From: Acidobacteriaceae bacterium
Lineage (GTDB): Bacteria; Acidobacteriota; Terriglobia; Terriglobales; Acidobacteriaceae
NCBI GenBank assembly: GCA_025352065.1
Contig: JANXUC010000002.1
Coordinates: forward strand, 62,001 to 126,000
Length of the DNA stretch: 64,000 bases
Direction of reading: 5' to 3'
Shown: positions 1-64,000 of the stretch, one piece after another
How positions within the stretch are numbered: position 1 is the first letter of the stretch
How the letters are laid out: every line of letters begins with the position of its first letter
Program-made: the position numbers and the translations under genes
Notes under the pieces: model-generated
Told to the model about the DNA's origin: nothing
Databases searched by the model: none
What the model saw: only the letters and a program-made list of their open reading frames with translations

Positions 1-966
1 CAGCGCTAGAACCTTGCGTTTGCTGTCCAGTGGAGGCCAGCGCGGAACCTCCGGGTGCCTCCATCCAGTTGCCAGTAACACTGCGGACCAGATCCACCAT
101 CCCACCGACTGAAGTCCGAACGGAATTAGGGCAACAACCGTCAGCACAGTTGCAAGCCGGTGAGCTTGGGGAAAAACCGCGTAAATGATGTGGCCTCCGT
201 CGAGTTGGCCACCGGGCAAAAGATTCAACGACGTGACAACCATCCCCACCCAGGCGGCGAATGCGATTGGGTGCAGGGAAACCTTCTCCATTGGCAGCAG
301 ATGCAACGGCGCGTGGGTCAGCCGCGCGAGAATATGCTGCGCCGCGCTGAAGATGAATGGATGCCCAAATTCGATATCAGGAATAATCACCGAGGTCGGA
401 GGCGCATGTTTGGAGAGGGTCAGCCCCACGAAAAGCGCAGCCAAAGCCGGGACAAATCCAGCAATGGGTCCGGCAATTCCAATATCAAACAGTGCGGCCC
501 GCGAGCGGATTGCGCTTCGAATGCGAATAAATGCGCCCATGGTCCCGGCCAGACTCAGGAACGGGATGAAGTAAGGCAGCGTGGCCCAAACGCGATAACG
601 TCGACAGTAGAGATAGTGCCCCATTTCGTGGCAGAGCAGGATCACGAGCAGCGTGGCGGAAAATGGGATTCCAAAGGTAAGTCGGGAAGGATGACGCACA
701 ATCCACTCAATGGGGAAAAAGGCCAGAAACGCTTTGGGGTCCGCCGAATAGGGCGCAAGGTTATTCTGGAAACTGAACTGCATTCCCGCTCCCACAACCA
801 GCGTCGTAAATACCGTTGCCAGAAAAAGCAGCGCGTGCAGCCAATAGTGGTCGGACGGCGGATCGGCATCGACCAGAACTGCCTCCATCACCGGCTGCAT
901 TTGCGCAGCGTACTCGTAGGTGGAAGAAACAGCCGCTGAGGTTGGGTCGGAATTCGGATCGGGCAT
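1..966 (-). CDS. M50 (site-2 protease-like) membrane metalloprotease, 3' end outside window
   Basis: The reverse strand is open from about 1022 to the left edge with no stop, so the C-terminus lies outside the window. The reading frame contains the zinc motif HEMGHY (rc of about 614-631) inside a hydrophobic stretch, and a second M50 signature LNLLPGGQLDGGH further on. Several strongly hydrophobic segments surround both, as expected of an intramembrane or membrane-embedded zinc protease. Family knowledge: M50 enzymes cleave membrane-bound substrates, often anti-sigma factors. The substrate here is unknown. The ATG at 966 is chosen; GTG at 978 is in frame and possible. The N-terminal 60 residues are polar and cytosolic-looking. 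Confidence 0.85.
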   Translation of the reverse strand, partial: MPDPNSDPTSAAVSSTYEYAAQMQPVMEAVLVDADPPSDHYWLHALLFLATVFTTLVVGAGMQFSFQNNLAPYSADPKAFLAFFPIEWIVRHPSRLTFGIPFSATLLVILLCHEMGHYLYCRRYRVWATLPYFIPFLSLAGTMGAFIRIRSAIRSRAALFDIGIAGPIAGFVPALAALFVGLTLSKHAPPTSVIIPDIEFGHPFIFSAAQHILARLTHAPLHLLPMEKVSLHPIAFAAWVGMVVTSLNLLPGGQLDGGHIIYAVFPQAHRLATVLTVVALIPFGLQSVGWWIWSAVLLATGWRHPEVPRWPPLDSKRKVLAL

Positions 967-1104
967 CGGGCTGGACACTAGGCGCAGGTTGCGGGGATCC
1001 GGGCAGCCCGGTGCTCCTAACAACACTCTAGCGGAGAGTGGCCTGTGTGCGCTAGTCGGTGGTGCGCACGGCTGTCCGATCAACCAGGTTTCGCACGGCA
1101 AGTA

Positions 1105-1138
1105 ACAAAAATAGGCCCGGGGGGGAACCCGGGCCTAT
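1105..1138 (-). terminator. Rho-independent terminator
   Basis: A perfect 11-bp stem (ATAGGCCCGGG, 1111-1121, with its complement at 1128-1138) and a 6-nt loop are followed on the minus strand by TTTTGTTACT. It lies just past the stop of the minus-strand lipoprotein locus and fits as its terminator. Confidence 0.85.
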
Positions 1139-1153
1139 TAGCTCCTGACGTGC

Positions 1154-2251
1154 CTATTTCAATCCCACCCCATACAGGTAGTCGTAGGTGCTTCCCGGCT
1201 GCACAGGAAGAACTGTGCTGAAAGATGAAAACATTACGGACCGATCTTGGAATGTCACGAAGACGTCACGCTGTGAATTAGCAGTCGTAACGCGAAATGT
1301 GAACAGTCCAAAACAAGGGTTCGTGAGTTCGTTGGTTCCGACCAGATAAGCCGCATCGGCAACAGGGGTAAGCTGTGCTGCCACCAATGTCGCTCCCTGA
1401 GCATCCAGCACGGTGATCTGTCCGGTGGCATCGATCACCATGCTGGCGTTGCCCAAAGCGGACGTTCCGGTTTCGACATTCCCGATGCCGGTGTTGGCTC
1501 CCGTTTTTTCGAAATAGATCGCTTTGTACGTTCCCGCAAAGGTTGGGTTGAAGGCTTTTGAGGCGGCTTGGGGCAAGCCCAGGATGGCGCCCTGAGGTGT
1601 ATCCACCGCAAACATGCCATTTGCTGTTCCAAATACGTAATCGAAAGTGCCGCCGTTGTCAGCCAGCTCCAGGAACGTTCCGGAAGGGTCGTTGATGAAG
1701 AGGCTGCCATCAAAAGTTCCATTGCCGAACGCGTTGCCATTATTCACCGCGCCGTAGGGCCAGTATCCCTGGTGAGCGACACTGCCAGTTGCGTCCACAG
1801 CAATTGACCCAATTTCCAAACCACCAGCGGCCGTACGGAACTACATGTAGTTGTAGTTCTTGTTAGCCCACGTCGCCTTGCTGATGGGTCCGCTTTCAAT
1901 AGCGGTAATCAGCGCGAGCTGGTCGTGGTTTGGCCCGGTCTTAACAGCTTGGATCAATAGCGCGTAGCCAGGAACCTCATAAGCGGCAAGCAGGTTGGCT
2001 GTTGGATCGGCTAAAGTAAATGTCCCGTCCGGATTCACCGTGTAGGGAACCGTACCGGTGTCGCCATTGGAATGGTTGGTGTAAGCCAATGTGTGCGCCA
2101 CAGGGTCCAGCGTGATGTTGAGGAAGTCACCAACCGAAGCGCTGCCATTATAGGTTCGAGGTGCGTTGAGGTTGAAGGCAGTCGCGGACTTTGTTCCGCA
2201 ACCGGGCGTGGCGAGCAATAGCGAGACGGCAACAAGCAAACGAAGTTTCAT
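1154..2251 (-). pseudogene. Secreted lipoprotein gene interrupted by one in-frame amber codon
   Basis: One continuous frame runs from ATG 2251 to the stop at 1154-1156, except for a TAG at 1841-1843. Reading through gives about 365 aa with ...NKNYNYM-stop-FRTAAGGLEIGS..., and the second part lacks its own ATG or Shine-Dalgarno. The start is supported by AGGAG 7 nt upstream of ATG 2251. The N-terminus MKLRLLVAVSLLLATPGC has a lipobox (ATPGC), so the product would be an exported lipoprotein. The rest is Gly/Thr/Asn-rich with repeated beta-type segments. I do not recognise a catalytic family; similar surface lipoproteins of unknown role are common in Acidobacteria. The locus is either a recent nonsense mutant (CAG to TAG would restore Gln), a sequencing error, or two products of 136 and about 220 aa. 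Confidence 0.75.
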
Positions 2252-2374
2252 GAGCACACTCCTCCGAGGACATAATTCCCATCGGCCTGAGGTGTAGGAG
2301 GGTGAGTCGTATTGGAACACTGCCGTACATGGCCGATAGGACAAGGGCGACATGTACCTTGGAGCAAGCTTCTT

Positions 2375-3043
2375 CTAATGAGATAGAACAACTTTTAATC
2401 GCTGTTGTACGGTAGCGAGAACCTTCTGGTGGGTCTCTTCGGGAGTTCCCCGTGCGTCAATCACAGCGACCCGCTTCGGTTCGCGTTGGGCGATTGCGTG
2501 AAACGCCTCATACACGCGCGAAAAAAAATCGCGATCTTCCTGCTCAAAACGGTTCTCGTCCCGATGACCGGCAGCCGTGGTGACCAGATTGCGGTGTCGC
2601 GCACGGTTCAAACTGAAATTGAGGTCACAATCCAGCAGAATCGTCAGGTCAGGCTGCAGGTCCGCGCACAGCACCCGGTGCAGCACCAGCACGGGTTTGC
2701 TGCCTAGTTGCCGCCCGCCACCTTGGTACGCTTCCGTGGAATCGGTAAAGCGGTCGCACAAAACGTAATCTCCCGCTTCAAGCGCCGGCAGAATAACCTC
2801 ATCTAAGTGCTGCGTACGCGCCGCGAACATAAGCGCAAGTTCGGTGTTGGCCGCCAGTCTAGAGGTGGCAGAATCCAGAATGAGGTGTCGGATTGTCTCT
2901 CCAAACGGAGTGCCGCCGGGCTCACGAGTCAGATGGACGCGAATACGCTGCGCGCGCAGGCCAGCCGCCAGCTTCTCAATCTGCGTGGTTTTGCCGGAGC
3001 CATCCAGGCCTTCAAAGGTAATAAAACGTCCGCGAACTGTCAC
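2375..3043 (-). CDS. tmk: Thymidylate kinase
   Basis: dTMP kinase of 222 aa, phosphorylating dTMP to dTDP in the cytosol with ATP for DNA synthesis. The P-loop GLDGSGKTT lies at residues 12-20. The DRFTDSTEAYQGGGR segment carries the family DR(Y/F) signature for dTMP binding and the start of the substrate pocket, and a LID-like Arg-rich stretch follows (ARHRNL). The length is typical (about 205-225). The start is GTG at 3043 and no strong Shine-Dalgarno is visible. It stands alone, divergent from the 5'-nucleotidase gene at 3141 with about 100 bp between the starts; the two may share that promoter region. Confidence 0.95.
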   Translation of the reverse strand: MTVRGRFITFEGLDGSGKTTQIEKLAAGLRAQRIRVHLTREPGGTPFGETIRHLILDSATSRLAANTELALMFAARTQHLDEVILPALEAGDYVLCDRFTDSTEAYQGGGRQLGSKPVLVLHRVLCADLQPDLTILLDCDLNFSLNRARHRNLVTTAAGHRDENRFEQEDRDFFSRVYEAFHAIAQREPKRVAVIDARGTPEETHQKVLATVQQRLKVVLSH

Positions 3044-3140
3044 GCGGAAATCGTAACAGGCAAAGGGCCGCAGTAACAGAGATTCCGAATCTTGCAGGCG
3101 CCGAACAGGTTATGCTCATAGCTTAGTGGAGGGCCGCGAC

Positions 3141-4610
3141 ATGAAGATGATCCTATGTTTTAGAGGCTTGCTTGTTTGCTTGTTGGCGTCGACGGTAGCT
3201 CTCGCCGAGCGCGTACCAATCACCATCATTCAAATCAACGACATCTACGAAATCTCTCCCGTGGCCAGCGGGAGAGAGGGTGGCGTGGCGCGACTGGCAA
3301 CGCTGAAACGTCAACTCGCGCGTCAGAATCCGAAGCGCACATTCCTCATCCTGGCGGGCGACGCATTTAGCCCTTCGGCACTGGGCGCGGCGGAAATCGA
3401 TCACCAGAGAATCGACGGCGCCCATATGGTCGCTGCCCTGAATGCGGCGGGCTTGGACTACGCCACATTCGGTAACCATGAGTTTGATATTTCCGAAGAG
3501 CATTTCCACCAGCGCATTGACGAGTCTCGCGCTGTATGGTTTTCTGGCAATGTCCGCGACAAAGACGGCAAGCCCTTTGCCAAAGTCCCGGAATCCGTTG
3601 TGTTCGCCGTGCGTGGACCCAAGGGCGCCCAGGTTCGCATCGGATTGATTGGCGCGACTTTGCCGGTAAACTCCAAGCCCTGGGTGACCTATTTGGATAC
3701 CGTCACAACGATCCAGCAGCAAGCCAAAGAACTGCGTCCTAAGGTGGATGTACTCATCGCAGTTACGCACCAAACGTTAGAGGACGATCAGCGCGTGGCC
3801 ACAACTGTTCCTGGATTGGACCTTATCTTGGGCGGCCACGAGCACGAGAATTGGGAACTACGCCGCGGTCAGCAAGGCACACCAATTTTCAAAGCCGACG
3901 ACAATGCCCGTTCCGTATATGTACACAATTTGCTTTACAACACTCACACGCACAAGCTGCAACTTACGTCGGTGTTGCGAACGATTACGGACAAGATGCA
4001 CGAGGATGCGGCGACTGCAAAAGTTGTGAGAGCTTGGACAGAGAAGGGATACGTAGCCTTTCGCGCCAACGGGTTCAATCCTGAAGAAGTTGTCACCACC
4101 GCTTCTGAGTTGCTCGACGGGAAAGACAGCAGCGTGCGTAAAGACAGCAACCACCTAACGGAAATCGTCGGGAACGCGATTCTGCACGAGTGGCCGCAAG
4201 CCGACGCCGCCATCTACAACTCAGGCTCCATCCGCATTGATGACGAGATTCCGGCGGGGTCGCGCATTACGCAGTATGACGTGCTCAGGATTCTCCCCTT
4301 TGGCGGAAAAGTGAATGGAGTCGAACTTAAAGGTAGTCTGCTGGAGAGCGTTCTGAATATAGGTCAAAAAAACTTGGGATCTGGCGGATTTCTGCACAGA
4401 GCGAACATCGAGCCCGACGGTACCCACTGGAAAGTGGCAGGGAAACCGCTGGATCCCAAGAGAATTTACAAAATCGCTTTGGATGAATTTCTGCTGACCG
4501 GCAAAGAGAAAGACCTACAGGCCGTCATGATCGGAGCCCCGGGTGTAGGGCCTGTGGTGGAATTGCGTGATATACGGCTAGCTTTGATTGACGAGTTGAA
4601 ACGGCGCTAG
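3141..4610 (+). CDS. Exported 5'-nucleotidase / UshA-like metallophosphoesterase
   Basis: The 489-aa protein has a signal peptide (MKMILCFRGLLVCLLASTVALA) and then a calcineurin-like metallophosphatase domain. Visible metal-site motifs are QINDIYE, GDAFSPS, GNHEFD and GGHEHEN. The C-terminal half (about residue 300 on) is the 5'-nucleotidase substrate domain, with YNSGSIRIDDEIPAG. UshA-family enzymes hydrolyse nucleotides or UDP-sugars in the periplasm to nucleoside and phosphate; the exact substrate cannot be told. ATG 3141 is preferred over an upstream GTG (3126) because GGAGGG ends 7 nt before it and the signal peptide begins there. Confidence 0.9.
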   Translation: MKMILCFRGLLVCLLASTVALAERVPITIIQINDIYEISPVASGREGGVARLATLKRQLARQNPKRTFLILAGDAFSPSALGAAEIDHQRIDGAHMVAALNAAGLDYATFGNHEFDISEEHFHQRIDESRAVWFSGNVRDKDGKPFAKVPESVVFAVRGPKGAQVRIGLIGATLPVNSKPWVTYLDTVTTIQQQAKELRPKVDVLIAVTHQTLEDDQRVATTVPGLDLILGGHEHENWELRRGQQGTPIFKADDNARSVYVHNLLYNTHTHKLQLTSVLRTITDKMHEDAATAKVVRAWTEKGYVAFRANGFNPEEVVTTASELLDGKDSSVRKDSNHLTEIVGNAILHEWPQADAAIYNSGSIRIDDEIPAGSRITQYDVLRILPFGGKVNGVELKGSLLESVLNIGQKNLGSGGFLHRANIEPDGTHWKVAGKPLDPKRIYKIALDEFLLTGKEKDLQAVMIGAPGVGPVVELRDIRLALIDELKRR

Positions 4611-4720
4611 GTCCTCATCGTATAGTGAGTGAGAATCTCCGATTCGCGCGTGTTTGTTGCCGACTGATATATTCATAGGTTGTTTGAATACCTGTTCCCC
4701 GATTGAGGAGCTTCACAACG

Positions 4721-6592
4721 ATGAGATGGGTCCGGTTGAGTTCAATCTTCTTTTGCGCGGCAGTTTCGGTCGCTGCGTTAGGCCAAGTAAGAGTTGCCCC
4801 AACAGTTACGGTTACGCTGGATGCGACGGAATCACCACGCAAGATTCTCCACGCTAAGCTAACGATTCCCGCGAAACCCGGTTCCCTCACGCTCTACTAT
4901 CCGAAGTGGATTCCAGGCGAGCACGAGCCTTCCGGCCCCATCGTCAACCTGACGGGGCTGCACTTTAAGGCCAATGGCAACGAACTCACCTGGCGCCGCG
5001 ACTTACTCGATGCCTGGACGTTTCACGTGGACGTTCCCCCAGGCGCAACCAGCGTCGATGCCTCCCTCGACTATCTTTATCCTGCGGTGTTCGAGGGTAG
5101 ATACAGTTCCGGCTCCTCGGCTACCGAGAAGATGGCCGTCATCAGCTGGAATCAGGTGCTGCTCTATCCGGCGGGATGGACATCGGACGAGCTGAAATAC
5201 GAAACTTCGGTTCGGTTGCCGGCAGGATGGAAGTTTGCCTCGCCGTTACTCGTCGCTTCGCAATCAGGTGCGGACGTTCGCTTTGCGCAAGTGTCCCTCA
5301 CCACACTGGTGGACTCCCCCATTCTGACGGGCCAGTACATGCGTATGGAGCCGACTGGCGAGAACCCGCCGCACGAGCTTGATCTCGCCGCCGATAGCGC
5401 CGCTGCGCTTGACGGACCAGCGGACTTCTTTGAGCATCAGCGGAACCTGGTGGCGCAAGCGCAAAAGCTTTTTGGCACGCATCACTACGCCTCGTATCAC
5501 TTTCTGTATAGCCTCAGCGACCATGTGGCGCATTTTGGTTTAGAGCATCACCAGTCGGACGATAGCCGCGTGGATGAGCATGGAATCGTCGACGAAACCA
5601 AGCGCAGGTTGTTCGCAGGGTTGCTGCCGCACGAATTCGTCCATTCTTGGAATGGAAAGTATCGCCGGCCTGCGGATCTGGCGACGCCGGACTATCAAAA
5701 GGCGATGCAAACGGACTTGCTTTGGGTCTACGAAGGCTTGACGTCGTATCTGGGAGATCTGCTCAGCGCCCGCAGCGCGATTCGCACGCCGGAAGATGCT
5801 CGCGATAATTTGGCGGGAATCGCTGCCGAACTGCAATACCGCCCGGGCCGCAGTTGGCGCAATCTGCAAGACACAGCAGATGCTGTGCCTTCGCTGCAAG
5901 AAGCGTCTCGCGCCTGGCAGTCGTGGCGTCGTGGCGTCGATTACTACGATGAAGACGTTTTGAACTGGCTCTGGGTCGACGTGCTGCTCCGTCAACAGAC
6001 CGGCGGCAAGAAGACCATGGATGATTTCTGCCGCGCATTTCATGGCGGCGGCAGCGGCGCGCCCGAAGTCAAGACCTATAACTTCGAGGACATCGTGAGC
6101 ACGCTGAACAGCCTGGCACCCTACGACTGGCGCAAGTTTTGGGTTGAGCGCCTCACGAACCACGGTCCCGGCGCTCCACTTGGCGGCGTCGAGGGAAGCG
6201 GCTGGAAGCTCGTTTTCAGTGATACTCCTTCAGGCCTCACGAAGGCCGAGGAGGACGACCGGGAAGGAATAGATTCCCGCTTCTCGCTCGGACTCGACCT
6301 CCGCGCGGATGGTGGGATCGTAGATACGATTGAAGGGCTTCCTGCGGCGAAGGCTGGCATCGGCCCTGGCATGAAGGTGTTGGCAGTCGATGGGCACAAA
6401 TTTTCGAAGAACGCCTGGCGGGAGGCGCTGAAAGCAGCTAAGACCAGCTCCGTACCCATGGAAGTCCTGGTAGAAAACACGGACTACATCCGGACCTTCA
6501 AAATCGACTACCACGACGGCGAAAAGTTCCCGCACCTGGAACGCGACGCTTCGAAGCCGGACCTTCTAAGCGAGATTTACACAGCAAAATAG
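4721..6592 (+). CDS. M61 family glycyl aminopeptidase-like peptidase with PDZ domain, exported
   Basis: The 623-aa protein has an N-terminal signal peptide (MRWVRLSSIFFCAAVSVAALG), then the M61 N-terminal beta domain (YPKWIPGEHEPSGP is family-typical). The gluzincin core has the zinc motif HEFVHSWNGKYRRP and the downstream glutamate helix LLWVYEGLTSYLGDLL. A C-terminal PDZ domain (GIVDTIEGLPAAKAGIGPGMKVLAVDG) follows. M61 enzymes release N-terminal residues, with a preference for Gly/Ala. It probably acts in the periplasm. The start is supported by GAGGAG about 12 nt upstream. It is followed by a clear terminator, so it is probably monocistronic. Confidence 0.9.
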   Translation: MRWVRLSSIFFCAAVSVAALGQVRVAPTVTVTLDATESPRKILHAKLTIPAKPGSLTLYYPKWIPGEHEPSGPIVNLTGLHFKANGNELTWRRDLLDAWTFHVDVPPGATSVDASLDYLYPAVFEGRYSSGSSATEKMAVISWNQVLLYPAGWTSDELKYETSVRLPAGWKFASPLLVASQSGADVRFAQVSLTTLVDSPILTGQYMRMEPTGENPPHELDLAADSAAALDGPADFFEHQRNLVAQAQKLFGTHHYASYHFLYSLSDHVAHFGLEHHQSDDSRVDEHGIVDETKRRLFAGLLPHEFVHSWNGKYRRPADLATPDYQKAMQTDLLWVYEGLTSYLGDLLSARSAIRTPEDARDNLAGIAAELQYRPGRSWRNLQDTADAVPSLQEASRAWQSWRRGVDYYDEDVLNWLWVDVLLRQQTGGKKTMDDFCRAFHGGGSGAPEVKTYNFEDIVSTLNSLAPYDWRKFWVERLTNHGPGAPLGGVEGSGWKLVFSDTPSGLTKAEEDDREGIDSRFSLGLDLRADGGIVDTIEGLPAAKAGIGPGMKVLAVDGHKFSKNAWREALKAAKTSSVPMEVLVENTDYIRTFKIDYHDGEKFPHLERDASKPDLLSEIYTAK

Positions 6593-6611
6593 CCGAGCTT
6601 CAATCCAACAC

Positions 6612-6652
6612 AGACTGGGCGCGGAAATCGAATCCCGCGCCCAGTCTCTTTT
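6612..6652 (+). terminator. Rho-independent terminator after the M61 peptidase gene
   Basis: A 13-bp perfect stem (AGACTGGGCGCGG at 6612-6624 and its complement at 6635-6647) with a 10-nt loop is followed by CTTTT on the plus strand. It begins 20 bp after the stop codon. Confidence 0.85.
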
Positions 6653-6675
6653 ACCAATTCCACGCTCTAAAGGGT

Positions 6676-6713
6676 CTGTCATTCCGAACGGCTTCAGCCC
6701 TGAGGAATCTGCT
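6676..6713 (+). repeat. Dispersed repeat A, copy 1
   Basis: The copy reads CTGTCATTCCGAACGG...GAGGAATCTGCT. It belongs to a family with further copies at 10000, 13413, 21557, 24265, 30812, 46262, 47665, 49553 (reverse), 52855 and 52910 (reverse, interrupted). Confidence 0.8.
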
Positions 6714-6727
6714 TTCCTCTAAGCGGG

Positions 6728-8356
6728 CTACGCACTCACCGATTGATATTCCGCGTAAGCGCCTTGGAAATCCGTGATCTTGTGATCATTCTCAAAATGC
6801 CAAATCCGAGTAGCCACTTCGTCGATCAAATCATGATCGTGCGTCACAATCAGCACAGTTCCCTGATAGCGCTGCAAAGAGATGTTCAACGCGTTAATGG
6901 CTTCGAGGTCCAAGTGGTTCGTGGGTTCGTCAAGAATCAGCACATTCGGCTTCTGTAGCATGAGCTTGCAGAAAAGCAGCCGCGCAGCCTCGCCGCCGGA
7001 AAGTGCTTCTGTCTTCTTGTTGCCTTCGTCTTTCTGGAATAGCATCTGCCCCAGCAAGCCGCGAATTTCTTCGTTCGATGCTCCCGGCTCCCACTGATGC
7101 AGCCATTCGAACACCGTGCTGCCTTTCTGGATGAGCTGCTTGTGATCCTGCGCGAAGTAGCCAACTGAAGCTTCGTGCCCCCAGTTCACTTTGCCGGCAG
7201 TAATAAATTCTCCTCCGTAGCCGCTGGTCTGCCGCAGTTCCGCTTCCGAAATTGTCGGAGAATTTGCCAGCAGCGCGTTGATCAAAGTCGTCTTGCCGGA
7301 GCCGTTGCGCCCCATCAGTGCAATCTTGTCGCCGCGCAACACGCTCGAAGTGAATCCCGTTAGAACCTTCTTTTCTCCGTAGGATTTCTCCACTGCGGTG
7401 AATTCCAGTAAGTGTTTGCCCGATGGCCGCTTCTGTTCGAACTTGATATAAGGCCGCTGAATATTCGACCGAGCAAGATCGGTGACTTGCAAACGTTCGA
7501 CTTCTTTTCGGCGAGATTGCACTTGGCTTGAACGTGTTCCAGCGGAGAACCGCGCAATGAATTCGTTCAACTGTGAAATCTTTTTCTCACGCTGTGCATT
7601 CTGCGATTCAATCTGCGATCGAATTTGCGTCTTCGCGACCACCATGTCATCGTAAGTTCCGGTATACGTAATGATGGTTTCGTAATCGATGTCTGCAATG
7701 TGGGTGCAAACGCTGTTCAAAAAGTGCCGATCGTGCGAAATCACAATCAGCACGCCATCGTATTCGTTCAGAAATCCCTGCAACCAATGAATGGAGTCCA
7801 AATCCAAGTGGTTTGTAGGTTCGTCGAGCAGCAGCGCTTGCGGATGGCCAAAAAGCGCCTGCGCCAACAGCACGCGAACTTTCTGCCCGCCTTGCAATTC
7901 GCCCATCTTCAGTTCGTGCAATTCATCGGCAATGTCGAGGCCCTGCAACAGAATTGCCGCATCGGCCTCGGCCGAGTATCCATCTTCTTCGCCAACCACG
8001 CCTTCAAGTTCGCCCACCCGCATGCCGTCTTCGTCCGACATTTCAGGTTTGGAATAAATAATCTCGCGTTCTTCCAACGCCGCCCACAACCGCCTGTTGC
8101 CCATGATCACGGTATCAACGACGCGAAACGTATCAAACGCAAACTGGTCCTGACTCAAAACGCCGAATTTGCGCGGACGAACCACCGTCCCTTTTTGCGG
8201 GTCAAGCTCACCGGTCAAGAGCTTCATGAAAGTAGATTTACCGGCGCCGTTCGGCCCCGTTAATCCATAGCGTTTCCCCGGCGTAAAGGCCGTGGACACG
8301 TCTTCGAACAAAACTTTAGCGCCGTAGCGCATGGAAACATTGCTAACAGAAATCAT
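6728..8356 (-). CDS. ybiT: ABC-F family ATPase, YbiT-type
   Basis: A soluble ABC-F protein of 542 aa with two ATP-binding cassettes and no membrane segment. Cassette 1 has GPNGAGKST and LLLDEPTNHLDLDSIHWL; cassette 2 has GRNGSGKTT, LSGGEAARLLF and LILDEPTNHLDL. An inter-domain linker of about 80 residues lies between them. Phrases such as QDQFAFDTF, DTVIMGNRRLW and RHFLNSVCTHIADIDY match E. coli YbiT closely. ABC-F proteins bind the ribosomal E site and modulate translation; the specific client of YbiT is not settled. The start is ATG 8356. It is divergent from the RNB nuclease gene at 8521. Confidence 0.9.
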   Translation of the reverse strand: MISVSNVSMRYGAKVLFEDVSTAFTPGKRYGLTGPNGAGKSTFMKLLTGELDPQKGTVVRPRKFGVLSQDQFAFDTFRVVDTVIMGNRRLWAALEEREIIYSKPEMSDEDGMRVGELEGVVGEEDGYSAEADAAILLQGLDIADELHELKMGELQGGQKVRVLLAQALFGHPQALLLDEPTNHLDLDSIHWLQGFLNEYDGVLIVISHDRHFLNSVCTHIADIDYETIITYTGTYDDMVVAKTQIRSQIESQNAQREKKISQLNEFIARFSAGTRSSQVQSRRKEVERLQVTDLARSNIQRPYIKFEQKRPSGKHLLEFTAVEKSYGEKKVLTGFTSSVLRGDKIALMGRNGSGKTTLINALLANSPTISEAELRQTSGYGGEFITAGKVNWGHEASVGYFAQDHKQLIQKGSTVFEWLHQWEPGASNEEIRGLLGQMLFQKDEGNKKTEALSGGEAARLLFCKLMLQKPNVLILDEPTNHLDLEAINALNISLQRYQGTVLIVTHDHDLIDEVATRIWHFENDHKITDFQGAYAEYQSVSA

Positions 8357-8520
8357 GATTTCTCAGGGTGTCGCAGGGAAAAATGCCGATTGCGAGGGCG
8401 TCACGTTTACTCTCTTAGAATACCACGAAACACCGCGATTTTCCCCGTAAATTTGCGCAAGGAACCCCCCAAGCGTGATAGCCTTTTGTTCCTAAACCGT
8501 CCTCTAGACTTCGGGAGCCT

Positions 8521-9981
8521 ATGAACAACGCGAACCACATCAATCTGCAAGCCGTTGCCAAGCAAGTCATGTTGCAGTATGGATTTGAACCGGATTTTCC
8601 TGCCGCAGCGCTGCAGCAGATGGCGCAGTTGAAAGCCAATCCTCCGCAAATCGCAGCGGACGGCGGAATTCGCGATCTGCGCGACTTGCTGTGGTCCTCC
8701 ATTGACAACGATACCTCGCGCGACCTCGATCAAATTGAAGTGGCGGAACGCCTCCCATCCGGCGACGTTAAAGTCATGGTCGGTATCGCGGACGTCGACG
8801 CTTACGTCGCGAAAAATACTCCGATCGATCAATACGCCGCCAAGGAAACGACCACGGTCTACACGGGCGTGCGTAACTTCTCCATGCTCCCCGAAGAACT
8901 TTCTACCGGACTTACCTCTTTGCTGGAGGGCGCCGACGAACTCAGCATGGTTACGGAATATGTGGTCACCAAAGACGGCCAGCTCGCCACAAGTGATATT
9001 TATCGTGCGCTCGTCCGCAACAAAGCGCAGCTCACCTACAACGCCGTAGGTGCCTGGCTGGAGAATCGCGGCGATGCGCCACCAAAAGTCGCGGCTTCTC
9101 CCGAACTGCAAGCCCAACTGAGGCTCCAGGATGAAGTAGCGCAGGCCCTTCGCGATCAGCGCTACCGCCAAGGAGCGCTAAACATTGATACCGAAGAAGT
9201 ACGGCCCGTTGTTCTCAATGAGCAAGTGGTCGACGTCGTCCGGCAGGAAAGAAATCACGCCACTGAACTCATTGAAGATTTTATGATCGCCGCCAACGGA
9301 GTCGTAGCGCGCAAGCTGGAAACGGTTTCTTCTCTGCGACGCATCGTCCGGACGCCCGAACGTTGGGATCGTATTGTGCAGTTAGCCGCTACTCTCGGCG
9401 GGCTTCTACCAGCGCAGCCCGATTCAAAAGCTCTCAATGATTTTCTGCAGGTACGCAAGGCCGCCGACCCCGATCATTTCGCGGATCTATCGCTCGCAGT
9501 CATCAAGCTCATGGGCCCGGGTGAGTATGTTTTGGAACGCGCCGGAGAAGCTGATACTGGCCACTTCGGCCTCGCCGTGCAGGACTACACTCACTCCACC
9601 GCGCCCAACCGTCGCTTTGCCGATCTCGTAACGCAGCGCATTCTTAAGGCGCTGCTCGCAAATCAACCTCCGGTCTATTCCGATAGTGAACTCGGAACCA
9701 TTGCGGCGAACTGTACGCAGAAGGGGAACGTTTCTCGCAAAGTTGAACGCGCTATGACCAAGCGCATGTCGGCAATCGCAATGAGCAACCGTATCGGTCA
9801 AGTCTTCGATTCCATCGTCACCGGAGTGAACGAGCACGGAACTTTTGTCCGTGTGCTCCAGCCGCGCGTGGAAGGCATGCTGACTCGAGGACAGCAAGGG
9901 GTGGATGTAGGAGACAAGTTGCGAGTGAAGCTGGTTCGCACCGATGTAAGCCAGGGCTACATCGATTTCGAGCGCGCGTAA
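8521..9981 (+). CDS. RNB-domain exoribonuclease, short RNase R/II-like
   Basis: The 486-aa protein is built mostly of an RNB catalytic domain with a short S1-like tail (SIVTGVNEHGTFVRVLQPRVEGML, from about residue 425). It lacks the long cold-shock N-terminus of classical RNase II/R. The acidic catalytic motif reads SIDNDTSRDLDQ. Against the canonical IDxxxxxDxDD, three aspartates are kept and the fourth is Gln. The RNA-contact motif APNRRFADLVTQR replaces the usual SPxRRYxDLxxHR. Family knowledge: RNB enzymes degrade RNA 3' to 5' using Mg2+. Activity is likely but the Asp-to-Gln change makes it worth testing. The start is ATG 8521. Confidence 0.85.
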   Translation: MNNANHINLQAVAKQVMLQYGFEPDFPAAALQQMAQLKANPPQIAADGGIRDLRDLLWSSIDNDTSRDLDQIEVAERLPSGDVKVMVGIADVDAYVAKNTPIDQYAAKETTTVYTGVRNFSMLPEELSTGLTSLLEGADELSMVTEYVVTKDGQLATSDIYRALVRNKAQLTYNAVGAWLENRGDAPPKVAASPELQAQLRLQDEVAQALRDQRYRQGALNIDTEEVRPVVLNEQVVDVVRQERNHATELIEDFMIAANGVVARKLETVSSLRRIVRTPERWDRIVQLAATLGGLLPAQPDSKALNDFLQVRKAADPDHFADLSLAVIKLMGPGEYVLERAGEADTGHFGLAVQDYTHSTAPNRRFADLVTQRILKALLANQPPVYSDSELGTIAANCTQKGNVSRKVERAMTKRMSAIAMSNRIGQVFDSIVTGVNEHGTFVRVLQPRVEGMLTRGQQGVDVGDKLRVKLVRTDVSQGYIDFERA

Positions 9982-9999
9982 TTTTGGAATTCACGAGGT

Positions 10000-10030
10000 T
10001 GGTCATTTCGAGCGTGGCGAGGAATCTGCT
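10000..10030 (+). repeat. Dispersed repeat A, copy 2
   Basis: The copy reads TGGTCATTTCGAGCG...GAGGAATCTGCT. It lies between the convergent ends of the RNB nuclease and the Uup-like gene. Confidence 0.7.
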
Positions 10031-10053
10031 GTTGTCGGCGTGAGGGACAACTC

Positions 10054-11856
10054 TTACTTCAGCTTTGCTTCTAACTCCGCCCACCGCGCGTAAAGTGTAT
10101 CTACAACATCCTGCGAGGCGTCCATCGCAGCGTGTGCAGCCAAAAGTTTTCCCGCATCACTGATAATCGTCGGATCCTCCAGAGCCTCTCGCCGAGCCTG
10201 CAGTACTTCTTCCGCGTCAGCCACGCGCTGCTCAATCGTTGAGTAGTCGCGAGCATCAAGATAAGAGAGCTTTTTCGTGCGCGAAGTCTCGCTCGCTGCG
10301 CCGCCAGCCTTGTCTGGGCCGGAAGATTTCCTGTCCGGCTGCAAAGATTTCCGCTGCCACACTTCCCACTGCGAGTAATCGGCGAAGCCTTCCGCCCCGC
10401 CACGTCCATCCAAGCCGAGGACAACGGTTGAGACGCGGTCGAGCAGGTAGCGGTCATGCGTCACCAATACCAAAGCCCCGCGATACTCCAAAAGACTTTC
10501 TTCCAGAATCTCCAGGGTAGGAATGTCCAGATCGTTCGTGGGCTCGTCCAGCAGCAGAACGTCAGCGGGCTGCAACATCAGTTGCGCAATCAGAACGCGG
10601 GCCCGTTCGCCGCCCGAAAGTCGTGATACCGGCTGATTCAGTTGTTCGCTGGTAAACAGAAATCGCGCCGCCCACGAAGCCACATGAATCACACGATCCT
10701 GAAAAATCACGGAGTCGCTATCCGGCGCCAGCGAGCGTCGCAACGTGCCTTCTTCATCCAACTGCCGAGCCTGATCGAAATACACAATGCGCAACAAATC
10801 AGCGCGCCTAATGTGCCCGGCCGCAGGCTCTAACTCTCCGCGCAGCAGCCGCAATAAGGTGGTTTTGCCGCTGCCATTCGGACCGACCAATCCCACGCGC
10901 ATACCCGCCGTGATGGTGAAGCTCAGGTCGCTGAATAGCGTCCGGCCCGGAATGTCGTACTTCACGTCTGTAATTTCAACCAACCGCTTCGTCTTACGCT
11001 CGGTGGCGGAGAAGTCGATTCCGGCATTCGCCGTGCGCGTCCGTGCGTTCAGATTCGCCAGCTCGCTAATCATCTCGTTGGCACTGTCAATCCGAGCCTT
11101 CGATTTGGTAGTACGTGCTTTCGGCCCTCGTCGCAACCACTCAATCTCAGTATGAACGCGATTCTCCAGCGCTTCCTGGCGCTTCGATTGCGCATGCAAA
11201 AATTCTTCTTTCTTGATCAGGAACGTGCTGTAGTTTCCGTGTACGCGCAAAATTCCATCAGGATAAGTCTTATTCAACTCTGCCATTTCAGTGGCGACGT
11301 TTTCCAGAAAATACCGATCATGGCTGACCACGACACAGGCAAACGCCGCCGCTTCCAGCAGCGCTTCCAGCCACTGAATTCCTGCCAAATCCAAATGGTT
11401 CGTCGGTTCATCCAACAGCAGAATGTCCGGCCCCTGCACCAAGGCCTCGACCAAAGCCAGCCGCTTGCGCCAGCCTCCGGAAAGGGAAGATGCCTTCGCA
11501 TCAAGGTCTTCGAACCCAGCTCGGCCTAGTGTCTCCGCAAAGCGCGTCCCACGTTCATTGCCGGGAATGCCTGCCGCTTCCAGCGCCTTTTCCGCCACAG
11601 AGCGCACCGTCGCGTCGTCCGGAAACTCCGAATCCTGCGTCACATAGGCAAGTCGCGCACGCTTGCGGGTCGCCACATCGCCGCTGTCGGGATCGACCAA
11701 TCCCGCCAAAATCCGCAGCAGCGTAGATTTGCCCGATCCGTTGGGACCAATCAGCCCAACCCGGTCCCCCTCCGAGATCGTAAACGACACATTTTGGAAC
11801 AGCGGCAAGGCACCATACCGCTTGGATAAATCCTGAGCATTAATAATGGGTGGCAA
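10054..11856 (-). CDS. uup: ABC-F family ATPase, Uup-type
   Basis: A soluble ABC-F protein of 600 aa. Cassette 1 has GPNGSGKSTLL, LSGGWRKRLALVEAL and LLLDEPTNHLDL; cassette 2 has GPNGSGKTTLL, LSGGERARVLIAQL and LLLDEPTNDLDI. The C-terminal 90 residues form the Uup-specific charged coiled coil (YSTIEQRVADAEEVLQARREAL), which binds DNA in E. coli Uup. In E. coli Uup affects precise transposon excision and ribosome function. The start is TTG 11856, preceded by AGGAGA about 12 nt upstream; no ATG fits the conserved N-terminus. The final residues KLSYLDARDYSTIE are typical of the family tail. Confidence 0.9.
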   Translation of the reverse strand: MPPIINAQDLSKRYGALPLFQNVSFTISEGDRVGLIGPNGSGKSTLLRILAGLVDPDSGDVATRKRARLAYVTQDSEFPDDATVRSVAEKALEAAGIPGNERGTRFAETLGRAGFEDLDAKASSLSGGWRKRLALVEALVQGPDILLLDEPTNHLDLAGIQWLEALLEAAAFACVVVSHDRYFLENVATEMAELNKTYPDGILRVHGNYSTFLIKKEEFLHAQSKRQEALENRVHTEIEWLRRGPKARTTKSKARIDSANEMISELANLNARTRTANAGIDFSATERKTKRLVEITDVKYDIPGRTLFSDLSFTITAGMRVGLVGPNGSGKTTLLRLLRGELEPAAGHIRRADLLRIVYFDQARQLDEEGTLRRSLAPDSDSVIFQDRVIHVASWAARFLFTSEQLNQPVSRLSGGERARVLIAQLMLQPADVLLLDEPTNDLDIPTLEILEESLLEYRGALVLVTHDRYLLDRVSTVVLGLDGRGGAEGFADYSQWEVWQRKSLQPDRKSSGPDKAGGAASETSRTKKLSYLDARDYSTIEQRVADAEEVLQARREALEDPTIISDAGKLLAAHAAMDASQDVVDTLYARWAELEAKLK

Positions 11857-11916
11857 CGGCTGGAAAATCTCCTACAGAAGAGTCTTCTTTGAGGGTAACA
11901 GAGGAGGTTGGCTCTA

Positions 11917-11994
11917 CGTGGTAGAGCGGCGCTTTAGCGCCGCGTTCAGCCCGAAGAAGACTTGGGCTTTAAGCCCCTGAGGCGGGGAACTTCT
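11917..11994. repeat. Dispersed palindromic repeat C, copy 1
   Basis: Two hairpins lie in tandem: GGCGCTTTAGCGCC, then GCCCGAAGAAGACTTGGGC followed by GGGCTTTAAGCCC. It abuts the 3' end of the TonB gene (stop at 11993). Related blocks are at 40203, 47706 and 49590. Confidence 0.65.
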
Positions 11995-12637
11995 ACCGCG
12001 GCTTAAAGTGGTAAACCACATCCTGCTTCGACGCGATCACTACGCCATCGCGCGTCGCGGGACGAAAATGCCAACTGTCCAACACGTTCAAAACCTCGTT
12101 GTCAATCGACGGGCCAAGACTCTGCAACACACTCTTGCTCACCACATTGCCGCCTATGTCAATCGTAATCTCGATCACAATCGTGCCTTCAACGCCGCCC
12201 GGAAGGACATCAGTATTCACAATGGGATCGTGTGCCGTCACCGGCAAAGCAGGACGAACATCGTGTCCCGAAAACGGCCCGTCGGAGGCAGAGCCATACG
12301 GCGACCCCGCCGCCAAAGCATGCGCCGCCTGATTCGCAGATGAAACAGCAGCACTGGCTTGTGCCACCACTTCCGGCACCTTAGGTTGCGCCATCTTTGC
12401 AGGCCTCGGCAATGAGATTCGCGGTTGCGAACGACTCGTCGCAGCATCCGCCGATGCATCCGGCCAATAAAAATGTGTAACCGCCAAACCATTCCGCCCC
12501 GTCGCAACCGACGAGGGAGCAACAAAAATAGGACGGCCAGCGAGGATCAGCAGCACCACCGGTAGACAATGCAGGGCGAGCGAAAGCAGGAAAGTTACAC
12601 GCTGCTGGCCCCGCGCGGGAGTGGGAGTCGTAGACAT
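11993..12637 (-). CDS. TonB-family energy transducer
   Basis: The 214-aa protein has a short cytosolic N-terminus and one transmembrane helix (VTFLLSLALHCLPVVLLILAG, about residues 14-34). A Pro/Ala-rich periplasmic linker follows, then a TonB C-terminal domain (about 140-214) with GGVEGTIVIEITIDIGGNVVSKSVLQSLGP and LDSWHFRPATRDG. This is the usual arrangement for carrying proton-motive force from ExbB/ExbD to outer-membrane receptors. No exbB/exbD or receptor is adjacent. The start is ATG 12637. Confidence 0.85.
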   Translation of the reverse strand: MSTTPTPARGQQRVTFLLSLALHCLPVVLLILAGRPIFVAPSSVATGRNGLAVTHFYWPDASADAATSRSQPRISLPRPAKMAQPKVPEVVAQASAAVSSANQAAHALAAGSPYGSASDGPFSGHDVRPALPVTAHDPIVNTDVLPGGVEGTIVIEITIDIGGNVVSKSVLQSLGPSIDNEVLNVLDSWHFRPATRDGVVIASKQDVVYHFKPR

Positions 12638-12716
12638 TCAACCTGCTGCCGTTAGTCTACAGGGTGGACGCGGTAGCGAGGTTTTTGTCAACAAAAAGAC
12701 CTGAAACAGCCAATTC

Positions 12717-12743
12717 TTTGACATCGCAAACTGCGATATCAAA
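12717..12743. promoter_or_regulatory. Palindrome F1 upstream of the ORF6N gene
   Basis: A 12-3-12 palindrome, TTTGACATCGCA, AAC, TGCGATATCAAA (one mismatch between arms). It lies 67 bp before the ORF6N start in the presumed leader or promoter. It is the first of three related copies (F2, F3). Confidence 0.7.
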
Positions 12744-12809
12744 CATTTGGCGGACGGACTATATTCAGTGTTGTTTCATTCCTTGGTATAGTGGGCCAGA
12801 GGGAATACC

Positions 12810-13358
12810 GTGCCTGCTGCCTCTAAACTCGCCGTTCTGTCGCGACCCATCGAACGCGGAATCCATCTTGTTCGCGGGCATAAAGTCATGCTCGATTCCG
12901 ATCTCGCCGCCTTGTACCAGGTTCAAACCTTCCGCCTGAACGAGGCGGTGAAACGCAATCGCGCCAGATTTCCCGCGGACTTCATGTTTCAGCTGACCAG
13001 CAAGGAGACAAAATCTTTGATATCGCAGGCTGCGATATCAAACAAAGGCCGTGGCGGCAGGCGTACACGCCCTTACGTCTTCACCGAGCATGGCGTGGCC
13101 ATGCTTTCGTCTGTTCTGAAAAGCGAACGAGCGATCCAGATGAACGTCGTAATCTGCCGGGCTTTTGTGCGCATTCGCGAACTCATCGCCGCCAACCGCG
13201 ATCTGGCGGCCCGCGTGGAGAAGTTGGAAGCAGGTCATCGCCAGACCAATTCAATTCTCGACCTGCTGGTGGATGAAATCGACGGAATCGAAGAGGATGT
13301 AAAAACCATCCAAGCCATGCCGCCAGCCTCCAAACGCAAAATCGGATTCGCCCGCTAA
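12810..13358 (+). CDS. ORF6N-domain DNA-binding protein
   Basis: The 182-aa protein has an N-terminal ORF6N domain (about residues 8-100). Family hallmarks include LDSDLAALYQVQTFRLNEAVKRN, RFPADFMFQL and GGRRTRPYVFTEHGVAML. A C-terminal coiled-coil segment (LAARVEKLEAGHRQTNSILDLL) probably dimerises it. ORF6N domains are known from phage and bacterial genes and are related to KilA-N type DNA binders; their targets are mostly unknown. The start is GTG 12810, with AGAGGGA about 6 nt upstream. The gene carries palindrome F2 within its coding sequence and is flanked by F1 and F3, suggesting autoregulation or a selfish unit. It stands alone in its strand block. Confidence 0.85.
   Translation: MPAASKLAVLSRPIERGIHLVRGHKVMLDSDLAALYQVQTFRLNEAVKRNRARFPADFMFQLTSKETKSLISQAAISNKGRGGRRTRPYVFTEHGVAMLSSVLKSERAIQMNVVICRAFVRIRELIAANRDLAARVEKLEAGHRQTNSILDLLVDEIDGIEEDVKTIQAMPPASKRKIGFAR
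13016..13042. promoter_or_regulatory. Palindrome F2 inside the ORF6N coding sequence
   Basis: A perfect 12-bp-arm palindrome: TTTGATATCGCA, GGC, TGCGATATCAAA. It encodes L-I-S-Q-A-A-I-S-N-K at the variable point just before the conserved GRGGRR of the ORF6N domain. Confidence 0.7.
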
Positions 13359-13364
13359 GAAATG

Positions 13365-13391
13365 TTTGACATCGCATTTTGCGATGTCAAA
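13365..13391. promoter_or_regulatory. Palindrome F3 just after the ORF6N stop codon
   Basis: A perfect 12-bp-arm palindrome: TTTGACATCGCA, TTT, TGCGATGTCAAA. It begins 7 bp after the ORF6N stop. It could also fold as a hairpin in RNA, but no T-run follows, so it is not a standard terminator. Confidence 0.7.
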
Positions 13392-13412
13392 CAGAAGCGG
13401 TCTCTATTTCGG

Positions 13413-13450
13413 CTTGTCATTCCGAACGGCTTTCACGTGAGGAATCTGCT
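13413..13450 (+). repeat. Dispersed repeat A, copy 3
   Basis: The copy reads CTTGTCATTCCGAACGG...GAGGAATCTGCT. It sits between the ORF6N gene and the following hypothetical gene. Confidence 0.8.
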
Positions 13451-13483
13451 GTTTTCTTGGCTCTCTAGCGCTCTTCCCAAAAG

Positions 13484-13954
13484 GTGAGAGAACCCTCGAA
13501 CGCAGCCGAAGTCTGGCGTGTTCGATCAAGTACAGCGGATTCGAAGCAAATTCTCGAAGATATGCTGGCATGGGGCGCAGAGAAATTTGGCATCAACTAC
13601 CGCTCTGGAATGCTAAAACAGTTCGCCTATGTCAGCGATTTGAGTTTTTACAGCGACATGCCCCTGCTAAATATCAGTCCGCCGCTAACAAGGCTGGCTG
13701 CAAAGACAAGCGAAGCGCTATCTGGAATCTGGCAGGAACCTGTTCGCTATGAACCTATGGTTCTGACCGTTGGGCACGATCCCATGGTTCGGAAGTACGG
13801 AATAGCCCCCTTTACAATTACGAGACGAGCCGAAGCTCGATTTTCAGAGAAGAAGTACTTCTCTGAAGCGCCACTTCCGACTGACCTGCATTTGTCTTTG
13901 CTCGGAGAATTCGAAGGGGAAATTAAGCGGCTACATGATTTATCGCCGAAGTAG
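13484..13954 (+). CDS. Hypothetical protein, possibly 5'-truncated
   Basis: I do not recognise this 156-aa protein. It looks soluble, without signal peptide or membrane segment. Sequence stretches such as LAWGAEKFGINYRSGM, YVSDLSFYSDMPLL and AEARFSEKKYFSEAPLPTDLHL look like genuine conserved coding sequence. The only available start is GTG 13484, with no clear Shine-Dalgarno. A repeat A copy lies immediately upstream, so the N-terminus may have been cut off by rearrangement. It is followed by a bidirectional hairpin terminator. Confidence 0.6.
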   Translation: MREPSNAAEVWRVRSSTADSKQILEDMLAWGAEKFGINYRSGMLKQFAYVSDLSFYSDMPLLNISPPLTRLAAKTSEALSGIWQEPVRYEPMVLTVGHDPMVRKYGIAPFTITRRAEARFSEKKYFSEAPLPTDLHLSLLGEFEGEIKRLHDLSPK

Positions 13955-14035
13955 GAAGTGTTCATTAACTTTGGAACTCGTTGCTATCAAGATCGCCCTT
14001 TATCCGTTACGCTCGAAGGCGAGCAGGTATCCAGA

Positions 14036-14064
14036 AACCCTCGGTATGGCTACCGAGGGTTTTT
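14036..14064 (+). terminator. Hairpin terminator between convergent genes
   Basis: An 11-bp perfect stem (AACCCTCGGTA at 14036-14046 with its complement at 14051-14061) and a 4-nt loop are followed by TTT on the plus strand. The stop codon of the convergent rnhB gene lies inside the right arm, so it probably works for both directions. Confidence 0.75.
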
Positions 14065-14802
14065 CGCCCTCAGCTCGCAACCTCTTTCCTCACCCTCCAC
14101 CATGAACCCCAGAGCCTCCTGAGCCTCTTCCGCCCACCCGGACCGCTCCAGACCCCCTACCGGGGCAAAGGAGCGCCTGTGGAGGGGCGTAGCGCCATGC
14201 TCCAGGAGGGCGGCGCGGTGGATCGGGGTGCCATATCCCTTGTTGGAGGCCAGACCGTACTGCGGATAGATGGAGTCGAACTCCCGCATTATGCTGTCCC
14301 GATGCACTTTAGCTAGAATCGACGCCGCTGCTATCGAGGCCGAGATCGCATCTCCATGAATCAAAGCACGTTGCTGGCATGGATGGTCGAGGCGCATGGC
14401 GTCCACCAGCAGGAAATCGGGCTCCGGCTGGAGCTGCAGCACGGCATCGCGCATGGCGACCCGCGAGGCCTGGTAAATGTTGATTTCGTCGATCCGGGCA
14501 GCATCCACCGAGGCGATGGCCCACGCCAAGCAGCGCTTAAGGATCTGCTCCGCCAGGCGCTCTCGGACCTCTCGCTCGATCAATTTGGAGTCGCGCAAGC
14601 CTCGAATACGGTCGTCGGGGTTCAGAATCACCGCAGCGGCCGTCACTGGGCCGAAGAGACAGCCACGTCCGACCTCGTCCACGCCAGCGATCAGGCGGGC
14701 ACCGTTCTGCCAAGCTTCCTTCTCGCAGCGAGTGGTGCAGCGTAACTTCCTTAACAGGCTTAGTTTAGCCGCCGATGCGGAAAGACTTCGTTCGATTCTC
14801 AT
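14050..14802 (-). CDS. rnhB: Ribonuclease HII
   Basis: RNase HII removes ribonucleotides from RNA-DNA hybrids and single misincorporated ribonucleotides, using Mn2+ or Mg2+. From ATG 14802 the protein is 250 aa. The type-2 RNase H signature GVDEVGRGCLFGPV supplies the first Asp-Glu pair, with FLLVDAMRL and HGDAISASIAAASILAKVHRD following, and the GYGTPIH helix near the C-terminus. The frame is open further upstream, but residues before MRIERSLS look non-coding in type. In many bacteria rnhB directly follows rplS. Here rplS lies 2.6 kb away on the same strand, separated by two inserted genes. Confidence 0.92.
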   Translation of the reverse strand: MRIERSLSASAAKLSLLRKLRCTTRCEKEAWQNGARLIAGVDEVGRGCLFGPVTAAAVILNPDDRIRGLRDSKLIEREVRERLAEQILKRCLAWAIASVDAARIDEINIYQASRVAMRDAVLQLQPEPDFLLVDAMRLDHPCQQRALIHGDAISASIAAASILAKVHRDSIMREFDSIYPQYGLASNKGYGTPIHRAALLEHGATPLHRRSFAPVGGLERSGWAEEAQEALGFMVEGEERGCELRAKNPR

Positions 14803-15055
14803 GGAGGACCGAGGCACGGATGCCTCATCATCGCCCGCGTGTTCAGGAAGCGCAAGACAGGTTTGGAAAAAACCTGTGGAATACGAGGCTCTTTTGCAGG
14901 TTCGGTTGAGGAGAGTGCGTAGAAGCCCCGGACGTGAAACTCGGAAACGCATCCGTCTTCCCTCTCCGTAATTGCCCATCGGTGGGGGTGGATGTTACCG
15001 GGGTAAATTGCTGAGAGCACAGGCCCTTGGTACCTTACAGAGTATTCGGGGAACT

Positions 15056-15817
15056 ATGTCGCCAGCGAAACGAACCAGAACGCCCATCAAACCTGAACCG
15101 AAAAGCAGCAACCCAGCGCCTGGGCGGTACGACAAACGCCTGCAGCTTGCAATCCCTCTCCGTGTAACTACGTGGGATGAGCATAAACGCCCACTCCTCG
15201 ACATGGCGTGTACGTTGGATGTTTCCATGCGGGGTGCTCGACTCTATGGGGTGCGATCCACCTTGAAGGCGGGCGATGTTGTGACGGTCGAGCGGGGGCG
15301 CAACAAGATTTTTTGCCGCGTCATCTGGATTGGAACTCCCGACTCCGACAAGAAGGGCCAAATTGGCGTGCAAGCGGTCGAAATGGGGAAGTCACTTTGG
15401 GAAGCGGACATGGTGGAGGTGGGACAGCAATTCACTTCCGTCACGGCAGATCCGGCGACCAGACCAGCCGGTGACCGGAATCGGCGGGCCGCTCGGGTGG
15501 TTGCGGAAGCGCAGGCCCGAGTACTGGAGCAGCAGGACGGTCGGGATGGCATGCTTTGCGAAGGGCATGTGAAGAACATTTCTGAAACCGGGTGTTTACT
15601 CGTCAGTCCGGTCCTTCTGGAAGTTGGTGCTACTGTACAAATCGTGCTGGATCTGCCGAATTTTGACTTGGCAGTACGCGGGCGTGTGCGTCACACCGGC
15701 CCCGACGGTTTGGGCATCGAGTTTCGGGAAATTCGTAAGGGCGACCGCCAGTTGCTGCGTTACTGGCTGCGGCAGGCTTCGCTGGGCAGCCAAGAGGTGG
15801 CGGTCGGAGTCTCGTAA
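15056..15817 (+). CDS. Protein with two PilZ-like domains
   Basis: The 253-aa cytosolic protein has an Arg-containing PilZ-type module near the N-terminus (RYDKRLQLAIPLRVT...DVSMRGARLYG, residues about 20-125). A second module is in the C-terminal half (NRRAARVVAEAQARV...VKNISETGCLLVS...GRVRHTGPDGLGIEF). Family knowledge: PilZ domains bind c-di-GMP through RxxxR and (D/N)xSxxG. DVSMRG in domain 1 and NISETG in domain 2 match the second motif; the RxxxR motifs are less clear. It is probably a c-di-GMP effector of unknown output. ATG 15056 follows GGGGA; an open extension upstream lacks support. Confidence 0.8.
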   Translation: MSPAKRTRTPIKPEPKSSNPAPGRYDKRLQLAIPLRVTTWDEHKRPLLDMACTLDVSMRGARLYGVRSTLKAGDVVTVERGRNKIFCRVIWIGTPDSDKKGQIGVQAVEMGKSLWEADMVEVGQQFTSVTADPATRPAGDRNRRAARVVAEAQARVLEQQDGRDGMLCEGHVKNISETGCLLVSPVLLEVGATVQIVLDLPNFDLAVRGRVRHTGPDGLGIEFREIRKGDRQLLRYWLRQASLGSQEVAVGVS

Positions 15818-15877
15818 GATTTTCGTCGTGCGGCACCGGGATTTTCGGCAACTGTATTGAACCGCACGCAATGAGAG

Positions 15878-15910
15878 GGGCACGGCCGAGGCCGTGCCCT
15901 TGTTGTTTGT
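15878..15910 (+). terminator. Hairpin terminator after the PilZ gene
   Basis: GGGCACGG and CCGTGCCC form an 8-10-bp GC-rich stem, followed by the T-rich TTGTTGTTTG. Confidence 0.75.
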
Positions 15911-15938
15911 AGAATCCATCGCGAACAACAGCCTCTAT

Positions 15939-17219
15939 TCACGGGCACGTCGGCCTTGGAGCCAGTGGGAATGGCGGCTGCGGGGTTTGTGCGAAGTCGA
16001 AGCTGTCGGTCATGTCGTTCGCCCCTGCGTCCCGCGCGGTGAGGGGTTTCAAGCTGAACCGCTCCTCCACCAGCCTCAGAAAAGAGGAGAACTCGTATTG
16101 CGTGTGACTGAGGAAGCCCTGCTTCGCGTAGGGAGAAATGATGAGCAAAGGAACCCGTGGACCCAGTCCGTAGCGGTCCACGCCCGGCGGCGGAACGTGA
16201 TCGTAAAAACCGCCAAAATCATCCCAGGTTACAAAAATCGCAGTGGAATCCCAATCGGGACCCTGCATGATGGCGTTAATTTGCTGCACGGTCCAGTTTT
16301 CGCCTACACACGTACTGTACGGAGGGTGTTCGCTGGTGGGACCGCTGATGACCCAGCTTACCGAGGGTAGACTCCCGTTCTGGGCGTCAAGTACAAACTG
16401 CTTCTCGTCAAGGACGTTGGTATTCCAGAGGGAGCCTCTGCGAATGTGCTTGATCGCATCCAGCGCCGACCACTGGTATCCATCGTGTCCAAAGCCAGGA
16501 GCGTAGTACTTCCAACTGACTCCCGCGCTCTGGAAACTGTCCACAATTGTCTGGAAATCGAAACAAGGGTACTGCTGCGTCGTATTACCGCTGCCGTCAA
16601 TCACGGTAACCGTCGCGGTGTCGTCGGAATCGCATCCCCAGGCGCCATTGGTTACGCCGTTGATGTTCCCAATCGATCCACCCGATTGCCCTGCCATCGA
16701 GTAAAGGTGGTTCGGAAAGCTGGGGCCTTCGAGTGAAGAAAACATCTTGTCCGCCAGCACAAATTGGTGCGCGTAGGCGAAGTAGTTTGGGATATCCGCC
16801 TGCTGCATTTGGGTGTAGGGCAGCAGATCCGACCCCATGGAGACCAGGTCAAACTTGTCCATTTTTCCGCCATCCACGGCCCGATGGGCGTCATTCCATG
16901 TGTGTCCGATGTCGTGAGGAGTTTTGTCCGGTGTGCGACCGAGAGCGATTGTCTGACCGGTGGAGATTGTTCCCGTAGTAGCTCCATCGGCTCCAGGGAA
17001 GGTTCCGAAATAGTTGTCGAAGCTGCGGTTCTCTTTAATGATGAACACGACGTGCTTGATTTTGGTTAGGCCGGTAGGAGGGGGTGGCGGTGGTGGTCCG
17101 CCTCCACTGTTGCTGCTACTACTGCAAGCGGTCCAAACGATGATGACCGCCAAGAAAGACGTCAGCCCCCAAAACAATGGGGATTGGAAGGGGAGTTTCA
17201 TTTGGAAGGGGAGTTTCAT
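15939..17219 (-). CDS. Lipoprotein phosphoesterase (phospholipase C / acid phosphatase family)
   Basis: The 426-aa protein is predicted to be a lipoprotein: hydrophobic segment [17 protein letters not shown], then the lipobox-like VWTAC. A Ser/Gly and Pro-rich linker (seven prolines in a row) follows. The phosphoesterase family domain starts at [20 protein letters not shown], with [30 protein letters not shown] and [14 protein letters not shown] as further family motifs. Such enzymes hydrolyse phospholipids or phosphomonoesters outside the cytoplasm. The first six residues MKLPFQ occur twice because of a perfect 18-bp tandem duplication, so starts at 17219 and 17201 are equivalent. It lies between rplS and rnhB as an apparent insertion. 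Confidence 0.85.
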
Positions 17220-17359
17220 ATTGTGCCGTTCCTGGGTCGAAAGATTAGGCCAGCCAACCTGTATCTGAATGCATCGGATGCAGAATAGCTCAAATCAGGT
17301 TGTCCGCAAAATCGGAAAGGCAGGATAAAGGCCAGCGCATTCTCCCCAAGGAAAAGAAT

Positions 17360-17393
17360 ATGGCCGCAAAGACCTTCCGGCAAATGCGGCCAT
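17360..17393 (-). terminator. Terminator after rplS
   Basis: A 9-bp perfect stem (ATGGCCGCA and complement) encloses a 16-nt loop. On the minus strand it is followed by the T-rich ATTCTTTTCC. It lies 22 bp after the rplS stop. Confidence 0.7.
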
Positions 17394-17414
17394 TGTTCTA
17401 GATCCTTACTGAGG

Positions 17415-17771
17415 CTACTTCGGTCGTTCGACTTCGCGGAGACGCGCAGCCTTCCCGCGCAGCGCGCGCAGGTAATACAGCTTGGCGCGGCGGACCTTGA
17501 AGGACCGTACAACTTCCACCTTATCCACTACCTTGCAGCGGTAGGGGAAAATGCGCTCGACGCCCTGGCCGAAGCTCATCTTGCGGACCACAAAAGATCC
17601 TTGCTGGCCGCCGCGCTGGGCGATGACCAGGCCTTCAAAAACTTGGACGCGCTCTTTGTCGCCTTCCTTGATCTTGACGTGAACGCGGATGGTGTCGCCC
17701 GGTTTGAACGCGGGCAGGTCCGTCCGCTGCGATTTTGCGAGGAGCTTATCGATAATAGGGTTGGTTGACAT
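17415..17771 (-). CDS. rplS: 50S ribosomal protein L19
   Basis: The 118-aa length is typical for L19, which lies at the 30S-50S interface. Conserved stretches [45 protein letters not shown] and [18 protein letters not shown] are present. ATG 17771 starts the conserved N-terminus ([11 protein letters not shown]); longer in-frame extensions are not family-like. The gene normally follows trmD. Here trmD is 5.6 kb further along and in the same orientation, with a plus-strand operon lying between them. Confidence 0.95.
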
Positions 17772-18080
17772 GGCTTTAATCTTTCTAGTGTACCGAAATT
17801 TGTGTGTTTTGGCACGTCGGAAGCGGACGCTCTGAGCCGGTTGCAGGATCTTTGAGGAGTTCCAGAGTGCCCAAGTCGATGTTTTACGCAAACTTGGCGT
17901 TGTTTTCGTGGAGAAAACCTTAGGCAGACGAAAACATCCGCTTCCAGGGCATACAGCGCCCTTGGTGCATGAAGTAAGCCCAGGTGTCGCCGATAAAAGG
18001 GGTAGTTATCGCTGCGGGATATCCGCAGCAGCGCGCATCTCGTTCGGGAAACCGGGCCTGCAGCACCAGGAGAAATTTAC
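17772..18080. other. Divergent intergenic region between rplS and the porin-like gene
   Basis: About 310 bp without a gene. It must hold the promoters of both divergent genes. A small hairpin GCTGCGG-GATAT-CCGCAGC is at about 18011-18029, and AGGAGA precedes the ATG at 18081. I compared it with known riboswitch consensus cores and found no convincing match. Confidence 0.5.
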
Positions 18081-19445
18081 ATGGAAACGTTGTCTGCCTA
18101 CGAACCTGCCGGATGGAAAGAATCAAAGAAGAGCCAGAGGTTGCTCGGCAAAGTGGTTGGCTCACTGTTGCTTACGCTGCTGGTTGGGAAGGCTGCCATT
18201 GCACAAGAAACAGCGCCACCACCGGAGTCGTCTGCGGTAGTCATGGCGAAGCTCCTCGAGCAATTGCAGGCCGAGGATGCCAGACTGAAAGACTTGGAAG
18301 CCGAAGTTGCCAGACTCAAGCTGGCACAGGAAGCGCAAGGCACCACTGAGGCGGCCAACGCGGCCGCCATCGCCGCTTCGGTTCCTCCGCCTCCCAGCTC
18401 CGAGCCTCACGAGCACAGCATGCAGATGCCCGGAGGCGGTCCAGTCTTAAAAATCCGAGCCTTCGCCGATTTCAATCTAGGACTCGGCTCCGACGCCAAC
18501 CACCTGATTTTCCCGCTGGTACCGAACGGCACGCCCATTCACAACACGTTCCAAATCGGCGAATTTGATTTATTCCTTTCCTCCCGCCTCTCGAAAACTG
18601 TCAGCGCGGTCGCCGAAATCGTGATCGGTGCGGGCCAAACGAACTACTGGGGTCTGGACATCGAGCGGTTGCAGATCACCTACAAACCCAGTCCCTATTT
18701 CTCCATTAGCGGCGGGCGCTATCACAGCTCAATCGGCTACTACAACACGGCCTTCCATCACGGAACCTGGTTCCAGACCGCGACCGGACGTCCCTTCATG
18801 TTCCTGTTTGAGGACAGTGGCGGAGTCCTCCCGGTCCATCAAGTGGGCGTCACCACCTACGGCCTGGTGCCCCATTCCGGCAAATTGGAAATGCACTGGG
18901 TGGCGGAAATGGGCAACGGGCGTTCCTCCGACCCCACCGGCCAGCCCGTGCAGAATTTCTTCTCCGACAAGAACCACAAGAGCTTCAACCTCGCCGCCTA
19001 CATCAGGCCGCAGTGGCTTTCCGGCCTGCAAATGGGCGGCTCCTATTACCATGACCGCCTGGTCCCTGTCGGCATCCCGCACGTGAATGAAAATCTGGCC
19101 AGCGCCTATGCCGTCTACATTAACTCGGAATGGGAAATCTTCAATGAAGCCGTTTTGATGAACCACAAAATAGACGGTGCCGCCAAGAGCTTCAACAGTC
19201 CGTTGGCCTACACGCAAATCTCCAGAAAATTTGGCGTCTATCGTCCCTACTTCCGGTTCCAATACGTGAACATCCCTAACGGCGATCCGGTCAGCAACTA
19301 CACTGGACGTTATGAAGGGCCCTCCGCCGGACTGCGCATGGACTTCACCGAGTATGCGGCGCTCAAAGTTCAATACAACCGCCTCTATCAGCGCGCGTTA
19401 CCGGCGCGAAACGGGGTTGAAATGCAGGCCGCCTTTACTTTCTAA
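18081..19445 (+). CDS. Porin-like outer-membrane beta-barrel protein
   Basis: The 454-aa protein begins with an extended signal region ending LLLTLLVGKAAIAQ (about residue 41). A coiled-coil segment follows (LLEQLQAEDARLKDLEAEVARLKLAQEAQ, about residues 56-85), then a region of alternating hydrophobic/aromatic strands ending in the terminal phenylalanine (MQAAFTF) typical of Bam-inserted barrels. This resembles coiled-coil-preceded porins of phosphate or sugar type; the substrate is unknown. The start is supported by AGGAGA 7 nt upstream. It leads an operon with a PstS-like protein, a HAMP protein and a small soluble protein. Confidence 0.75.
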   Translation: METLSAYEPAGWKESKKSQRLLGKVVGSLLLTLLVGKAAIAQETAPPPESSAVVMAKLLEQLQAEDARLKDLEAEVARLKLAQEAQGTTEAANAAAIAASVPPPPSSEPHEHSMQMPGGGPVLKIRAFADFNLGLGSDANHLIFPLVPNGTPIHNTFQIGEFDLFLSSRLSKTVSAVAEIVIGAGQTNYWGLDIERLQITYKPSPYFSISGGRYHSSIGYYNTAFHHGTWFQTATGRPFMFLFEDSGGVLPVHQVGVTTYGLVPHSGKLEMHWVAEMGNGRSSDPTGQPVQNFFSDKNHKSFNLAAYIRPQWLSGLQMGGSYYHDRLVPVGIPHVNENLASAYAVYINSEWEIFNEAVLMNHKIDGAAKSFNSPLAYTQISRKFGVYRPYFRFQYVNIPNGDPVSNYTGRYEGPSAGLRMDFTEYAALKVQYNRLYQRALPARNGVEMQAAFTF

Positions 19446-19544
19446 GCGCCATAGTTCTTGCCGCCTGTCTGCGTAGTGTGTTCGTAACGATTGTTTCGAA
19501 GGTTTCGAAGGATTCAAAGTTTTCCTCGAAAGAGAGTCAACCAA

Positions 19545-20024
19545 ATGGCAAGAAACGGATTCTACCTCGCACTCGTCGCACTGGTTTTCGCAGGCAGCCT
19601 GCACGGACAATGCCTGCCCGGCGGCCTCGCTGTCATCGTCAACAAGTCCAACAAAGTGGAGAGCCTCTCCATGGCCCAGCTCCGCAAGCTCATCCTCGGC
19701 GATGTGCGCGCCTGGCAGAATCAGCAGGCGGTCGTCCTGGTCTCTCGCGATCAATCCAGCAAAGTTTTTGCATGCGTTCTCTCGGCGGTCGTGCGCCAGT
19801 CCTCTGGCGACTATCACCGTTACATCATCAACGCTGAATTTCGCGGCGACGAGCCCATGGCGATTCAGACCGTCGACTCCGATGCCAGCGCCGCCCGAGC
19901 CGTCAGCGGAAATCCCGGCGGCCTCGCCGTCGTCGAAGCCAATTCCGCGACTGCCATCTCAGGAACGGTGAAAGTCATTCGCATCGAAGGCAAAGCCGTC
20001 GGTCAACCCGGATACCCGCTCTAA
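19545..20024 (+). CDS. Small PstS-like (phosphate-binding superfamily) periplasmic protein
   Basis: The 159-aa protein has a signal peptide (MARNGFYLALVALVFAGSLHG). A short type II periplasmic-binding-protein-like fold follows: LAVIVNKSNKVESLSMAQLRKLILGDVRAWQ and VVLVSRDQSSKVF match the N-terminal lobe of PstS-like proteins. It is about half the length of a complete PstS, so it may bind ligand as a single lobe or have lost transport function. The start ATG 19545 is about 100 bp after the porin stop and preceded by GAGAG; the upstream open frame is not signal-like. It is probably the ligand-sensing part of the 18.1-21.2 kb operon. Confidence 0.75.
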   Translation: MARNGFYLALVALVFAGSLHGQCLPGGLAVIVNKSNKVESLSMAQLRKLILGDVRAWQNQQAVVLVSRDQSSKVFACVLSAVVRQSSGDYHRYIINAEFRGDEPMAIQTVDSDASAARAVSGNPGGLAVVEANSATAISGTVKVIRIEGKAVGQPGYPL

Positions 20025-20066
20025 TTTCGGACGCTCAACCACCACCACACAGCAACAGGGAGGCAT

Positions 20067-20990
20067 ATGAGACCCACAATTAAGAACAAGCTCTATGCAG
20101 GCTTCGGCGCCGTACTGGTTTTGATGGGCATCGTGGCCGCCATCGCAACCCACTCGGTACTCGGTCTGCGCACCAGCGCTCTAGAAACCGCTCGCGTCGG
20201 GGACCGCCTCGACTCCATCTCGCTGGAGATTCAGGTTCATAACCTCGAAGCCCAGCGCAAAGTCAAAAGCTATTTGGCCGATTCCCAGCTACCCGGGACA
20301 CAGGAAACCGAAGAAACCAACATCAGCGAAGCCCAATTCGAAATCCACGAGATCGAAACCCTCGCCGCCAAAGCCGTACACCTCGCTCCCACTCCCGAAG
20401 GTAAGGCAAAATTTCAAGTCACTCTGGAAGCCGCAAAAGCCTATGCCGCTTCCCTCGCAACCGTAGTGCAGGAAGCCACGAAAGGTGCCACCGACGCAGC
20501 CACAGCCGCGCCCTCCTCTCCCGCTAAAGTTCCGTCTGGCACGCCCATCCCCCCATCGACCGTCTCCGCCGCTTCCCTCGTCACCTACGAAGCCGCCGCC
20601 CTGCACCTCAGCGAAAGCGCGGAAGATGGCGAACTCGCTGGCCGCGACGCCAGCCAAACGTCCCAGCACAACGTCGAACGCATCAGCCAGCAATCCGTTC
20701 CACTCGTCGTCGGAATCTCCCTCGTCGCGCTTTTCGTTGCCCTGGTCGTCAGCTTCTCCCTCTCGAGAGCCATCCTGATTCCCGTCCAGCACCTCGGAAC
20801 GGTCGCCGAAAACGTCAGCATGGGCAACCTCCAAATTTCCGTGCACCGCTTTTCCAACGACGAAATTGGTGATCTCGCCGACTCTTTTAGCCGCATGGTC
20901 ACTGCCGTCCGCTTCTTTCAGTCCGAAGTCGAAGCATCGCAAACCGATGCCGCCCAAGCCGCCCTGGCGAAGGGAGCAAGCGCACAATGA
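20067..20990 (+). CDS. Two-TM HAMP protein lacking a signalling output domain
   Basis: The 307-aa protein has TM1 at about residues 11-31 (FGAVLVLMGIVAAIATHSVLG), an Ala-rich periplasmic helical domain with a Pro/Ser-rich insert, TM2 at about 213-233 (VPLVVGISLVALFVALVVSF) and a HAMP domain (SRAILIPVQHLGTVAENVSMGNLQISV...DEIGDLADSFSRM). It stops right after HAMP. There is no MCP signalling hairpin, kinase or cyclase, so output must pass to a partner, plausibly the 73-aa protein encoded with a 4-bp overlap downstream. GGGAGG stands 5 nt before ATG 20067. Confidence 0.8.
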   Translation: MRPTIKNKLYAGFGAVLVLMGIVAAIATHSVLGLRTSALETARVGDRLDSISLEIQVHNLEAQRKVKSYLADSQLPGTQETEETNISEAQFEIHEIETLAAKAVHLAPTPEGKAKFQVTLEAAKAYAASLATVVQEATKGATDAATAAPSSPAKVPSGTPIPPSTVSAASLVTYEAAALHLSESAEDGELAGRDASQTSQHNVERISQQSVPLVVGISLVALFVALVVSFSLSRAILIPVQHLGTVAENVSMGNLQISVHRFSNDEIGDLADSFSRMVTAVRFFQSEVEASQTDAAQAALAKGASAQ

Positions 20991-21208
20991 GCAGCCTGGC
21001 AGACAAAGTGATTGCTCTAACCAAGCCTTATCTCGGGCTAGCCACCGATGCATTCCTAACCCGGCAATGTGGACACTTGAAAATCGAAATAAGCGAACTC
21101 ACCCAGGCCCATCTCAAAGACCTGGCCCCCTGGATACAGCGTTCCGGAGCTCTGATCATGGATGCCGGGAAAGCTGCTGAACTGGCCAAGAAATTGGCCG
21201 CCCTCTAG
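20987..21208 (+). CDS. Small cytosolic protein coupled to the HAMP gene
   Basis: The 73-aa protein is unrecognised, with no signal peptide or TM. Its start overlaps the HAMP stop (ATGA), implying translational coupling. It is helical and Ala/Leu/Lys-rich with one Cys-His pair (RQCGHLKIEI) and a C-terminal KAAELAKKLAAL helix. Being fused by coupling to a HAMP protein without an output domain, it is a candidate cytosolic output or adaptor subunit. Confidence 0.65.
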   Translation: MSSLADKVIALTKPYLGLATDAFLTRQCGHLKIEISELTQAHLKDLAPWIQRSGALIMDAGKAAELAKKLAAL

Positions 21209-21361
21209 TCGGGAGCTATCGAGACAGGATGGCTTGATTACCTCGGCGCCAGAGCTATAGATACTCTGGTGTCGTTCTATCCTGGCCAAAACTGGTGCAT
21301 AATCTCACTGCTGGGATGGCTGCGCCACGGAGATATTCCACGATGAGACACGTCGCACTGA

Positions 21362-21523
21362 GATTCAGCCTGGGCGGAGAAAACGGAGCAGGTCACTGTG
21401 CTGGACGTTGCCGGAGACATTGCTTCCGCGAAACTCGTGACCCCGCACTGGGTGGACCACATGACGTTGTCGAAATCCGACGGAGCTTGGACGATTCTGT
21501 CGGTTGTGCAGCGCATCGACTAA
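21362..21523 (+). pseudogene. C-terminal remnant of an NTF2-like/lumazine-binding family gene
   Basis: A 53-codon open stretch ending in TAA reads EQVTVLDVAGDIASAK, then LVTPHWVDHMTLSKSDG and AWTILSVVQRID. This is the typical last third of small NTF2-like proteins. It starts right after an in-frame TGA and lacks a start codon; upstream frames are broken. I infer a decayed gene. Confidence 0.55.
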
Positions 21524-21556
21524 CCGTGGTGCTCGGGCGTTGCTTCATAAACGTCC

Positions 21557-21592
21557 TTGTCATTCTGAGAGCAGCGAAGAATCCTTTCGCTG
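21557..21592 (+). repeat. Dispersed repeat A, copy 4
   Basis: The variant TTGTCATTCTGAGAGCAGCGAAGAATCC lies upstream of the S4-domain gene. Confidence 0.7.
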
Positions 21593-21652
21593 CCCACAGT
21601 CTCTGGGGTGAAGAATTGCCCTCGATTCCCGTTCCTGTAGCAAAATAGATGC

Positions 21653-22033
21653 GTGCTCTCCGTGCGCATCGACAAATGGCTGTGGGCCGCCCGATTTTTT
21701 AAGACGCGAGCGCAGGCTGGGCGCGCCTGTGGTTTGGGTAGGATTCTATGGAACAAGCAGCCCGCCAAGGCCGCTCGCGAGGTTCGCATTGGCGACATGC
21801 TGCAAATCACCAACGAAGGCGGCGACTTCGAAGTGGAGGTTCTGCTGCTGAGCGACATTCGTGGCCCTGCTTCGGTAGCGCAGACGCTCTATCGCGAAAC
21901 TGAGGTCAGTCGCGAACTGCGTCTGAAGGTCGCTGCCGAAAGAAAAGCTTTGGCGCAATTCGCACCCGCTCCGACTGGGCGGCCCTCCAAGCGCGATCGG
22001 CGGAGGATTATTCAGTTTCGGGGGGGAGGCTAA
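21653..22033 (+). CDS. S4-domain RNA-binding protein, Hsp15 family
   Basis: The 126-aa protein has an S4 domain at the N-terminus (VRIDKWLWAARFFKTRAQAGRACGLGRI), the signature of Hsp15 (HslR/YrfH). It has a basic C-terminal tail (GRPSKRDRRRIIQF). Hsp15 binds stalled 50S subunits carrying peptidyl-tRNA during heat stress. The start is taken as GTG 21653; the next in-frame GTG is four codons on. Confidence 0.8.
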   Translation: MLSVRIDKWLWAARFFKTRAQAGRACGLGRILWNKQPAKAAREVRIGDMLQITNEGGDFEVEVLLLSDIRGPASVAQTLYRETEVSRELRLKVAAERKALAQFAPAPTGRPSKRDRRRIIQFRGGG

Positions 22034-22268
22034 GTGGGGCAGCAAGAAACGCCACAACCATGCTTGAGTGTGAACTTGACAATCGGCAGCGTTCATCCGG
22101 CAGGTCTTTCGCCGGCGGAACGGTGGATCAAGAAGCGTCGTGCGGAGGGCGGTCCGACAAGCTTGGAGACTTGCTGGCGGAATCAGACGAGAAGTGAGGC
22201 ATAGTCGAACGTTTCCGGTAGTCGGAAAGGATGCATGAACATACAACCGTGGGCGAGACGGTTCACCT

Positions 22269-22652
22269 ATGACCCTATCCATTTACTTCCTATTCGGGAT
22301 ATTGATCGCTCTTAGCTTAGCTTCCCCCGTCGGGCTTATTTGGGGTTGGACGCGCTGGATAGGCGGACCAAAGCTGAAGACCCTACCGGCGATCCTTTCT
22401 CTAGCTGGCTTCATTTTTGCAACGGCGTCCGCGACGCTCGCGGTGTTGTTGATTGCCTATGCGCTGGTTCACCGTTTCCCCTACTACAACCCGCGTCTGA
22501 CAAGCTCGTTTGCGCTGGGGACGATACTTTCCCTTGCGGGACTGCTTTTTGGACTGGGCGGCGCGTCGAGAGAAAGTTCGCTCCGCTGGCATGCACCTAT
22601 TTGCGCGTTAGGAACGCTTGCGTTCTGGATACTCGCCACAGGGGGAAAGTGA
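22269..22652 (+). CDS. Hypothetical membrane protein
   Basis: The 127-aa protein has four predicted transmembrane helices (about residues 3-24, 40-65, 78-98 and 105-122). The first acts as an uncleaved signal. No family is recognised. The start is ATG 22269, with only weak ribosome-binding sequence. It stands alone between the S4 protein gene and the convergent SnoaL-like gene. Confidence 0.55.
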   Translation: MTLSIYFLFGILIALSLASPVGLIWGWTRWIGGPKLKTLPAILSLAGFIFATASATLAVLLIAYALVHRFPYYNPRLTSSFALGTILSLAGLLFGLGGASRESSLRWHAPICALGTLAFWILATGGK

Positions 22653-22834
22653 CGACGGACTCTTCGAGGGAATTCGTGAAGACAACTGGAGAGTCTCTTC
22701 CGGAAAACGAGATGGCTTCCGCTCGGGACCCAAAAGTTTTAAATCTCCAAATCGTAGTAGCGACGACGTCCAAGTTTGGTGTGCCAACGTTTAGCAAAAA
22801 TCAGTTTCCGTGGTCAGGCAGGACTCGACGTAAG

Positions 22835-23356
22835 CTACTTCGCCGCCACGACCGGTAAATCTGAATTCCAGGTATCCACAATGCATTTCCATTTTCCGTC
22901 ACTCTGCTTTTTCCAAATCTCAATGTTCTTGCCATGATCCGTCACAGGCCCGCCTTTCGCATCGCTGAAGGTGAGCACATAGGCTCCGTAGAGATACGCG
23001 AGGTCGCCGGAGCGAGCTGCTTCCACGTTCGTTGGCTGCCAACTGAGCGAAAGACCGGGCAACCCTAGCAGACCTGCGACGCTCTTGCGAATACTGTCCT
23101 TGTCCGTCGCGATCTTTTCGTTGGGAGGCAGGACGACCGCATCGTCGGCATAGAACGCCATCCACGCGTCGACTTGTTTCGACTCGGCAGCTTTGACCCA
23201 ATAAGAATCCGCCAGCCGGATCGCCGCTTCATCGGCGGCTCGCGTGTCGAGCGTCAATAGCTCCTGCTTGGAAAGTGGTTGCGGCCCGCAGCCGGAGCAG
23301 AGCAGGAGAGACGAAAGGACGAGGTAGATTGCGGTCTTGCTGTGAGCGGTTGTCAT
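22835..23356 (-). CDS. SnoaL/DUF4440-like lipoprotein
   Basis: The 173-aa protein has a signal peptide with lipobox LLLCSGC (Cys about residue 23), then an NTF2-like domain: DSYWVKAAESKQVDAWMAFYADDAVVLPPNEK, DGKWKCIVDTWNSD. Such domains bind small ligands or act as enzymes of unknown specificity; no catalytic residues can be assigned. It is oriented with trmD and starts 10 bp after the trmD stop, so it may be co-transcribed with the rpsP-rimM-trmD group. Confidence 0.75.
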   Translation of the reverse strand: MTTAHSKTAIYLVLSSLLLCSGCGPQPLSKQELLTLDTRAADEAAIRLADSYWVKAAESKQVDAWMAFYADDAVVLPPNEKIATDKDSIRKSVAGLLGLPGLSLSWQPTNVEAARSGDLAYLYGAYVLTFSDAKGGPVTDHGKNIEIWKKQSDGKWKCIVDTWNSDLPVVAAK

Positions 23357-23366
23357 AGGCTTATGT

Positions 23367-24176
23367 TTACAGATCAGATCGCAGTTTCGCCAGTATTTCC
23401 CGGTCTTCCTTTTCCAGAGCGACTTGCTTCAGCAGGTCTGGGCGGTTCCTCAGTGTTTTTTCGAGCGCCGTCCGCCTGCGCCAGCGGCGGATTTGCTGGT
23501 GGTCGCCGGACACTAGCACATCTGGCACTGGTATGCCGCGAAACTCCGCGGGGCGCGTGTAATGGGGATAGTCAAGTAGGCCGCCGGAGCCGCAGGTGGA
23601 ATCTGCTCCAGTGGTTCCCGAGCCGAGTTGTCGCGTTGCTGTGAAAGACTCCTGCCGAGAGGAAGCTTCGTTGCCCAACGTTCCGGGGATCAGCCGGGTA
23701 ACCGCATCCACGATCACCGCCGCTCCCAATTCGCCGCCGCTCAGGACATAGTCGCCGATGGAGATTTCGCGGTCGGCCAATGCGGAGCTGACTCGTTCGT
23801 CGACCCCTTCGTAGCGGCCGCAGATTAGGACGATAGTTTCCAGGGCCGCGAGTTTAGAAGCCAATGCCTGCTCGAAACGCTCGCCCTGCGCTGACAGCAA
23901 AATCACCGATTGCTTGGCCTCTCGATTGAGGCGGGATTCACGCGAGGCCAGATTTAGCCCATCCACGCAAGCAAAAATAGGTTCTGGCTTTAGAACCATG
24001 CCTTCGCCGCCGCCGAAAGGACGGTCATCGACGGTGCGGTGCTTGTCGCTTGTGTACGCGCGCAGGTCATGCAGGCTGGTTTCCATCAAGCCAGCTTCAC
24101 GGGCTCGCCGGACGATGCCGAAATCGAGCGGACCGCGAAAGAAATCGGGGAAGATGGTGAGGATGTGAAAGTGCAT
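23367..24176 (-). CDS. trmD: tRNA (guanine37-N1)-methyltransferase
   Basis: A 269-aa SPOUT methyltransferase that makes m1G37 in tRNA with SAM and prevents +1 frameshifting. Family motifs: FDFGIVRRA-like N-terminus ([22 protein letters not shown]), [17 protein letters not shown], and the trefoil-knot region [13 protein letters not shown]...[28 protein letters not shown] short Thr/Gly-rich insert follows RQESFTATR. It is part of the conserved rpsP-khpA-rimM-trmD order on the minus strand. Confidence 0.95.
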
Positions 24177-24264
24177 AGGTTGCGGCTGTCGGCCATCGGC
24201 TATCAGCTGTCAGCCTTCTGCTTGCGGCGAACAGCATTTGACTACTTGAAAACACTCTCTAAAT

Positions 24265-24303
24265 TTGTCATTCCTCAGGGCTGAAGCTGCTCGGAATGAC
24301 AAA
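24265..24303. repeat. Dispersed repeat A, copy 5 (palindromic form)
   Basis: TTGTCATTCC...GGAATGACAA forms a symmetrical hairpin between rimM and trmD. Two A ends face each other around AGGGCTGAAGCT. Confidence 0.7.
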
Positions 24304-24342
24304 CTCTAGAGTAGTCTTTTCAACAAACTTTAGAGTTCAAAT

Positions 24343-24951
24343 TTATGGCTCTTCCTGGTTCGCCTTCCGCTGCGCTTCTTTTTCTTCCGGCGTCAGAGGA
24401 GCGTTGATTTCCAACAACCCTTCCGGCAGGCGCATGCGGATCTGCTTGTTAGCAACGTCAATCCCGGCAGCGCCGCCTTCAAGAAACGCCTCCGCTAAGG
24501 GTAGCAGGTGTTCGCGGGCATTCTCCGGAGCGTCTTCCGCGCCGATTCCTCGAACCACCAGCAGCGGGGCTTCGCCAGCTCCAAATTGCACATCGGTGAC
24601 GGTCCCGACCCTTCGTCCGTGATCGAGAACTTCGCATCCGACCATGTCGCTGATATACGCTGCGCCGGGTTCAAGCTGTGCACGTTCGGCCCGTGGAATC
24701 TGCAACTCGCAGAGCAAGAACGCTTCCGCGTCGTTGATGGAGTCGACGCCTTTCAATTTTAGAACGAGATAATCTTTGTGGGGCCAGCAATCTTCCAGTT
24801 CGACTTCGCGACGGTTACCCTTGCCGAGGGCGTACATGCGTAGCCCTGGAATGAATCGATCTGGATGGCTGGTACGAGGCTCGACGGCAATCTCGCCGCA
24901 GCGGCCCTGCGTTTTTAGAACGCGGGCGATGGTGATGAAGTCGTCGCCGAT
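24343..24951 (-). CDS. rimM: Ribosome maturation factor RimM, without a canonical start codon
   Basis: RimM helps 16S processing and 30S assembly. The conserved N-terminal domain begins FITIARVLKTQGRCGEIAVEPRTSHPDRF (from about 24936) and the PRC barrel follows (ISDMVGCEVLDHGRRVGTVTDV). The frame is open back to a TGA at about 24988. Between that stop and the conserved start there is no ATG, GTG or TTG. The first ATG (24837) would delete the first 38 residues. AGGAG stands 7 nt before an ATC codon at 24951, which is taken provisionally as the start. A repeat B copy sits directly upstream and may have replaced the original start. It gives about 202 aa, a normal RimM length. Confidence 0.75.
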   Translation of the reverse strand: MGDDFITIARVLKTQGRCGEIAVEPRTSHPDRFIPGLRMYALGKGNRREVELEDCWPHKDYLVLKLKGVDSINDAEAFLLCELQIPRAERAQLEPGAAYISDMVGCEVLDHGRRVGTVTDVQFGAGEAPLLVVRGIGAEDAPENAREHLLPLAEAFLEGGAAGIDVANKQIRMRLPEGLLEINAPLTPEEKEAQRKANQEEP

Positions 24952-24988
24952 GAGGAGTCTCCTGAGTCGGGGAACTGGGGCTGCACGT

Positions 24989-25056
24989 CAAGAGCGGCGA
25001 GCAGGAATGCTCACCCTACACAGGCTCAACGGAGCAAGCTCCGTTGCCACAGAGCT
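24989..25056 (-). repeat. Dispersed repeat B, copy 1, with adjacent hairpin
   Basis: On the minus strand this is GTGTAGGGTGAGCATTCCTG followed by CTCGCCGCTCTTGA. It is preceded by a hairpin CAACGGAGC-TT-GCTCCGTTG. It fills the gap between khpA and rimM. Confidence 0.75.
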
Positions 25057-25057
25057 T

Positions 25058-25330
25058 TTAGTCTTCGACGATTTCCAGGACGTAGTCGCGGTCGTTCTTG
25101 GCGCCGACCGTGCGCACCAAGTTTCGCATGGCGCGCACTACCGAGCCTTGCCGCCCGATGACCTTGCCCACATCGTCAGGTGCCACTTCCAGCTCGACGA
25201 CCATCTCGCCCTTGTCTTCGAACTCATCGACGACCACGGCCTCCGGAGCGTCGACCAAGGCTCGAGCAATATGCTCCACCAATGCCCGGGCATTGGCTAC
25301 TGGCGCGACGGCGCTATGGGAATCGCTCAT
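25058..25330 (-). CDS. khpA: KH-domain RNA-binding protein KhpA
   Basis: The 90-aa protein has a single type II KH domain with the GxxG loop GKVIGRQG; VDEFEDKGEMVVELEV and VRAMRNLVRTVGA match the family. KhpA binds RNA, partners KhpB in several bacteria and affects cell size and division. ATG 25330 follows AAGGAG by 6 nt; the upstream open codons belong to the rpsP overlap. It is placed in the usual rpsP-khpA-rimM-trmD order. Confidence 0.92.
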   Translation of the reverse strand: MSDSHSAVAPVANARALVEHIARALVDAPEAVVVDEFEDKGEMVVELEVAPDDVGKVIGRQGSVVRAMRNLVRTVGAKNDRDYVLEIVED

Positions 25331-25361
25331 GCGAAGCTCCTTGGAAGGAAATACGGGCAAA

Positions 25362-25625
25362 CTACGCTGAAATCGGCGTTGCAGGCACGGCAACCGGGGC
25401 GTGCTTCACGATCTTGCCCACGCGTTCCGACATCTGCGCACCCTTCGAGACCCAGTAGTCCACGCGATCTTTCCGGAGCACAATCGTCCCCGGATTGGTG
25501 CGGGGATTGTAGGTGCCAATCGTTTCCACAGGGCGGCCATTGCGCGCCCGGGCCTTTTCAATGACGACGATACGATATTGCGGTTGCTTGCGCGCACCAG
25601 TGCGCGACAGACGAATCATTAACAC
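25362..25625 (-). CDS. rpsP: 30S ribosomal protein S16
   Basis: The 87-aa protein has family motifs MIRLSRTGARKQPQYRIVV, DRVDYWVSKGAQMSERV and the conserved IGTYNP. S16 is an early-assembly 30S protein. GTG 25625 (AAGGA, 9-nt spacing) is preferred; ATG 25619 is two codons inside. It is the first gene of the minus-strand operon, with a promoter visible upstream. No ffh gene is adjacent. Confidence 0.95.
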   Translation of the reverse strand: MLMIRLSRTGARKQPQYRIVVIEKARARNGRPVETIGTYNPRTNPGTIVLRKDRVDYWVSKGAQMSERVGKIVKHAPVAVPATPISA

Positions 25626-25678
25626 AGAGGTTTTTCCTTAATGGCCGGATCGCTCCAGCGAGGTTCAGACAAACTCTT

Positions 25679-25707
25679 ATTATGCCTTAGGTTAGAGGCT
25701 ATGGCAA
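25679..25707 (-). promoter_or_regulatory. Predicted sigma70 promoter of the rpsP operon
   Basis: On the minus strand, TTGCCA (-35, 25702-25707), a 17-bp spacer and CATAAT (-10, 25679-25684) lie 54 bp upstream of the rpsP start. Confidence 0.55.
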
Positions 25708-25850
25708 GCGGCGAGGCGACCTTTTGTCCCTTTCTCCTGCTACAATTCCGCTGCAATTCAAACGAGGAACTTCTCGCGCCATACACACGTATCTCTGCTG
25801 TGTTGTTGAGGTTGCGCTTCTAAGCCATTCGCGCATTCAGGGAGCCCAGG

Positions 25851-26450
25851 TTGGAAGACGTCCAGGTTGTCAATCTGATCGTTCGTCGCGCAGTGGCGGG
25901 CGACTCCAACGCCTGGGAGGATATCGTTCATCGCTATAACCGCCGCATTTACAACATCTGCTACCGCTTTTCCGGCTCTGGCGATCACGCCGACGATCTC
26001 ACCCAGGAAGTCTTCATCAAGATCTATAAGACCTTATCCAGCTATGACTTAGATCGTGGTGCGTTCATGACATGGGTGACCACCATCACGCGCAATTTGC
26101 TGGTCGATCATTTCCGCAAAACCAAGCAGGACCGCGTCACCGACTCCACGGACGCAGGCACCTCTGCGGAAGAAGATAGCCTTACTTTAGGCGACCAATT
26201 GCAGGACAGCGGCCTGCTCCCCGACGAAATACAACACAAGCGCCAAGTGCAAGAATTAGTCCACCAGGGACTGCAAAAGCTCTCTCCAGAGTTGCGGGAA
26301 GCATTGATTCTAAGGGACTTACAAGATATGGACTATCGGGACATCGCTATTGCCCTCAAGGTACCCGAGGGTACGGTGAAGTCGAGAATAAACCGCGGAC
26401 GGGCGGAACTTGCGCGCGTCCTTTCACGTACATACAAGCAGGTGATCTAG
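25851..26450 (+). CDS. ECF RNA polymerase sigma factor (RpoE-like)
   Basis: The 199-aa protein has sigma region 2 (YNRRIYNICYRFSGSGDHADDLTQEVFIKIYKTLSSYD, with FMTWVTTITRNLLVDHFRK) and region 4 (LSPELREALILRDLQDMDYRDIAIALKVPEGTVKSRINRGRAEL). ECF sigmas direct transcription in response to envelope signals. The start is TTG 25851, 6 nt after a GGAG. Its TAG is followed at once by the ATG of the anti-sigma gene, with no gap. It leads a five-gene operon. Confidence 0.93.
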   Translation: MEDVQVVNLIVRRAVAGDSNAWEDIVHRYNRRIYNICYRFSGSGDHADDLTQEVFIKIYKTLSSYDLDRGAFMTWVTTITRNLLVDHFRKTKQDRVTDSTDAGTSAEEDSLTLGDQLQDSGLLPDEIQHKRQVQELVHQGLQKLSPELREALILRDLQDMDYRDIAIALKVPEGTVKSRINRGRAELARVLSRTYKQVI

Positions 26451-27293
26451 ATGGCAGAAGAAACTAAATCCGGAATGCACTGCGCTGAGTTCGAGGCGCT
26501 GCTTTTCGATGCGATCGATGGAACCCTCGCAACCGGTCCGCTGGGGCAGTTCAAGGCGCACGCGGCTGCTTGCGCGGCGTGTGGGCCGATGTTCGCCGAC
26601 GCGGATGCCGGGCAGCGCTGGATGCAGTCGCTGGCCGAAGTGGAGCCTCCGAAGAATCTGGTCCACAACATTCTGGCCAAGACGAGCGGCAAAGAAGTTC
26701 GTCTGGCGGAACAAGCGGGAATCAGGCCAGCGCGTTCCGCAGCGTGGTGGCAGCCGGTCTTCGCTGGAGTTTGGGCGACCGTGCGGCAGCCTCGCTTTGG
26801 CATGTCGGTGGCCATGGCGTTCTTCTCAATGTCGCTGGTGATGAGCGTAACGGGTGTTAAGGTCCGCGATGTGGCGAAAGTGGATTTGCGCCCCAGCGCG
26901 ATTACGCGCACGTACTACTCCACCCAGGCTCGCGTGGTGAAGTACTACACCAATATGCGCTTCTACTACGAGATGGAATCGCAGGTCCGCGATCTGAAGA
27001 AGGCGATGACTCCGGCGGAAGGCGGCACCAAGGACAAGACGAAAGACAAGAACCAGCGTAAGGACACCACCACCAGCGGCACCCCTAAGAAGGACCAGGA
27101 GCAGAACTACGCGCGCGACGAAATGCAGCCGCTGTTGGCCGACGCAAGCATGAGTCGTACGAACGATGTTAGCGCAGTGGAACAAGGAACAAGGCAGTTG
27201 GGTATGGGAGACGTGGACGGGAATTCGATTTTCTTTACCGACACGACCTTAACCGACACGACCTCGATCGACAAGGCAAGGAGAGAAGCATGA
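26451..27293 (+). CDS. Zinc-finger anti-sigma factor, membrane-anchored
   Basis: The 280-aa protein has a cytosolic N-terminal anti-sigma zinc-binding motif (CAEFEALLFDAIDGTL...HAAACAAC, HxxxCxxC) and a central hydrophobic segment (FGMSVAMAFFSMSLVMSVTG, about 120-140). A large extracytoplasmic region is rich in Lys/Asp/Thr. It should hold the sigma factor encoded immediately upstream until a signal triggers release. No protease-site motif can be assigned. It overlaps the next gene by 4 bp. Confidence 0.85.
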   Translation: MAEETKSGMHCAEFEALLFDAIDGTLATGPLGQFKAHAAACAACGPMFADADAGQRWMQSLAEVEPPKNLVHNILAKTSGKEVRLAEQAGIRPARSAAWWQPVFAGVWATVRQPRFGMSVAMAFFSMSLVMSVTGVKVRDVAKVDLRPSAITRTYYSTQARVVKYYTNMRFYYEMESQVRDLKKAMTPAEGGTKDKTKDKNQRKDTTTSGTPKKDQEQNYARDEMQPLLADASMSRTNDVSAVEQGTRQLGMGDVDGNSIFFTDTTLTDTTSIDKARREA

Positions 27294-28066
27294 ACTGCGC
27301 AAATCACAGTGATGTCACCGCGGCAGCGTATTGCCGCACCTGCGGGAAGCCGCTCTGCACCGCCTGCGGCCGCAATGTGAGTGGAGCCGTTTACTGCGAG
27401 AGCTGTCTGGCCGAACGCGTGGCCCAGGGAACGGCGGGCGCGTCGTACAGCCAGACCGTCATGTCAGAAGGTAGGGGCGTGCCGCCGAATTCGCCGAACG
27501 CAAAGCCCGTATTGGCAGCCATGCTTGGTTTAATTCCAGGCGTGGGTGCGATGTACAACGGGCAATTCATGAAGGGCATTCTGCACTTGGGTGTTTTCGT
27601 GGCGATGATTGCGTTGGCGGATCGCTTTGGGCCGATCATGGTGCCCGTGTTTTTCGCTTACTTTTTCTATTGTGTGTTTGACGCCTACAAGACGGCGGAA
27701 GCAATGCAACTCGGCTTGCCTTTGCCCGATCCATTCGGCTTGGAGCGGGCGTTTGGCGGCTCTGTCAATCAGACCAGCTGGCACCGTCCAATGCCGCAAG
27801 CACCGAGCGGCTCCGGCGCGTCCAACACAGCTCCCGGAACTCCGCAGTGGGACCCGGCGCAGCAACAGCTGTATGCAAATCAGCCAACGCCGGCGGATTT
27901 TCGCGGCATCCCCATAGGCGCAGTCATCTTGATCGGTCTCGGCAGTTTGTTCCTGCTTGAAAATTTAGGCTGGTTCACGTTCCGCGTTCACACGGTTGGG
28001 CCTGTGGTTTTGATCGTCATCGGCGCATGGATGCTGTACAAGCGCTGGACTTGCAGGGTCTCGTAG
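27290..28066 (+). CDS. B-box zinc finger and multi-TM (LiaF/TM2-like) protein
   Basis: The 258-aa protein begins with a treble Cys/His B-box-type zinc finger (CANHSDVTAAAYCRTCGKPLC, then CGRNV and CESC, residues 3-40). A TM2/DUF5683-like pair of helices follows (AAMLGLIPGVGAMYNGQFMKGILHLGVFVAMIAL), then a Pro/Gln-rich linker and a C-terminal LiaI/LiaF-type hairpin (IPIGAVILIGLGSLFLLENLGW, PVVLIVIGAWMLYKRW). It is part of the ECF operon. The zinc finger on the cytosolic side suggests protein contact. Function is inferred only from context. Confidence 0.8.
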   Translation: MNCANHSDVTAAAYCRTCGKPLCTACGRNVSGAVYCESCLAERVAQGTAGASYSQTVMSEGRGVPPNSPNAKPVLAAMLGLIPGVGAMYNGQFMKGILHLGVFVAMIALADRFGPIMVPVFFAYFFYCVFDAYKTAEAMQLGLPLPDPFGLERAFGGSVNQTSWHRPMPQAPSGSGASNTAPGTPQWDPAQQQLYANQPTPADFRGIPIGAVILIGLGSLFLLENLGWFTFRVHTVGPVVLIVIGAWMLYKRWTCRVS

Positions 28067-28073
28067 GAAGGGA

Positions 28074-28400
28074 ATGACAATGGAGATTTATCGCTATAAC
28101 TGCAACTGCGTATGCGTGCGATGCCGCTATCGCGGAAGCGTATGGGGCGTGGTGCTCGTGACTCTGGGAATTCAGCTCTTGCTGGACACTCTGGATATCC
28201 GGGATATGGATTTTGGCCGCACGCTTCCGGTTCTCTTGATCGTGATCGGCGTGATGCTAGTTCTGCAACGCACAGCCTCGGTTGAGGGGCATGTCCAACC
28301 TCTCGTTGGTTCGCGGGCAGTGCCCCTTCCGCCGCCTGTGACATCAACGGGTATGCAAACTTCATCCTCTGCTTCGGCAATCGAGGTGCGCCATGAGTAA
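28074..28400 (+). CDS. Small LiaI/LiaF-type membrane protein
   Basis: The 108-aa protein has a cysteine-rich N-terminus (YNCNCVCVRCRY), then two transmembrane segments (SVWGVVLVTLGIQLLLDTL, TLPVLLIVIGVMLVLQR) separated by a short loop, and a polar tail. This helix pair is the same type as in its two neighbours. GGAAGGG lies before ATG 28074. It overlaps the following gene by 8 bp. Confidence 0.7.
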   Translation: MTMEIYRYNCNCVCVRCRYRGSVWGVVLVTLGIQLLLDTLDIRDMDFGRTLPVLLIVIGVMLVLQRTASVEGHVQPLVGSRAVPLPPPVTSTGMQTSSSASAIEVRHE

Positions 28401-29880
28401 CGGATACGTTCCTCGCCAACGTTCTTTTGCCGGACCGGTCGTCCTGATCCTGCTGGGCGTACTTTTTCTGCTTGTAAACACGCATGTTTTCCGAGCGGAA
28501 GCGTTCTGGGATCTGTACGGCAGGTACTGGCCTGTTCTACTCATCCTCTGGGGTGTGATCAAGTTGGTCGAGTATCAGCAAGCCAAGGCATCTGGCGTGC
28601 GTGCTCCTAGCTTCGGCTTCGGTGGCGTGTTGTTGGTTTGTATCGTCGCCTTGACCGGATTTTCCGCACACAAATTCCATGAAATCCGGGATTCCGGTGT
28701 TTTTGAGGGGATTGACGACAACGGTGACTGGCCGAACTTCCTTCGTGGCGAGAGTTTCACCTTCGACGACCAGGTGGAGCAACCCTTCACGGCTGGATCG
28801 ACGCTGCGCATCACCAACGATCACGGCAACATCAACCTGAACGTGGCCGATGGCGACAAGATCAGAGTGATGGTGCGCAAAACCGTTCACGCCGACAATC
28901 AGGGCGACGCCGACAAGCTCAACCAACAGACCAAACCGCAACTGAATGCAGTCGACAAGGCCGTCACTCTCAATGCCAACACTGGCGGCGGAGGCAAGCG
29001 CGACGTCAGCTCTGACTTGGACGTCTACGTTCCTCGCAAAGTAGCTGTCACGATTTCCTCCAAGCACGGAGATGTTTCAATTATGGGCCGTGAAGGCGAC
29101 GTGGAAATCAGCAGCCAGCACGGCGAAGTCTCTCTGCAAGACGTTACGGGCAATGCCAAGATTGATGTAGAGAAGAGCAACGTGCGTGTCGCGCGGTTAG
29201 TGGGCGATCTTGCTTTGGACGGGCGAGTCAATGAAGTCAATATCAGCGACGTTAAGGGTACTGCGCGACTTACCGGCGAATTCTTTGATAGCGTAAGCTT
29301 GTCACGAGTCTCTAAAACGCTGACCTTTAAGACTTCGCGCACAGACTTGGAGTTCGCCAGCTTGGCAGGCACGCTGGATCTTGATGGCGGCGATTTGCAT
29401 GGCAGCACGATTACCGGCCCGGTGCGTCTGCTCACCCGAGAGAAGGATATTCGCCTTGACGGAGTAAGCGGCGATACTCGCATCAGCAACAATGACGGCG
29501 CGGTCGAACTGCATGTAGGCAAGCTACCGGTTGGAAATATCGATATCAATAACCGAAATGCGAAGGTCCAGATCTACGTTCCGGATCAGGCTGGATTCAA
29601 GCTCGACGCCAACACCGATAACGGCGAAGTCGAAAGTGGCTTCAGCGAAATCAAGGTCAACAACGAAAATGATCGTGGTCGTGCAGCCGGAACGGTAGGG
29701 AACGGTGCGGGCACGGTTCGCATCAACAACGCGCATGGCGGCATCGAAATTCGCAAGGGAAGCGCCAGCGCAGCGACACCACCATCCCCACACAGCCCAC
29801 CGTCTCCACCGAGTGCTCGATCCGATTCAAGTAGTAGCGACGACGAAGACAAGCCCAAAGAAGGTGTACGGGAGTTCTAG
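28393..29880 (+). CDS. LiaF-like membrane protein with DUF4097 beta-helix domain
   Basis: The 495-aa protein has an N-terminal LiaI-type hairpin (about 13-32 and 43-58), a third hydrophobic segment (FGGVLLVCIVALTGFSA) and a long DUF4097-type right-handed beta repeat domain (about 135-455). Recurring units include ITNDHGNINLNVADGDKI, SSKHGDVSIMGREGDVEIS and VNNENDRGRAAG. A Ser/Pro/Asp-rich disordered tail ends it. DUF4097 and LiaF proteins take part in envelope-stress sensing in other phyla. It is the last gene of the ECF operon. Confidence 0.8.
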   Translation: MSNGYVPRQRSFAGPVVLILLGVLFLLVNTHVFRAEAFWDLYGRYWPVLLILWGVIKLVEYQQAKASGVRAPSFGFGGVLLVCIVALTGFSAHKFHEIRDSGVFEGIDDNGDWPNFLRGESFTFDDQVEQPFTAGSTLRITNDHGNINLNVADGDKIRVMVRKTVHADNQGDADKLNQQTKPQLNAVDKAVTLNANTGGGGKRDVSSDLDVYVPRKVAVTISSKHGDVSIMGREGDVEISSQHGEVSLQDVTGNAKIDVEKSNVRVARLVGDLALDGRVNEVNISDVKGTARLTGEFFDSVSLSRVSKTLTFKTSRTDLEFASLAGTLDLDGGDLHGSTITGPVRLLTREKDIRLDGVSGDTRISNNDGAVELHVGKLPVGNIDINNRNAKVQIYVPDQAGFKLDANTDNGEVESGFSEIKVNNENDRGRAAGTVGNGAGTVRINNAHGGIEIRKGSASAATPPSPHSPPSPPSARSDSSSSDDEDKPKEGVREF

Positions 29881-29891
29881 AAAGTAGTGAA

Positions 29892-30004
29892 GTCTGAAAG
29901 TAGCGCTGCCGTCCCGGCGGCAGTCAGGGTGGGCGTCGCGTCCGCCCGTCTTGACTCCAAGTTTATCGCTGCGCGGGCAGGATGCCCCCGCGATTGCCAG
30001 CGCT
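29892..30004. repeat. Palindromic repeats between the ECF operon and cmk
   Basis: CTGCCGTCCCGGCGGCAG hairpin followed by GGGCGTCGCGTCCGCCC and a degenerate third palindrome. There is no gene in the gap. These may also serve as terminator for both converging genes. Confidence 0.5.
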
Positions 30005-30010
30005 ATCAGA

Positions 30011-30691
30011 TCAATGCCCGCGCAGCTTCTTCTGGATGTGCTCGTCAATCCTGACCAGCACTTCTTCTTCTCCCATATCCGTCGAATCCAAAACAATCGC
30101 ATCCGCCGCTGGCGCGAGCGGTGAATTCGCACGCGTGCGGTCCCGTTGATCGCGCTGCCTGAGTTCGGCCGCAACTTGTTCCGCAAGTGGGCCGCTGATC
30201 TGTTGCTGTAGCAGGCGCCGCTTCTCGCGAATATCAGGATGCGCGTCGAGAAAAATCTTCAGGTCGGCATCCGGAAAGACCTTGGTTCCGATATCGCGAC
30301 CTTCCATCACAATCCCGCCGCCCGCGCCGAGCTCGCGCTGACGGGCCACCATCCACTCGCGCACTCCCGGATGCACAGAGACCTTGGAAGCCGCATCCGT
30401 CACATCCGCCTCGCGCACGCGCTGCGAAACGTCGTGCCCATCCAGCAACACCCGGTTTCCAGTGCGCGTCGGTTCGAGCGTGATAGCAGACCCATGCGCC
30501 AGTTTCACCAACGCAGCTTCGTCGTCCAACGCCAAGTCGTGTTCAATGGCTTTCAGAGCAAGCGCGCGGTACATCGCCCCGCTTTCCAGATTGATGTAGC
30601 CAAGCTGACGAGCGAGTTTGGCCGCAATGGTGCTCTTGCCCGCGCCAGCGGGGCCATCAATGGCGATGATAAGTCTTCGTGAAGGGTTCAT
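30011..30691 (-). CDS. cmk: Cytidylate kinase
   Basis: The 226-aa cytosolic kinase phosphorylates CMP/dCMP with ATP. The P-loop IDGPAGAGKSTIA begins at about residue 9. LESGAMYRALALKA is the family's CMP-contact segment, VMEGRDIGTKVFPDADLKIFLDA is the core strand, and RDQRDRTRANSPL is the LID. ATG 30691 starts at the conserved N-terminus; ten upstream codons are unlikely to be coding. It is not linked to rpsA here. Confidence 0.95.
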   Translation of the reverse strand: MNPSRRLIIAIDGPAGAGKSTIAAKLARQLGYINLESGAMYRALALKAIEHDLALDDEAALVKLAHGSAITLEPTRTGNRVLLDGHDVSQRVREADVTDAASKVSVHPGVREWMVARQRELGAGGGIVMEGRDIGTKVFPDADLKIFLDAHPDIREKRRLLQQQISGPLAEQVAAELRQRDQRDRTRANSPLAPAADAIVLDSTDMGEEEVLVRIDEHIQKKLRGH

Positions 30692-30726
30692 CGTGAAAGA
30701 AGAGATTGTACACGGCGACAAAGCTT

Positions 30727-30760
30727 GTGTAGGGCGAGCATTCCTGCTCGCCGCTCTTAG
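30727..30760 (+). repeat. Dispersed repeat B, copy 2
   Basis: GTGTAGGGCGAGCATTCCTG followed by CTCGCCGCTCTTAG, between cmk and the AlkZ-related gene. Confidence 0.85.
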
Positions 30761-30811
30761 CGCAAACTTTCTAGACTGAGATCTCGAGCTGCAGATTCTT
30801 TAAACTTCCGC

Positions 30812-30847
30812 TTGTCATTCCGAACGGCTTCAAGTGAGGAATCTGCT
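30812..30847 (+). repeat. Dispersed repeat A, copy 6
   Basis: TTGTCATTCCGAACGG...GAGGAATCTGC. Its end overlaps the stop codon (30846-30848) of the AlkZ-related gene. Confidence 0.8.
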
Positions 30848-31772
30848 ATTGTTCCGGAGTTCTGATAACTGGCGCTTGTCTCGGCACCCGCCGTGCGATC
30901 GGAGAATTCCTTCGCACCACCGGCACATGCTCTGTTTTCGCTGGCGTCACCTGCAACAGGGACTTACTGCCCACACGCAGATAACTCAACTCCCGCGCCG
31001 CAGTGAGCGCGTGAATCGCTTCCCGCACACGCGAGCGCGAAACAAAATGCGAAAAGAAATTCTCTACGTCGTCCTGATCCGCCGCCACCTGGCAATCCAA
31101 ATATTTGCCTACCAACGCCGAGAGCGATTCCGCTACAGAAAGTCCCATCCCTTCACGCACTGCCTCCGGCGCCCATCGATAGAGCACGTCCCAGTAAGCG
31201 CCCTCGCCAGTCTTGTAGTCGACGCGCGTAATCCGCAGGCGCGACCACAACTGCTGCAGCGCGTGATCCAGTGCAGGCACCGACACTCCTCCGCCCAGTG
31301 TTTGCGCCAGCTTCGGCTTGGAGATTGGCCCGTCACGGTGAATCGCTTCAAAGGCATCACACGCCAGCTGCGAATATTCCGCGCGCGGTCCAGCCTTGGG
31401 AGCCAGCTTCGGATTGCGCTCTCCCACCAGCGCATAGAAAAACGGAAACACCGACGCCGCCACCAGGAACGCATTGTTCTCGTCGAAAAGATTTGCCTCA
31501 TACGCGGCGTGCTGCCGCAGCAGTCGCACCATTAACTTGTTGGCATCCACCGCGCGCGGATCGGCGTAAGCATGCTGGAAGGTCGGAAGATTTTCATCCG
31601 CTCCCACCCAAGCCCCTACAAATGTCGGCACGGGAACGGCAGGCCGCATCGGATAGAGCAGGCAGAATCCGACCGACTCAAGAAACGCGGCACCATCCTC
31701 GCCTGTGCGCACAGGGACGCCGTCGAGATGCCACTTGTGCAGCCGCTCTTGCTGAAGTTCCTGGTCTGTCAT
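30846..31772 (-). CDS. AlkZ-related winged-helix protein
   Basis: The 308-aa soluble protein resembles the AlkZ/YcaQ-type winged-helix family (DNA crosslink glycosylase relatives). Family-like stretches are FLESVGFCLLYP, LLRQHAAYEANLF, ITRVDYKTGEGAYWDVLYRWAPEAV and a C-terminal helix-turn region VRSRVREAIHALTAAREL-type. Catalytic QxQ of true AlkZ is not obvious, so a glycosylase activity should not be assumed. It is basic and Pro-rich at the extreme C-terminus. The start is ATG 31772. It stands alone downstream of mutL on the same strand. Confidence 0.6.
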   Translation of the reverse strand: MTDQELQQERLHKWHLDGVPVRTGEDGAAFLESVGFCLLYPMRPAVPVPTFVGAWVGADENLPTFQHAYADPRAVDANKLMVRLLRQHAAYEANLFDENNAFLVAASVFPFFYALVGERNPKLAPKAGPRAEYSQLACDAFEAIHRDGPISKPKLAQTLGGGVSVPALDHALQQLWSRLRITRVDYKTGEGAYWDVLYRWAPEAVREGMGLSVAESLSALVGKYLDCQVAADQDDVENFFSHFVSRSRVREAIHALTAARELSYLRVGSKSLLQVTPAKTEHVPVVRRNSPIARRVPRQAPVIRTPEQ

Positions 31773-31816
31773 TTGTGATTCGTTTTCTCTCTATCGATTA
31801 GAACACAGTGAGAAAA

Positions 31817-31882
31817 GGGTGCCCCGTCCTTCTTTCGCGTTCTCTGCGAAAGGGGGCGGGAGGAAAGAATCTTCATCCATCG
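31817..31882 (+). repeat. Dispersed repeat D, copy 1
   Basis: GGGTGCCCCGTCCTTCTTTC followed by GCGTTCTCTGCGAAAGGG, with an internal CTTTCGC...GCGAAAG hairpin. Other copies are at 45454, 46325 and 52801 (reverse). Confidence 0.8.
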
Positions 31883-31903
31883 ATCTACTAAAATACCGGC
31901 GCC

Positions 31904-33892
31904 TCAAATCCTCTTGAAGGCCTTCTGAATATCCTTCATCGAATAGCGCAACACAACGGGCCTCCCATGCGGGCAAGAAAACGGAAAGTCCGTCTTCGCC
32001 AGTTCCACCAGCAGCCAGTCCATCTTGTTCTGCTCCAATGGCATATTCACTTTGATCGCCGCGTGGCACGCAATCGACGCAGCGATGCGCGTTCGAACCA
32101 CCTCCATGTTCAGTGCCTGCTCGCCGGTGCATTGATCGAGGAGTTCATGCAGCATGCGCTCAATTTCCGACGCATCCAGACCCGATGGCGCAACTTTAAT
32201 AGCTAGTGTGCGCGAGCCAAACGCCTCGGCCTCAAAGCCATTCGTGCTCAGCTCATCGGCGATTTCTGAAAACACCGCTTGCTGCGCGGGAGTGAGATCC
32301 ACGATTAACGGCATCAACAACCGTTGCGACTCAACTTTCTTCGTCTCGCGTTGACGGAGGATTCTTTCAAACAGCACGCGCTCATGCGCCACATGCTGAT
32401 CGATAATCCACAACCCATCTTCATTGACCGCGAGAATAAACGAATTCCGAATCTGGCCCAGTGGACGTAGCGTGCTCAGCGATTCCAATGTCGGTTCTTC
32501 ATCCGGAGCGTCGGCGATGGCCAGGCCGCAGCCGTTGTCGGGAACATTGTGTCGAATCTGCGCGACAGGCACCGCAGCATTGGCGTCGACCGCAATCCCG
32601 CCTTCAAAATTCAAACGCTCGTTGATAACCGGCACAGGCGGCGGCTGTAGAAAAAATCCACCGGCAACGCTTTCTCCGCTGCCGTTCGCGCCATTGGTAG
32701 CGCGGTGTTCGCGGAAAGCCTCCGCCGCCGCCAGAAAATCTCCTGCACCTTGCGCACCGGGAGTAAGCGCACGGCTTGCAGTAGGGTGCGCTCCAATCTC
32801 CGTCGCAAACTGCGGCACGGGTCGATTCTTCATCAACACCGCGCGAACGGTGTCACGCACGAAATCATGCACCACGGCTGACTGACGAAAACGCACCTCC
32901 GTTTTCGAGGGATGCACGTTCACATCAACTTCCCCGGCGGGCATTTCCATAAACAGAAGCACCACCGGAAACACGCCATTGGGCAGAATATTGCGATAGG
33001 CCTCGGTGATCGCGTGCTGGATCAAACGATCCCGAATCAATCGCCCATTCGCAAAAATGTAAATCGAACTCCGATTCAGCTTCTGCAGCTCCGGCTTCGA
33101 TGCAAAACCATGCAGCCGCAACTCACCGGGAGTAGGCTCGTTCTCTCCTTCAGCCAACTCCCCGCGCCGCCACGGCGGAGGCTGCGGCAACCCCACGCGA
33201 TCAAACGGCACCGCCGCAGCCACCGACAAAAGCTGATCCAGCGTGTCTTTGCCAAACACCTGATACACCCGCTCGCGATATCCAGCCACCGGAGGCGCTA
33301 CCAATAACGCGTTCGTCGCCGAGTGCAGCTCAAAATGCTTCTCCGGATGCGCCAGCGCATAGTGCGTAACCAGCGACGCAATATGCGACAGCTCCGTGTT
33401 TTCCGCTTTCAGAAACTTGCGCCGCGCGGGAGTATTGAAAAACAGATCGCGCACCGCAATCGAAGTCCCCGCAGGCAACCCAGCCTCTTCCACTCGCAAG
33501 ATATTGCCGCCGTTGATCTCCACCAGCGTGCCAGCAGCCTCGTCTGCCGAACGTGTTTCCAAATGTACTCGCGCCACGGATGCAATTGACGGCAGAGCCT
33601 CGCCACGGAACCCCAACGTGGCAATCGTATTCAGGTCCAAGTCGGTGCGAATCTTCGATGTAGCATGCCGCTCAAAGCACAGCATGGCGTCATCGCGCAC
33701 CATACCGCAGCCGTTATCGGTCACCTGGATCAGCCGCTTGCCGCCCGCCTCCACGTCGATCCGTATGCGCGTCGACCCCGCGTCAAGCGCATTCTCCAGC
33801 AGCTCCTTGACCACCGAGGCAGGCCTCTCCACCACCTCGCCCGACGCGATTTTGTTGGCCACCTGCTCGGAAAGAACGTGAATGCGCCCCAT
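31904..33892 (-). CDS. mutL: DNA mismatch repair endonuclease MutL
   Basis: The 662-aa protein has a GHKL ATPase N-terminus (GEVVERPASVVKELLENALDAGS, DNGCGM, GFRGEALPSIASV) and a MutL transducer domain (IYIFANGRLIRDRLIQHAI, VHPSKTEVRF). A Gly/Ala-rich linker leads to the C-terminal endonuclease/dimerisation domain. The nuclease motif DQHA(X)2E(X)4E reads DQHVAHERVLFE, and the partner motif CPHGRP is intact, so the protein is expected to nick DNA as in bacteria lacking MutH. ATG 33892 is the family start. mutS is not in the window. Confidence 0.95.
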   Translation of the reverse strand: MGRIHVLSEQVANKIASGEVVERPASVVKELLENALDAGSTRIRIDVEAGGKRLIQVTDNGCGMVRDDAMLCFERHATSKIRTDLDLNTIATLGFRGEALPSIASVARVHLETRSADEAAGTLVEINGGNILRVEEAGLPAGTSIAVRDLFFNTPARRKFLKAENTELSHIASLVTHYALAHPEKHFELHSATNALLVAPPVAGYRERVYQVFGKDTLDQLLSVAAAVPFDRVGLPQPPPWRRGELAEGENEPTPGELRLHGFASKPELQKLNRSSIYIFANGRLIRDRLIQHAITEAYRNILPNGVFPVVLLFMEMPAGEVDVNVHPSKTEVRFRQSAVVHDFVRDTVRAVLMKNRPVPQFATEIGAHPTASRALTPGAQGAGDFLAAAEAFREHRATNGANGSGESVAGGFFLQPPPVPVINERLNFEGGIAVDANAAVPVAQIRHNVPDNGCGLAIADAPDEEPTLESLSTLRPLGQIRNSFILAVNEDGLWIIDQHVAHERVLFERILRQRETKKVESQRLLMPLIVDLTPAQQAVFSEIADELSTNGFEAEAFGSRTLAIKVAPSGLDASEIERMLHELLDQCTGEQALNMEVVRTRIAASIACHAAIKVNMPLEQNKMDWLLVELAKTDFPFSCPHGRPVVLRYSMKDIQKAFKRI

Positions 33893-34141
33893 AAGTTTTC
33901 TTCTGGTTTTGTCGAATGAATTTTGCTTGGAGAAGGCCCGAATCAAGTCTCGCAGAGGTGAAGCCTTATGGCAAAGGAGTTCTGCATTAAATGATAAAAG
34001 TCTCTATCTGTCTGCAAATAAGCCGTTTAGCAGATGACCTGAGAATGTGCCGCGTTTGAGCCGCAAACGATTGCCAAAATGGCCGCCTCCAGCCAAACTG
34101 CCCACAGAAAGACCGCCTCAAGTAAGAAAAGGAGGAGCCCG

Positions 34142-34858
34142 ATGTCCAGTTCGACCATCAAGTTCAACCAACCCGTTCGCCCAGCCCAGGCAGGCTTCAA
34201 GTCCGCCACCCGCATCCACGGCAGCCTAACCGCAGCCTCCGAAAAACGAGCTCTAATCTGGATGGCCCACCGCACCCCGGCCTGGATCAATTCCGATCAC
34301 CTGACTGCCCTAGGCTTCATCGCCCAGCTCGGCGCGGGAGCGAGTTACGCCTTGGCGAGCTGGAATCGTTGGGCTCTTTTAGGAGTCATTTTCTGCCTCG
34401 CCCTCAACTGGCTCGGCGACAGCCTCGACGGCACGTTAGCTCGCGTACGCAATCAGCAACGCCCGCGATATGGGTTTTACGTTGATCACATGGTCGACAG
34501 CTTCGGCTCACTGTTTCTTATGGGAGGCCTCGCGCTCTCCGGCTACATGCACCCAGCCGTCGCCATCGGATTGTTGATCGCATTCTTGCTGCTGTCGATT
34601 CAGTCCTATCTCGCGACCTACACCATGGGCGAGTTTCATTTGTCATTCTGGCGCTTCGGCCCGACCGAACTGCGAATTCTGTTAGCGATTGGCAACCTGG
34701 CCCTTCTACGCAGTCCCTTGGTGCATTTCTTTGGGAATGGTCCCTACCGCTTGTTCGATATCGGAGGAACAATCGGCTTGATCGGAATGTCGATCATGCT
34801 GTTGTGGGTGACAAAAAAAAATACGCAGCGGCTGTATCGGGAAGAGCTGATCGCATGA
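34142..34858 (+). CDS. CDP-alcohol phosphatidyltransferase family membrane enzyme
   Basis: The 238-aa integral membrane protein has about five to six TM helices. The family catalytic signature appears as DSLDGTLAR and GFYVDHMVD, which supply the four metal-binding aspartates. These enzymes transfer a phosphoalcohol from CDP-alcohol to an acceptor, making phospholipids or related polar lipids; the acceptor here is unknown. ATG 34142 follows GGAGGAG; the in-frame upstream codons are rejected. It overlaps the GtrA gene by 4 bp (ATGA), so the two are translationally coupled. Confidence 0.85.
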   Translation: MSSSTIKFNQPVRPAQAGFKSATRIHGSLTAASEKRALIWMAHRTPAWINSDHLTALGFIAQLGAGASYALASWNRWALLGVIFCLALNWLGDSLDGTLARVRNQQRPRYGFYVDHMVDSFGSLFLMGGLALSGYMHPAVAIGLLIAFLLLSIQSYLATYTMGEFHLSFWRFGPTELRILLAIGNLALLRSPLVHFFGNGPYRLFDIGGTIGLIGMSIMLLWVTKKNTQRLYREELIA

Positions 34859-35304
34859 GCGTCGCATCTGCAACTGTGATTTCGCAAACGCCTCAACCTG
34901 CTCGAACCAAGCAACTCGGCTGGCGCTGGCTGAAATTCAATCTCGTGGGAGGGATTGGCATCGCTGTACAGTTAGCAACTCTGTGGGTTCTACTGCACGG
35001 ATTCCACTGCAGCTACCTGTGGGCTACAGCGCTGGCAGTCGAGACAGCGGTGCTGCACAACTTCTTCTGGCACCACCACTTCACCTGGGCGGATCGCGTG
35101 AGCGGCCATTGGCGAGACATCGCAAGGAGGCTGCTGCATTTCAATTTGACGAACGGTGCAGTATCGATTGTGGGAAACGTAATTCTAATGCGCATGCTGG
35201 CGGGTGCGTTTCATTTGCCTGTCTTGTCCGCCAACATGCTAAGCATAGCCAGTTGTTCCATACTTAACTTCTTCTTGAGCGAAACCTATGTGTTTCGCCG
35301 TTGA
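34855..35304 (+). CDS. GtrA-family membrane protein
   Basis: The 149-aa protein has four predicted TM helices in the GtrA pattern: FNLVGGIGIAVQLATLWVLL, LWATALAVETAVLHNFFWHHHFTW, FNLTNGAVSIVGNVIL and ANMLSIASCSILNFFLSETYVF. GtrA proteins are thought to flip undecaprenyl- or polyprenyl-linked sugars or help cell-surface glycosylation. Coupling to the CDP-alcohol transferase suggests a joint lipid or glycan surface modification; no glycosyltransferase is adjacent. Confidence 0.85.
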   Translation: MSVASATVISQTPQPARTKQLGWRWLKFNLVGGIGIAVQLATLWVLLHGFHCSYLWATALAVETAVLHNFFWHHHFTWADRVSGHWRDIARRLLHFNLTNGAVSIVGNVILMRMLAGAFHLPVLSANMLSIASCSILNFFLSETYVFRR

Positions 35305-35306
35305 TC

Positions 35307-35340
35307 GTGTAGGGCGAGCATTCCGGCTCGCCAGATCTTA
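35307..35340 (+). repeat. Dispersed repeat B, copy 3
   Basis: GTGTAGGGCGAGCATTCCGG followed by CTCGCCAGATCTTA, immediately after the GtrA gene stop. Confidence 0.8.
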
Positions 35341-35405
35341 GCCGTCCTTGGAAGATCCCGTTGGCTTCAACCTCTCGCGGATAAGAATGTCCGCGCCAGA
35401 ACAGC

Positions 35406-37283
35406 CTAGGCCTTCGCCGGCTTCACTGCAATCCCCAACTCCTTCAGCTGCGCCTCGCTCACGGGAGTAGGCGCATCCACCATCAAATCCACCGCTCGTG
35501 CTGTTTTCGGAAATGGAATGACTTCGCGAAGGCTATCCGCCCCTGCCAGAATCATCACAATGCGGTCGAGGCCCAGCGCAATCCCGCCATGCGGAGGCGT
35601 GCCGTACTCCAGCGCTTCCAGGAAGAATCCGAAGCGGCTGCTGGCTTCTTCCGGCGTCATACCAAGAGCGCTGAAAATCTGGCTCTGAATGTCCTGGCGA
35701 TGAATACGAATCGATCCCGAGCCCAACTCCGTGCCATTCAGTACCACGTCGTAGGCGAGCGCACGCACCGATGCCAGCGGCGAGTTCGGATCTTTCACGT
35801 TCTTCATGACGGTCACACTGTCGCCGCCGAGCTTATCCATGTCGTCTTCGTGCAGCGACGTGAACGGATGATGCGCCGCGTTCCAGCGCTGGTCGCCTTC
35901 GTCCCACTCAAACATGGGAAAGTTCGCCACCCATAAGAATTTGTAATCAACGGACGGATCGCCGGTTTTTTCAAAAGCCTTGTGACGATAAGCAAACTTC
36001 TGCGCCAGCGCCAGCCACAGCAAGCCCGCTGCGGAGTAAATTGCGCCGTCTTGCGGCAGAACTTTCCCTGATGCGGTTGGCGTGCTCGCCGGTTCTCCTG
36101 GCTTCGCAATGCCCGCGACCAGAACAATCAAGTCGCCGGCAACGGCGCCAACCTTCGCGCGCACTTTCGCAAGATCTTCCGGAAAAGATTTTTCCAGCCT
36201 TCCGAAATCCTCAAACACTTTCGCGTTGCCCTTGCCGTTGAAGAGCGGCTTGATGTCGTCGCGTTCTTTGCGCGAGAGATCACCGACCTTCGGAATCCGA
36301 ATCGCCAGCACCGGCCGGTTCGGACTCATCGCAAGCTGCTCGACATTCGCGGCTGCAAAACAATCGCTGACGTCGGTCAGCGCGGGCAGACGCATATCCG
36401 GCTTGTCGATACCGTACTGACGAATGGCATCGTCGTAGTCCATGCGCGGGAAAGGCGTCTTAATAGTGTGCCCCGCTGCCTTGAAAGAGGCTGTGAGAAA
36501 GCCTTCCACCACTTCCCAAACGCGATCCGCTTGCGGGTAAGACATTTCCAAATCGATCTGAGTAAATTCCGGTTGCCGGTCAGCGCGAAGATCTTCGTCG
36601 CGGAAACAGCGCACAATCTGGAAATATCTATCGAAGCCCGAAATCATCAAAATCTGTTTGAAAATCTGCGGTGATTGCGGCAAGGCGTAGAACGTCCCGG
36701 GCTGCACGCGGCTGGGAACAAGGTAATCGCGCGCCCCCTCCGGCGTGGATCGCGTCATAAACGGCGTTTCAATTTCGTAAAAACCAAGCCCGGATAAGTA
36801 ATTGCGGATTGCCAAAGCGACTTCATGACGCAGCTTGATGTTGGCCTGCATCACGTCACGGCGCAGATCGATGTAGCGATATTTCAGCCGTGCCTCTTCG
36901 TTCGCCAGGGCAGTGTCGCTGGGCAGAAATGGCGGCAGCTTCGATGTGTTCAACACGCGCAGCTCTTCAACCACCAGTTCCACTTCACCCGTGGGAATAT
37001 TCTTGTTGATCGTGTCGGCGTCGCGCAGCTTGATGGTGCCAATGGCCGCGATGACGAACTCGTTCCGCAGCGTGCCAGCTTTTTCATGCGCGGCAGCGTT
37101 GGTCTCTTTGTTGAAGACGACCTGGAAAATTCCCGAACGATCGCGGAGGTCAATAAACAGCAGGTTGCCAAAATCGCGCCGACGGTTCACCCACCCCATC
37201 AACACAGCTTTTTCGCCAGCATCGGCGGCACGCAGTTCGCCGCACATATGAGTTCGCCTAAGATCGCCGAGAAAATCGAGCAC
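35406..37283 (-). CDS. aspS: Aspartyl-tRNA synthetase
   Basis: The 625-aa bacterial-type class IIb enzyme has an N-terminal OB anticodon-binding domain (GWVNRRRDFGNLLFIDLRDRSGIFQVV), motif 2 (RCFRDEDLRADRQPEFTQIDLEMSY), the GAD insertion domain (about 310-430) and motif 3 (GIALGLDRIVMILAGADSLREVIPFPK). It attaches Asp to tRNA(Asp). Whether it also charges tRNA(Asn) cannot be decided from sequence alone. The start is GTG 37283 after AAGAAGGA with 4-nt spacing; ATG 37247 is inside the conserved region. Confidence 0.96.
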   Translation of the reverse strand: MLDFLGDLRRTHMCGELRAADAGEKAVLMGWVNRRRDFGNLLFIDLRDRSGIFQVVFNKETNAAAHEKAGTLRNEFVIAAIGTIKLRDADTINKNIPTGEVELVVEELRVLNTSKLPPFLPSDTALANEEARLKYRYIDLRRDVMQANIKLRHEVALAIRNYLSGLGFYEIETPFMTRSTPEGARDYLVPSRVQPGTFYALPQSPQIFKQILMISGFDRYFQIVRCFRDEDLRADRQPEFTQIDLEMSYPQADRVWEVVEGFLTASFKAAGHTIKTPFPRMDYDDAIRQYGIDKPDMRLPALTDVSDCFAAANVEQLAMSPNRPVLAIRIPKVGDLSRKERDDIKPLFNGKGNAKVFEDFGRLEKSFPEDLAKVRAKVGAVAGDLIVLVAGIAKPGEPASTPTASGKVLPQDGAIYSAAGLLWLALAQKFAYRHKAFEKTGDPSVDYKFLWVANFPMFEWDEGDQRWNAAHHPFTSLHEDDMDKLGGDSVTVMKNVKDPNSPLASVRALAYDVVLNGTELGSGSIRIHRQDIQSQIFSALGMTPEEASSRFGFFLEALEYGTPPHGGIALGLDRIVMILAGADSLREVIPFPKTARAVDLMVDAPTPVSEAQLKELGIAVKPAKA

Positions 37284-37449
37284 AGTATCCTTCTTCTTAG
37301 TTATGTTTTGAGCGCCTTGGAAAAGGTCGCAACAGAGTCTTGGAAAACTATGATTTTAGCAGGTGGCCAGCGCAAACGATGAAGGCAGGGCGAACCCACG
37401 CAGGGCAATTTGAAACTCTTAGAATTTCCCTGAGAAAAAGCGCATAATC

Positions 37450-37668
37450 GTGGGCGTGATCAAGTATCTGCTCAAAGACACATGGGACGCGATCAGCTCC
37501 GGGCGACGGTTCGGTCCCGTCGGCGATCTTCGCCAGTTTGTGTTTCCGATCCTGGTTTTTGCAGTCGCCGCGACAGTAATCGCCTGGAAAGTTATGATCC
37601 CGTTTTGGATCTTTACTGCCCTCGTGATCGGCTACCTGCGCTACTCTCGCGGCAAAGATTCACTTTAG
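37450..37668 (+). CDS. Small hypothetical membrane protein
   Basis: The 72-aa protein has two adjacent hydrophobic segments (FVFPILVFAVAATVIAW, IPFWIFTALVIGYLRY). The N-terminus is amphipathic and basic. No family is recognised. The start is GTG 37450. The gene lies in the gap between aspS (divergent) and the NTF2-like gene (convergent). Confidence 0.55.
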   Translation: MGVIKYLLKDTWDAISSGRRFGPVGDLRQFVFPILVFAVAATVIAWKVMIPFWIFTALVIGYLRYSRGKDSL

Positions 37669-37677
37669 ATCGAGACT

Positions 37678-38151
37678 TTAGCTTCCCACCTGCAACGCCG
37701 CCGATTGGTGAAACTTCTGCTTCCAGTCGCTGCCATCCTTCACCCAGATCGTCGTCACATGCTGGTAGCGCGGCACGTGAACCTCATCGTCATCAACTGA
37801 GACGCGCACGATTGCGTTATAGGAAAGCATGACGACTCCGTCGTTCAGTGTCAGCGATTGTGGCTCGTAGATGGCGTAGGCCTTCAGCACCTCGCCCAAC
37901 TCGCCAAGAGCTTCGCCCTTGGACAAGCTATGGCCGTCATAGTTGACGAAAATAAAATCGTTCGTCAGCAGACGCCAAACGGAGGCGCGATCCTTGTTCA
38001 TCTCGGCAGTGACGAGCGCCGTCTCTTTTTCCAGCAACGCAGCCGTAAGCTGATCCGAGGGAGCAGTTCCGATGTATGTAGGGGACTGAGCGTGCATCGG
38101 CAGCGAAAATGCGATAGCGAGAACGGCAACCAAGAAGCCTATACGTTGCAT
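37678..38151 (-). CDS. Exported NTF2-like (DUF4440) protein
   Basis: The 157-aa protein has a signal peptide (MQRIGFLVAVLAIAFSLPMHAQ), then a DUF4440/NTF2-like fold: LLEKETALVTAEMNKDRASVWRLLTNDFIFVNYDG, and the terminal strands YQHVTTIWVKDGSDWKQKFHQSA. Periplasmic. Function unknown. It is the second such protein in the window (compare 22835). ATG 38151. Confidence 0.75.
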   Translation of the reverse strand: MQRIGFLVAVLAIAFSLPMHAQSPTYIGTAPSDQLTAALLEKETALVTAEMNKDRASVWRLLTNDFIFVNYDGHSLSKGEALGELGEVLKAYAIYEPQSLTLNDGVVMLSYNAIVRVSVDDDEVHVPRYQHVTTIWVKDGSDWKQKFHQSAALQVGS

Positions 38152-38245
38152 GGAACCTCCGTAGAAATAGCCAACTCAATATATAGCAGATCGTGTGGCC
38201 GCAGACTATGTGGCGCGCACACTCTTGTCCGCGAGGCCTTGTTCT

Positions 38246-39523
38246 CTACCGCTTCCTGATTCTCTCAGCCAATTCAGCGCGTGCTACAGAAATCTGCTCT
38301 CCACTCTCAATATTCTTCAGTGTAAACGCCCCCGACTGCGCCTCATTTTCCCCTGCAATCAGCACATAGCGGATGCTCGCTTTGCTGGCCGTTTCAAATG
38401 CCTTCTTTAATCGGAACGATTCGTCGCCGAGTTCCACGATAACGTCGTGCCGTCGCAATTCTCGCGCCAGGCGCGCAGCCTCGCGATTCATGCCCACGCC
38501 GAGTGGAGCAATATAAACATCGGGCTTGCGCAGAACCGATTCTGCACTCTGCGTGAGCGACATGACTAGGCGATCTTCGCCAATGGCAAATCCAATTCCA
38601 GGAGCGGGAGGCCCGCCGAGAGCCTCGGAAAGCCCGTCGTAGCGGCCTCCTCCAAGGATTGCATTTTGTGCCCCCAGCGCTCCGTGCGTGAACTCAAACG
38701 CCGTGCGCGTGTAGTAATCGAGGCCGCGAACCAGGCGGTCGTTCACTGTGAAGGGAATTTCGACAGCAGTCAGAATTTCCTGCACATCGACGAAATTCTT
38801 GCGGCAGGCGTCGTCCAGAAATTCGCTAAGGCGCGGCAGCTTTTCAATAATCGGCTGGTCCGCCGGAACTTTGCAGTCGAAAACGCGCAGCGGATTGGTA
38901 ACCGCGCGGCGCTGGCAGTCGGCACACATGGTCGCGGTCACCGGCTCCAAAGCCTTGCGCAGAGCCTCGTTGAAGGCCGGGCGGCAATCCTTGCATCCAA
39001 CAGAATTCAATTCCAAAGTCCATCCCGTGATGCCGAGACGGTCGAGCAGGGTCGCCAGCATCTCGAGCACTTCCGCATCGCGAGCAGGGGATTCGCTGCC
39101 GCTCGGCGCGGGGCCAATTACCTCGGCGCCGATTTGATAGAACTGCCGATAGCGTCCTTTCTGCGGTCGCTCCCTGCGAAACTGCGGGCCTATATAGAAG
39201 AGCTTGTTCAGTCCTCGATCCCAAAGTTTGTTCTCGATGTAGGCTCGCACGACACCCGCTGTGTTCTCGGGACGCAACGTCAGCATCTGGCTTTTATCGG
39301 ACTCTGCGCGGCCCTTATCCTCCCACGTGTACATCTCTTTCGACACAATGTCGGTCTCTTCGCCCACGCCGCGGGCAAAAAGTTCAGTCGATTCAAAAAT
39401 CGGCGTTCGGATTTCGTGGAAGTTGTAAATACGGAACACATCGCGCACGGCAGCCTCGACGAAGTTCCACAACGCCGTATCCGGCGGCAGAAGATCGCGA
39501 GTTCCTCGGGGGGCTTTGATCAT
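38246..39523 (-). CDS. hisS: Histidyl-tRNA synthetase
   Basis: The 425-aa class II enzyme begins IKAPRGTRDLLPPDTALW. Motif 2 (QFRRERPQKGRYRQFYQIGAEVIG) and the histidine-specific peptides LVRGLDYYTRTAFEF and GGGRYDGLSEALGG are present. The C-terminal anticodon-binding domain (DVYIAPLGVGMNREAARLARELR) is also present. It charges tRNA(His). ATG 39523. It stands alone. Confidence 0.96.
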   Translation of the reverse strand: MIKAPRGTRDLLPPDTALWNFVEAAVRDVFRIYNFHEIRTPIFESTELFARGVGEETDIVSKEMYTWEDKGRAESDKSQMLTLRPENTAGVVRAYIENKLWDRGLNKLFYIGPQFRRERPQKGRYRQFYQIGAEVIGPAPSGSESPARDAEVLEMLATLLDRLGITGWTLELNSVGCKDCRPAFNEALRKALEPVTATMCADCQRRAVTNPLRVFDCKVPADQPIIEKLPRLSEFLDDACRKNFVDVQEILTAVEIPFTVNDRLVRGLDYYTRTAFEFTHGALGAQNAILGGGRYDGLSEALGGPPAPGIGFAIGEDRLVMSLTQSAESVLRKPDVYIAPLGVGMNREAARLARELRRHDVIVELGDESFRLKKAFETASKASIRYVLIAGENEAQSGAFTLKNIESGEQISVARAELAERIRKR

Positions 39524-39626
39524 TAAGCAGCTATTAGCTCCTAGCCATTAGCTCTTAGCGTAAGGCTGGCTATCGGCTTTCGGTTTGAAATTACCAAATC
39601 AGATATCACCAAATCTCAAATCGTCT

Positions 39627-40145
39627 TTACTCGCCGATTTCGCGCAGATACGTCTCTTTATATTCTAGATAGTTCTTGGCGTACTGAAGGATCATCTCCT
39701 GGTCTTCATCCGTCAGCTTGCGCCGGAATTTCCCCGGCGATCCCATCCAGAGCGAACCCGGCTCAACGACCGTGCCTTCTGGAATCAGCGTACCTGCCGC
39801 CAAAATTGATCCTGCACCAATGCGCGCGCCGTTCAGAACAATCACTCCCATCCCAATCAGGCAGCGGTCTTCAATCAGGCAACCGTGCAACGTCGCCGAG
39901 TGTCCCACAGTGACCCAATCGCCCAGGTAAACGCCGTACTGCTGCTTCATGCCATGGAGAACGCAGTTGTCCTGAATGTTGGAATTCGCGCCAACGCGAA
40001 TCTCATGCACGTCGCCACGGAGAACTGCGTTCATCCACACACTTGTGTTGGCGCCGAGCCGAACGTCGCCAATCAGTTGCGCCGTTTCATCCACGTAACA
40101 GCCCTCGGCGACTTCCGGCGTGATGTTCTTGTAAGAACGAATCAT
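39627..40145 (-). CDS. Gamma-carbonic-anhydrase-like hexapeptide protein
   Basis: The 172-aa left-handed beta-helix protein contains repeated hexapeptides such as GDVRLGANTSVW and IQDNCVLHG. The three metal-ligand histidines typical of gamma-CA-like proteins are in NCVLHG and VGHSATLHGC. The catalytic Glu of archaeal Cam is not evident, so hydratase activity is uncertain; many YrdA/PaaY-type homologues have other or no known roles. ATG 40145 is preferred over TTG 40151. Confidence 0.85.
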   Translation of the reverse strand: MIRSYKNITPEVAEGCYVDETAQLIGDVRLGANTSVWMNAVLRGDVHEIRVGANSNIQDNCVLHGMKQQYGVYLGDWVTVGHSATLHGCLIEDRCLIGMGVIVLNGARIGAGSILAAGTLIPEGTVVEPGSLWMGSPGKFRRKLTDEDQEMILQYAKNYLEYKETYLREIGE

Positions 40146-40202
40146 AGGCAAGTTTTCGAGTTGCGCGCTTCTGGTTTCGATTCGTGCAATAAATGGTTCG
40201 GG

Positions 40203-40275
40203 AAGGGCATTGCTTCAGCCGTGCCATCTATGCCAATACAGACTTCGGCTTTAGCCCCTGAGGGTGTATTGCCCT
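40203..40275. repeat. Dispersed palindromic repeat C, copy 2
   Basis: GGGCATTGCTTCAGCCGTGCC, then GACTTCGGCTTTAGCCCCTG. It lies between the thioesterase and gamma-CA genes. Confidence 0.6.
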
Positions 40276-40285
40276 GTTGGCTAGT

Positions 40286-40738
40286 TTAACTTGAGCCGCT
40301 TGAGGGCGCACGCCCAGCGGCCTTCGCTAACGCCTGCATGTACTTTTCCGGCAGCGCGCGAGGTTTCAGGTCCGAGCCGGTAATGACATGTGTCGTCTCG
40401 CCTTCGGCCAGAAGCAGGTTGTCGGAAGTCCGCACGAGCTCGTAAGCAAACACAATAATTCTCTCGCGAAAATTGCGAATATGGGTGCGCACAATCAATT
40501 CGTCGTCGTACAGCGCGGGTGCTTTGTACCGGCAGCGCGCCTCCACCAACGGAATAAAAAGCTGGTCGTCTTTCTCCATTTGCTTGTACGAAACGCCCAG
40601 TTGCCGCAGTAGATTGACCCGCCCGACCTCAAACCAGATGAAATAATTCGAGTGATACACCACGCCCATCTGGTCGGTCTCAGCGTAGCGAACTCGGATG
40701 GAACTTTCCGAAACCACAGGTATTGAATGAGAAGTCAT
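40286..40738 (-). CDS. YbgC/4HBT-type acyl-CoA thioesterase
   Basis: The 150-aa hotdog-fold protein has the family active-site segment RVRYAETDQMGVVYHSNYFIWFEVGR (Asp in ETDQMGVVYH). It hydrolyses short-chain or aromatic acyl-CoAs. It starts 38 bp downstream of the enoyl-CoA hydratase stop on the same strand and so is probably the last gene of the 40.3-44.1 kb acyl-CoA operon. ATG 40738. Confidence 0.88.
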   Translation of the reverse strand: MTSHSIPVVSESSIRVRYAETDQMGVVYHSNYFIWFEVGRVNLLRQLGVSYKQMEKDDQLFIPLVEARCRYKAPALYDDELIVRTHIRNFRERIIVFAYELVRTSDNLLLAEGETTHVITGSDLKPRALPEKYMQALAKAAGRAPSSGSS

Positions 40739-40776
40739 GGATGAGAAAGTATAGAGCTTTTAAAATAGCGGCGCGG

Positions 40777-41559
40777 TTACTCGCCCGTCCATTTCGGCTT
40801 GCGCTTTTCCAGGAAGGAAGTTACACCCTCGCGAAAGTCAGCCGTAGTGCGGGCTTTGGCGTTCTGTTCAACGGACTCGGCAAACTGGCGGTTTAGATCT
40901 TGTCCGATGAATCCGTTAATTAATTTCTTGGTTGCACACATGGATGCAGGGCTGTTCTCCAGCAGCGACATTGCAAGCGCGTGAGCACGCGGCATCAGCT
41001 GTTCGGCTGCGACGACTTCATTCACCAATCCCAGGCGATGTGCCTCGGCAGCATCAAACAATCTGCCAGAAATCAACAAATCGCGTGCGATTTTGTGCCC
41101 AACTTGCCATACCAAAATCGACGACACCACAGCTGGAATAAATCCAATGCGGACTTCGGTATATCCGAATCTCGCTTCTGGAACGGATAAAGTAAAATCG
41201 CACATGGTTGCAATCCCTGTTCCTCCAGCAATCGCAGCGCCGTTTACGGCAGCGATGGTGGGCTTGGGAAAATCGTAAAGCCTCCGAAAGACGTGTGCGA
41301 TGCGTTCCGAATCTGCTATGTTTTCGGCAGGTGTTTTTCCCAGCAACGATTTCAACTCTTCCAGGTCGAGTCCAGCGCAAAATGCCTTACCGGCTCCCGT
41401 GATGATGAGTACCTGCGAAGGGGACCGTTCCACTTCGTCCAACGCCGCAAGAAATTCCTCCAGCAGTTCGAAGCTGATTGCGTTGCGTTTCTCTGGACGG
41501 TTTAACGTCAACGTTGCGATCTGTCCATCGTGTTCGAGTTGGATTGAGTTGTCGGGCAT
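40777..41559 (-). CDS. Enoyl-CoA hydratase/isomerase family protein
   Basis: The 260-aa crotonase-fold enzyme has an oxyanion-hole region AFCAGLDLEELKSL and AAVNGAAIAGGTGIATMCDF. The usual first catalytic Glu position reads RFGYTEVRIGFIP, with Glu-Val-Arg retained. Next to HMG-CoA lyase-like and carboxyltransferase genes it is the natural candidate for a methylglutaconyl-CoA hydratase step of leucine breakdown. That role is inference from context. ATG 41559, two bases after the preceding stop. Confidence 0.9.
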   Translation of the reverse strand: MPDNSIQLEHDGQIATLTLNRPEKRNAISFELLEEFLAALDEVERSPSQVLIITGAGKAFCAGLDLEELKSLLGKTPAENIADSERIAHVFRRLYDFPKPTIAAVNGAAIAGGTGIATMCDFTLSVPEARFGYTEVRIGFIPAVVSSILVWQVGHKIARDLLISGRLFDAAEAHRLGLVNEVVAAEQLMPRAHALAMSLLENSPASMCATKKLINGFIGQDLNRQFAESVEQNAKARTTADFREGVTSFLEKRKPKWTGE

Positions 41560-41561
41560 CT

Positions 41562-42437
41562 CTAGTGCTCAACCTCAGTATTGTTCACGCTGTATTTCCG
41601 GCCCATCTCGGCGCTCGCGCGTAACAAAGTATCGAGTGACTTTAGCGGAGGCGTCTCAATACCGCGCTGCGCGAGTCCTTCCAGTAACTTTTCAGTTGGC
41701 AGATTCCCCACCATCGAATCCTGCGCAAACGGACATCCGCCCAGCCCGCCAATCGCGCAATCAAAGCGGCGAATCCCCGCATCGTAAGCAGCAAGAATCT
41801 TGTCGATAGCTTGATCCGCTCGACTGTGCAGATGCACGCCGATGTCGAGATAGTCATACTTGGCCATCACCGCTCCAGCTAATTCGCTAACCTGCGGCGG
41901 CGTGGCCAGGCCGACCGTATCCGCCAGGGAAATCGTGTGAATGCCAGAAGTTTCAAGAATCCCCACAGCTTCGGTGACCTCGTCGATATTCCACGGATCG
42001 CCATACGGATTGCCAAACGCCATCGAAATATAGACCGCAACATCCACACCAGCGTCGAGAGCCTTCTCCTGTATCTTCTCCAACTCGTCCAGCGCAGCTT
42101 CGCCCGTCTGATGCTGATTCCGTTCCAGGAACGTCCCCGAAACCGAGTAAGGGAAGCCAAGCGTATGCACGGCTTCAGTCGCTATCGCTCGTTCCGCGCC
42201 TTTCTGGTTCACGACGATCCCAATAATTTCAACGTCATCCGGCGGATCAAGCTCTTGCAGCACTTCTTCCGAATCCGCCATCTGCGGCACGGCCTTCGGC
42301 GACACAAACGACACCGCATCAATATGCTTGAACCCCGCGCTAATCAAAGCTTGCAGGTAAGCCAGCTTCGTAGCTGGCGGAATTAACCCGGGTAAACCCT
42401 GCCAGGCATCGCGGGGACATTCGACGATCTTAATCAC
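41562..42437 (-). CDS. Hydroxymethylglutaryl-CoA lyase-like protein
   Basis: A 291-aa TIM-barrel of the HMGL family. Seen: IVECPRDAWQGLPGLIPPATKLAYLQAL at the N-terminus, DTVGLATPPQVSEL in the middle, HLHSRADQAIDKILAAYDAG and the family cysteine loop AIGGLGGCPFAQDSMVGNLPTE near the C-terminus. HMG-CoA lyase splits HMG-CoA into acetyl-CoA and acetoacetate. The start is GTG 42437, overlapping the upstream TGA by 4 bp (GTGA). It is co-transcribed with the carboxyltransferase and hydratase genes. Confidence 0.9.
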   Translation of the reverse strand: MIKIVECPRDAWQGLPGLIPPATKLAYLQALISAGFKHIDAVSFVSPKAVPQMADSEEVLQELDPPDDVEIIGIVVNQKGAERAIATEAVHTLGFPYSVSGTFLERNQHQTGEAALDELEKIQEKALDAGVDVAVYISMAFGNPYGDPWNIDEVTEAVGILETSGIHTISLADTVGLATPPQVSELAGAVMAKYDYLDIGVHLHSRADQAIDKILAAYDAGIRRFDCAIGGLGGCPFAQDSMVGNLPTEKLLEGLAQRGIETPPLKSLDTLLRASAEMGRKYSVNNTEVEH

Positions 42438-44134
42438 GTCTGCAGCACTCCCACCTTAAACTCAGCGACTTCCGGGTTCAAAGATGCCGCTTCTAACGCC
42501 AACGTAATCGCATTCCGCGTGTCGATGGGATCAATAATCCGATCAATCCACAGACGAGCAGCCCCATAGCGCGGGTCGGTCTGTTCGTCGTAGGTCTTCT
42601 TGGTAGCTTCTGTTAGCTCTGCGCGCTCTTCATCGCTAAGCTTCTTGCCACTGCGTTCCAGTTGCTTAACTTTAATTTCCACCAGCGTGCTTGCAGCTGA
42701 ATCGCCACTCATTACCGCGTATTTCGCCGTCGGCCACGCAAACACAAATCGCGGGTCGAAAGCTTTCCCGCACATAGCGTAGTGTCCCGCCCCAAACGAT
42801 CCGCCGACGATGACGGTAATCTTCGGCACTACAGAATTGGATACCGCATTCACCAGCTTCGCTCCAGCCTTGATGATCCCGCTCCACTCCGCATCGCGTC
42901 CCACCATAAAGCCGTTGACATCATGCAAAAATACGAGGGGAATCAAGTTCTGATTGCAGTCCATGATGAAGCGCGCAGCCTTCTCGGCGGACTCACTGTA
43001 GATCACGCCGCCGAACTCCATGCGCTTCTGCCCCAACTCGTCGGTTTGGTGTGAATGCAGTTTCTGATTCGCGACAACCCCCACAGCGAAGCCGCCGATA
43101 CGCGCATAGCCGCAAATGATCGTCTTACCGTATTCGGCTTTGTATTCGTCAAACCGGCTGCCATCAATGATGCGCGCGAGAATTTCTTTCATGTCATACG
43201 GCCGAGCCGAATCGCTCCCGTAAATGCCGTAAATCTCCTCCGCCGGGTAAGCGGAAGGCTCCGGCTTTCGACGATCCCAAATCGACTGCCGACGATATCC
43301 CCACTTATCAACAATGGAACGCAGCCGCGTCAGGCAAGCTTCGTCGTTGGGCTCACGAAAATCCACGGTCCCGCTAATCGCCGAATGCATCGCCGCCCCG
43401 CCAAGCTCCTCGGCAGAAACTTTTTGTCCAATTGCGGCCTGCACCAGCGCCGGACCCGCCAAGAACAGTCCACTCCCGTCGGTCATCAATATGTGGTCGC
43501 ACATCACCGGAAGATATCCACCTCCAGCCACGCACATCCCCATAATGGCCGCGATCTGCGGAATGCCTTGCGCCGACATAACCGCGTTGTTCCGAAAAAC
43601 TCGCCCAAAATCGTCCGTATCCGGAAACACATCTTCCTGCAGCGGCAAAAACACGCCTGCGGAATCCACCAAATAAATCGTCGGAATACGATTCTCAAGC
43701 GCAATATTCTGCGCCCGAATCACTTTCTTCGCCGTCATCGGAAAAAACGCTCCGGCCTTCACCGTCGCGTCGTTGGCAATGATCATCACCAAGCGTGTGT
43801 GAATCCTTCCCAACCCCGTAATTACGCCCGCAGCAGGTGCCCCGCCCCATTCTTCATACATGCCGAACGCTGTAAACAGTCCCAACTCCAAAAATTCGCT
43901 GTCGACATCCAGCAGCAGGCGCAGCCGCTCGCGGACGGTCAACCGCCCCTTGGCGTGTTGCGATTCAATGGCCTTGGCGCCGCCGCCTTCTCGAAGCTTT
44001 TCCTCCTGATTGCGGATGGCCGCCACAATATCGGCCATGGCCCGCATGTTCTTCTCGTAGCGCGCGGAAGTCGCGTCAATATGAGACTCAAGAACCGTGG
44101 GAGAAGATTGCGGAGTGTCGGTGGATCGCGCCAT
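42434..44134 (-). CDS. Acyl-CoA carboxylase carboxyltransferase (beta) subunit
   Basis: The 566-aa protein has the two crotonase-like halves of a CoA carboxyltransferase: GGAPAAGVITGLGRIHTRLVMIIANDATVKAGAFFPMTAKK, then VFLHDVNGFMVGRDAEWSGIIKAGAKLVNAVSNSVVPKITVIVGGSFGAGHYAMCGKAFDPRF. In the leucine pathway this carboxylates 3-methylcrotonyl-CoA, together with a biotin carboxylase subunit that is not in the window. Substrate is inferred from the neighbouring HMG-CoA lyase and hydratase genes. ATG 44134 begins the operon. Confidence 0.9.
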   Translation of the reverse strand: MARSTDTPQSSPTVLESHIDATSARYEKNMRAMADIVAAIRNQEEKLREGGGAKAIESQHAKGRLTVRERLRLLLDVDSEFLELGLFTAFGMYEEWGGAPAAGVITGLGRIHTRLVMIIANDATVKAGAFFPMTAKKVIRAQNIALENRIPTIYLVDSAGVFLPLQEDVFPDTDDFGRVFRNNAVMSAQGIPQIAAIMGMCVAGGGYLPVMCDHILMTDGSGLFLAGPALVQAAIGQKVSAEELGGAAMHSAISGTVDFREPNDEACLTRLRSIVDKWGYRRQSIWDRRKPEPSAYPAEEIYGIYGSDSARPYDMKEILARIIDGSRFDEYKAEYGKTIICGYARIGGFAVGVVANQKLHSHQTDELGQKRMEFGGVIYSESAEKAARFIMDCNQNLIPLVFLHDVNGFMVGRDAEWSGIIKAGAKLVNAVSNSVVPKITVIVGGSFGAGHYAMCGKAFDPRFVFAWPTAKYAVMSGDSAASTLVEIKVKQLERSGKKLSDEERAELTEATKKTYDEQTDPRYGAARLWIDRIIDPIDTRNAITLALEAASLNPEVAEFKVGVLQT

Positions 44135-44403
44135 TACCTATCCAATATCAGGATTCTTACGAATAGGTTACGGTATATCAGCGACGGGGCGGCTTGCAAC
44201 GCGGACCAGTCTTCCTTCCTGATTCAACTCGATCCTGAGCCTCAAAAATGCACTATAGAGTTTATCGCAGAGACACTCCGCACACTTACAACTTCTGTTC
44301 CACCTCCGTATTCCACAGCCCGCCGCAATCGTCACGGAGATTTCAATAGACCGTAATACTGCGTCAACATTCGCGAGCTATCAATAGGACTCCAGCATTC
44401 CCT
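44135..44403. other. Intergenic region
   Basis: About 270 bp between the divergent carboxyltransferase gene and the phosphoesterase remnant. I see no gene, repeat or regulatory site I can support. Confidence 0.4.
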
Positions 44404-45280
44404 TGCCAATACAACACCTTGCCTCGGCAGGGGATGGCTGGGTGCGTTCCAGCAACTACAGCTCAGCCAGCAGGACATCTCCACCATGCTGTTCCTGCGC
44501 CAGCACATCCAGCATATCGTCTACGTCATCAAGGAAAACCGTACCTACGACCAGATCCTTGGCGATCTGCCAGTTGGCAACGGCGATCCCACGCTGACGC
44601 AGTTCCCCTCGTTCGTTACCCCGAATTTCCACGCTATGGCTACCAACTTCGTGGATTTCGACAACTTCTACGATCCCGGCAGCGCCAGCATGGAAGGCTG
44701 GCAGTGGTCGACCGCCGCTCGCGCCTCCGATCTCAACGAGAAGAGCCAGGTCGTCAACTACGGCAAGGGCGGTTCCAACTACGACTCCGAAGGTACTTCC
44801 CGCAAGGTGTTCTGATCGTGGAGTCTTCGCAGCACCGCCTTCATCGTTGGCCCGTACGTGAAGCATGGAGCCGTTTCCTCTTCGCACTATGCGACGACGA
44901 ACATGCTGCGCACCATCGGAGAAATTCTCGCTACGGATCGTCTCGGCGTGCACGATGCCGGATTGCCTCCGATGACCGAAGCCTTCGACACCACGCAATC
45001 GAGCTGGACCTTCAGCGCCTTCCCGGCCTTGGTCCTGTTCAATACCAGCCTGCCCTTGCTGAACAAGAACGCAGTGAAAGCCCACAACATGATCCCGCAG
45101 ACGACGCACGATGCCGCCTACTGGGAAGCGAAAACCAAGGGCTTTGACTTCAGCCAGGAAGACCGCGTCGATCCGGACAAGTTCAACCGAGTAATCTGGG
45201 AAGGTCTGATGGGCGGAAAGCCGTATCCAACCCCGCATAAGGAGTCGAAAGAAGCAGGTGCGGCTGGAGCAGGCAAGTAG
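44404..45280 (+). pseudogene. Decayed phosphoesterase gene with internal deletion
   Basis: Two parts of one phosphoesterase-family gene remain. The first (about 44404-44815) contains HIQHIVYVIKENRTYDQILG and MEGWQWSTAARASD and runs into a stop after SEGTSRKVF. The second (about 44828-45280) resumes in another frame at RSTAFIVGPYVKHG and reads SSSHYATTNMLRTIGEILATDR to a stop. In full-length relatives these motifs are several hundred residues apart. Here only a dozen bases separate them, so the middle has been lost. The N-terminal beta-propeller of YncE-type fusions is also missing. Confidence 0.75.
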
Positions 45281-45308
45281 TTTGACTGGACTGTAAATTT
45301 ACGACGGC

Positions 45309-45344
45309 AAACTCGAGGGCGCGCGCAAGCGCGTCCTCGAGTTT
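45309..45344 (+). terminator. Strong hairpin after the phosphoesterase remnant
   Basis: The arms AAACTCGAGGGCGCGC and GCGCGTCCTCGAGTTT (15 of 16 paired) are closed by a 4-nt loop. The T-run is weak (GTTT), so terminator function is probable but not certain. Confidence 0.6.
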
Positions 45345-45453
45345 ACTCGTGTGGAGCGGACACTCTTGTACGCTGCCGTTGTTTTTGTTGTCGCCGTCGC
45401 CTTGAAACTACTGTCGAAGTTGCTCTTGGTCTTCGCCGACATAATCAACACAA

Positions 45454-45510
45454 GGGGTGCCCCATCCTTCTTTCGCGTTCTTTGCGAAAGAGGGTGGGAG
45501 GCAAGAATCC
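45454..45510 (+). repeat. Dispersed repeat D, copy 2
   Basis: GGGGTGCCCCATCCTTCTTT followed by CGCGTTCTTTGCGAAAGAGG, then TGGGAGGCAAGAATC. Confidence 0.8.
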
Positions 45511-45570
45511 CGACCCATGAGCACCGGGATCGATTTCTCTTCACCACTGTTCCGAGTCCTTCTCCGTGTC

Positions 45571-46206
45571 TCAGTGTCTCCGTGGTGAACCGACGTTCTG
45601 AATACGCCGAATAGCCTCGCCCACCGGATCTTCCGCGACGACATCCACCAACCCAATCCGCAACGCTTCCGCCGCCGTAACCTTCTCCGCCGCAACAAAC
45701 AATTCCAACGCCTTCGCCTTCCCTACCAACCGCGACAACCGCTGCGTGCCACCCCATCCAGTCATCAACCCCAGAGCCGCCCCGCGATGTCCAAACACCG
45801 CGTCGGGAGCCGCAATCCGACAAGAGCAAGCAAGAGCCAGATCCAGCCCACCCCCCATGCAGTGGCCCTCAATCGCCGCATAAACAGGGGCAGGGAAGCG
45901 CGCAATGGCATTCATCAGAGCTTGTCCCATGCCTGCAAACTCGTAAGCCTCCGCGCCGCCAAGCGCACCGATCTCCCGAAGATCCGCCCCGACAGAAAAG
46001 AACTTCTCGTTGCCCGCCACAATAACAGGCCGAGCCCCGCCTGCGAGCTCCACCAGAATCCCCGTCAACGCCAGTACGCACTCCCGCGAAAGACGATTCG
46101 TCCCGTCTTCGGAAATAAGACGCAGCAGCGCAAATCCATCCCCGCGCTCAAGTTTGAAGTAAGAATTCAAGCAAGAAGAATAAAACAGATCGTGTAGGCC
46201 GAGCAT
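45571..46206 (-). CDS. Enoyl-CoA hydratase/isomerase family protein, short
   Basis: The 211-aa crotonase-like protein has an oxyanion loop FFSVGADLREIGAL and IEGHCMGGGLDLALACSCRIA, and GHRGAALGLMTGWGGTQRL. It is about 50 residues shorter than typical hydratases at the C-terminus. The first ATG (46206) lies inside a repeat B copy that supplies MLGLHDLFYSSC, which is not family-like. The biological start may be TTG 46170, giving an N-terminus LNSYFKLERGDG that matches the family. Reaction unknown. Confidence 0.75.
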   Translation of the reverse strand: MLGLHDLFYSSCLNSYFKLERGDGFALLRLISEDGTNRLSRECVLALTGILVELAGGARPVIVAGNEKFFSVGADLREIGALGGAEAYEFAGMGQALMNAIARFPAPVYAAIEGHCMGGGLDLALACSCRIAAPDAVFGHRGAALGLMTGWGGTQRLSRLVGKAKALELFVAAEKVTAAEALRIGLVDVVAEDPVGEAIRRIQNVGSPRRH

Positions 46207-46227
46207 TCCTGCTCGACGCTCTTAGCC
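46192..46227 (+). repeat. Dispersed repeat B, copy 4
   Basis: CGTGTAGGCCGAGCATTCCT followed by GCTCGACGCTCTTAGC. Read on the minus strand it supplies the first ATG of the adjacent hydratase gene. Confidence 0.8.
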
Positions 46228-46261
46228 GGAATTTATGACAAAACTTGTTTACACATAAAAC

Positions 46262-46299
46262 TTGTCATTCTGAGAGCAGCGAAGCATCCCTTTCGCTGG
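46262..46299 (+). repeat. Dispersed repeat A, copy 7
   Basis: TTGTCATTCTGAGAGCAGCG followed by AAGCATCCC, upstream of the hydratase gene. Confidence 0.75.
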
Positions 46300-46324
46300 A
46301 AACGCTCTAACTGGATGGAAAACC

Positions 46325-46380
46325 CGGGTGCCTCGTCGTTCTTTCGCGCACTTTGCGAAAGAGGGCGGGAGGAAACAATC
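46325..46380 (+). repeat. Dispersed repeat D, copy 3
   Basis: GGGTGCCTCGTCGTTCTTTC followed by GCGCACTTTGCGAAAGAGGG, immediately downstream of the 46428 gene stop. Confidence 0.75.
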
Positions 46381-46427
46381 TCAATCAATAGGCCTTCAGA
46401 CGATAGGGCTGAAACATCAAAAAAGCC

Positions 46428-47162
46428 CTACGCTTTCTCCAGCCACTCCGCCACGCTCTGCCCGTCCGGCGCAAGCAAAAACTTCCCCACCCTTACCGCT
46501 TCCCCAATGAGTTGATGCCGCTCCGACCGCATCACCCGCGAAATCCACTGCCGTCCCACCTCGTACTGCTCGGCAGTAAACCACTTCTGCGGCACCACCT
46601 CCACCAACCCAGCCTGCGGATACAGAACATACACCGCGCACGCCGCATCGCCCCGCGTCAGGGCTGGATAGGAACCCACAGTCACCAACTCATCCAGAGA
46701 ATGAAAACATTCCGGAATCTCCAGCTTGTGCGTGCCTTCCGGAAAGCGCCGGCTCACTTCAAATTCATCCGCCGGAGCCGTGCTGGAATACACTCGATCA
46801 TTCGACTGTTTAAACCAACCTACAATCTCTTCAATCGCAAACGCCGCCAGTTGGTCCGGATCGAAGCACATCACCCGAATCCCGCCCGGCTCCGGACACC
46901 AGATTCCCAGCAAATTCGGAGCAATCACAAATGGAACACAGAAAGTATTCAACGCCAGCCGAGGCCGGTTCGGTTCCTGTTCCAAAGACAGGGTCACAAG
47001 AAAGGCCAGCTCCCCAGTAGTTCCGTGGTAGGTCCAAACAAAGCGCTGCCTGGATTGGCCTACAACAGTAGGGAAGGTTTCCCAGTACCAGGGCGAGGGC
47101 CCAGTAGCTTTTTCAATTGCAGCGAGGAGCCGTGTTTTTTCCGAAGGTCGTTCTTCAGGCAT
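46428..47162 (-). CDS. Hypothetical cytosolic protein
   Basis: The 244-aa protein is soluble with no signal peptide. It contains aromatic-rich stretches such as GPSPWYWETFPTVVGQSRQRFVWTY and a C-terminal region EQYEVGRQWISRVMRSERHQLIGEAVRVGKFLLAPDGQSVAEWLEKA. No family is recognised. Its ATG overlaps the stop of the upstream B12-binding gene (TGATG), so it is translationally coupled to it. That makes it a candidate accessory to the mutase domain. Confidence 0.7.
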   Translation of the reverse strand: MPEERPSEKTRLLAAIEKATGPSPWYWETFPTVVGQSRQRFVWTYHGTTGELAFLVTLSLEQEPNRPRLALNTFCVPFVIAPNLLGIWCPEPGGIRVMCFDPDQLAAFAIEEIVGWFKQSNDRVYSSTAPADEFEVSRRFPEGTHKLEIPECFHSLDELVTVGSYPALTRGDAACAVYVLYPQAGLVEVVPQKWFTAEQYEVGRQWISRVMRSERHQLIGEAVRVGKFLLAPDGQSVAEWLEKA

Positions 47163-47584
47163 CAGCCGGCCGCAGGCAAGCTACGCGGCTTCACGTTCGC
47201 GCGGATGTACTGCACAATGTTGTCCATCGTAGTGCCCGGCTGGAAAATCGCTCCCACGCCAATCGCCTTCAACGCAGGAATATCCTGATCGGGAATAATG
47301 CCGCCCACCACCACAATCACGTCATCCATCTTGTGCTGCTTCATCAAATCCATCACGCGCGGAACGATCACGTTGTGCGCCCCAGACAAAATCGACAATC
47401 CAATGACGTCCACATCCTCCTGCAAAGATGCGGTCACAATCATCTCCGGCGTTTGCCTCAGGCCGGTATAAATCACTTCCATGCCAGCATCGCGCAGCGC
47501 CCGGGCAATCACTTTCGCCCCGCGATCATGCCCATCCAGCCCAGGCTTCGCAACCAGCACACGTACTTTGCGCTCAGCATCCAT
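47162..47584 (-). CDS. Stand-alone cobalamin-binding domain of methylmalonyl-CoA mutase type
   Basis: The 140-aa protein is a complete B12-binding Rossmann-like domain. The base-off/His-on motif DGHDRG (DxHxxG), the SxL motif SILSG and the GG motif [11 protein letters not shown] are all present. Start [37 protein letters not shown] is typical of the small C-terminal part of methylmalonyl-CoA mutase. The catalytic large subunit is not in the window. It probably works with a mutase alpha subunit encoded elsewhere. ATG 47584. Confidence 0.92.
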
Positions 47585-47614
47585 CGCTTCTATTTAAGCA
47601 TATCGAAGTAGATC

Positions 47615-47695
47615 GTGTAGGGCGAGCGTTCCCGCTCGCCCGGCCTTACCAATACCATCAACTTTTGTCATTCCGAGCGCAGCGAGGAATCTGCT
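47615..47695 (+). repeat. Repeats B copy 5 and A copy 8 in tandem
   Basis: GTGTAGGGCGAGCGTTCCCG followed by CTCGCC (B, 47615-47648), then TTGTCATTCCGAGCGCAGCG followed by AGGAATCTGCT (A, 47665-47695). Confidence 0.8.
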
Positions 47696-47705
47696 CCCGT
47701 CTTTG

Positions 47706-47783
47706 GGTGGCGCAACGCTTCAGCGCTGCGATAAGTTGTCTGGATTCCGTGTCGGCTTTATAGCCGCAGGGGGACGTTGCCCG
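47706..47783 (+). repeat. Dispersed palindromic repeat C, copy 3
   Basis: GGCGCAACGCTTCAGCGCTG followed by a second arm GTCGGCTTTATAGCCGCAGG. It ends at the stop of the glycosylase gene. Confidence 0.55.
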
Positions 47784-47784
47784 C

Positions 47785-48387
47785 CTATTTCTTCTCCTTC
47801 GTGTCCACGCTCTTCCACAAATACCAGCAGGCAATCGTCCGGTAAGGCGACCAGGCCTTCGCAATCTTTTCCATCTCCTTCGGCTTCGGCAATTTCCGTT
47901 TCCGATAGTGTTTCTGCATCGCCATCTGAATCCCCAAATCACCCGTCGGCAAAATGTCAGGCCGCTTCAACGTAAACATCAAAAACATCTGGGAGCTCCA
48001 GACTCCAACGCCCTTTACCCGGGTCAGGTGTTCGATTACTTCTTCATTCGACAGGTTCGGTAGCTGCTCGAAGTTCACGTCGCCGCTCAGAGTCAGCTCC
48101 GCCAGCGACCGCAGATACGACAGCTTCTGTTTCGAGAGTCCGGCCGAGCGCAGCTGCTCGTCGCTTAGCTTCAACACGCCCTGCGGCGTTAAAGGAAGCC
48201 CCGCCAGATCGGTAAATCGTTTAAAAATTGTTGCCGCAGCCCTCCCATTCAGCTGTTGATAAACAATCGTCTCCGCCAAGCTCGCAAACGAGGGCTCTCC
48301 ATAATCGATCCGGCAAGGGCCATGCTTTTCAATAATCGCCCGCATCGTCGGGTCAGTTTTTTTTAAGTGGTTTACAGCTTTCCGCAT
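47785..48387 (-). CDS. HhH-GPD DNA glycosylase (AlkA/3-methyladenine type)
   Basis: The 200-aa enzyme removes alkylated bases to start base-excision repair. The helix-hairpin-helix LTRVKGVGVWSSQMFLMFTL is followed by the Gly/Pro-Asp loop ILPTGDLGIQMA, whose Asp is the catalytic residue in this family. FASLAETIVYQQLNGRAA is the conserved N-terminal helix. No iron-sulfur cluster motif is present. ATG 48387 as read on the minus strand; 48370s A/T-rich DNA precedes it. Confidence 0.9.
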   Translation of the reverse strand: MRKAVNHLKKTDPTMRAIIEKHGPCRIDYGEPSFASLAETIVYQQLNGRAAATIFKRFTDLAGLPLTPQGVLKLSDEQLRSAGLSKQKLSYLRSLAELTLSGDVNFEQLPNLSNEEVIEHLTRVKGVGVWSSQMFLMFTLKRPDILPTGDLGIQMAMQKHYRKRKLPKPKEMEKIAKAWSPYRTIACWYLWKSVDTKEKK

Positions 48388-48837
48388 AGCCTAGAATTTA
48401 ATCACAACAGCGCGCTGCGTCACACGGAGAAAACCGAAGTCAAAGCTTCGAAATCAAAAATTGAGGTAGAGCCATGCGAAAACACGTGACGAAAGAAATG
48501 CTTTGCGCTATCGGCTCACCCAAAAACGTGATGCAGATTGTTCCACCCATCCATGTCGTCCGCCCAGCCTAGTTCGCTGTCGACTACCCGAGCCCCTCGC
48601 TCGATCAAAGAAGGCGAGCAAAGAAAAAGGCACGGCTTTTGGCCGCGCCTGCTTCTTGGATCAAAAATTACTCAAATTCACTCCATATATCTAGGATAGC
48701 AGATTGGAAGGGTAAGTCCGCCATTATTTTGCGAACTATTTCCTGTTTTGAATCAAAGACTTGCGGCGAAAACGCCGTCTTAGGGGCTTGACAAATCGGG
48801 AATCTCTCTTCAAATGGAAGTCCCCGAATCCTCTCCC

Positions 48838-48870
48838 GTGTAGGGTGAGCATTCCTGCTCGCCGCTCTTA
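48838..48870 (+). repeat. Dispersed repeat B, copy 6
   Basis: CGTGTAGGGTGAGCATTCCT followed by GCTCGCCGCTCTTA. Confidence 0.8.
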
Positions 48871-48882
48871 TATCGACCAGGT

Positions 48883-48914
48883 GGCCCATTCAAGCCTTCT
48901 TTTTGGCTTGAGTG
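48883..48914 (+). repeat. Repeat E, left copy
   Basis: GGCCCATTCAAGCCTTCTTT followed by TTGGCTTGAGTG. It pairs with an inverted copy at 49109-49140, 31 of 32 bases identical, 194 bp apart. Each copy also has a small internal CAAGCC/GGCTTG hairpin. Confidence 0.8.
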
Positions 48915-49108
48915 GGGCGGTTCGGCTGCTAGAACAGAGTATTCCCCCCCCGGTTGTTCGCGTTTCTGCGCCGCTCACTGCGACTTGATCTCTGTGGTTT
49001 CTCACAGCCGGCTGACGCCAAAGCAGCAGATCCCTACACTCCGGAGCCTATCGCGTTCACGCTAATCTGCTCTGATTGCGGTGCCAGAATTCAGGAGATC
49101 AACATCCT

Positions 49109-49140
49109 CACTCAAGCCAGAAAGAAGGCTTGAATGGGCC
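49109..49140 (-). repeat. Repeat E, right (inverted) copy
   Basis: The reverse complement is GGCCCATTCAAGCCTTCTTT followed by CTGGCTTGAGTG. It is the partner of 48883-48914. Confidence 0.8.
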
Positions 49141-49261
49141 ACCCGAGTCTTGGCTTCCTGCGCGACGATCAGGGATTCCCGATGGACTTTCCCTCCCAAC
49201 CCTGCTACTTTGCAAACTCGAACGGTCACCGTTCCACTCGGTTCCAAAAAGGGAGAATCTT

Positions 49262-49522
49262 ATGAAACGTTTTACAGCGATGTTCGCATCGGCGTTCTTG
49301 TTTGTGGCGCTGGCTGGCAGTGTTTTCGCGATGCCGCAAGATGCCAAGGATGACATGAAGGATGCGGGTCACGAAACCAAGGAAGCAGCCAAAGACGTAG
49401 GTCATGCCACCAAGAAAACGGCCAAGAAGACCGGTCACGCTATTAAGAAGGGGACCAAGAAAGCAGCTCACAAGACCAAGAAGGCTGCCGACAAAGTTGA
49501 AGACAAGATGGACCCAAAATAG
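49262..49522 (+). CDS. Exported Lys/Ala-rich 11-mer repeat protein (LEA-like)
   Basis: The 86-aa protein has a signal peptide (MKRFTAMFASAFLFVALAGS, then VFA). It continues with four consecutive 11-residue units: KDAGHETKEAA, KDVGHATKKTA, KKTGHAIKKGT, KKAAHKTKKAA, then DKVEDKM. Amphipathic 11-mer helices with Lys, His and Thr resemble late-embryogenesis-abundant (group 3) stress proteins. Being secreted to the periplasm and very basic, it may protect membranes or bind polyanions; function is inference. ATG 49262 with GGGAGA 6 nt upstream. Confidence 0.8.
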   Translation: MKRFTAMFASAFLFVALAGSVFAMPQDAKDDMKDAGHETKEAAKDVGHATKKTAKKTGHAIKKGTKKAAHKTKKAADKVEDKMDPK

Positions 49523-49552
49523 GTTTGTTTCCTCTCCGGGCGCAGTAAGAGA

Positions 49553-49580
49553 AGATTCCTCGCCGCGCTCGGAATGACAA
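49553..49580 (-). repeat. Dispersed repeat A, copy 9 (reverse)
   Basis: AGATTCCTCGCCGCGCTCGG followed by AATGACAA, the inverted form of A. Confidence 0.75.
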
Positions 49581-49589
49581 ACTGGGTCC

Positions 49590-49665
49590 GGGCTGCGGGA
49601 AGGGCATGACTTCAGTCGTGCCCTTCCCGTTCAAAAATAAGCGGGCTTGAGCCCCTGAAGGTCAC
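49590..49665. repeat. Strong hairpin plus palindromic repeat C, copy 4
   Basis: GGGAAGGGCATGACT and AGTCGTGCCCTTCCC form a 15-bp stem (one G-T), then a second block AAGCGGGCTTGAGCCCCTG follows. It may terminate both converging transcripts. Confidence 0.65.
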
Positions 49666-49668
49666 CTG

Positions 49669-50169
49669 TTATTTCGCACTCTCCCGCAACAGTGGTTCCA
49701 GCGCTCGCTGGCGATGTGCGAACGTTCCCTGCAACTGCCTCCGAATAAAAAGTGCCTCGGCGATTTTGCCGAACGGCCCAAAGCCCGCCTCGAATTCCAC
49801 AATATCGCGCAAAGTCGTTCCTGCTTTCCCCTCTTGCGTGCGCGCTTCGAACTCGTGTCTGTGATTCCATTTCGCAAACGGGCCTTTAATCTGTTTATCT
49901 GCGAAGAATTCATTGCGGGAGAACGCGGTGATTCGAGCCACCCACTTGGCTCGGATAGGCAGGAAGGGAACCGGGCACAGGGAGATTTCAACTTCGGTGT
50001 CGACGCCCGCCCCGATCCCTCCATCGGCTGGCGATGAGAGGCGGACCTGGTCGATACGGGCTTGCTGACTGGGCGGCAGGATGCGCGGCAGATTGGCCGG
50101 GTCGCTGAAGAACGCGAAAACCTGCTCAATAGGATAGGGAACCCACTGCTCGGCTTGAAAACTTGCCAT
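49669..50169 (-). CDS. SRPBCC (START-like) ligand-binding protein
   Basis: The 166-aa protein has the SRPBCC pattern: FQAEQWVPYPIEQVFAFFSDPANLPRILPP at the N-terminus, a central WVARITAFSRNEFFADKQIKGPFAKWNHRHEFE and a C-terminal helix (IAEALFIRRQLQGTFAHRQRAL). The fold binds hydrophobic ligands in a deep cavity; no specific ligand can be named. ATG 50169. It is divergent from the dcw cluster. Confidence 0.8.
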   Translation of the reverse strand: MASFQAEQWVPYPIEQVFAFFSDPANLPRILPPSQQARIDQVRLSSPADGGIGAGVDTEVEISLCPVPFLPIRAKWVARITAFSRNEFFADKQIKGPFAKWNHRHEFEARTQEGKAGTTLRDIVEFEAGFGPFGKIAEALFIRRQLQGTFAHRQRALEPLLRESAK

Positions 50170-50484
50170 CGCTTTTGATCCTACGCCTGTGTAGGGCGAG
50201 CATTCCTGCTCGCCCGCTCTTAGCCAAACAAAGCAAAGTCACTCCGAGGTTGGGATTCGACGAGCAGGAATGCGCGCCCTAAATGATTTCGCCCTGTTTT
50301 CCTCAAGAAACGCACAGGCCTGGCACGGCCGGGCCCTGTCGCATTTCGAGACCAGAACACGACGAATCACTTCAGTAAGCCCAATATCTTGTGGTTGATG
50401 ACCACGGTAACCGCAATGACTCGTGGTTCTCCCAGTAGCTCAGAATGCGACGCCAATACGGGAATAGGACCCGAAACTTTGTTA
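50170..50484. other. Intergenic region upstream of the dcw promoter
   Basis: It contains repeat B copy 7 (50188-50224) and an inverted partial B end (50261-50282). There is also a small palindrome TGTGGTTGATGACCACGGT near 50392. No gene is recognised. Confidence 0.5.
50188..50282 (+). repeat. Dispersed repeat B, copy 7 with inverted partner
   Basis: GTGTAGGGCGAGCATTCCTG followed by CTCGCCCGCTCTTAGCC, then an inverted GAGCAGGAATGCGCGCCCTA at 50262-50281. Confidence 0.75.
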
Positions 50485-50512
50485 TTGACAGCAAAGGAAT
50501 TAGCCGTAAGAT
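50485..50512 (+). promoter_or_regulatory. Predicted sigma70 promoter of the dcw cluster
   Basis: TTGACA (50485-50490), a 16-bp spacer and TAAGAT (50507-50512) lie directly before the MraZ operator. The leader to the mraZ start is about 165 nt. Confidence 0.6.
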
Positions 50513-50513
50513 T

Positions 50514-50568
50514 GTGGTTGAAAGTGGTAAAAAGTGGACCGCAGTCAGGGCCCAGTGGTTGGGAGTGG
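50514..50568 (+). promoter_or_regulatory. MraZ operator with 10-bp-periodic GTGG boxes
   Basis: GTGG occurs at 50514, 50524 and 50534, then at 50555 and 50565, each exactly 10 bp apart within a group. MraZ binds repeated TGGG/GTGG-type boxes spaced by one helical turn upstream of its own operon in other bacteria. Its position just downstream of the -10 fits autorepression. Confidence 0.65.
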
Positions 50569-50684
50569 TTTTACCGAGGAGCGTCGGGTGCACGTTACTG
50601 AAAACTGCCCACAAAACGCCTCAAGCCAGATCCAGATCACGACTTTTGACCTTGCTTCCAGAGTAAGCACCAGGAATTCAAACC

Positions 50685-51125
50685 ATGTTTCGCGGCAATC
50701 ACCCAACTCGAGTCGACGAAAAGGGCCGATTGAAGGTTCCGGCCGAGTTCAAGCGGGTGATCGACGAGAAATACGGAGCTCAATTTTATATCACCAGCCT
50801 CGATGGGAAGGTTGCTCAAGTGTATCCCTTCGAGGAATGGGAGCGGATCGAACAGAAGCTCGCGTCGCTCTCCACCTTCAACCCAACCAAGAAGAAGTTT
50901 CTGACGCGGGCGAATTATTACGGCCAAGCGGTAGAGATGGATGGGCAGGGCCGTTTATTGATTCCCCAGTTGTTGCGGCAAACCGCGGACATCAAGGGTG
51001 AGGTTGCCGTGTTGGGCAACCTGACGTACCTGGAAGTCCGTAACCTCGAAGCTCTCCAGACGGAGATGGACGAGTCGCAATTCACGGCTGAGGATGAGAA
51101 AACACTCGACGAGCTGGGTATCTAG
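50685..51125 (+). CDS. mraZ: Transcriptional regulator MraZ
   Basis: The 146-aa protein has two tandem AbrB-like SpoVT domains, with the family boxes DEKGRLKVPAEFKRVID and DGQGRLLIPQLLRQTAD. MraZ forms a ring and represses the dcw operon. It is the first gene of the division cluster. AGGA lies about 9 nt before ATG 50685. Its TAG overlaps the GTG start of rsmH by one base. Confidence 0.96.
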   Translation: MFRGNHPTRVDEKGRLKVPAEFKRVIDEKYGAQFYITSLDGKVAQVYPFEEWERIEQKLASLSTFNPTKKKFLTRANYYGQAVEMDGQGRLLIPQLLRQTADIKGEVAVLGNLTYLEVRNLEALQTEMDESQFTAEDEKTLDELGI

Positions 51126-52144
51126 TGGATGGGGATTTTGGAGCAGTAGACAACGCCCCTCAGGGGGCTGGGCATGGCAGGGTTCATGTCCCGGTTCTTT
51201 TACAAGAAGCGATCAATTTCTTAGCCGTTCAGCGCGGCGGGACTTACATCGACGCCACGGTGGGTTTGGCGGGGCACAGTTGCGCAATCGCAAAGCTCCT
51301 CGGCGCGCCGGGACGTTTGATTGGGGTCGATAAAGATCCAGCAGCGCTGGAAAGGGCTCGCGTGAATCTGCAGCCGCCGCCAGGACGTGAAGGCGACTGG
51401 CCGCAGATTGAGCTGGTGCATGCGTCGTTTGCAGAACTACTTGCCGAACTAGGTGAGCGGTTCGAGGCAGGATCCGTGAATGGAATCCTGGCCGACATCG
51501 GCATGAGCAGCTTGCAGTTGAACGACCCTGCGCGGGGATTCAGTTTTCAGGCGGAAGGCCCGTTGGATATGCGGATGAACACGCAGTCCGGGCAGACCGC
51601 CGAACAAGTGGTAAATACCATCGACGAAAAAGATCTCGCCGATGTGATTTACGAATTCGGTGAGGAAAGGAGGTCGCGGAGAATCGCCAGAGCCATTGTC
51701 CGAGCGCGGCCGATTCGAAACACAGCGCATCTTGCTGAGGTTGTTTCGGTCGCGGCTCGGTCAATGAAATCGCACGGCATTCATCCAGCGACGCGTACTT
51801 TCCAGGCAATCCGAATCTTCGTAAACCGTGAGTTGGACGACCTGCGGGAGCTGCTGCAAGCGGCTCCCAGGCTGCTAAAGCCGGGGGGCAGGGTGGTAGT
51901 GATTAGTTTTCATTCGTTGGAAGATCGCATCGTGAAAGATGCCTTCCGCGAAGGGGCGCAGGCCGGGACGTACACGGTGCTGACGAAAAAGCCGGTGACG
52001 GCTTCGGAAGAAGAGATTGGTCGTAACCCGCGGTCGCGCAGCGCCAAGATGCGAGCGGCGGAAAAAAGTTTAGGTGGAAAAAGTTTAGGTCTGGAAAAAC
52101 AGCCAGTCCGCCCGGCAGGTCGGAAACGACTTCCCGGGTTTTAG
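51125..52144 (+). CDS. rsmH: 16S rRNA m4C1402 methyltransferase RsmH (MraW)
   Basis: The 339-aa SAM-dependent enzyme methylates N4 of C1402 in 16S rRNA. Motifs: VHVPVLLQEAINFL and YIDATVGLAGHS near the N-terminus, GILADIGMSSLQLNDPARGFSF, QAIRIFVNRELDDL, VVISFHSLEDRIVKDAF. The N-terminal 15 residues are extra. GTG 51125, overlapping the mraZ stop. Confidence 0.96.
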   Translation: MDGDFGAVDNAPQGAGHGRVHVPVLLQEAINFLAVQRGGTYIDATVGLAGHSCAIAKLLGAPGRLIGVDKDPAALERARVNLQPPPGREGDWPQIELVHASFAELLAELGERFEAGSVNGILADIGMSSLQLNDPARGFSFQAEGPLDMRMNTQSGQTAEQVVNTIDEKDLADVIYEFGEERRSRRIARAIVRARPIRNTAHLAEVVSVAARSMKSHGIHPATRTFQAIRIFVNRELDDLRELLQAAPRLLKPGGRVVVISFHSLEDRIVKDAFREGAQAGTYTVLTKKPVTASEEEIGRNPRSRSAKMRAAEKSLGGKSLGLEKQPVRPAGRKRLPGF

Positions 52145-52187
52145 GGTGTAAGCAGTTGAATAAAAAATGAAACTGGGGAGGTTTCAA

Positions 52188-52349
52188 ATGTTTTCAGGCA
52201 GCTTGATCGAAAATCTAATTGCAACTGTGGAACGCGTGGAGCAGAACTCGAAGCTGGTTCCGATGCGTTTCCCGGAAGGTCGCTGGAATGCTCCGGCTGC
52301 GAACCTAACCGCCAATCAGAACGTGGAAAACTGGGCAGGAGTAGCGTAA
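52188..52349 (+). CDS. Small hypothetical protein in the dcw cluster
   Basis: The 53-aa protein is unrecognised (MFSGSLIENLIATVERVEQN at the start). The inner ATG 52188 is preferred because GGGGAGG ends 6 nt before it; ATG 52167 lies upstream of that signal. Its TAA overlaps the ATG of ftsL (TAATG), so it is translationally coupled. It has no TM segment. The position between rsmH and ftsL suggests a division-related role, but this is inference. Confidence 0.7.
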   Translation: MFSGSLIENLIATVERVEQNSKLVPMRFPEGRWNAPAANLTANQNVENWAGVA

Positions 52350-52795
52350 TGCAAACGGCAGCTTCAACATCGCAGCGCAATCGCACCTGGACGGGCACCC
52401 CGGAAGTTTACTTCCACAAGGTGATCGACAACTCGCGTCTGGTCAAGGTCGAAGATCCCACGCGCGTCCGAGAAATGCGAATGTTGATGGTGTCGCTGTG
52501 CTGCCTGTTCCTGTTTGTGATGACGTATGCCGTGCAACACTTTAAGTCGATTGAATACGGCTACCACATCGCTTCCGTGAAGAATCAGCGCGACGCTCTG
52601 TATGAGATGAAGCGCGCGCTGCAATTAGAAGAAGCGTCGTTGCGAGACCCCCAGCGCATCGATACTTTGGCCCGGCACATGGGCTTCCAGTCGCCGCAAG
52701 CGGGACAAGTGATGCATCTGGATGTACCGATGCAAGATTCTAGTGCTGCCGTGATGGCGAGCGTCTCCCCCGTCTCGGTCATCTCGGCGCGCTAG
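52349..52795 (+). CDS. ftsL: FtsL-like cell-division protein
   Basis: The 148-aa bitopic protein has a cytosolic N-terminus of about 43 residues, one TM (MLMVSLCCLFLFVMTYAV, about 46-63) and a coiled coil (YGYHIASVKNQRDALYEMKRALQLEEASL). The FtsL-typical RIDTLARHMGFQSPQAGQV segment (compare E. coli DPRRIEEIARKLGL-type) follows. Sequence identity to FtsL is always low; placement before ftsI supports the call. Confidence 0.8.
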   Translation: MQTAASTSQRNRTWTGTPEVYFHKVIDNSRLVKVEDPTRVREMRMLMVSLCCLFLFVMTYAVQHFKSIEYGYHIASVKNQRDALYEMKRALQLEEASLRDPQRIDTLARHMGFQSPQAGQVMHLDVPMQDSSAAVMASVSPVSVISAR

Positions 52796-52800
52796 AGAGA

Positions 52801-52843
52801 ATCCCCGCCCTGTCGCAAAGAACGCGACAAGGACGGGGCACCC
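52801..52843 (-). repeat. Dispersed repeat D, copy 4 (reverse)
   Basis: CCCGCCCTGTCGCAAAGAAC followed by GCGACAAGGACGGGGCACCC, starting 5 bp after the ftsL stop. Confidence 0.75.
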
Positions 52844-52854
52844 GATGGTTTGAG

Positions 52855-53038
52855 TTGTCATTCCGAGCGTAGCGAGGAATCCCTCTACCTCGAAAGCACT
52901 TATGGCGAAAGGGATTCTTCGCTACGCTCAGAGGCTGTGACTTTATTCAAATTACGCGGTTTTTAGGCGCGTAAGTTGTTTGTTTTCAGCGTTAGTTTTT
53001 GGAACAAACAATAAAGTCACAGGCTCTCAGAATGACAA
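52855..53038. repeat. Inverted pair of repeats A (copies 10 and 11)
   Basis: Forward A is at 52855-52886 (TTGTCATTCCGAGCGTAGCG followed by AGGAATCCCTCT). Reverse A starts at about 52910 and is split by a 96-bp insertion (52931-53026) before finishing GAATGACAA at 53038. Confidence 0.8.
52931..53026. mobile_element. 96-bp MITE-like element inserted in repeat A
   Basis: The terminal inverted repeats are GAGGCTGTGACTTTATT (52931-52947) and AATAAAGTCACAGGCTC (53010-53026), 16 of 17 bases complementary. A TCA duplication flanks it (52928-52930 and 53027-53029). Removing the element plus one TCA restores an intact reverse repeat A. Inside are two smaller hairpins, TTACGCG...CGCGTAA and TTGTTTGTT...AACAAACAA, so the single strand can fold as a three-arm structure. 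It encodes nothing; a transposase must act in trans. Confidence 0.75.
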
Positions 53039-53076
53039 TTTGTTTCTAGCTGCAAGTCTTCCGAGGTCGATAAAGA

Positions 53077-55335
53077 TTGGCGTCCAAGACCGATAGCGGA
53101 GTAGCCAAGCCCCGGCTGTATTGGATGGGTGGCCTACTGCTGCTTTGGTTCTGCGCCATCTGCCTGCGGCTCGTTTACCTGCAAATTTTTGCTTACGGAG
53201 AATTTCAGGTCCGCGCGCATCACCAGCAACAGCGCGCTTTTGAGACTTCTCCCATTCGCGGCGTGATCTACGACCGGAACGGCCAGTCGCTCGCCATGAC
53301 CACGCAGGTGGAGTCGTTTTACGCGGTTTCCAGCGACCTGCCCGATCCCGCCAACACAGCTAGTCTGCTTGGGCGCATCACCGGGACCGATCCGCGCGAA
53401 CTTCTAGCCTGCCTGAAAACCAAGAATTTCTGCTGGGTCGCGCGTAAGACGGATCCGGAAATCGCAGACCGGATTCGGAGCATGAATCTACGGGGCGTGT
53501 ATTCGCAAAAAGAGTCGAAGCGCTTTTATCCGAAAAAAGAACTTGCTGCGCAGGTGCTGGGATACGTCGGTATGGACGACGAGGGCCTGAGCGGGATTGA
53601 GCGTTCGTTTGAAAAGAAGTTGCGCGGCAAGCCCGGTCGCATGGCGCTTTCGGTCGATGCCCACCGAAAAACGTTTGCTCGCGTCGAGCAAGAGCCAGAG
53701 TCCGGCGAAAACATTGTTCTTACGATTGACGAGAAGATTCAGTACATCGCCGACCGGGAACTTGACCGCGCGATGCAGGAAACGCATTCCATAGCGGGAA
53801 CGGTGATTGTACAGAACCCCCGCACGGGGGAAATTCTTGCGCTGGCCAATAGCCCGACTTTCAACCCAAATGCAACGCGCGCGATCAGTCCGGAAAAGCT
53901 CAAAAACCACGCTGTCAGCGATGTTTACGAGCCGGGATCGACGTTCAAAGTGATTACGCTCGCCGCAGGCCTGGAAGAAAAAGTAACGCACCCGGACGAA
54001 TTGATCGACTGCCAGATGGGATCGATTGTTGTGGCAGGGATGCGGATTCACGACGCGCATCCGCACGGGATTCTGTCGGTTGCTGAAGTTTTGGCGCAAT
54101 CCAGCCAGGTCGGCGCCATTAAGATTGCGCTAAGACTTGGCGAAGACCGTCTCTACAAATACATTCGTGCCTTTGGCATTGGCCAGCAGACGGGGATTGA
54201 GCTGCCCGGCGAAACGCGCGGGTTGAGCAAGCCTGTGAGCCGATGGTCAAAAGTCTCGATCGGCGCGATTTCCATGGGTCAGGAGATTGGAATTTCTCCG
54301 GTGCAGCTTACCGGAATTGTTTCCACCATGGCCAACGATGGAGTGTGGGTGGCGCCCCGCATAGTGGCCACGACGACCGAGCCGCGCCAGGCACCGCATA
54401 CGTTTGTGTATCAACCTGCGGCAGAGCGACGCGTGATTTCTCCGCTGACGGCTGCGCAAATGCGTTTGATGCTGGAGGGCGTAGTGCTGCACGGAACTGG
54501 TAAGAGGGCAGCACTGGAGGGCTATACGTCCGGAGGCAAGACGGGTACGGCACAGCGTGTGGACCCAGCGACGCATGCCTATTCCAAGACGAAATACGTC
54601 GCGTCCTTCGCTGGATTTGCTCCGCTGAACAATCCGGCGATTACGGTTGCGGTAATTTTGGATTCGCCGGTCGGTCTGCATCAGGGCGGGCAGGTGTCTG
54701 CTCCAGTGTTTTCGCGAGTGGCACAGCAGGTTCTCGCGTACATGAATGTGCCCCGAGATATTGAAGTCCCCGCGTCGCGGCAATTGCTGATGGCGGCGAA
54801 AAAAGCAGCTAAACCGAACGACGAAGAACTCGCCGACGCGGCTCCGGATCATCTTGGCGCGCCGTTGGATCTAGCGGGGGCGGAAGGCGGCGACGCGGTG
54901 CCGAACACAGCGACACTTGCGCAGAATGCGAAGCCGTCTCCCGCATCGTCGATGATCTCGGAGATTGCGCAGCTGATTCCTGCAGCGATCCGCACTCGCG
55001 AAGCGCCGGTTGCGAATACTCCGGTGCGGACCTCTTCAAACTCTGCTCGCGTTACCCCGTCCGGCAATCAATCTGTCGTCCGTCAATCTGCGGCGGCGCT
55101 GTCGCCGCAGAGTTCCAGCAAACCAGCCAGCGGCACGGTTGTGTTCGATGTCGAACAGGGCGGAATTCCGGTGCCTTCATTTATCGGGAAGCAACTGCGC
55201 ACGGCCGTCGAACTCGCGGAAGAGAGCAACCTCGAAATAGAAGCCGTGGGTAGCGGCGTGGCCTGGGACCAATCGCCTGCAGCCGGATCGCACGTAGCCG
55301 CTGGAACGCGGATTACTGTGCGCTTTGAACGCTAG
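53077..55335 (+). CDS. ftsI: Division transpeptidase (PBP2x/FtsI-type) with C-terminal PASTA domain
   Basis: A 752-aa class B penicillin-binding protein that crosslinks septal peptidoglycan. TM at about 14-33 (RLYWMGGLLLLWFCAICLRL). The PBP dimer domain starts at SPIRGVIYDRNGQSLAM. The transpeptidase motifs are STFK (in PGSTFKVITLAAG), SSQ (in LAQSSQVGAIK) and KTGT (in SGGKTGTAQ). A Pro/Ala/Ser-rich linker of about 110 residues leads to one PASTA domain at the C-terminus (PVPSFIGKQLRTAVELAEESNL). The start is TTG 53077, with GAGG about 11 nt upstream. Confidence 0.95.
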   Translation: MASKTDSGVAKPRLYWMGGLLLLWFCAICLRLVYLQIFAYGEFQVRAHHQQQRAFETSPIRGVIYDRNGQSLAMTTQVESFYAVSSDLPDPANTASLLGRITGTDPRELLACLKTKNFCWVARKTDPEIADRIRSMNLRGVYSQKESKRFYPKKELAAQVLGYVGMDDEGLSGIERSFEKKLRGKPGRMALSVDAHRKTFARVEQEPESGENIVLTIDEKIQYIADRELDRAMQETHSIAGTVIVQNPRTGEILALANSPTFNPNATRAISPEKLKNHAVSDVYEPGSTFKVITLAAGLEEKVTHPDELIDCQMGSIVVAGMRIHDAHPHGILSVAEVLAQSSQVGAIKIALRLGEDRLYKYIRAFGIGQQTGIELPGETRGLSKPVSRWSKVSIGAISMGQEIGISPVQLTGIVSTMANDGVWVAPRIVATTTEPRQAPHTFVYQPAAERRVISPLTAAQMRLMLEGVVLHGTGKRAALEGYTSGGKTGTAQRVDPATHAYSKTKYVASFAGFAPLNNPAITVAVILDSPVGLHQGGQVSAPVFSRVAQQVLAYMNVPRDIEVPASRQLLMAAKKAAKPNDEELADAAPDHLGAPLDLAGAEGGDAVPNTATLAQNAKPSPASSMISEIAQLIPAAIRTREAPVANTPVRTSSNSARVTPSGNQSVVRQSAAALSPQSSSKPASGTVVFDVEQGGIPVPSFIGKQLRTAVELAEESNLEIEAVGSGVAWDQSPAAGSHVAAGTRITVRFER

Positions 55336-55438
55336 GCCGCGCCATGTAGCAATCCCAGGTTCGGCGTGTCTTCCGTCCTATCTTCGCAGGTTCTCCTGTG
55401 TTTTAGGCGCGGGCGCACCAGCCTATAATCGATAAACA

Positions 55439-56968
55439 ATGAATTTCCAGGACCTACTTGACGGAGCTGAAATCCTTGCCCAGAGCGGGGATGCGTCCGT
55501 TACGGAAGTGGAATACGATTCGCGTAAAGCGAAGCCGGGCACACTTTTTGTCGCCATGCGGGGAGAGACTTCCGATGGCAATCGCTACATTGATCAGGCC
55601 GTCGAAAAAGGCGCCGTTGCGGTTGTCACTGATTCTGTAAGTGAAACGCAGCGGTCGGGCGTTGCTTGGGCGCAAGTGCCGCACGGCCGCCGTGCGCTTG
55701 CCCGCATCAGCGCAAATTTCTACATGCAGCCTGCGAACCGAATTAGTACGACTGGAATTACTGGAACTAACGGCAAGAGCACCACGGCTTTCCTGCTCGA
55801 ATCTATTCTGAGCGCGTCGGGCCGGAAGAGCCTGCTCGTCGGCACGATCGAATATCATGTGGCGGGCCAGATTCTTCCCGCGCCGCATACGACTCCGGAA
55901 GCGTTGGAGTTGAATCAGCTCTTAGCGCAAGCCTTGGAAGCGGGCGCAACGGAAGCGGTGATGGAAGTCTCGTCGCACGCGTTGGATCAGCAGCGTGTTT
56001 TCGGAATTCCTTTCGATGTTGCAGTTTTCACGAACTTAACGCGCGATCATCTTGATTACCACAAAGACATGGACCAGTACTTTGCGGCCAAGCGAGTGCT
56101 GTTTGAGGGTTGTGGCACGGAGGCTCCTCGCGTAGCTGTGCTCAACGCCGATGACCCGTACGGCGTGCAGTTGGCGGAGTTCAGCAAGTCTGCTGGATCG
56201 CAAGTTGTCACCTATGGCTTAGGTCGCGGTGATTTCCATGCTGAGAACGTTGACATTACTTTGCGTGGTACGCGATTCGACATCGCCAGTCCGGAGGGCA
56301 AGATTCCCATTTGGTCGCCGCTGATCGGCAAAGTGAATGTGTACAACATTCTGGCGGCTGCGGCTGCCGCATCGGAACGCGGGTGCTCGACAAACCACAT
56401 CGCAGAGGGGATTGCCGCGCTGGCATTCGTCCCCGGCCGTTTTCAGCGGGTCGATTGCGGGCAGCCGTTCACTGTAGTCGTGGATTATGCGCACACCGAT
56501 GATGCTTTGCGGAATTTGACGGCGCTCTCGCGGGAGTTTATGACGCAGGCTGGCGGGCGTGGCAAGGTCATCACGGTTTTCGGTTGTGGCGGAGATCGCG
56601 ACCGCGCCAAACGTCCGCTGATGGGTGAGGCGGCGGGACGAGGCAGTGACCTCGTCGTGCTGACGTCGGACAATCCACGCAGCGAGGATCCCGTCACCAT
56701 CATTAATGATGCGCTGGTTGGCGTGCAACGTTCGAACACAAAATACAAGATTGAGCCCGACCGCCAAGCTGCGATTGCGCTTGCGCTGAGCACGGCAATG
56801 GCGGGCGATATCGTGCTGCTGGCTGGTAAAGGGCACGAGAAGACGCAAGTTTCGCGGGCTGGTGTGCGCCCTTTCGATGATGTGGAAGCAGCGCGAAATC
56901 TTCTACGCGCTTCGGGATACGATTGCGATCCTGAAAAAACAAAGACGCTGGCGGAGAGAACTGCATGA
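55439..56968 (+). CDS. murE: UDP-MurNAc-tripeptide synthetase, meso-DAP type
   Basis: The 509-aa Mur ligase adds the third residue of the stem peptide. The ATP loop is ITGTNGKSTTAFLLE; TNLTRDHLDYHKDMDQYFAAK is the central domain signature. The specificity motif DNPR is in LTSDNPRSEDP, which is the meso-diaminopimelate signature (Lys enzymes have DNPA or similar), so the cell wall should be DAP-type. It overlaps murF by 4 bp. ATG 55439. Confidence 0.96.
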   Translation: MNFQDLLDGAEILAQSGDASVTEVEYDSRKAKPGTLFVAMRGETSDGNRYIDQAVEKGAVAVVTDSVSETQRSGVAWAQVPHGRRALARISANFYMQPANRISTTGITGTNGKSTTAFLLESILSASGRKSLLVGTIEYHVAGQILPAPHTTPEALELNQLLAQALEAGATEAVMEVSSHALDQQRVFGIPFDVAVFTNLTRDHLDYHKDMDQYFAAKRVLFEGCGTEAPRVAVLNADDPYGVQLAEFSKSAGSQVVTYGLGRGDFHAENVDITLRGTRFDIASPEGKIPIWSPLIGKVNVYNILAAAAAASERGCSTNHIAEGIAALAFVPGRFQRVDCGQPFTVVVDYAHTDDALRNLTALSREFMTQAGGRGKVITVFGCGGDRDRAKRPLMGEAAGRGSDLVVLTSDNPRSEDPVTIINDALVGVQRSNTKYKIEPDRQAAIALALSTAMAGDIVLLAGKGHEKTQVSRAGVRPFDDVEAARNLLRASGYDCDPEKTKTLAERTA

Positions 56969-58335
56969 AGCTTCCGCTGTCTCGCGTCGCTGAATTTATT
57001 TCCGCCCACGGTGAATTTGACCGCAGTTCGGTGGCGCAGGGATACTCCATCGATTCGCGCACGCTGCTGCCGGGAGAACTATTTCTTGCGGTCCTCGGCG
57101 AACGCCTCGACGGGCATGACTATGTGAAGCAAGCGCTGGAAAAAGGCGCTGTTGCTGCCGTTATTCAAAAGGATTATCTGGATCGGTATCCTTCGAAAAC
57201 GGGTCTGATTGTTGTGGAAGATACGCTGGGAGCTTTGCAGAACTTAGCCGCGTGCGTTCGCCGCTACTGGGGAAAGACGGTGATTGGCGTCACCGGTTCA
57301 GCGGGCAAGACCACGACCAAGGAAGCGATTGCGCATCTGCTGAGTTCGCGCTCCCGCGTTCTGAAATCAGAAGGTAACTTTAACAATCATTTTGGCATGC
57401 CGTTGATGGTGCTCAAGCTTGAACCTGAGCATGAAATGGCGGTGATCGAAATGGGAATGTCGCACGCGGGGGAGATTGCGGCGCTGGCGAAGATTGCGCA
57501 GCCGAATACTGGCGTGGTCACCTGTGTTGCGCCGGTGCATCTGGAAAACTTTGGATCCATCGCAGGTATTGCACGTGCGAAGTATGAATTGATTGCATCT
57601 TTGAGTGCTACCGGGACTGCTGTGCTGAACGCCGACGACGAGTATGTTTCGCAATTTGGAAGGGACTTTCGCGGCCGGGTCCTCACGTTCGGGCTCAAAC
57701 CTACAGCAGATGTTTATGCGCAAAACATCCGGACTCTGGGAGCGAAAGGGTCGATGTTTGATCTGGTGGCAAGCGGTTGTACGCAGGAAGTAGAGCTGCC
57801 GTTAGTGGGCACGCACAATGTCTACAATGCTCTGGCGGCGGTGGCGGTCGCGCTCGAAAACGGATTGCCGCCGTCTGAGATCGCCGCAGCGTTGCCTTCC
57901 TTGCAGGCGGCGTCGAAGCGTGGACAGGTCCTTGATGTTCGCGGCGTGACCGTGCTCAACGACTGCTACAATTCGAATCCGAAGGCGTTGAAGTTTATGG
58001 TGGACGCGCTAGTAAGCATGCCGGCAACGCGCCGTATTGTTGTGGCCGGAGAAATGCTGGAGCTTGGTCCGAAAGCGGAACAAATGCATCGTGAATGCGG
58101 ACGGCATATGGCCGAGCGGCGTGTCGATCAATTGATTGGAGTGCGTGGGCTGGCCTCGGCGATGGTGGAAGAAGCGCGGAAGGCAGGAGTTTCTGCGGAG
58201 TTTGTCGCGACGCCAGAAGAGGCTGGAGCATGGCTGGCGCGGGAAGCGAAGCCGGGAGAGGCTGTTCTGCTCAAGGCTTCTCGCGGTGTGAAATTGGAAC
58301 GCGCGTTAGAAACATGGGAAGCTGCGAAATCCTAA
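56965..58335 (+). CDS. murF: UDP-MurNAc-tripeptide-D-Ala-D-Ala ligase
   Basis: The 456-aa ligase has an ATP loop GVTGSAGKTTTKEAIAHLL, central FNNHFGMPLMVLKLEPEHEMAVIEMGMSHAGEI (typical MurF NNxxGxPL) and DCYNSNPKALKFMVDAL. It adds D-Ala-D-Ala to complete the pentapeptide. The start overlaps murE (ATGA). About 50 bp separate it from mraY. Confidence 0.96.
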   Translation: MKLPLSRVAEFISAHGEFDRSSVAQGYSIDSRTLLPGELFLAVLGERLDGHDYVKQALEKGAVAAVIQKDYLDRYPSKTGLIVVEDTLGALQNLAACVRRYWGKTVIGVTGSAGKTTTKEAIAHLLSSRSRVLKSEGNFNNHFGMPLMVLKLEPEHEMAVIEMGMSHAGEIAALAKIAQPNTGVVTCVAPVHLENFGSIAGIARAKYELIASLSATGTAVLNADDEYVSQFGRDFRGRVLTFGLKPTADVYAQNIRTLGAKGSMFDLVASGCTQEVELPLVGTHNVYNALAAVAVALENGLPPSEIAAALPSLQAASKRGQVLDVRGVTVLNDCYNSNPKALKFMVDALVSMPATRRIVVAGEMLELGPKAEQMHRECGRHMAERRVDQLIGVRGLASAMVEEARKAGVSAEFVATPEEAGAWLAREAKPGEAVLLKASRGVKLERALETWEAAKS

Positions 58336-58398
58336 GTCCCGCTTCCGAGCTTTTGAACGACTGGCAACTGACTTCCGGCAAGTAATTTGGGAGGCGTA

Positions 58399-59541
58399 TT
58401 GCTCTACTGGCTGCTCTACCAGAAGCTTTACCACATGTATCCGGCGCTGTCGCTGTTCCGAATCTTCCGGTACCTCACGTTCCGGACAGCGTTCGCGAGC
58501 CTGACTGCGCTTTTCACAGGGCTGGTCATCGGGCCCGTCATAATCAATCGATTGCGGGAATTTCAGATCGGCCAGTACATTCGCGAAGAAGGGCCGAAGG
58601 GACACCGGAAGAAGGCCGGAACGCCGACTATGGGCGGACTGCTGATTGCGATCGCGACGATCGTTCCGACACTGCTGTGGGCTGACCTGAGTAATCGTTT
58701 TGTTTGGATCGTGCTGCTGTCAATGATCGCGTATTCGGCGATCGGCTTTCTGGACGACTATGAAAAAGTGATTCACAAACGGAATCTTGGCCTCACCGCA
58801 CGCGCCAAGCTCGGGCTGCAATTCCTGGTGGCGTTTCTCATTGCTGTCGCGCTGATTGCGATGCAAACCCGCGGACTTTACTCCACCAAGCTCATGGTTC
58901 CATTTGCAAAACATTTTCGCCCGGACATGGTGAATGAGTCGTTGCTGCATCACCCATATCTCTGGCCGCTGGCCTTCTTTTGGTTTGTGCTGTTTGTGTG
59001 CCTGGTTATCGTGGGCTCCAGTAATGCAGTGAATCTTACTGACGGCTTGGACGGCCTGGCCATTGGCTGTACCGTCATTTCAGCCGGAGCGCTGACGGTA
59101 CTTACTTACGTAGGCGGGCATGCGGTGTTTGCCGATTATCTTGAATTGGAACGCATGCCGCAAGTGGGAGAACTTACCGTATTCTGCGGCGCCATGGTGG
59201 GGTCAGCGATCGGATTTCTTTGGTACAACGCGCATCCCGCCGAAGTTTTTATGGGGGATGTGGGCTCGCTCGGACTGGGCGGCGCGATTGGAACTGTGGC
59301 TGTCGTCATCAAGCAAGAATTACTCCTGCCGTTTATCGGAGGTGTTTTTGTTATCGAAGCGTTGTCGGTCATCTTGCAGGTGGGCTCTTACAAGTTGCGG
59401 AAGAAACGCATTTTCAAAATGGCGCCGATTCATCATCACTTCGAACTCATGGGGTGGTCGGAATCGAAGGTGATTGTCCGGTTCTGGATCGCGTCGCTGG
59501 TCTTCGCCCTATTCGCTTTGACTACGTTGAAACTGAGATAA
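58399..59541 (+). CDS. mraY: Phospho-MurNAc-pentapeptide translocase
   Basis: A 380-aa enzyme with ten TM helices that makes lipid I from UDP-MurNAc-pentapeptide and undecaprenyl phosphate. Signature loops: GPKGHRKKAGTPTMGGLLI, NLTDGLDGLAIG, AEVFMGDVGSLGLGGAIG and MAPIHHHFEL. The start is taken as TTG 58399 (LYWLLYQKLYHMYP), with GGGAGG 4 nt upstream; the TTG at 58387 lies upstream of that site. Confidence 0.95.
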   Translation: MLYWLLYQKLYHMYPALSLFRIFRYLTFRTAFASLTALFTGLVIGPVIINRLREFQIGQYIREEGPKGHRKKAGTPTMGGLLIAIATIVPTLLWADLSNRFVWIVLLSMIAYSAIGFLDDYEKVIHKRNLGLTARAKLGLQFLVAFLIAVALIAMQTRGLYSTKLMVPFAKHFRPDMVNESLLHHPYLWPLAFFWFVLFVCLVIVGSSNAVNLTDGLDGLAIGCTVISAGALTVLTYVGGHAVFADYLELERMPQVGELTVFCGAMVGSAIGFLWYNAHPAEVFMGDVGSLGLGGAIGTVAVVIKQELLLPFIGGVFVIEALSVILQVGSYKLRKKRIFKMAPIHHHFELMGWSESKVIVRFWIASLVFALFALTTLKLR

Positions 59542-59619
59542 TTCGGTTGCCAGCTCTCGGCGATCAGTCAGAAGTTGTTTTGCCGAAAGCTGACAGCCGA
59601 AAGCCGATAGCCTCTCGCC

Positions 59620-60984
59620 ATGGACCTCCAAGACAAACGTATCCTTATAGTAGGGCTGGGAAAATCCGGGATTGCCTCGGCGCAATTCCTGCAGGCGCGG
59701 GGAGCCAAGGTCACAGTTTCGGATTCCAAGAGCCCGGACCAGTTGCGGGGCGAGATTCCTGCACTGCTGGATCGCGGTATTGCCGTTGAAACCGGCGGTC
59801 ACGGTGAGCGCACATTCCGTGGACAGGATTTAATTGTTGTCAGCCCCGGCGTTCCTGCCGACGTCCCGCAGCTTGTGCAGGCGCGAATTCATGGCGTGCC
59901 GATTATTGGTGAGATTGAGCTCGCGTCGCAGTTTCTGCAGGGGCGCATCGTGGCCATTACCGGCTCCAACGGAAAAACGACGACCACGACGCTGACCGGA
60001 GAAATTCTCGCCGCCTCCGGGTTCCCGGTTGTCGTGGGAGGCAATATTGGAACGCCCGCCATTTCTTTAGTTGAGAAGACTACCCCCTCAACTTTCGCAG
60101 TCCTCGAGATTTCAAGCTTCCAACTGGAGACCATTCAGACCTTTCGCCCGTTTATTTCCTGCATTCTGAACATAACGCCGGATCATCTCGACCGCCATCG
60201 CACTTTCGAGGCCTATGTCAAAGCCAAGGCTCGTATTTTCGAGAATCAGAACGAAACGGGCTACTGCATTTTGAACGCCGACGATCCTGCCGCGAACGCG
60301 CTGACCAGCCGCGCGCGCTGTCCGGTACTGCATTTCAGCCGCCGCAGCGAAGTCGCAGCCGGAGCCTTCGTTCGCGAAGGCAGGATCTTCTTTCGCGACG
60401 GGAAGGCTGGCGGCAAGGAGCAGGAAATTCTGCCCGTTGCCGAGATCCCTCTCAAGGGTGCGCACAACTTGGAAAATGTGCTGGCCGCAGTATGCCTGGC
60501 GAGCTTGGCAGGCTGCCCGGCAGAAACCATTCGGCAGGCCGTGCGAGCTTTCAAAGCCGTTGAACACCGTCTGGAGTTCGTGGCGGAGATCGCCGGTGTC
60601 AGCTACTACAACGACTCCAAAGCTACGAACGTGGATGCCACCATCAAAGCTCTGGAATCTTTCCCCGCCAACATTCACCTGATTCTGGGCGGCAAAGATA
60701 AAGGCAGCGACTATTCCGTGTTGAACGATTTGCTACGGCAGCGCGTGAAGCGCGTTTATACCATCGGAGCCGCTGCCGAGAAGATCGAGAGCCAAATTTT
60801 CGACGCGGTCGAAATTTTCCCCGCAGGAACCCTGGAGAATGCCGTCCGCCGCGCCGCCACCACTGCGGTTCGGGGTGACGTGATTCTTTTAGCCCCGGCC
60901 TGCGCCAGTTTCGACCAGTTTCAGAGCTACGAGCATCGTGGGCGGGTGTTTAAGGACGTGGTGAAGTCGCTGGCTGGGAAATAG
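59620..60984 (+). CDS. murD: UDP-MurNAc-L-alanine:D-glutamate ligase
   Basis: The 454-aa ligase adds D-Glu to UDP-MurNAc-L-Ala. N-terminal uridine-binding Rossmann domain ILIVGLGKSGIASAQFLQARGAKVTVSDSK, ATP loop ITGSNGKTTTTTLTGEIL, PDHLDRH, and the C-terminal YNDSKATNVDATIKAL...GGKDKGSDYSVL. ATG 59620. About 78 bp of repeat-like DNA separates it from mraY. The next expected dcw gene (ftsW) does not follow. Confidence 0.96.
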   Translation: MDLQDKRILIVGLGKSGIASAQFLQARGAKVTVSDSKSPDQLRGEIPALLDRGIAVETGGHGERTFRGQDLIVVSPGVPADVPQLVQARIHGVPIIGEIELASQFLQGRIVAITGSNGKTTTTTLTGEILAASGFPVVVGGNIGTPAISLVEKTTPSTFAVLEISSFQLETIQTFRPFISCILNITPDHLDRHRTFEAYVKAKARIFENQNETGYCILNADDPAANALTSRARCPVLHFSRRSEVAAGAFVREGRIFFRDGKAGGKEQEILPVAEIPLKGAHNLENVLAAVCLASLAGCPAETIRQAVRAFKAVEHRLEFVAEIAGVSYYNDSKATNVDATIKALESFPANIHLILGGKDKGSDYSVLNDLLRQRVKRVYTIGAAAEKIESQIFDAVEIFPAGTLENAVRRAATTAVRGDVILLAPACASFDQFQSYEHRGRVFKDVVKSLAGK

Positions 60985-60998
60985 AGGCAAAAAAATCG

Positions 60999-61074
60999 GT
61001 GGAGCTACGGGCGTCCTCGCCCGTAGGCTGGCAACGCTCTCGGTCCCGCACGGGCGGGGACGCCCGCGCCTCCA
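60999..61074 (+). repeat. Palindromic repeat block between murD and the RiPP cassette
   Basis: GGAGCTACGGGCGTCCTCGC followed by CCGTAGG (hairpin), and then GCACGGGCGGGGACGCCCGC. It may terminate the dcw transcript. Confidence 0.55.
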
Positions 61075-61093
61075 TCGAGCGAAACGTCCTTCA

Positions 61094-61122
61094 TTGAAAA
61101 CTGGCGGCTGGTTGGGTATGAT
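61094..61122 (+). promoter_or_regulatory. Near-consensus sigma70 promoter of the peptide-modification cassette
   Basis: TTGAAA (61094-61099), a 17-bp spacer and TATGAT (61117-61122). Both hexamers match the consensus at 5 of 6 positions with ideal spacing. It implies that the cassette is transcribed independently of murD and puts transcription start near 61129. Confidence 0.7.
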
Positions 61123-61147
61123 TCGACCACGCCCTGTTCCCGCATTC

Positions 61148-61444
61148 ATGAACCCGCCTTCCGCCCAATACGTTCGCTCGGCTTCCGTTGTCTCCCGCGT
61201 CATTGCCGGGGAAACGCTGATCGTTCCTGTGCGGCGCGGCACCGCCGATCTGGCGTCCTTATATAGCTTTAACCCGGCTGGCAGCACGATTTGGCAAGCG
61301 CTGGATCAGCCTCGGACCGTAGAGGAACTCGCCAATTTGCTGACGGAAACCTTTGACGTTACCCCAGAAAAGGCCCGGCAAGATGTCGATACGTTTCTCA
61401 GCGAGGCCGGGGCCATGGGACTGGTGCACACAAAAGGGCATTAA
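61148..61444 (+). CDS. PqqD-family peptide-recognition protein
   Basis: The 98-aa protein has the PqqD/RRE pattern: IVPVRRGTADLASLYSFNPAGSTIWQALDQPRTVEELANLLTETF, followed by a helix (TPEKARQDVDTFLSEAGAMGLV). PqqD-like proteins bind leader peptides and present them to radical SAM enzymes. Start choice: in-frame ATG 61118 lies within the predicted -10 box and TTG 61094 in the -35, so ATG 61148 is the first usable start after the promoter. It has no obvious Shine-Dalgarno and could be near leaderless. It is 71 bp upstream of the radical SAM gene. Confidence 0.82.
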   Translation: MNPPSAQYVRSASVVSRVIAGETLIVPVRRGTADLASLYSFNPAGSTIWQALDQPRTVEELANLLTETFDVTPEKARQDVDTFLSEAGAMGLVHTKGH

Positions 61445-61515
61445 TATCTGGGACACCGGGGCGCGCTTCGGGTAAACTTACAGGGGCATTTTAAGCAACC
61501 TGCAAAGAGAGGCAC

Positions 61516-62784
61516 ATGGATCTAGCGACGTACGGCGACTTAAGCCTATCGATCCACTCGCACTATGCTGGGAAGCGCGCGCCTATGGAAGTGGCGATTG
61601 AAGTCACGCGCCGCTGTCCGCTGGAATGCCTCCATTGCTACAACAATTTGCCCATGGGCGACCTGCCTGCCCGCAATCGCGAACTGAGTAAGGAAGAGCA
61701 CTTTAAGATGCTGGACGAGCTCGCGGATCTCGGCACGTTCTGGCTTCTTTATAGTGGTGGCGAAATTTTCGCTCGCAAAGATTTTCTGGAAATCTATACT
61801 TACGCCAAGAAGAAGGGTTTCCTAATCACGCTGTTCACCAACGGAACTCTGATCAGCGAAAAGATCGCCGACTACCTGGTCGAATGGCCGCCATTTTCCA
61901 TTGAGATTACGCTTTACGGTCGGACGAAAGAAACCTACGAAGCGATGACTGAAATCCCCGGTTCCTACGAGCGTTGTTTGCGTGGGATCGAGAATCTGCG
62001 TCAACGCAACCTACCCCTGAAGCTGAAAACCGTGCCTACCACGATTAACAAGCACGAGGTTTTCGCCATGAAGCGCTTCGCAGAAGAAGACTTGGGACTG
62101 GAATTTAAGTTCGACGCGCTGATTAATCCGCGCTTGGATTGTTCGCAAAGCCCCCTTGGGGTGCGCCTCTCGCCGGAAGAAGTAGTTGCTATTGATATGC
62201 ATCCGGCGCGCAACCGAACCGAATATTCCCGTCTGGCGGAACTCGGTTTATCCTCGCCTCCGAGCTTGGGCGAAAGCGAAAGCCTCTATTTCTGCGGCGG
62301 GGGAATGAACTCCTTTGCGGTTAATCCTTATGGCGAGATGAGCATATGTGTCCTTTCTCAGAAGGAGACCTATAACATTCGCGAAGGTGGCGTGAAGCAC
62401 GGCTGGGAGAAGTTTCTTGGGCAGATTCGGCTAGAGAAAAAGCGGTTGCGCCCCACGAAGTGTACGACTTGCAAGATTCAGGGCCTCTGCAGTATGTGCC
62501 CAGCCACAGCCGAACTTGAAAATGGGGATCCCGAATCGCCCGTCGAATTTCTGTGCGAAGTAGCTCACATCCGCGCCATGGCGCTCGGGTTTGAAGTGCC
62601 TCAGCACGGAGATTGCGATTGTTGTAACGGGAGCGAGCGGCACAAAGCATTGCAATCGTCTGCCGCGCGAATTTCGGCACAGGAGATTGATGTCGAAGCG
62701 TGGAAAGCTCCTACTGTGCTGTTGCCTGTTTTGAGTAACCCAAGCGCTGGTGGTGGGTGTGGGAGTTGCGGCAGTCACAGCTAG
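61516..62784 (+). CDS. Radical SAM/SPASM peptide-modifying enzyme
   Basis: The 422-aa enzyme has the radical SAM cluster motif CPLECLHC (Cys34, 38, 41) and LLYSGGEIFARKDFLEI as SAM-binding GGE. A TIM-barrel core follows. The C-terminal SPASM region has many Cys: YFCGGGMNSFAVNPYGEMSICVLS, then CTTCKIQGLCSMCPATAE and FLCEVAH, enough for one or two auxiliary [4Fe-4S] clusters. The tail ends GGGCGSCGSHS, an unusual Gly/Cys-rich extension. Together with a PqqD-like protein and a precursor gene it should modify the downstream peptide (thioether, C-C or epimerisation chemistry cannot be told). ATG 61516 with AGAGAGG 3 nt upstream. Confidence 0.9.
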   Translation: MDLATYGDLSLSIHSHYAGKRAPMEVAIEVTRRCPLECLHCYNNLPMGDLPARNRELSKEEHFKMLDELADLGTFWLLYSGGEIFARKDFLEIYTYAKKKGFLITLFTNGTLISEKIADYLVEWPPFSIEITLYGRTKETYEAMTEIPGSYERCLRGIENLRQRNLPLKLKTVPTTINKHEVFAMKRFAEEDLGLEFKFDALINPRLDCSQSPLGVRLSPEEVVAIDMHPARNRTEYSRLAELGLSSPPSLGESESLYFCGGGMNSFAVNPYGEMSICVLSQKETYNIREGGVKHGWEKFLGQIRLEKKRLRPTKCTTCKIQGLCSMCPATAELENGDPESPVEFLCEVAHIRAMALGFEVPQHGDCDCCNGSERHKALQSSAARISAQEIDVEAWKAPTVLLPVLSNPSAGGGCGSCGSHS

Positions 62785-62829
62785 GTTCACAAGGTATTGC
62801 CAGTTTCGTTTCAGGAGAGAGAGAAAAGA

Positions 62830-63006
62830 ATGAAGCAATTAGGAAACGATCCAGTTGAGAAGAGGCTCTACGAGCCGCCTAAAATCTGTACCATTAGCTT
62901 ACGTCCAGAAGAAGCCGTGTTGGGGAACTGCAAGATTTCCGGTTCGTCCGGCCCGGGAAATGCTGCTTGCAGCGTGCTGCCAAAATGCAGCAGCATTGGT
63001 TCGTAA
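62830..63006 (+). CDS. Putative RiPP precursor peptide (58 aa)
   Basis: A 58-aa peptide whose charged leader contains RLYEPPKI and ISLRPEEAVLGNCK, followed by a Ser/Gly/Cys-rich C-terminus (SGSSGPGNAACSVLPKCSS). Cys are at 20, 34, 47 and 53; Ser are clustered at 37, 39-40, 48, 54-55 and the last residue 58. It has the hallmarks of a modified-peptide precursor: small, leader plus low-complexity Cys/Ser core, placed directly after a radical SAM gene and before a kinase. AGGAG precedes ATG 62830 by about 12 nt. Mature boundaries are unknown; a cut near residue 35 is a guess. Confidence 0.78.
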   Translation: MKQLGNDPVEKRLYEPPKICTISLRPEEAVLGNCKISGSSGPGNAACSVLPKCSSIGS

Positions 63007-63037
63007 CGAGCCAACCGTGGTGCGAGAGGGAGCGCCG

Positions 63038-63985
63038 GTGGGCAACGAAACCATTGCGTGGAGCGCGTCGTGTGTAGCGGAGGAGCCATCTGCGGGACTG
63101 TGGCGCGCGAGCTTCAGCATTGGCGAAGTCACACTAGGACTTAGCGGAGATGCTACGCATACGCCGTTCTTCAGCCCTCAAATCGAGCCGTTTCGTTGTC
63201 CGCTGAGTGCCTGCGATATCGAGATCGCCTTCGAATGGGTTGAGCATATATCTTCGCCCTTGTCCCCTCTGGCATTCGATTCCGGATCGGTCTGGAAGCT
63301 CTACCAATCAGGCTCGGATTTCACGTTTGATTTTTCCTCTCCCGTCATCAGTTCCCAACCCTATAAGCGACTGCACGTCGATCGTGATTTCCGCAAAGCG
63401 CTGCTGTTTCTAAACCGCAGTTGTTTCCCGGAAGGCTCCTACTGCAATCCGCTGGAGTACCCGCTCGATGAACTGGTGGTCATGCACCGGCTTGGGCGCG
63501 AGCGTGGCGTCGAAGTTCACGCTGCTGGGCTTTACGATGCTGACTTGCGGGAGGCTGGTCGCGGAGGCTTTCTCTTTATAGGGCACTCAGGCGCGGGGAA
63601 AAGCACCACCTCACGGCTTTGGCGAGAACGCCGGAACGTTACCATCCTGAGCGATGATCGAATTATCTTGCGCAAACAAGACGGCCAGGTATGGATGCAC
63701 GGCACGCCCTGGCACGGCGAGGCGGCTTACGCTGCCGCGGAAAAGTCGAAGATCGACAAGCTTTTTATCCTGGAGCACGCTCCAGCCAACCGGATTACCC
63801 AGTTGCGCGGCAGCCAGGCCGTCGGCGAACTGATGGCGCGGAGTTTTCTGCCGTTTTACGACGGCCCCGCGCTGGAATCGACGATGGCGTTCCTCGAAGA
63901 GATTGTGGAGACGATTCCGTGCTATCGGCTGGAGTTTTTGCCCGATTCGAGCGCCGTGGAAACGGTCTTGAACTTCAGGCTGTAG
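63038..63985 (+). CDS. HPr-kinase-like P-loop protein of the RiPP cassette
   Basis: A 315-aa protein whose C-terminal half resembles the catalytic domain of HPr kinase/phosphorylase: P-loop GHSGAGKST (residues 182-190) and ILSDDRIIL as Walker-B-like Asp pair. HAAGL precedes the P-loop region. The N-terminal 150 residues are unlike HprK. Related HprK-like kinases occur in peptide clusters (for example in lasso-peptide clusters, where they phosphorylate the precursor Ser). The start is GTG 63038 with AGGGAG 5 nt upstream; other GTG/TTG starts upstream would overlap or abut the precursor. The stop is at 63983-63985; what follows is unseen. Confidence 0.78.
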   Translation: MGNETIAWSASCVAEEPSAGLWRASFSIGEVTLGLSGDATHTPFFSPQIEPFRCPLSACDIEIAFEWVEHISSPLSPLAFDSGSVWKLYQSGSDFTFDFSSPVISSQPYKRLHVDRDFRKALLFLNRSCFPEGSYCNPLEYPLDELVVMHRLGRERGVEVHAAGLYDADLREAGRGGFLFIGHSGAGKSTTSRLWRERRNVTILSDDRIILRKQDGQVWMHGTPWHGEAAYAAAEKSKIDKLFILEHAPANRITQLRGSQAVGELMARSFLPFYDGPALESTMAFLEEIVETIPCYRLEFLPDSSAVETVLNFRL

Positions 63986-64000
63986 CGCCGTTCGGCTGGA

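Follow-up and report, generated by a model that had tools for sequence, protein, structure and literature searches.

Four adjacent genes of an Acidobacteriaceae bacterium encode, in order, an outer-membrane porin, an exported protein that corresponds to about one lobe of PstS (half-PstS), a 4HB-HAMP membrane receptor with no recognised output domain, and a soluble helical protein of 73 residues. We lean towards the proposal that the four genes specify an envelope-spanning sensor with a detached output, in which the 73-residue protein would be a STAC-like partner acting on the HAMP domain. The evidence is the recurrence of the complete set in other genomes, the consistent end of the receptor just past HAMP, and the predicted fold and the translational coupling of the small protein.

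The module and its recurrence

The DNA analysed, called the window here, is a 64,000-nt stretch of contig JANXUC010000002.1 (assembly GCA_025352065.1), forward-strand positions 62,001–126,000. The four ORFs are present at the coordinates and on the strand given by a sequence-only reading of the window (Table 1).

Table 1. Genes of the module; positions are those of the window
Gene product	Positions	Strand	ORF
Outer-membrane porin	18081-19445	+	454 aa
Half-PstS, exported	19545-20024	+	159 aa
4HB-HAMP membrane receptor	20067-20990	+	307 aa
Soluble helical protein, STAC-like by predicted fold	20987-21208	+	73 aa

The genes are spaced by 99, 42, and −4 nt. The last value is an ATGA, in which the stop of the receptor gene overlaps the start of the 73-aa gene by 4 nt, and it bears out the coupled translation that the sequence-only reading had claimed for the end of the module. 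The module occurs once in the 4.25 Mb genome. At the locus, promoter-like sites number 0 against 1.5 expected and terminator-like sites 5 against 6.0 expected, and an Rfam search gave no match. A PF04185 phosphoesterase gene lies near the module on the opposite strand, with rplS between.

The same four genes, in the same order, are found in nine genomes, as follows. A porin scan led from the window to L157, and profiles based on L157 led to L236, L239, and L248–L252. The receptor and 73-aa genes overlap by 4 nt in eight of the nine modules and are separated by a 1-nt gap in the remaining one. A frameshift interrupts the porin gene of L236 in its assembly, and the half-PstS of L251 is present as an open frame. 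The co-occurrence of the four families that had been predicted from the window is thus borne out, and the set is conserved in some Acidobacteria from soil.

All nine strong matches to the 73-residue protein fall within the four-gene module. Successive profile searches, at a threshold of E 0.001, gave matches in 2 of 16, 3 of 61, and 8 of 257 genomes, the sets being overlapping. A 10-row profile was then run over 131 stretches, including all 80 of the kept porin loci described below. It places the family at 10 sites, each adjoining a receptor without recognised output, and beside no receptor with a built-in output; since the profile includes the members it recovers, this search is informative for absences only. 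The tenth site, L253, has a weaker, 77-aa member after a 446-aa receptor in which Pfam shows no output domain. The suggestion that the small protein is the companion of the output-less receptor therefore stands as far as co-occurrence goes. Searches with a single sequence are far less productive: among 150 genomes of the order only the window's own copy was found, and in the phylum (396 genomes) matches at E ≤1 came from 108, with the window's own as the sole strong one and the next at E 0.0056. An extra match of a two-row profile (E 7.5e-4) covers 37 residues inside a long ORF and was judged to be chance. Scans of genome contigs and viral contigs with the 73-aa peptide gave no match, a scan of plasmids gave one weak match inside a transporter gene, which was discarded, and the L157 copy had no match in plasmids and phages.

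The receptor has two TM segments, a periplasmic 4HB_MCP_1-like bundle, a HAMP domain, and a short conserved tail. Pfam finds HAMP at residues 232–282 (E 1.5e-6) and 4HB_MCP_1 at residues 4–147, the latter just below cut-off; past HAMP no Pfam domain is found, and the chain stops some 25 residues further on. In the eight other module receptors HAMP likewise lies near the C-terminus with no further Pfam domain, so that HAMP is the sole cytosolic domain in all nine. A Pro/Ser-rich insertion in the window receptor is missing from its eight relatives in a nine-row alignment. A comparison with PDB sequences at E 0.1 gave two chains for the receptor, neither labelled Af1503.

Because the set recurs in eight further genomes, the missing output does not result from a local truncation, and a locally truncated MCP was rejected as an explanation; the sequence-only reading was right that the output-less form is genuine. 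That reading had also held that MCP-type output in homologues would indicate truncation. Such output does occur, in that the MCP signalling domain absent from the window receptor is present in its relative L159, and the porin and half-PstS are also found with MCP output (L084/L159); the window receptor itself is nevertheless one of nine with the same end.

A more general form of decay would make the receptor a chemoreceptor or kinase that has lost its output, with the 73-aa ORF as a by-product. We regard this as very improbable. The porin and receptor do have close relatives with outputs, such as the MCP of L159 and the PP2C of L155, where the receptor is about 41% identical in the alignment; yet the identical end point, the conserved tail, and the 73-aa gene are shared by all nine genomes. 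Moreover, the 73-residue protein has 44–54% identity to its counterparts in the 8 other genomes, and the differences among close relatives lie mostly at third codon positions, a purifying pattern that argues against a by-product. From this conservation and codon-position pattern, the 73-aa ORF is, by all sequence indications, a real gene.

The porin and half-PstS input pair

The porin consists of a signal region, a periplasmic coiled-coil helix at about residues 51–83, and a 16-strand barrel. No Pfam domain was matched in the window porin; Porin_O_P is found in three of 17 members of the family (best E 8.5e-4), and the window porin is not among these three. In an AlphaFold2 model (pLDDT 77.8) the barrel part has 16 strands and a shape matching that of OprP and OprO, with OprP (2o4v) and OprO (4rjw) as the nearest structures (VIA Z 27.2) and PorB next (Z 25.0). 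On the model, then, the porin is predicted to have an OprP/OprO-like fold. Within the order it was found in 19 of 150 genomes, three of the 19 being weak N-terminal matches alone. With a 17-row porin alignment as the query, 84,980 species genomes yielded 162 related porins, and the analysis went on with the top 80. By record title, porins beyond Acidobacteriota come from Verrucomicrobiota, Gemmatimonadota, Planctomycetota, and Pseudomonadota, although the titles of metagenome bins can mislead, as is suggested for L223.

The half-PstS matches Pfam PBP_like_2 at E 3.1e-5 with 24.3 bits, slightly below the Pfam cut-off of 27 bits, and TIGR02136 (PstS) at E 1.8e-10 over model positions 121–236 of 295. 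That is, it covers about one lobe and is not a full-length, two-lobed PstS. It has a pair of cysteines, Cys23 and Cys77, which, in an alignment of ten sequences, is seen in the module clade and L155. The half-PstS was found in 33 of 150 genomes of the order.

Among the best 80 of the 162 porin relatives, a half-PstS directly follows the porin in 79 loci, and in the exception, L229, the contig stops 45 bases past the porin match. In 51 of these 79 loci the half-PstS is followed on the same strand by a gene encoding 150 aa or more; the other 28 have no transducer-sized same-strand gene directly after it, some because the contig ends and some because the genes are convergent. The 51 genes, together with those of the window, L236, and L239, make 54 that were run through Pfam. 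The domains found are 4HB_MCP_1 in 38, HisKA in 33, HATPase_c in 33, MCPsignal in 5, GGDEF in 3, EAL in 3, and SpoIIE in 1. Given these counts, the input pair serves 4HB receptors, and porin, half-PstS, and 4HB receptor are, as judged from domain content, an input set to which varied outputs are attached. The porin and half-PstS are a conserved input pair, and the receptor after them mostly carries a kinase, MCP, GGDEF/EAL, or PP2C output of its own. Since the pair usually occurs with these other outputs, its occurrence is not confined to loci with the output-less receptor.

In a porin tree built quickly, for which the careful search is unfinished, the window porin falls in a supported group of 12 loci, made up of eight modules, two loci with kinases, the PP2C locus L155, and L156, labelled ‘other’, whose kinase-like gene is cut by the contig end. 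The module label changes three times on this tree, with at least two changes forced by supported branches, and the module is not one clade. The porins therefore do not record one origin for the output-less form, and outputs or porins have been exchanged. The L155 locus lies in the same genome as the L236 module and is a sister set ending in a 4HB-SpoIIE-type PP2C. After the PP2C gene come a GGDEF protein, matched by the SiaD model at E 8.3e-42 with a score under the cut-off of that model, and slr1658/slr1659-type regulators. This SiaABCD-like output is attached to a sister of the module's input set, and the locus differs in having a 4HB-PP2C receptor followed by a GGDEF protein.

Could the porin and half-PstS be mere neighbours of a receptor that senses something else? 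We consider this improbable. The failure of the module to form one clade in the porin tree would fit such an arrangement, as would the lack of correlation between porin and 73-aa distances (r 0.07) and the 28 loci where no transducer-sized gene directly follows the half-PstS, though some of the latter are contig ends. On the other hand, the half-PstS is next to the porin in all but one of the 80 loci, a 4HB sensor is encoded by 38 of the 54 next genes, and half-PstS and receptor distances correlate with r 0.92. The receptor and 73-aa distances also correlate (r 0.75, P 0.004); all of these correlations are inflated by the shared ancestry of the genomes.

The 73-residue protein and Af1502

The closest precedent for the second half of the module is archaeal, the Af1503/Af1502 pair of Archaeoglobus fulgidus. 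HAMP is the sole cytosolic part of Af1503, which has no effector, and HAMP-only receptors of this kind are often coupled to proteins of 60–90 residues (PMC4834066). Af1502 is a stand-alone STAC protein of 68 residues; its gene stands fourth in the operon and is translationally coupled to that of Af1503 (PMC4834066). The module resembles this pair in the HAMP-only cytosolic part, in the size of the partner (68 residues there, 73 here), in the translational coupling, in the partner being the fourth gene of the operon or set, and, on the basis of a predicted model, in a helical-bundle fold. It differs as follows. The Af1503/Af1502 family is described as archaeal, with an MgtE-type metal transporter in the operon; here the organisms are Acidobacteriota, the sensor is a 4HB bundle, and the accompanying genes encode a porin and a half-PstS and no inner-membrane transporter.

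A model of the 73-residue protein from a four-row alignment (pLDDT 88.3) has helices at residues 4–30, 40–57, and 60–72, with a nine-residue linker at 31–39. The model renders the first hairpin as a single helix. The two hairpins and the joint of about nine residues expected of a STAC four-helix bundle are found in the model, a bundle fold alone being weak evidence. Superposition on Af1502 (5a1q) with a second aligner, used besides Foldseek, gives Z 7.4 and an rmsd of 2.8 Å over 68 of 73 residues with 12% identity, and 5a1q is its top structure, the other 24 with Z ≥2 all being at 3.9 or lower; a Z below about 13 may, for this aligner, reflect no more than a common arrangement of helical bundles. 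With Foldseek, Af1502 comes at rank 13 with E 8.7, which is not significant.

Sequence comparisons give no link to a known family. Against Pfam, NCBIfam, and PDB sequences, the 73-residue protein has nothing above chance-level matches, and comparison of sequences and profiles of its family with 5a1q gave no signal. For the STAC motif LGPx(x)A, the window has LGLATD; the strict motif is found in two of ten family members and LGP in seven of ten, so that the family does not generally carry it. A profile of the family against SLC5-type STAC, represented by RpuS of pNGR234b and eight relatives, gave nothing above shuffles. The RpuS of pNGR234b was assigned by reading locus L264. As a control, the SLC5-type STAC profile recovers a 606-aa histidine kinase chain (10ed) and misses 5a1q, and because of this miss the STAC sequence test has little power. 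The authors of the Af1502 study likewise state that sequence searches do not link Af1502 to other STACs (PMC4834066).

It is conceivable that the 73-residue protein has no kinship with STAC and is an adaptor dedicated to HAMP, its likeness to Af1502 arising by convergence of small helical bundles, and we rate this as unlikely but worth keeping in view. It would explain the want of sequence signal to any STAC, the Foldseek result, and the imperfect motif. The gap between 5a1q and every other structure in the second aligner argues against it, as do the low power of the sequence test and the agreement with Af1502 in context, size, and coupling. The Af1502 match gains weight from this shared genomic context. 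We therefore keep to the STAC-like reading and claim, by analogy, that the HAMP/73-aa pair would work like Af1503/Af1502, the 73-residue protein being a candidate member of STAC.

A proposed split receptor

Other systems share single aspects of the module. In the SLC5-STAC sensor kinases CbrA, CrbS, and RpuS, too, a small helical domain lies between the membrane part and the signalling part, but in them STAC is fused between the SLC5 transporter and the kinase, whereas the STAC-like protein here stands alone, and none of the four proteins has an SLC5 or kinase domain. In one study, cells with STAC deleted from CbrA and CrbS grew without obvious difference. The Acidobacteriota 4HB chemoreceptors and kinases found after porin and half-PstS use the same porin and half-PstS families and a 4HB sensor; in these the output remains fused and a 73-aa gene is lacking. 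YfiN of Pseudomonas aeruginosa has a HAMP domain. YfiBNR also joins an outer-membrane part, a periplasmic protein, and an inner-membrane receptor in one relay (PMC4655355). It differs from the module in that YfiB is a lipoprotein, YfiR does not correspond to a half-PstS, and YfiN has an output of its own, with which it acts on c-di-GMP.

The sequence-only reading knew of no described system of this composition. For the HAMP/73-aa half this does not hold, as Af1503/Af1502 is known; for the porin/half-PstS/HAMP/STAC whole it does, in that no description was found in the searchable literature, whose reach leaves out most subscription journals. New relative to the literature searched are the presence of such a HAMP/small-protein pair in bacteria, its input from a porin and a half-PstS, and the interchange with fused outputs.

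All binding steps, the direction of the signal, the ligand, and the effector are what we infer in the following proposal. The OprP/OprO-shaped porin would admit a small anion through the outer membrane, with phosphate or a similar oxyanion as a first guess; phosphate is suggested because of the PstS and OprP/OprO resemblances only. In the periplasm, the 4HB bundle of the receptor would receive the ligand, or the signal that it is absent, from the half-PstS. As a single lobe it could not close on a ligand by itself, and the receptor may provide the other face. By its family, the 4HB-HAMP receptor would relay the change to the cytosol. There the STAC-like protein, made in step with the receptor through translational coupling, would dock on HAMP and, by analogy with Af1503/Af1502, pass the signal to a putative effector.

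Instead of gene expression, the set might control uptake, with its receptor and STAC-like protein acting on a transporter and its porin and half-PstS providing the supply. STAC and Af1503-like receptors associate with transport components (PMC4834066), and the STAC domain of CbrA docks beneath its SLC5 transporter (PMC13022988); the porin and half-PstS are themselves transport-type proteins. The module has no inner-membrane transporter, though, and relatives of its receptor drive kinases, MCP, or PP2C, and so we think uptake control rather unlikely.

Returning to the sensor with a detached output, it is tempting to go further and propose, more tentatively, a bacterial split receptor: an exchangeable trans-envelope input set of porin, half-PstS, and 4HB receptor that most lineages have fused to a kinase, MCP, c-di-GMP, or PP2C output, and whose output has, in one group, been detached as a separate STAC-like protein that reads HAMP directly. 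If this is true, a HAMP domain could pass its signal to a soluble protein that is not covalently joined to it. The module bears on how output-less HAMP receptors signal and on what STAC does, since in the bacterial set of nine the input side is defined and the outputs of close relatives are of known types.

Chromosomal setting of the module

The genes rplS and trmD/rimM are frequently adjacent. Since they stand about 5.6 kb apart here, separated by the module and by genes with S4 and DUF4440 domains (window 17415-24837), the module may be an insertion between them. A phosphoesterase gene (PF04185, E 2.8e-71) lies near the module.

Coordinates of the features discussed
Feature	Location	Strand
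Phosphoesterase gene	window 15939-17219	-
rplS	window 17415-17771	-
Half-PstS of the module	window 19545-20024	+
trmD/rimM	window 23367-24837	-
Second half-PstS, same genome (G000 C19)	L101 4935-5420	
446-aa receptor, then 77-aa STAC-like gene	L253 6792-8375	
Porin, half-PstS, 4HB-PP2C, GGDEF, slr1658-type, slr1659-type	L155 5986-11270	

Half-PstS proteins

Cys23 and Cys77 of the window half-PstS recur in the aligned proteins of L157, L236 and L239, which carry the same module in other genomes, and of L155, which has a sister input set; the two were not found together in the five more distant half-PstS proteins aligned. Judged from these sequences, a Cys23-Cys77 disulfide is possible. The module porin gene of L236 has a frameshift at about 6640 in the assembly.

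The window's own genome encodes another half-PstS, preceded by a 550-aa ORF and followed by a 501-aa exported protein that, judged by eye, resembles TPR repeats.

Other receptor arrangements

At L253, a locus with a weaker 73-aa family member (77 aa), no output domain was found with Pfam in the 446-aa receptor; receptor and small protein may represent another type of partnered receptor that lacks an output. At L155, where the six genes listed above are consecutive, a partner-switching-like output is attached to the same input as that of the module.

Follow-up and report, generated by a model that had tools for sequence, protein, structure and literature searches.

A radical SAM and HprK-like kinase cassette from an Acidobacteriaceae bacterium as a candidate RiPP family

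Described pathways that resemble the cassette

The linear polyphosphorylated peptides (LPPs), described mainly from Bacillota, are made by pathways that combine a discrete RRE, an HprK-like kinase and an archaeal-type (SipW-like) leader peptidase, with an NTP transferase in some lineages (PMC13381572, 2026). The precursors are cleaved 12 residues beyond a Pro, after FET, by the RRE-dependent leader peptidase LppS, and phosphorylation is assigned to Ser3 of the core (PMC13381572). The paeninodin-type lasso peptides (PadeK/ThcoK; pseudomycoidin PsmK/PsmN) likewise have a PqqD-type RRE, a precursor with a C-terminal Ser and, in some lineages, a nucleotidyltransferase; their HprK-like kinases share an essential His-Lys-Asp-Asp set (PMC9266682) and phosphorylate the C-terminal Ser, largely indifferent to the remaining sequence (PMC8498205). 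Radical SAM/SPASM maturases encoded beside small precursors are found in the thioether classes (sactipeptides and ranthipeptides; PapB, SkfB) and in other radical SAM RiPPs (SuiB), and SynChlorMet cassettes (NCBIfam TIGR04248-04251) bring together PqqD-like, HprK-like and radical SAM proteins. In the literature outside subscription papers we found no paper on a pathway with radical SAM, PqqD and HprK-like kinase proteins, or on a RiPP with radical SAM and SipW proteins.

The locus described here shares parts with each of these systems. It has the RRE, HprK-like kinase and SipW-like leader peptidase that form the core of an LPP pathway, and the C-terminal Ser and kinase residues of the paeninodin type. 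It differs from LPP by an additional radical SAM enzyme, three conserved Cys and the C-terminal Ser, the text of the LPP paper containing no radical SAM (PMC13381572), and from paeninodin-type loci by the radical SAM enzyme and the conserved Cys; inspection by eye of the listed downstream ORFs and the recurrent neighbour clusters revealed no lasso cyclase (C) and no B2 peptidase of the transglutaminase type. A Cys-containing precursor is common to the cassette and the thioether classes (sactipeptides, ranthipeptides), but a separate kinase, a SipW-like peptidase and a core almost devoid of Asp and Glu set it apart from them.

Organization of the locus and its proteins

The window, a contig stretch of 64,000 nucleotides, carries at 61094-63985 four consecutive plus-strand genes for a PqqD/RRE protein, a radical SAM/SPASM enzyme, a 58-residue precursor and an HprK-like kinase, all found in the order given by the initial annotation (Table 1). 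The same annotation held that these genes contain everything for a RiPP pathway; however, the likely leader peptidase is encoded by a fifth gene outside the window, which starts 140 bp downstream of 63985 and is conserved as well as the other four. The operon thus runs past 63985, and the window end (63986..64000, +) falls inside it. The promoter described as strong proved to be at chance level, one TTGAAA-17-TATGAT site being found where 1.7 are expected, and is considered weak for this reason. Its -35 hexamer is the TTG at 61094 previously taken as the PqqD start, so that one of the two ATG codons is the more likely start. The operon encodes no exporter. On the opposite strand, 4.4 kb beyond gene 5, there is an ABC exporter; such exporters, close to the cassette at six loci, were not counted as part of it since they are outside the operon.

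Table 1 Features of the cassette, in window numbering
Feature	Position	Strand	Basis
Promoter-like site TTGAAA-17-TATGAT (10/12)	61094..61122	+	weak
PqqD-family RRE (leader-binding protein)	61148..61444, start ATG 61148 or 61118	+	PF05402, E 9.7e-16
Radical SAM/SPASM peptide maturase, 422 aa	61516..62784	+	PF04055, E 1.6e-18
Radical SAM C-terminal extension, two CxxC pairs (C367, C370, C415, C418)	62614..62769	+	alignment of tails
Precursor peptide, 58 aa; leader 1-29 with Y14xxP17, predicted core 30-58 VLGNCKISGSSGPGNAACSVLPKCSSIGS	62830..63006	+	GGAGAG upstream of ORF
HprK-like kinase, GTG start	63020..63985	+	P-loop GHSGAGKS; H167, K194, D212, D213
Gene 5, S26B signal peptidase fused to DUF11 and Peptidase_C25, 2118 aa	about 64126-70482 (L004 6127-12483)	+	domain searches

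The PqqD protein matches PF05402 with 58.3 bits (cut-off 23.4) and scores below cut-off against every NCBIfam PqqD equivalog. It is thus a discrete RRE above its family cut-off, encoded beside a small precursor with a [Y/W]xxPx[hydrophobic] leader. In the radical SAM enzyme, the CxxxCxxC motif (C34, C38, C41) and seven SPASM cysteines (C260, C278, C316, C319, C325, C328 and C347) are invariant in all 39 homologues, as in radical SAM/SPASM maturases, the match to PF13186 being below cut-off (E 0.016). The AF2 model (pLDDT 81.7) has MoaA, PqqE, SkfB, SuiB and anSME as Foldseek neighbours, and no NCBIfam maturase model reached its cut-off. In the C-terminal extension, C370, C415 and C418 are present in 31 of 31 aligned tails and C367 in 31 of 32; the extension is missing from the aligned homologues of Nitrospinae, Nitrospirota, Desulfobacterales, Aminicenantes and Omnitrophota.

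With a start at 62855, as first drawn, the kinase ORF would overlap the precursor, and the GTG listed in Table 1 is the likelier start. No NCBIfam model for HPr kinase or HprK-related proteins scored above cut-off, and a single-sequence search of solved structures gave no match. A profile search found HprK (1jb1, E 6.8e-4) and PEPCK together with many ABC proteins matching in the P-loop only, and therefore the fold was compared instead. The AlphaFold (AF2) model (pLDDT 90.9) is most similar by Foldseek to PEPCK (E 3.8e-6) and HPr kinase (2.6e-4), i.e., the predicted structure is an HPr kinase/PEPCK fold with a P-loop. The His-Lys-Asp-Asp set that is essential in paeninodin kinases is kept as H167, K194 and D212, which are invariant in the alignment, and D213, which is nearly so.

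The precursor matches no NCBIfam or Pfam family above cut-off, in agreement with the early proposal of a new precursor class. Aligned precursors differ strongly in the core and share invariant Y14, P17, L24, V30, L31, C34, K35, C47, C53, G57 and S58, and almost all have a hydrophobic residue two positions beyond the Pro. In the closer set, all 57 distinct precursors have the exact YxxP-x11-[A/V]VL spacing and a Gly-Ser end, 52 of the 57 cores contain three Cys, and the leader block has a pN/pS of 0.27; judged from these sequence features (spacing, Gly-Ser ends and leader pN/pS), the 58-residue ORF is more than a chance arrangement. Among 162 distinct precursors, the last residue is Ser in 157, Thr in four and Gly in one, compared with 6% Ser at the C-terminus of long ORFs from the same loci.

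LPP and lasso precursors carry an RRE motif that the leader YxxPx[LIV] matches (PMC13381572). Applying the LPP cleavage register places the predicted cut between EEA and V, so that, equally far from the Pro as in LPP, Ala (Thr in LPP) occupies position -1 and an acidic residue -2; in the closer set, Ala is at -1 in 56 of 57 precursors and Glu/Asp at -2 in all 57. The remainder of the LPP motif (YxxPxVLxHQxIxFETxxS, core Ser3) is not matched, only YxxPx[LIV] and the -1/-2 residues fitting. In place of the LPP phosphosite at core Ser3, the predicted core has Gly32 at position 3, with no Ser there in the alignment, and its conserved Ser is C-terminal.

Gene 5 encodes an archaeal-type (SipW-like) signal peptidase of the S26B type with conserved Ser, His and Asp, homologous to LppS (PMC13381572); the S26B domain takes up roughly the N-terminal 150 residues. 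The copy at one related locus (L048) scores 65.3 against the archaeal signal peptidase I model TIGR02228 (cut-off 51.85), and that of the window itself 31.8 bits, below cut-off, with intact catalytic residues. In almost every examined member of the Acidobacteriota, the peptidase forms a fusion with a secreted DUF11/Peptidase_C25 (PorU-like) protein; in other phyla it has a gene of its own, often adjoining an NTP_transf_5 protein. Clustering of neighbours joined unrelated NTP_transf_5 and GNAT proteins with gene 5 via such fusions, and domain-wise searches told them apart.

Conservation of the gene order

A model of the precursor only gave 25 strong matches in 399 genomes of the class, all adjoining this radical SAM enzyme, with the kinase on the other flank in every case where the contig does not end first. 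Three weak matches from the same search (L082-L084) have neither enzyme adjoining and were not taken as members. Conversely, loci found by the radical SAM enzyme carry a related precursor, L049 included, with the exception of L047, an incomplete stretch. The order is kept at 60-72% radical SAM identity in Acidobacteriota and at 42-52% in further groups, and recurs in Myxococcota, Nitrospinae, Nitrospirota, Desulfobacterales, Aminicenantes and Omnitrophota, which bears out the earlier view that the four genes form one pathway.

Several Desulfobacterota and Omnitrophota precursors end in Ser in stretches without an HprK match; the kinase may be encoded elsewhere in these genomes. Two Omnitrophota genomes contain 92 and 56 precursor matches, mostly outside the maturation locus, and each has two to three of the radical SAM enzymes and one HprK-like kinase.

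Proposed pathway, alternatives and implications

Judged by sequence comparison, the cassette represents a real, apparently undescribed RiPP family, and we consider it probable that its five genes yield a peptide that is modified by the radical SAM enzyme, phosphorylated at its C-terminus and freed of its leader. The PqqD-type RRE would bind the leader via Y14xxP17x[LIV], and the radical SAM/SPASM enzyme would modify the core, most likely by linking C34, C47 and C53 to neighboring residues as thioethers. The HprK-like kinase would phosphorylate, perhaps polyphosphorylate, Ser58, and the signal peptidase would cut the leader, probably after E27-E28-A29, leaving a 29-residue core, VLGNCKISGSSGPGNAACSVLPKCSSIGS. 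The calculated [M+H]+ of this predicted core is 2693.31 without modification and 2691.29, 2689.27 and 2687.26 with one, two and three crosslinks. The fusion of the peptidase to secreted DUF11/C25 that is usual in Acidobacteriota suggests that the product is released or handled at the cell envelope, and in several other phyla the NTP_transf_5 protein that replaces DUF11/C25 may attach a sugar to the phosphate, as happens in pseudomycoidin. Every chemical step (thioethers, phosphorylation), the cleavage site, the envelope role and the function are what we infer from these likenesses; the core cysteines could instead be paired in disulfides or act as metal ligands, and the radical SAM enzyme could epimerise residues or form C-C bonds. 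The initial suggestion of a peptide both radically modified and phosphorylated is strengthened by the conserved cysteines and the near-invariant C-terminal Ser, which by analogy matches paeninodin-type kinases acting on such a residue. Since LppK phosphorylates core Ser3 and not the C-terminus, the SipW/RRE/HprK setting alone leaves the phosphosite unfixed.

Three conserved Cys, and a PapB-family NCBIfam model that aligns with residues 27-342 of the radical SAM enzyme (56.2, below the cut-off of 340), are also what one would expect of a ranthipeptide or sactipeptide pathway with three Cys thioethers, in which the HprK-like protein, assigned to its family by fold and motif only, is a regulatory or accessory P-loop protein rather than a peptide kinase. 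This is unlikely, if the least so of the alternatives, as the Ser at the end of 157 of 162 precursors and the kept His-Lys-Asp-Asp are hard to account for without a C-terminal kinase. Likewise unlikely is that the peptide serves the fused C25 (gingipain/PorU-like) protease as substrate, activator or inhibitor, for example as a peptide tag that a sortase-like reaction attaches to surface proteins. Of 13 acidobacterial stretches of sufficient length, 12 contain the C25 domain, and at a Myxococcales locus (L046) it is encoded separately, adjoining the cassette. The C25 motif residues GHG and the Cys of TDCLNG are present at L046 and in gene 5 of the window, and the T9SS sortase PorU model matches with E 4.3e-65, below cut-off; the same precursor family, however, occurs in other phyla, at whose examined loci no C25 match was found, and one acidobacterial locus (L088) has the peptidase without C25.

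The N-terminal half of the radical SAM enzyme resembles PqqE and mycofactocin radical SAM cores, and this, together with the small conserved Cys pattern, would fit an unsecreted cofactor, metallopeptide or redox peptide whose three Cys bind metal and whose radical SAM change is PQQ- or mycofactocin-like. We regard this as very unlikely, given that the cores are highly variable among genomes, with dozens in single Omnitrophota genomes, unlike a cofactor, and that gene 5 is of signal-peptidase type and in Acidobacteriota usually has a secreted domain as its partner. That the locus is a SynChlorMet-type cassette, as described already, and its small ORF a reading frame open by chance, is extremely improbable. 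SynChlorMet also joins the three protein types, and weak matches exist, but all are far under the curated cut-offs (ScmD 31.8 against 100, ScmE 84 against 400, ScmF 47 against 400, ScmC 31.4 against 125), by which membership was ruled out; the cassette precursor has no family model, and the small ORF is conserved over six or more groups with the leader under constraint.

The five-gene RiPP pathway with radical SAM modification and C-terminal phosphorylation would unite two chemistries for which we found no described pathway with both, and adds several phyla to those in which SipW-type leader peptidases, reported only recently, occur. In prochlorosins, one maturase, the LanM lanthionine synthetase, is paired with many precursors; in Omnitrophota, dozens of precursors similarly appear to share one enzyme set, with radical SAM enzymes and a kinase instead of LanM. 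More tentatively, and as a possibility short of an even chance, the cassette may belong to a large undescribed superfamily of radical SAM-modified peptides with phosphorylated C-terminal Ser, in which one set (two to three radical SAM enzymes, one RRE, one kinase) serves more than 50 diverse precursors in some Omnitrophota with genomes of 1.4-1.8 Mb, and the peptidase-C25/PorU-like fusion brings the peptide to the cell surface in Acidobacteriota. The family is easy to mine by its short C-terminal motif and simple leader signature. If all Omnitrophota precursor sets are processed, one enzyme set would tolerate dozens of different cores, and such tolerance, if true, would be useful for constrained phosphopeptides and poses a question of interest for the uncultured Omnitrophota.

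Gene content and context of the cassette

All four plus-strand genes of the initial annotation, i.e., those for a PqqD-family RRE, a radical SAM/SPASM enzyme (rSAM), a 58-aa precursor and an HprK-like protein, are present, however, not every start is likely to hold. The promoter-like site has the TTG at 61094 as its -35 box, which makes 61118 or 61148 the more likely PqqD start, and the kinase more likely begins at GTG 63020, 13 bp 3' of the precursor stop codon. Nor does the site itself, which matches at 10/12 positions, amount to the strong promoter claimed, as it is not above chance (1 found versus 1.7 expected). Upstream, the cassette adjoins murD, which together with murF and mraY of the cell-wall gene cluster directly precedes it; neither ftsW nor murG occurs in the downstream stretch read, and the usual cluster seems to be interrupted at this point. 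The window corresponds to G000:C34:62001-126000, and the sequence covered here includes 19 kb that extend 13 kb beyond it.

Coordinates of the cassette features and of neighbouring or related genes (L004 is the window's own locus extended downstream, L029 a retrieved locus, G000 the window's own genome)
Feature	Position	Strand
58-aa precursor ORF	62830-63006	+
rSAM tail, two CxxC pairs	window 62614-62769, residues 367-418	
Gene 5: archaeal-type signal peptidase, DUF11 repeats and Peptidase_C25/PorU-like domain in one 2118-aa ORF	L004:6127-12483 (window about 64126-70482)	
murF, mraY, murD	window 56965-60984	
ABC exporter	L004:16859-18619	-
Two genes inserted between rSAM and precursor	L029:7286-9289	
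Second HprK-PqqD-rSAM cassette	G000:C74:12631-13907 and flank	

Gene 5 begins 140 bp past the kinase, outside the window, and comprises 2118 codons, with a signal-peptide-like segment between its fused parts. Its C25 part matches the T9SS sortase PorU with E 4.3e-65, below the cut-off. Across the aligned loci, the Ser (SMxP), His (HR[LIV]) and Asp (GD) of SipW-like peptidases are kept, and a peptidase domain lies 3' of the kinase in all GTDB loci with enough downstream sequence except the distant L056. Of the 13 acidobacterial stretches with sufficient length (L086-L098), all but L088, i.e., 12, contain C25 in the same fusion; in the Myxococcales locus L046, C25 is a separate gene. Loci from Nitrospinae, Desulfobacterales and Aminicenantes encode a separate peptidase, in some cases joined to a GNAT domain, with an NTP_transf_5 gene (PF14907, E 5.1e-46 in L048) after it; a single ORF carries peptidase and NTP_transf_5 in the Omnitrophota locus L054. 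Outside Acidobacteriota and Myxococcota, L129 (Desulfobacterota draft G1050) shows a C25 match in the vicinity of a related rSAM and RRE. The ABC exporter is 4.4 kb beyond gene 5 and not in the operon; related ABC proteins near five other loci are likewise outside it.

Distribution and gene order

The rSAM search retrieved 36 loci in GTDB contigs, with taxon labels as in the record titles. Identity is 60-72% in Acidobacteriota/Terriglobia, 52% in Myxococcales, 46-48% in Nitrospinae, Desulfobacterales, Aminicenantes, Nitrospirota and an undivided Deltaproteobacteria bin, 42% in Omnitrophota and 32% in Gygaella. In the proposed check of relatives, complete loci have precursor and kinase after rSAM (L049 included); L056 has a divergent precursor and kinase upstream of it. 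Conversely, the precursor profile alone gave 25 strong matches in 25 of 399 genomes of the class, all adjoining this rSAM, and every contig that goes on has the kinase on the far side; three weak matches were rejected as non-members. Throughout, E-values calculated on small sequence sets are rough.

In L029 one inserted gene matches Vgb_lyase/NHL repeats, and precursor and kinase follow intact. The second, different cassette of the window's own genome (L003, L018) runs kinase, RRE, rSAM, and a precursor of the 58-aa family could not be recognised in it; several relatives carry similar ones (L010-L020).

Two Omnitrophota drafts, G1364 (1.8 Mb) and G1318 (1.4 Mb), gave 92 and 56 precursor matches at E <= 0.05, counts of profile matches partly read by eye and not all confirmed as genes, as against two to three rSAMs and one HprK-like kinase each. 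The G1318 maturation locus encodes HprK, RRE and three rSAMs consecutively. The dozens of precursors in these two genomes (e.g., L203-L222) are diverse, mostly lie away from the maturation locus and end in Ser, and each genome has only one set of maturation enzymes.

Precursor and proposed maturation

The 57 distinct precursors of the close set share one layout: exactly 11 residues separate YxxP from [A/V]VL, CK comes after two more residues, and a variable core leads to the terminal GS, which is present in 57/57. Three core cysteines occur in 52, 48 cores lack Asp and Glu, and leader pN/pS is 0.27. In a wider set of 162 distinct precursors from further phyla, omitting one false pattern match in L021, 157 end in Ser, 4 in Thr and 1 in Gly; in the same loci, Ser ends only 6% of long ORFs, and 18% of all short ATG frames when noncoding ones are included. 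For four of the five non-Ser precursors (L126, L136, L146, L149), no HprK-like gene was detected in the surrounding stretch, which also holds for several Ser-ending ones. In the Omnitrophota stretches read, 59/59 recognisable family precursors end in Ser, mostly Pro-Ser.

The RRE would bind the leader through YxxP, since discrete RREs recognise [Y/W]xxPx[hydrophobic] (PMC13381572). In the linear polyphosphorylated peptides (LPPs) of Bacillota, the SipW-like LppS cleaves the RRE-bound precursor 12 residues past the Pro, after F-E-T (PMC13381572). By analogy, the SipW-like peptidase may remove the leader in the same register at E-E-A|V, where position -1 is Ala in 56/57 precursors and position -2 is acidic in 57/57.

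The rSAM contains three CxxxCxxC and seven SPASM cysteines, and its predicted fold is nearest to MoaA, PqqE, SkfB, SuiB and anSME. Because the three core cysteines are conserved, Cys thioethers are, judged from sequence, its likeliest product; the enzyme could instead form C-C bonds or epimerise. The two-CxxC C-terminal tail, kept in Acidobacteriota and Myxococcales loci and missing from aligned Nitrospinae, Nitrospirota, Desulfobacterales, Aminicenantes and Omnitrophota homologues, could hold another metal site. The kinase has a predicted PEPCK/HprK fold, with His167, Lys194 and Asp212 invariant and Asp213 nearly so.

Relation to known systems

The cassette would work in a manner akin to LPP biosynthesis combined with paeninodin-type phosphorylation and radical SAM chemistry. 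It is not an LPP member, however, as leader motif and predicted phosphosite differ, and SynChlorMet membership was ruled out by scores below the cut-offs. Judged from the neighbouring genes, among which neither a cyclase nor a B2 peptidase was recognised by eye, it does not appear to belong to the lasso peptides. The literature searched, which did not cover subscription papers, yielded no paper joining radical SAM, PqqD and HPr kinase. We rate the cassette as a new RiPP family, in which known enzyme types occur in a new combination.
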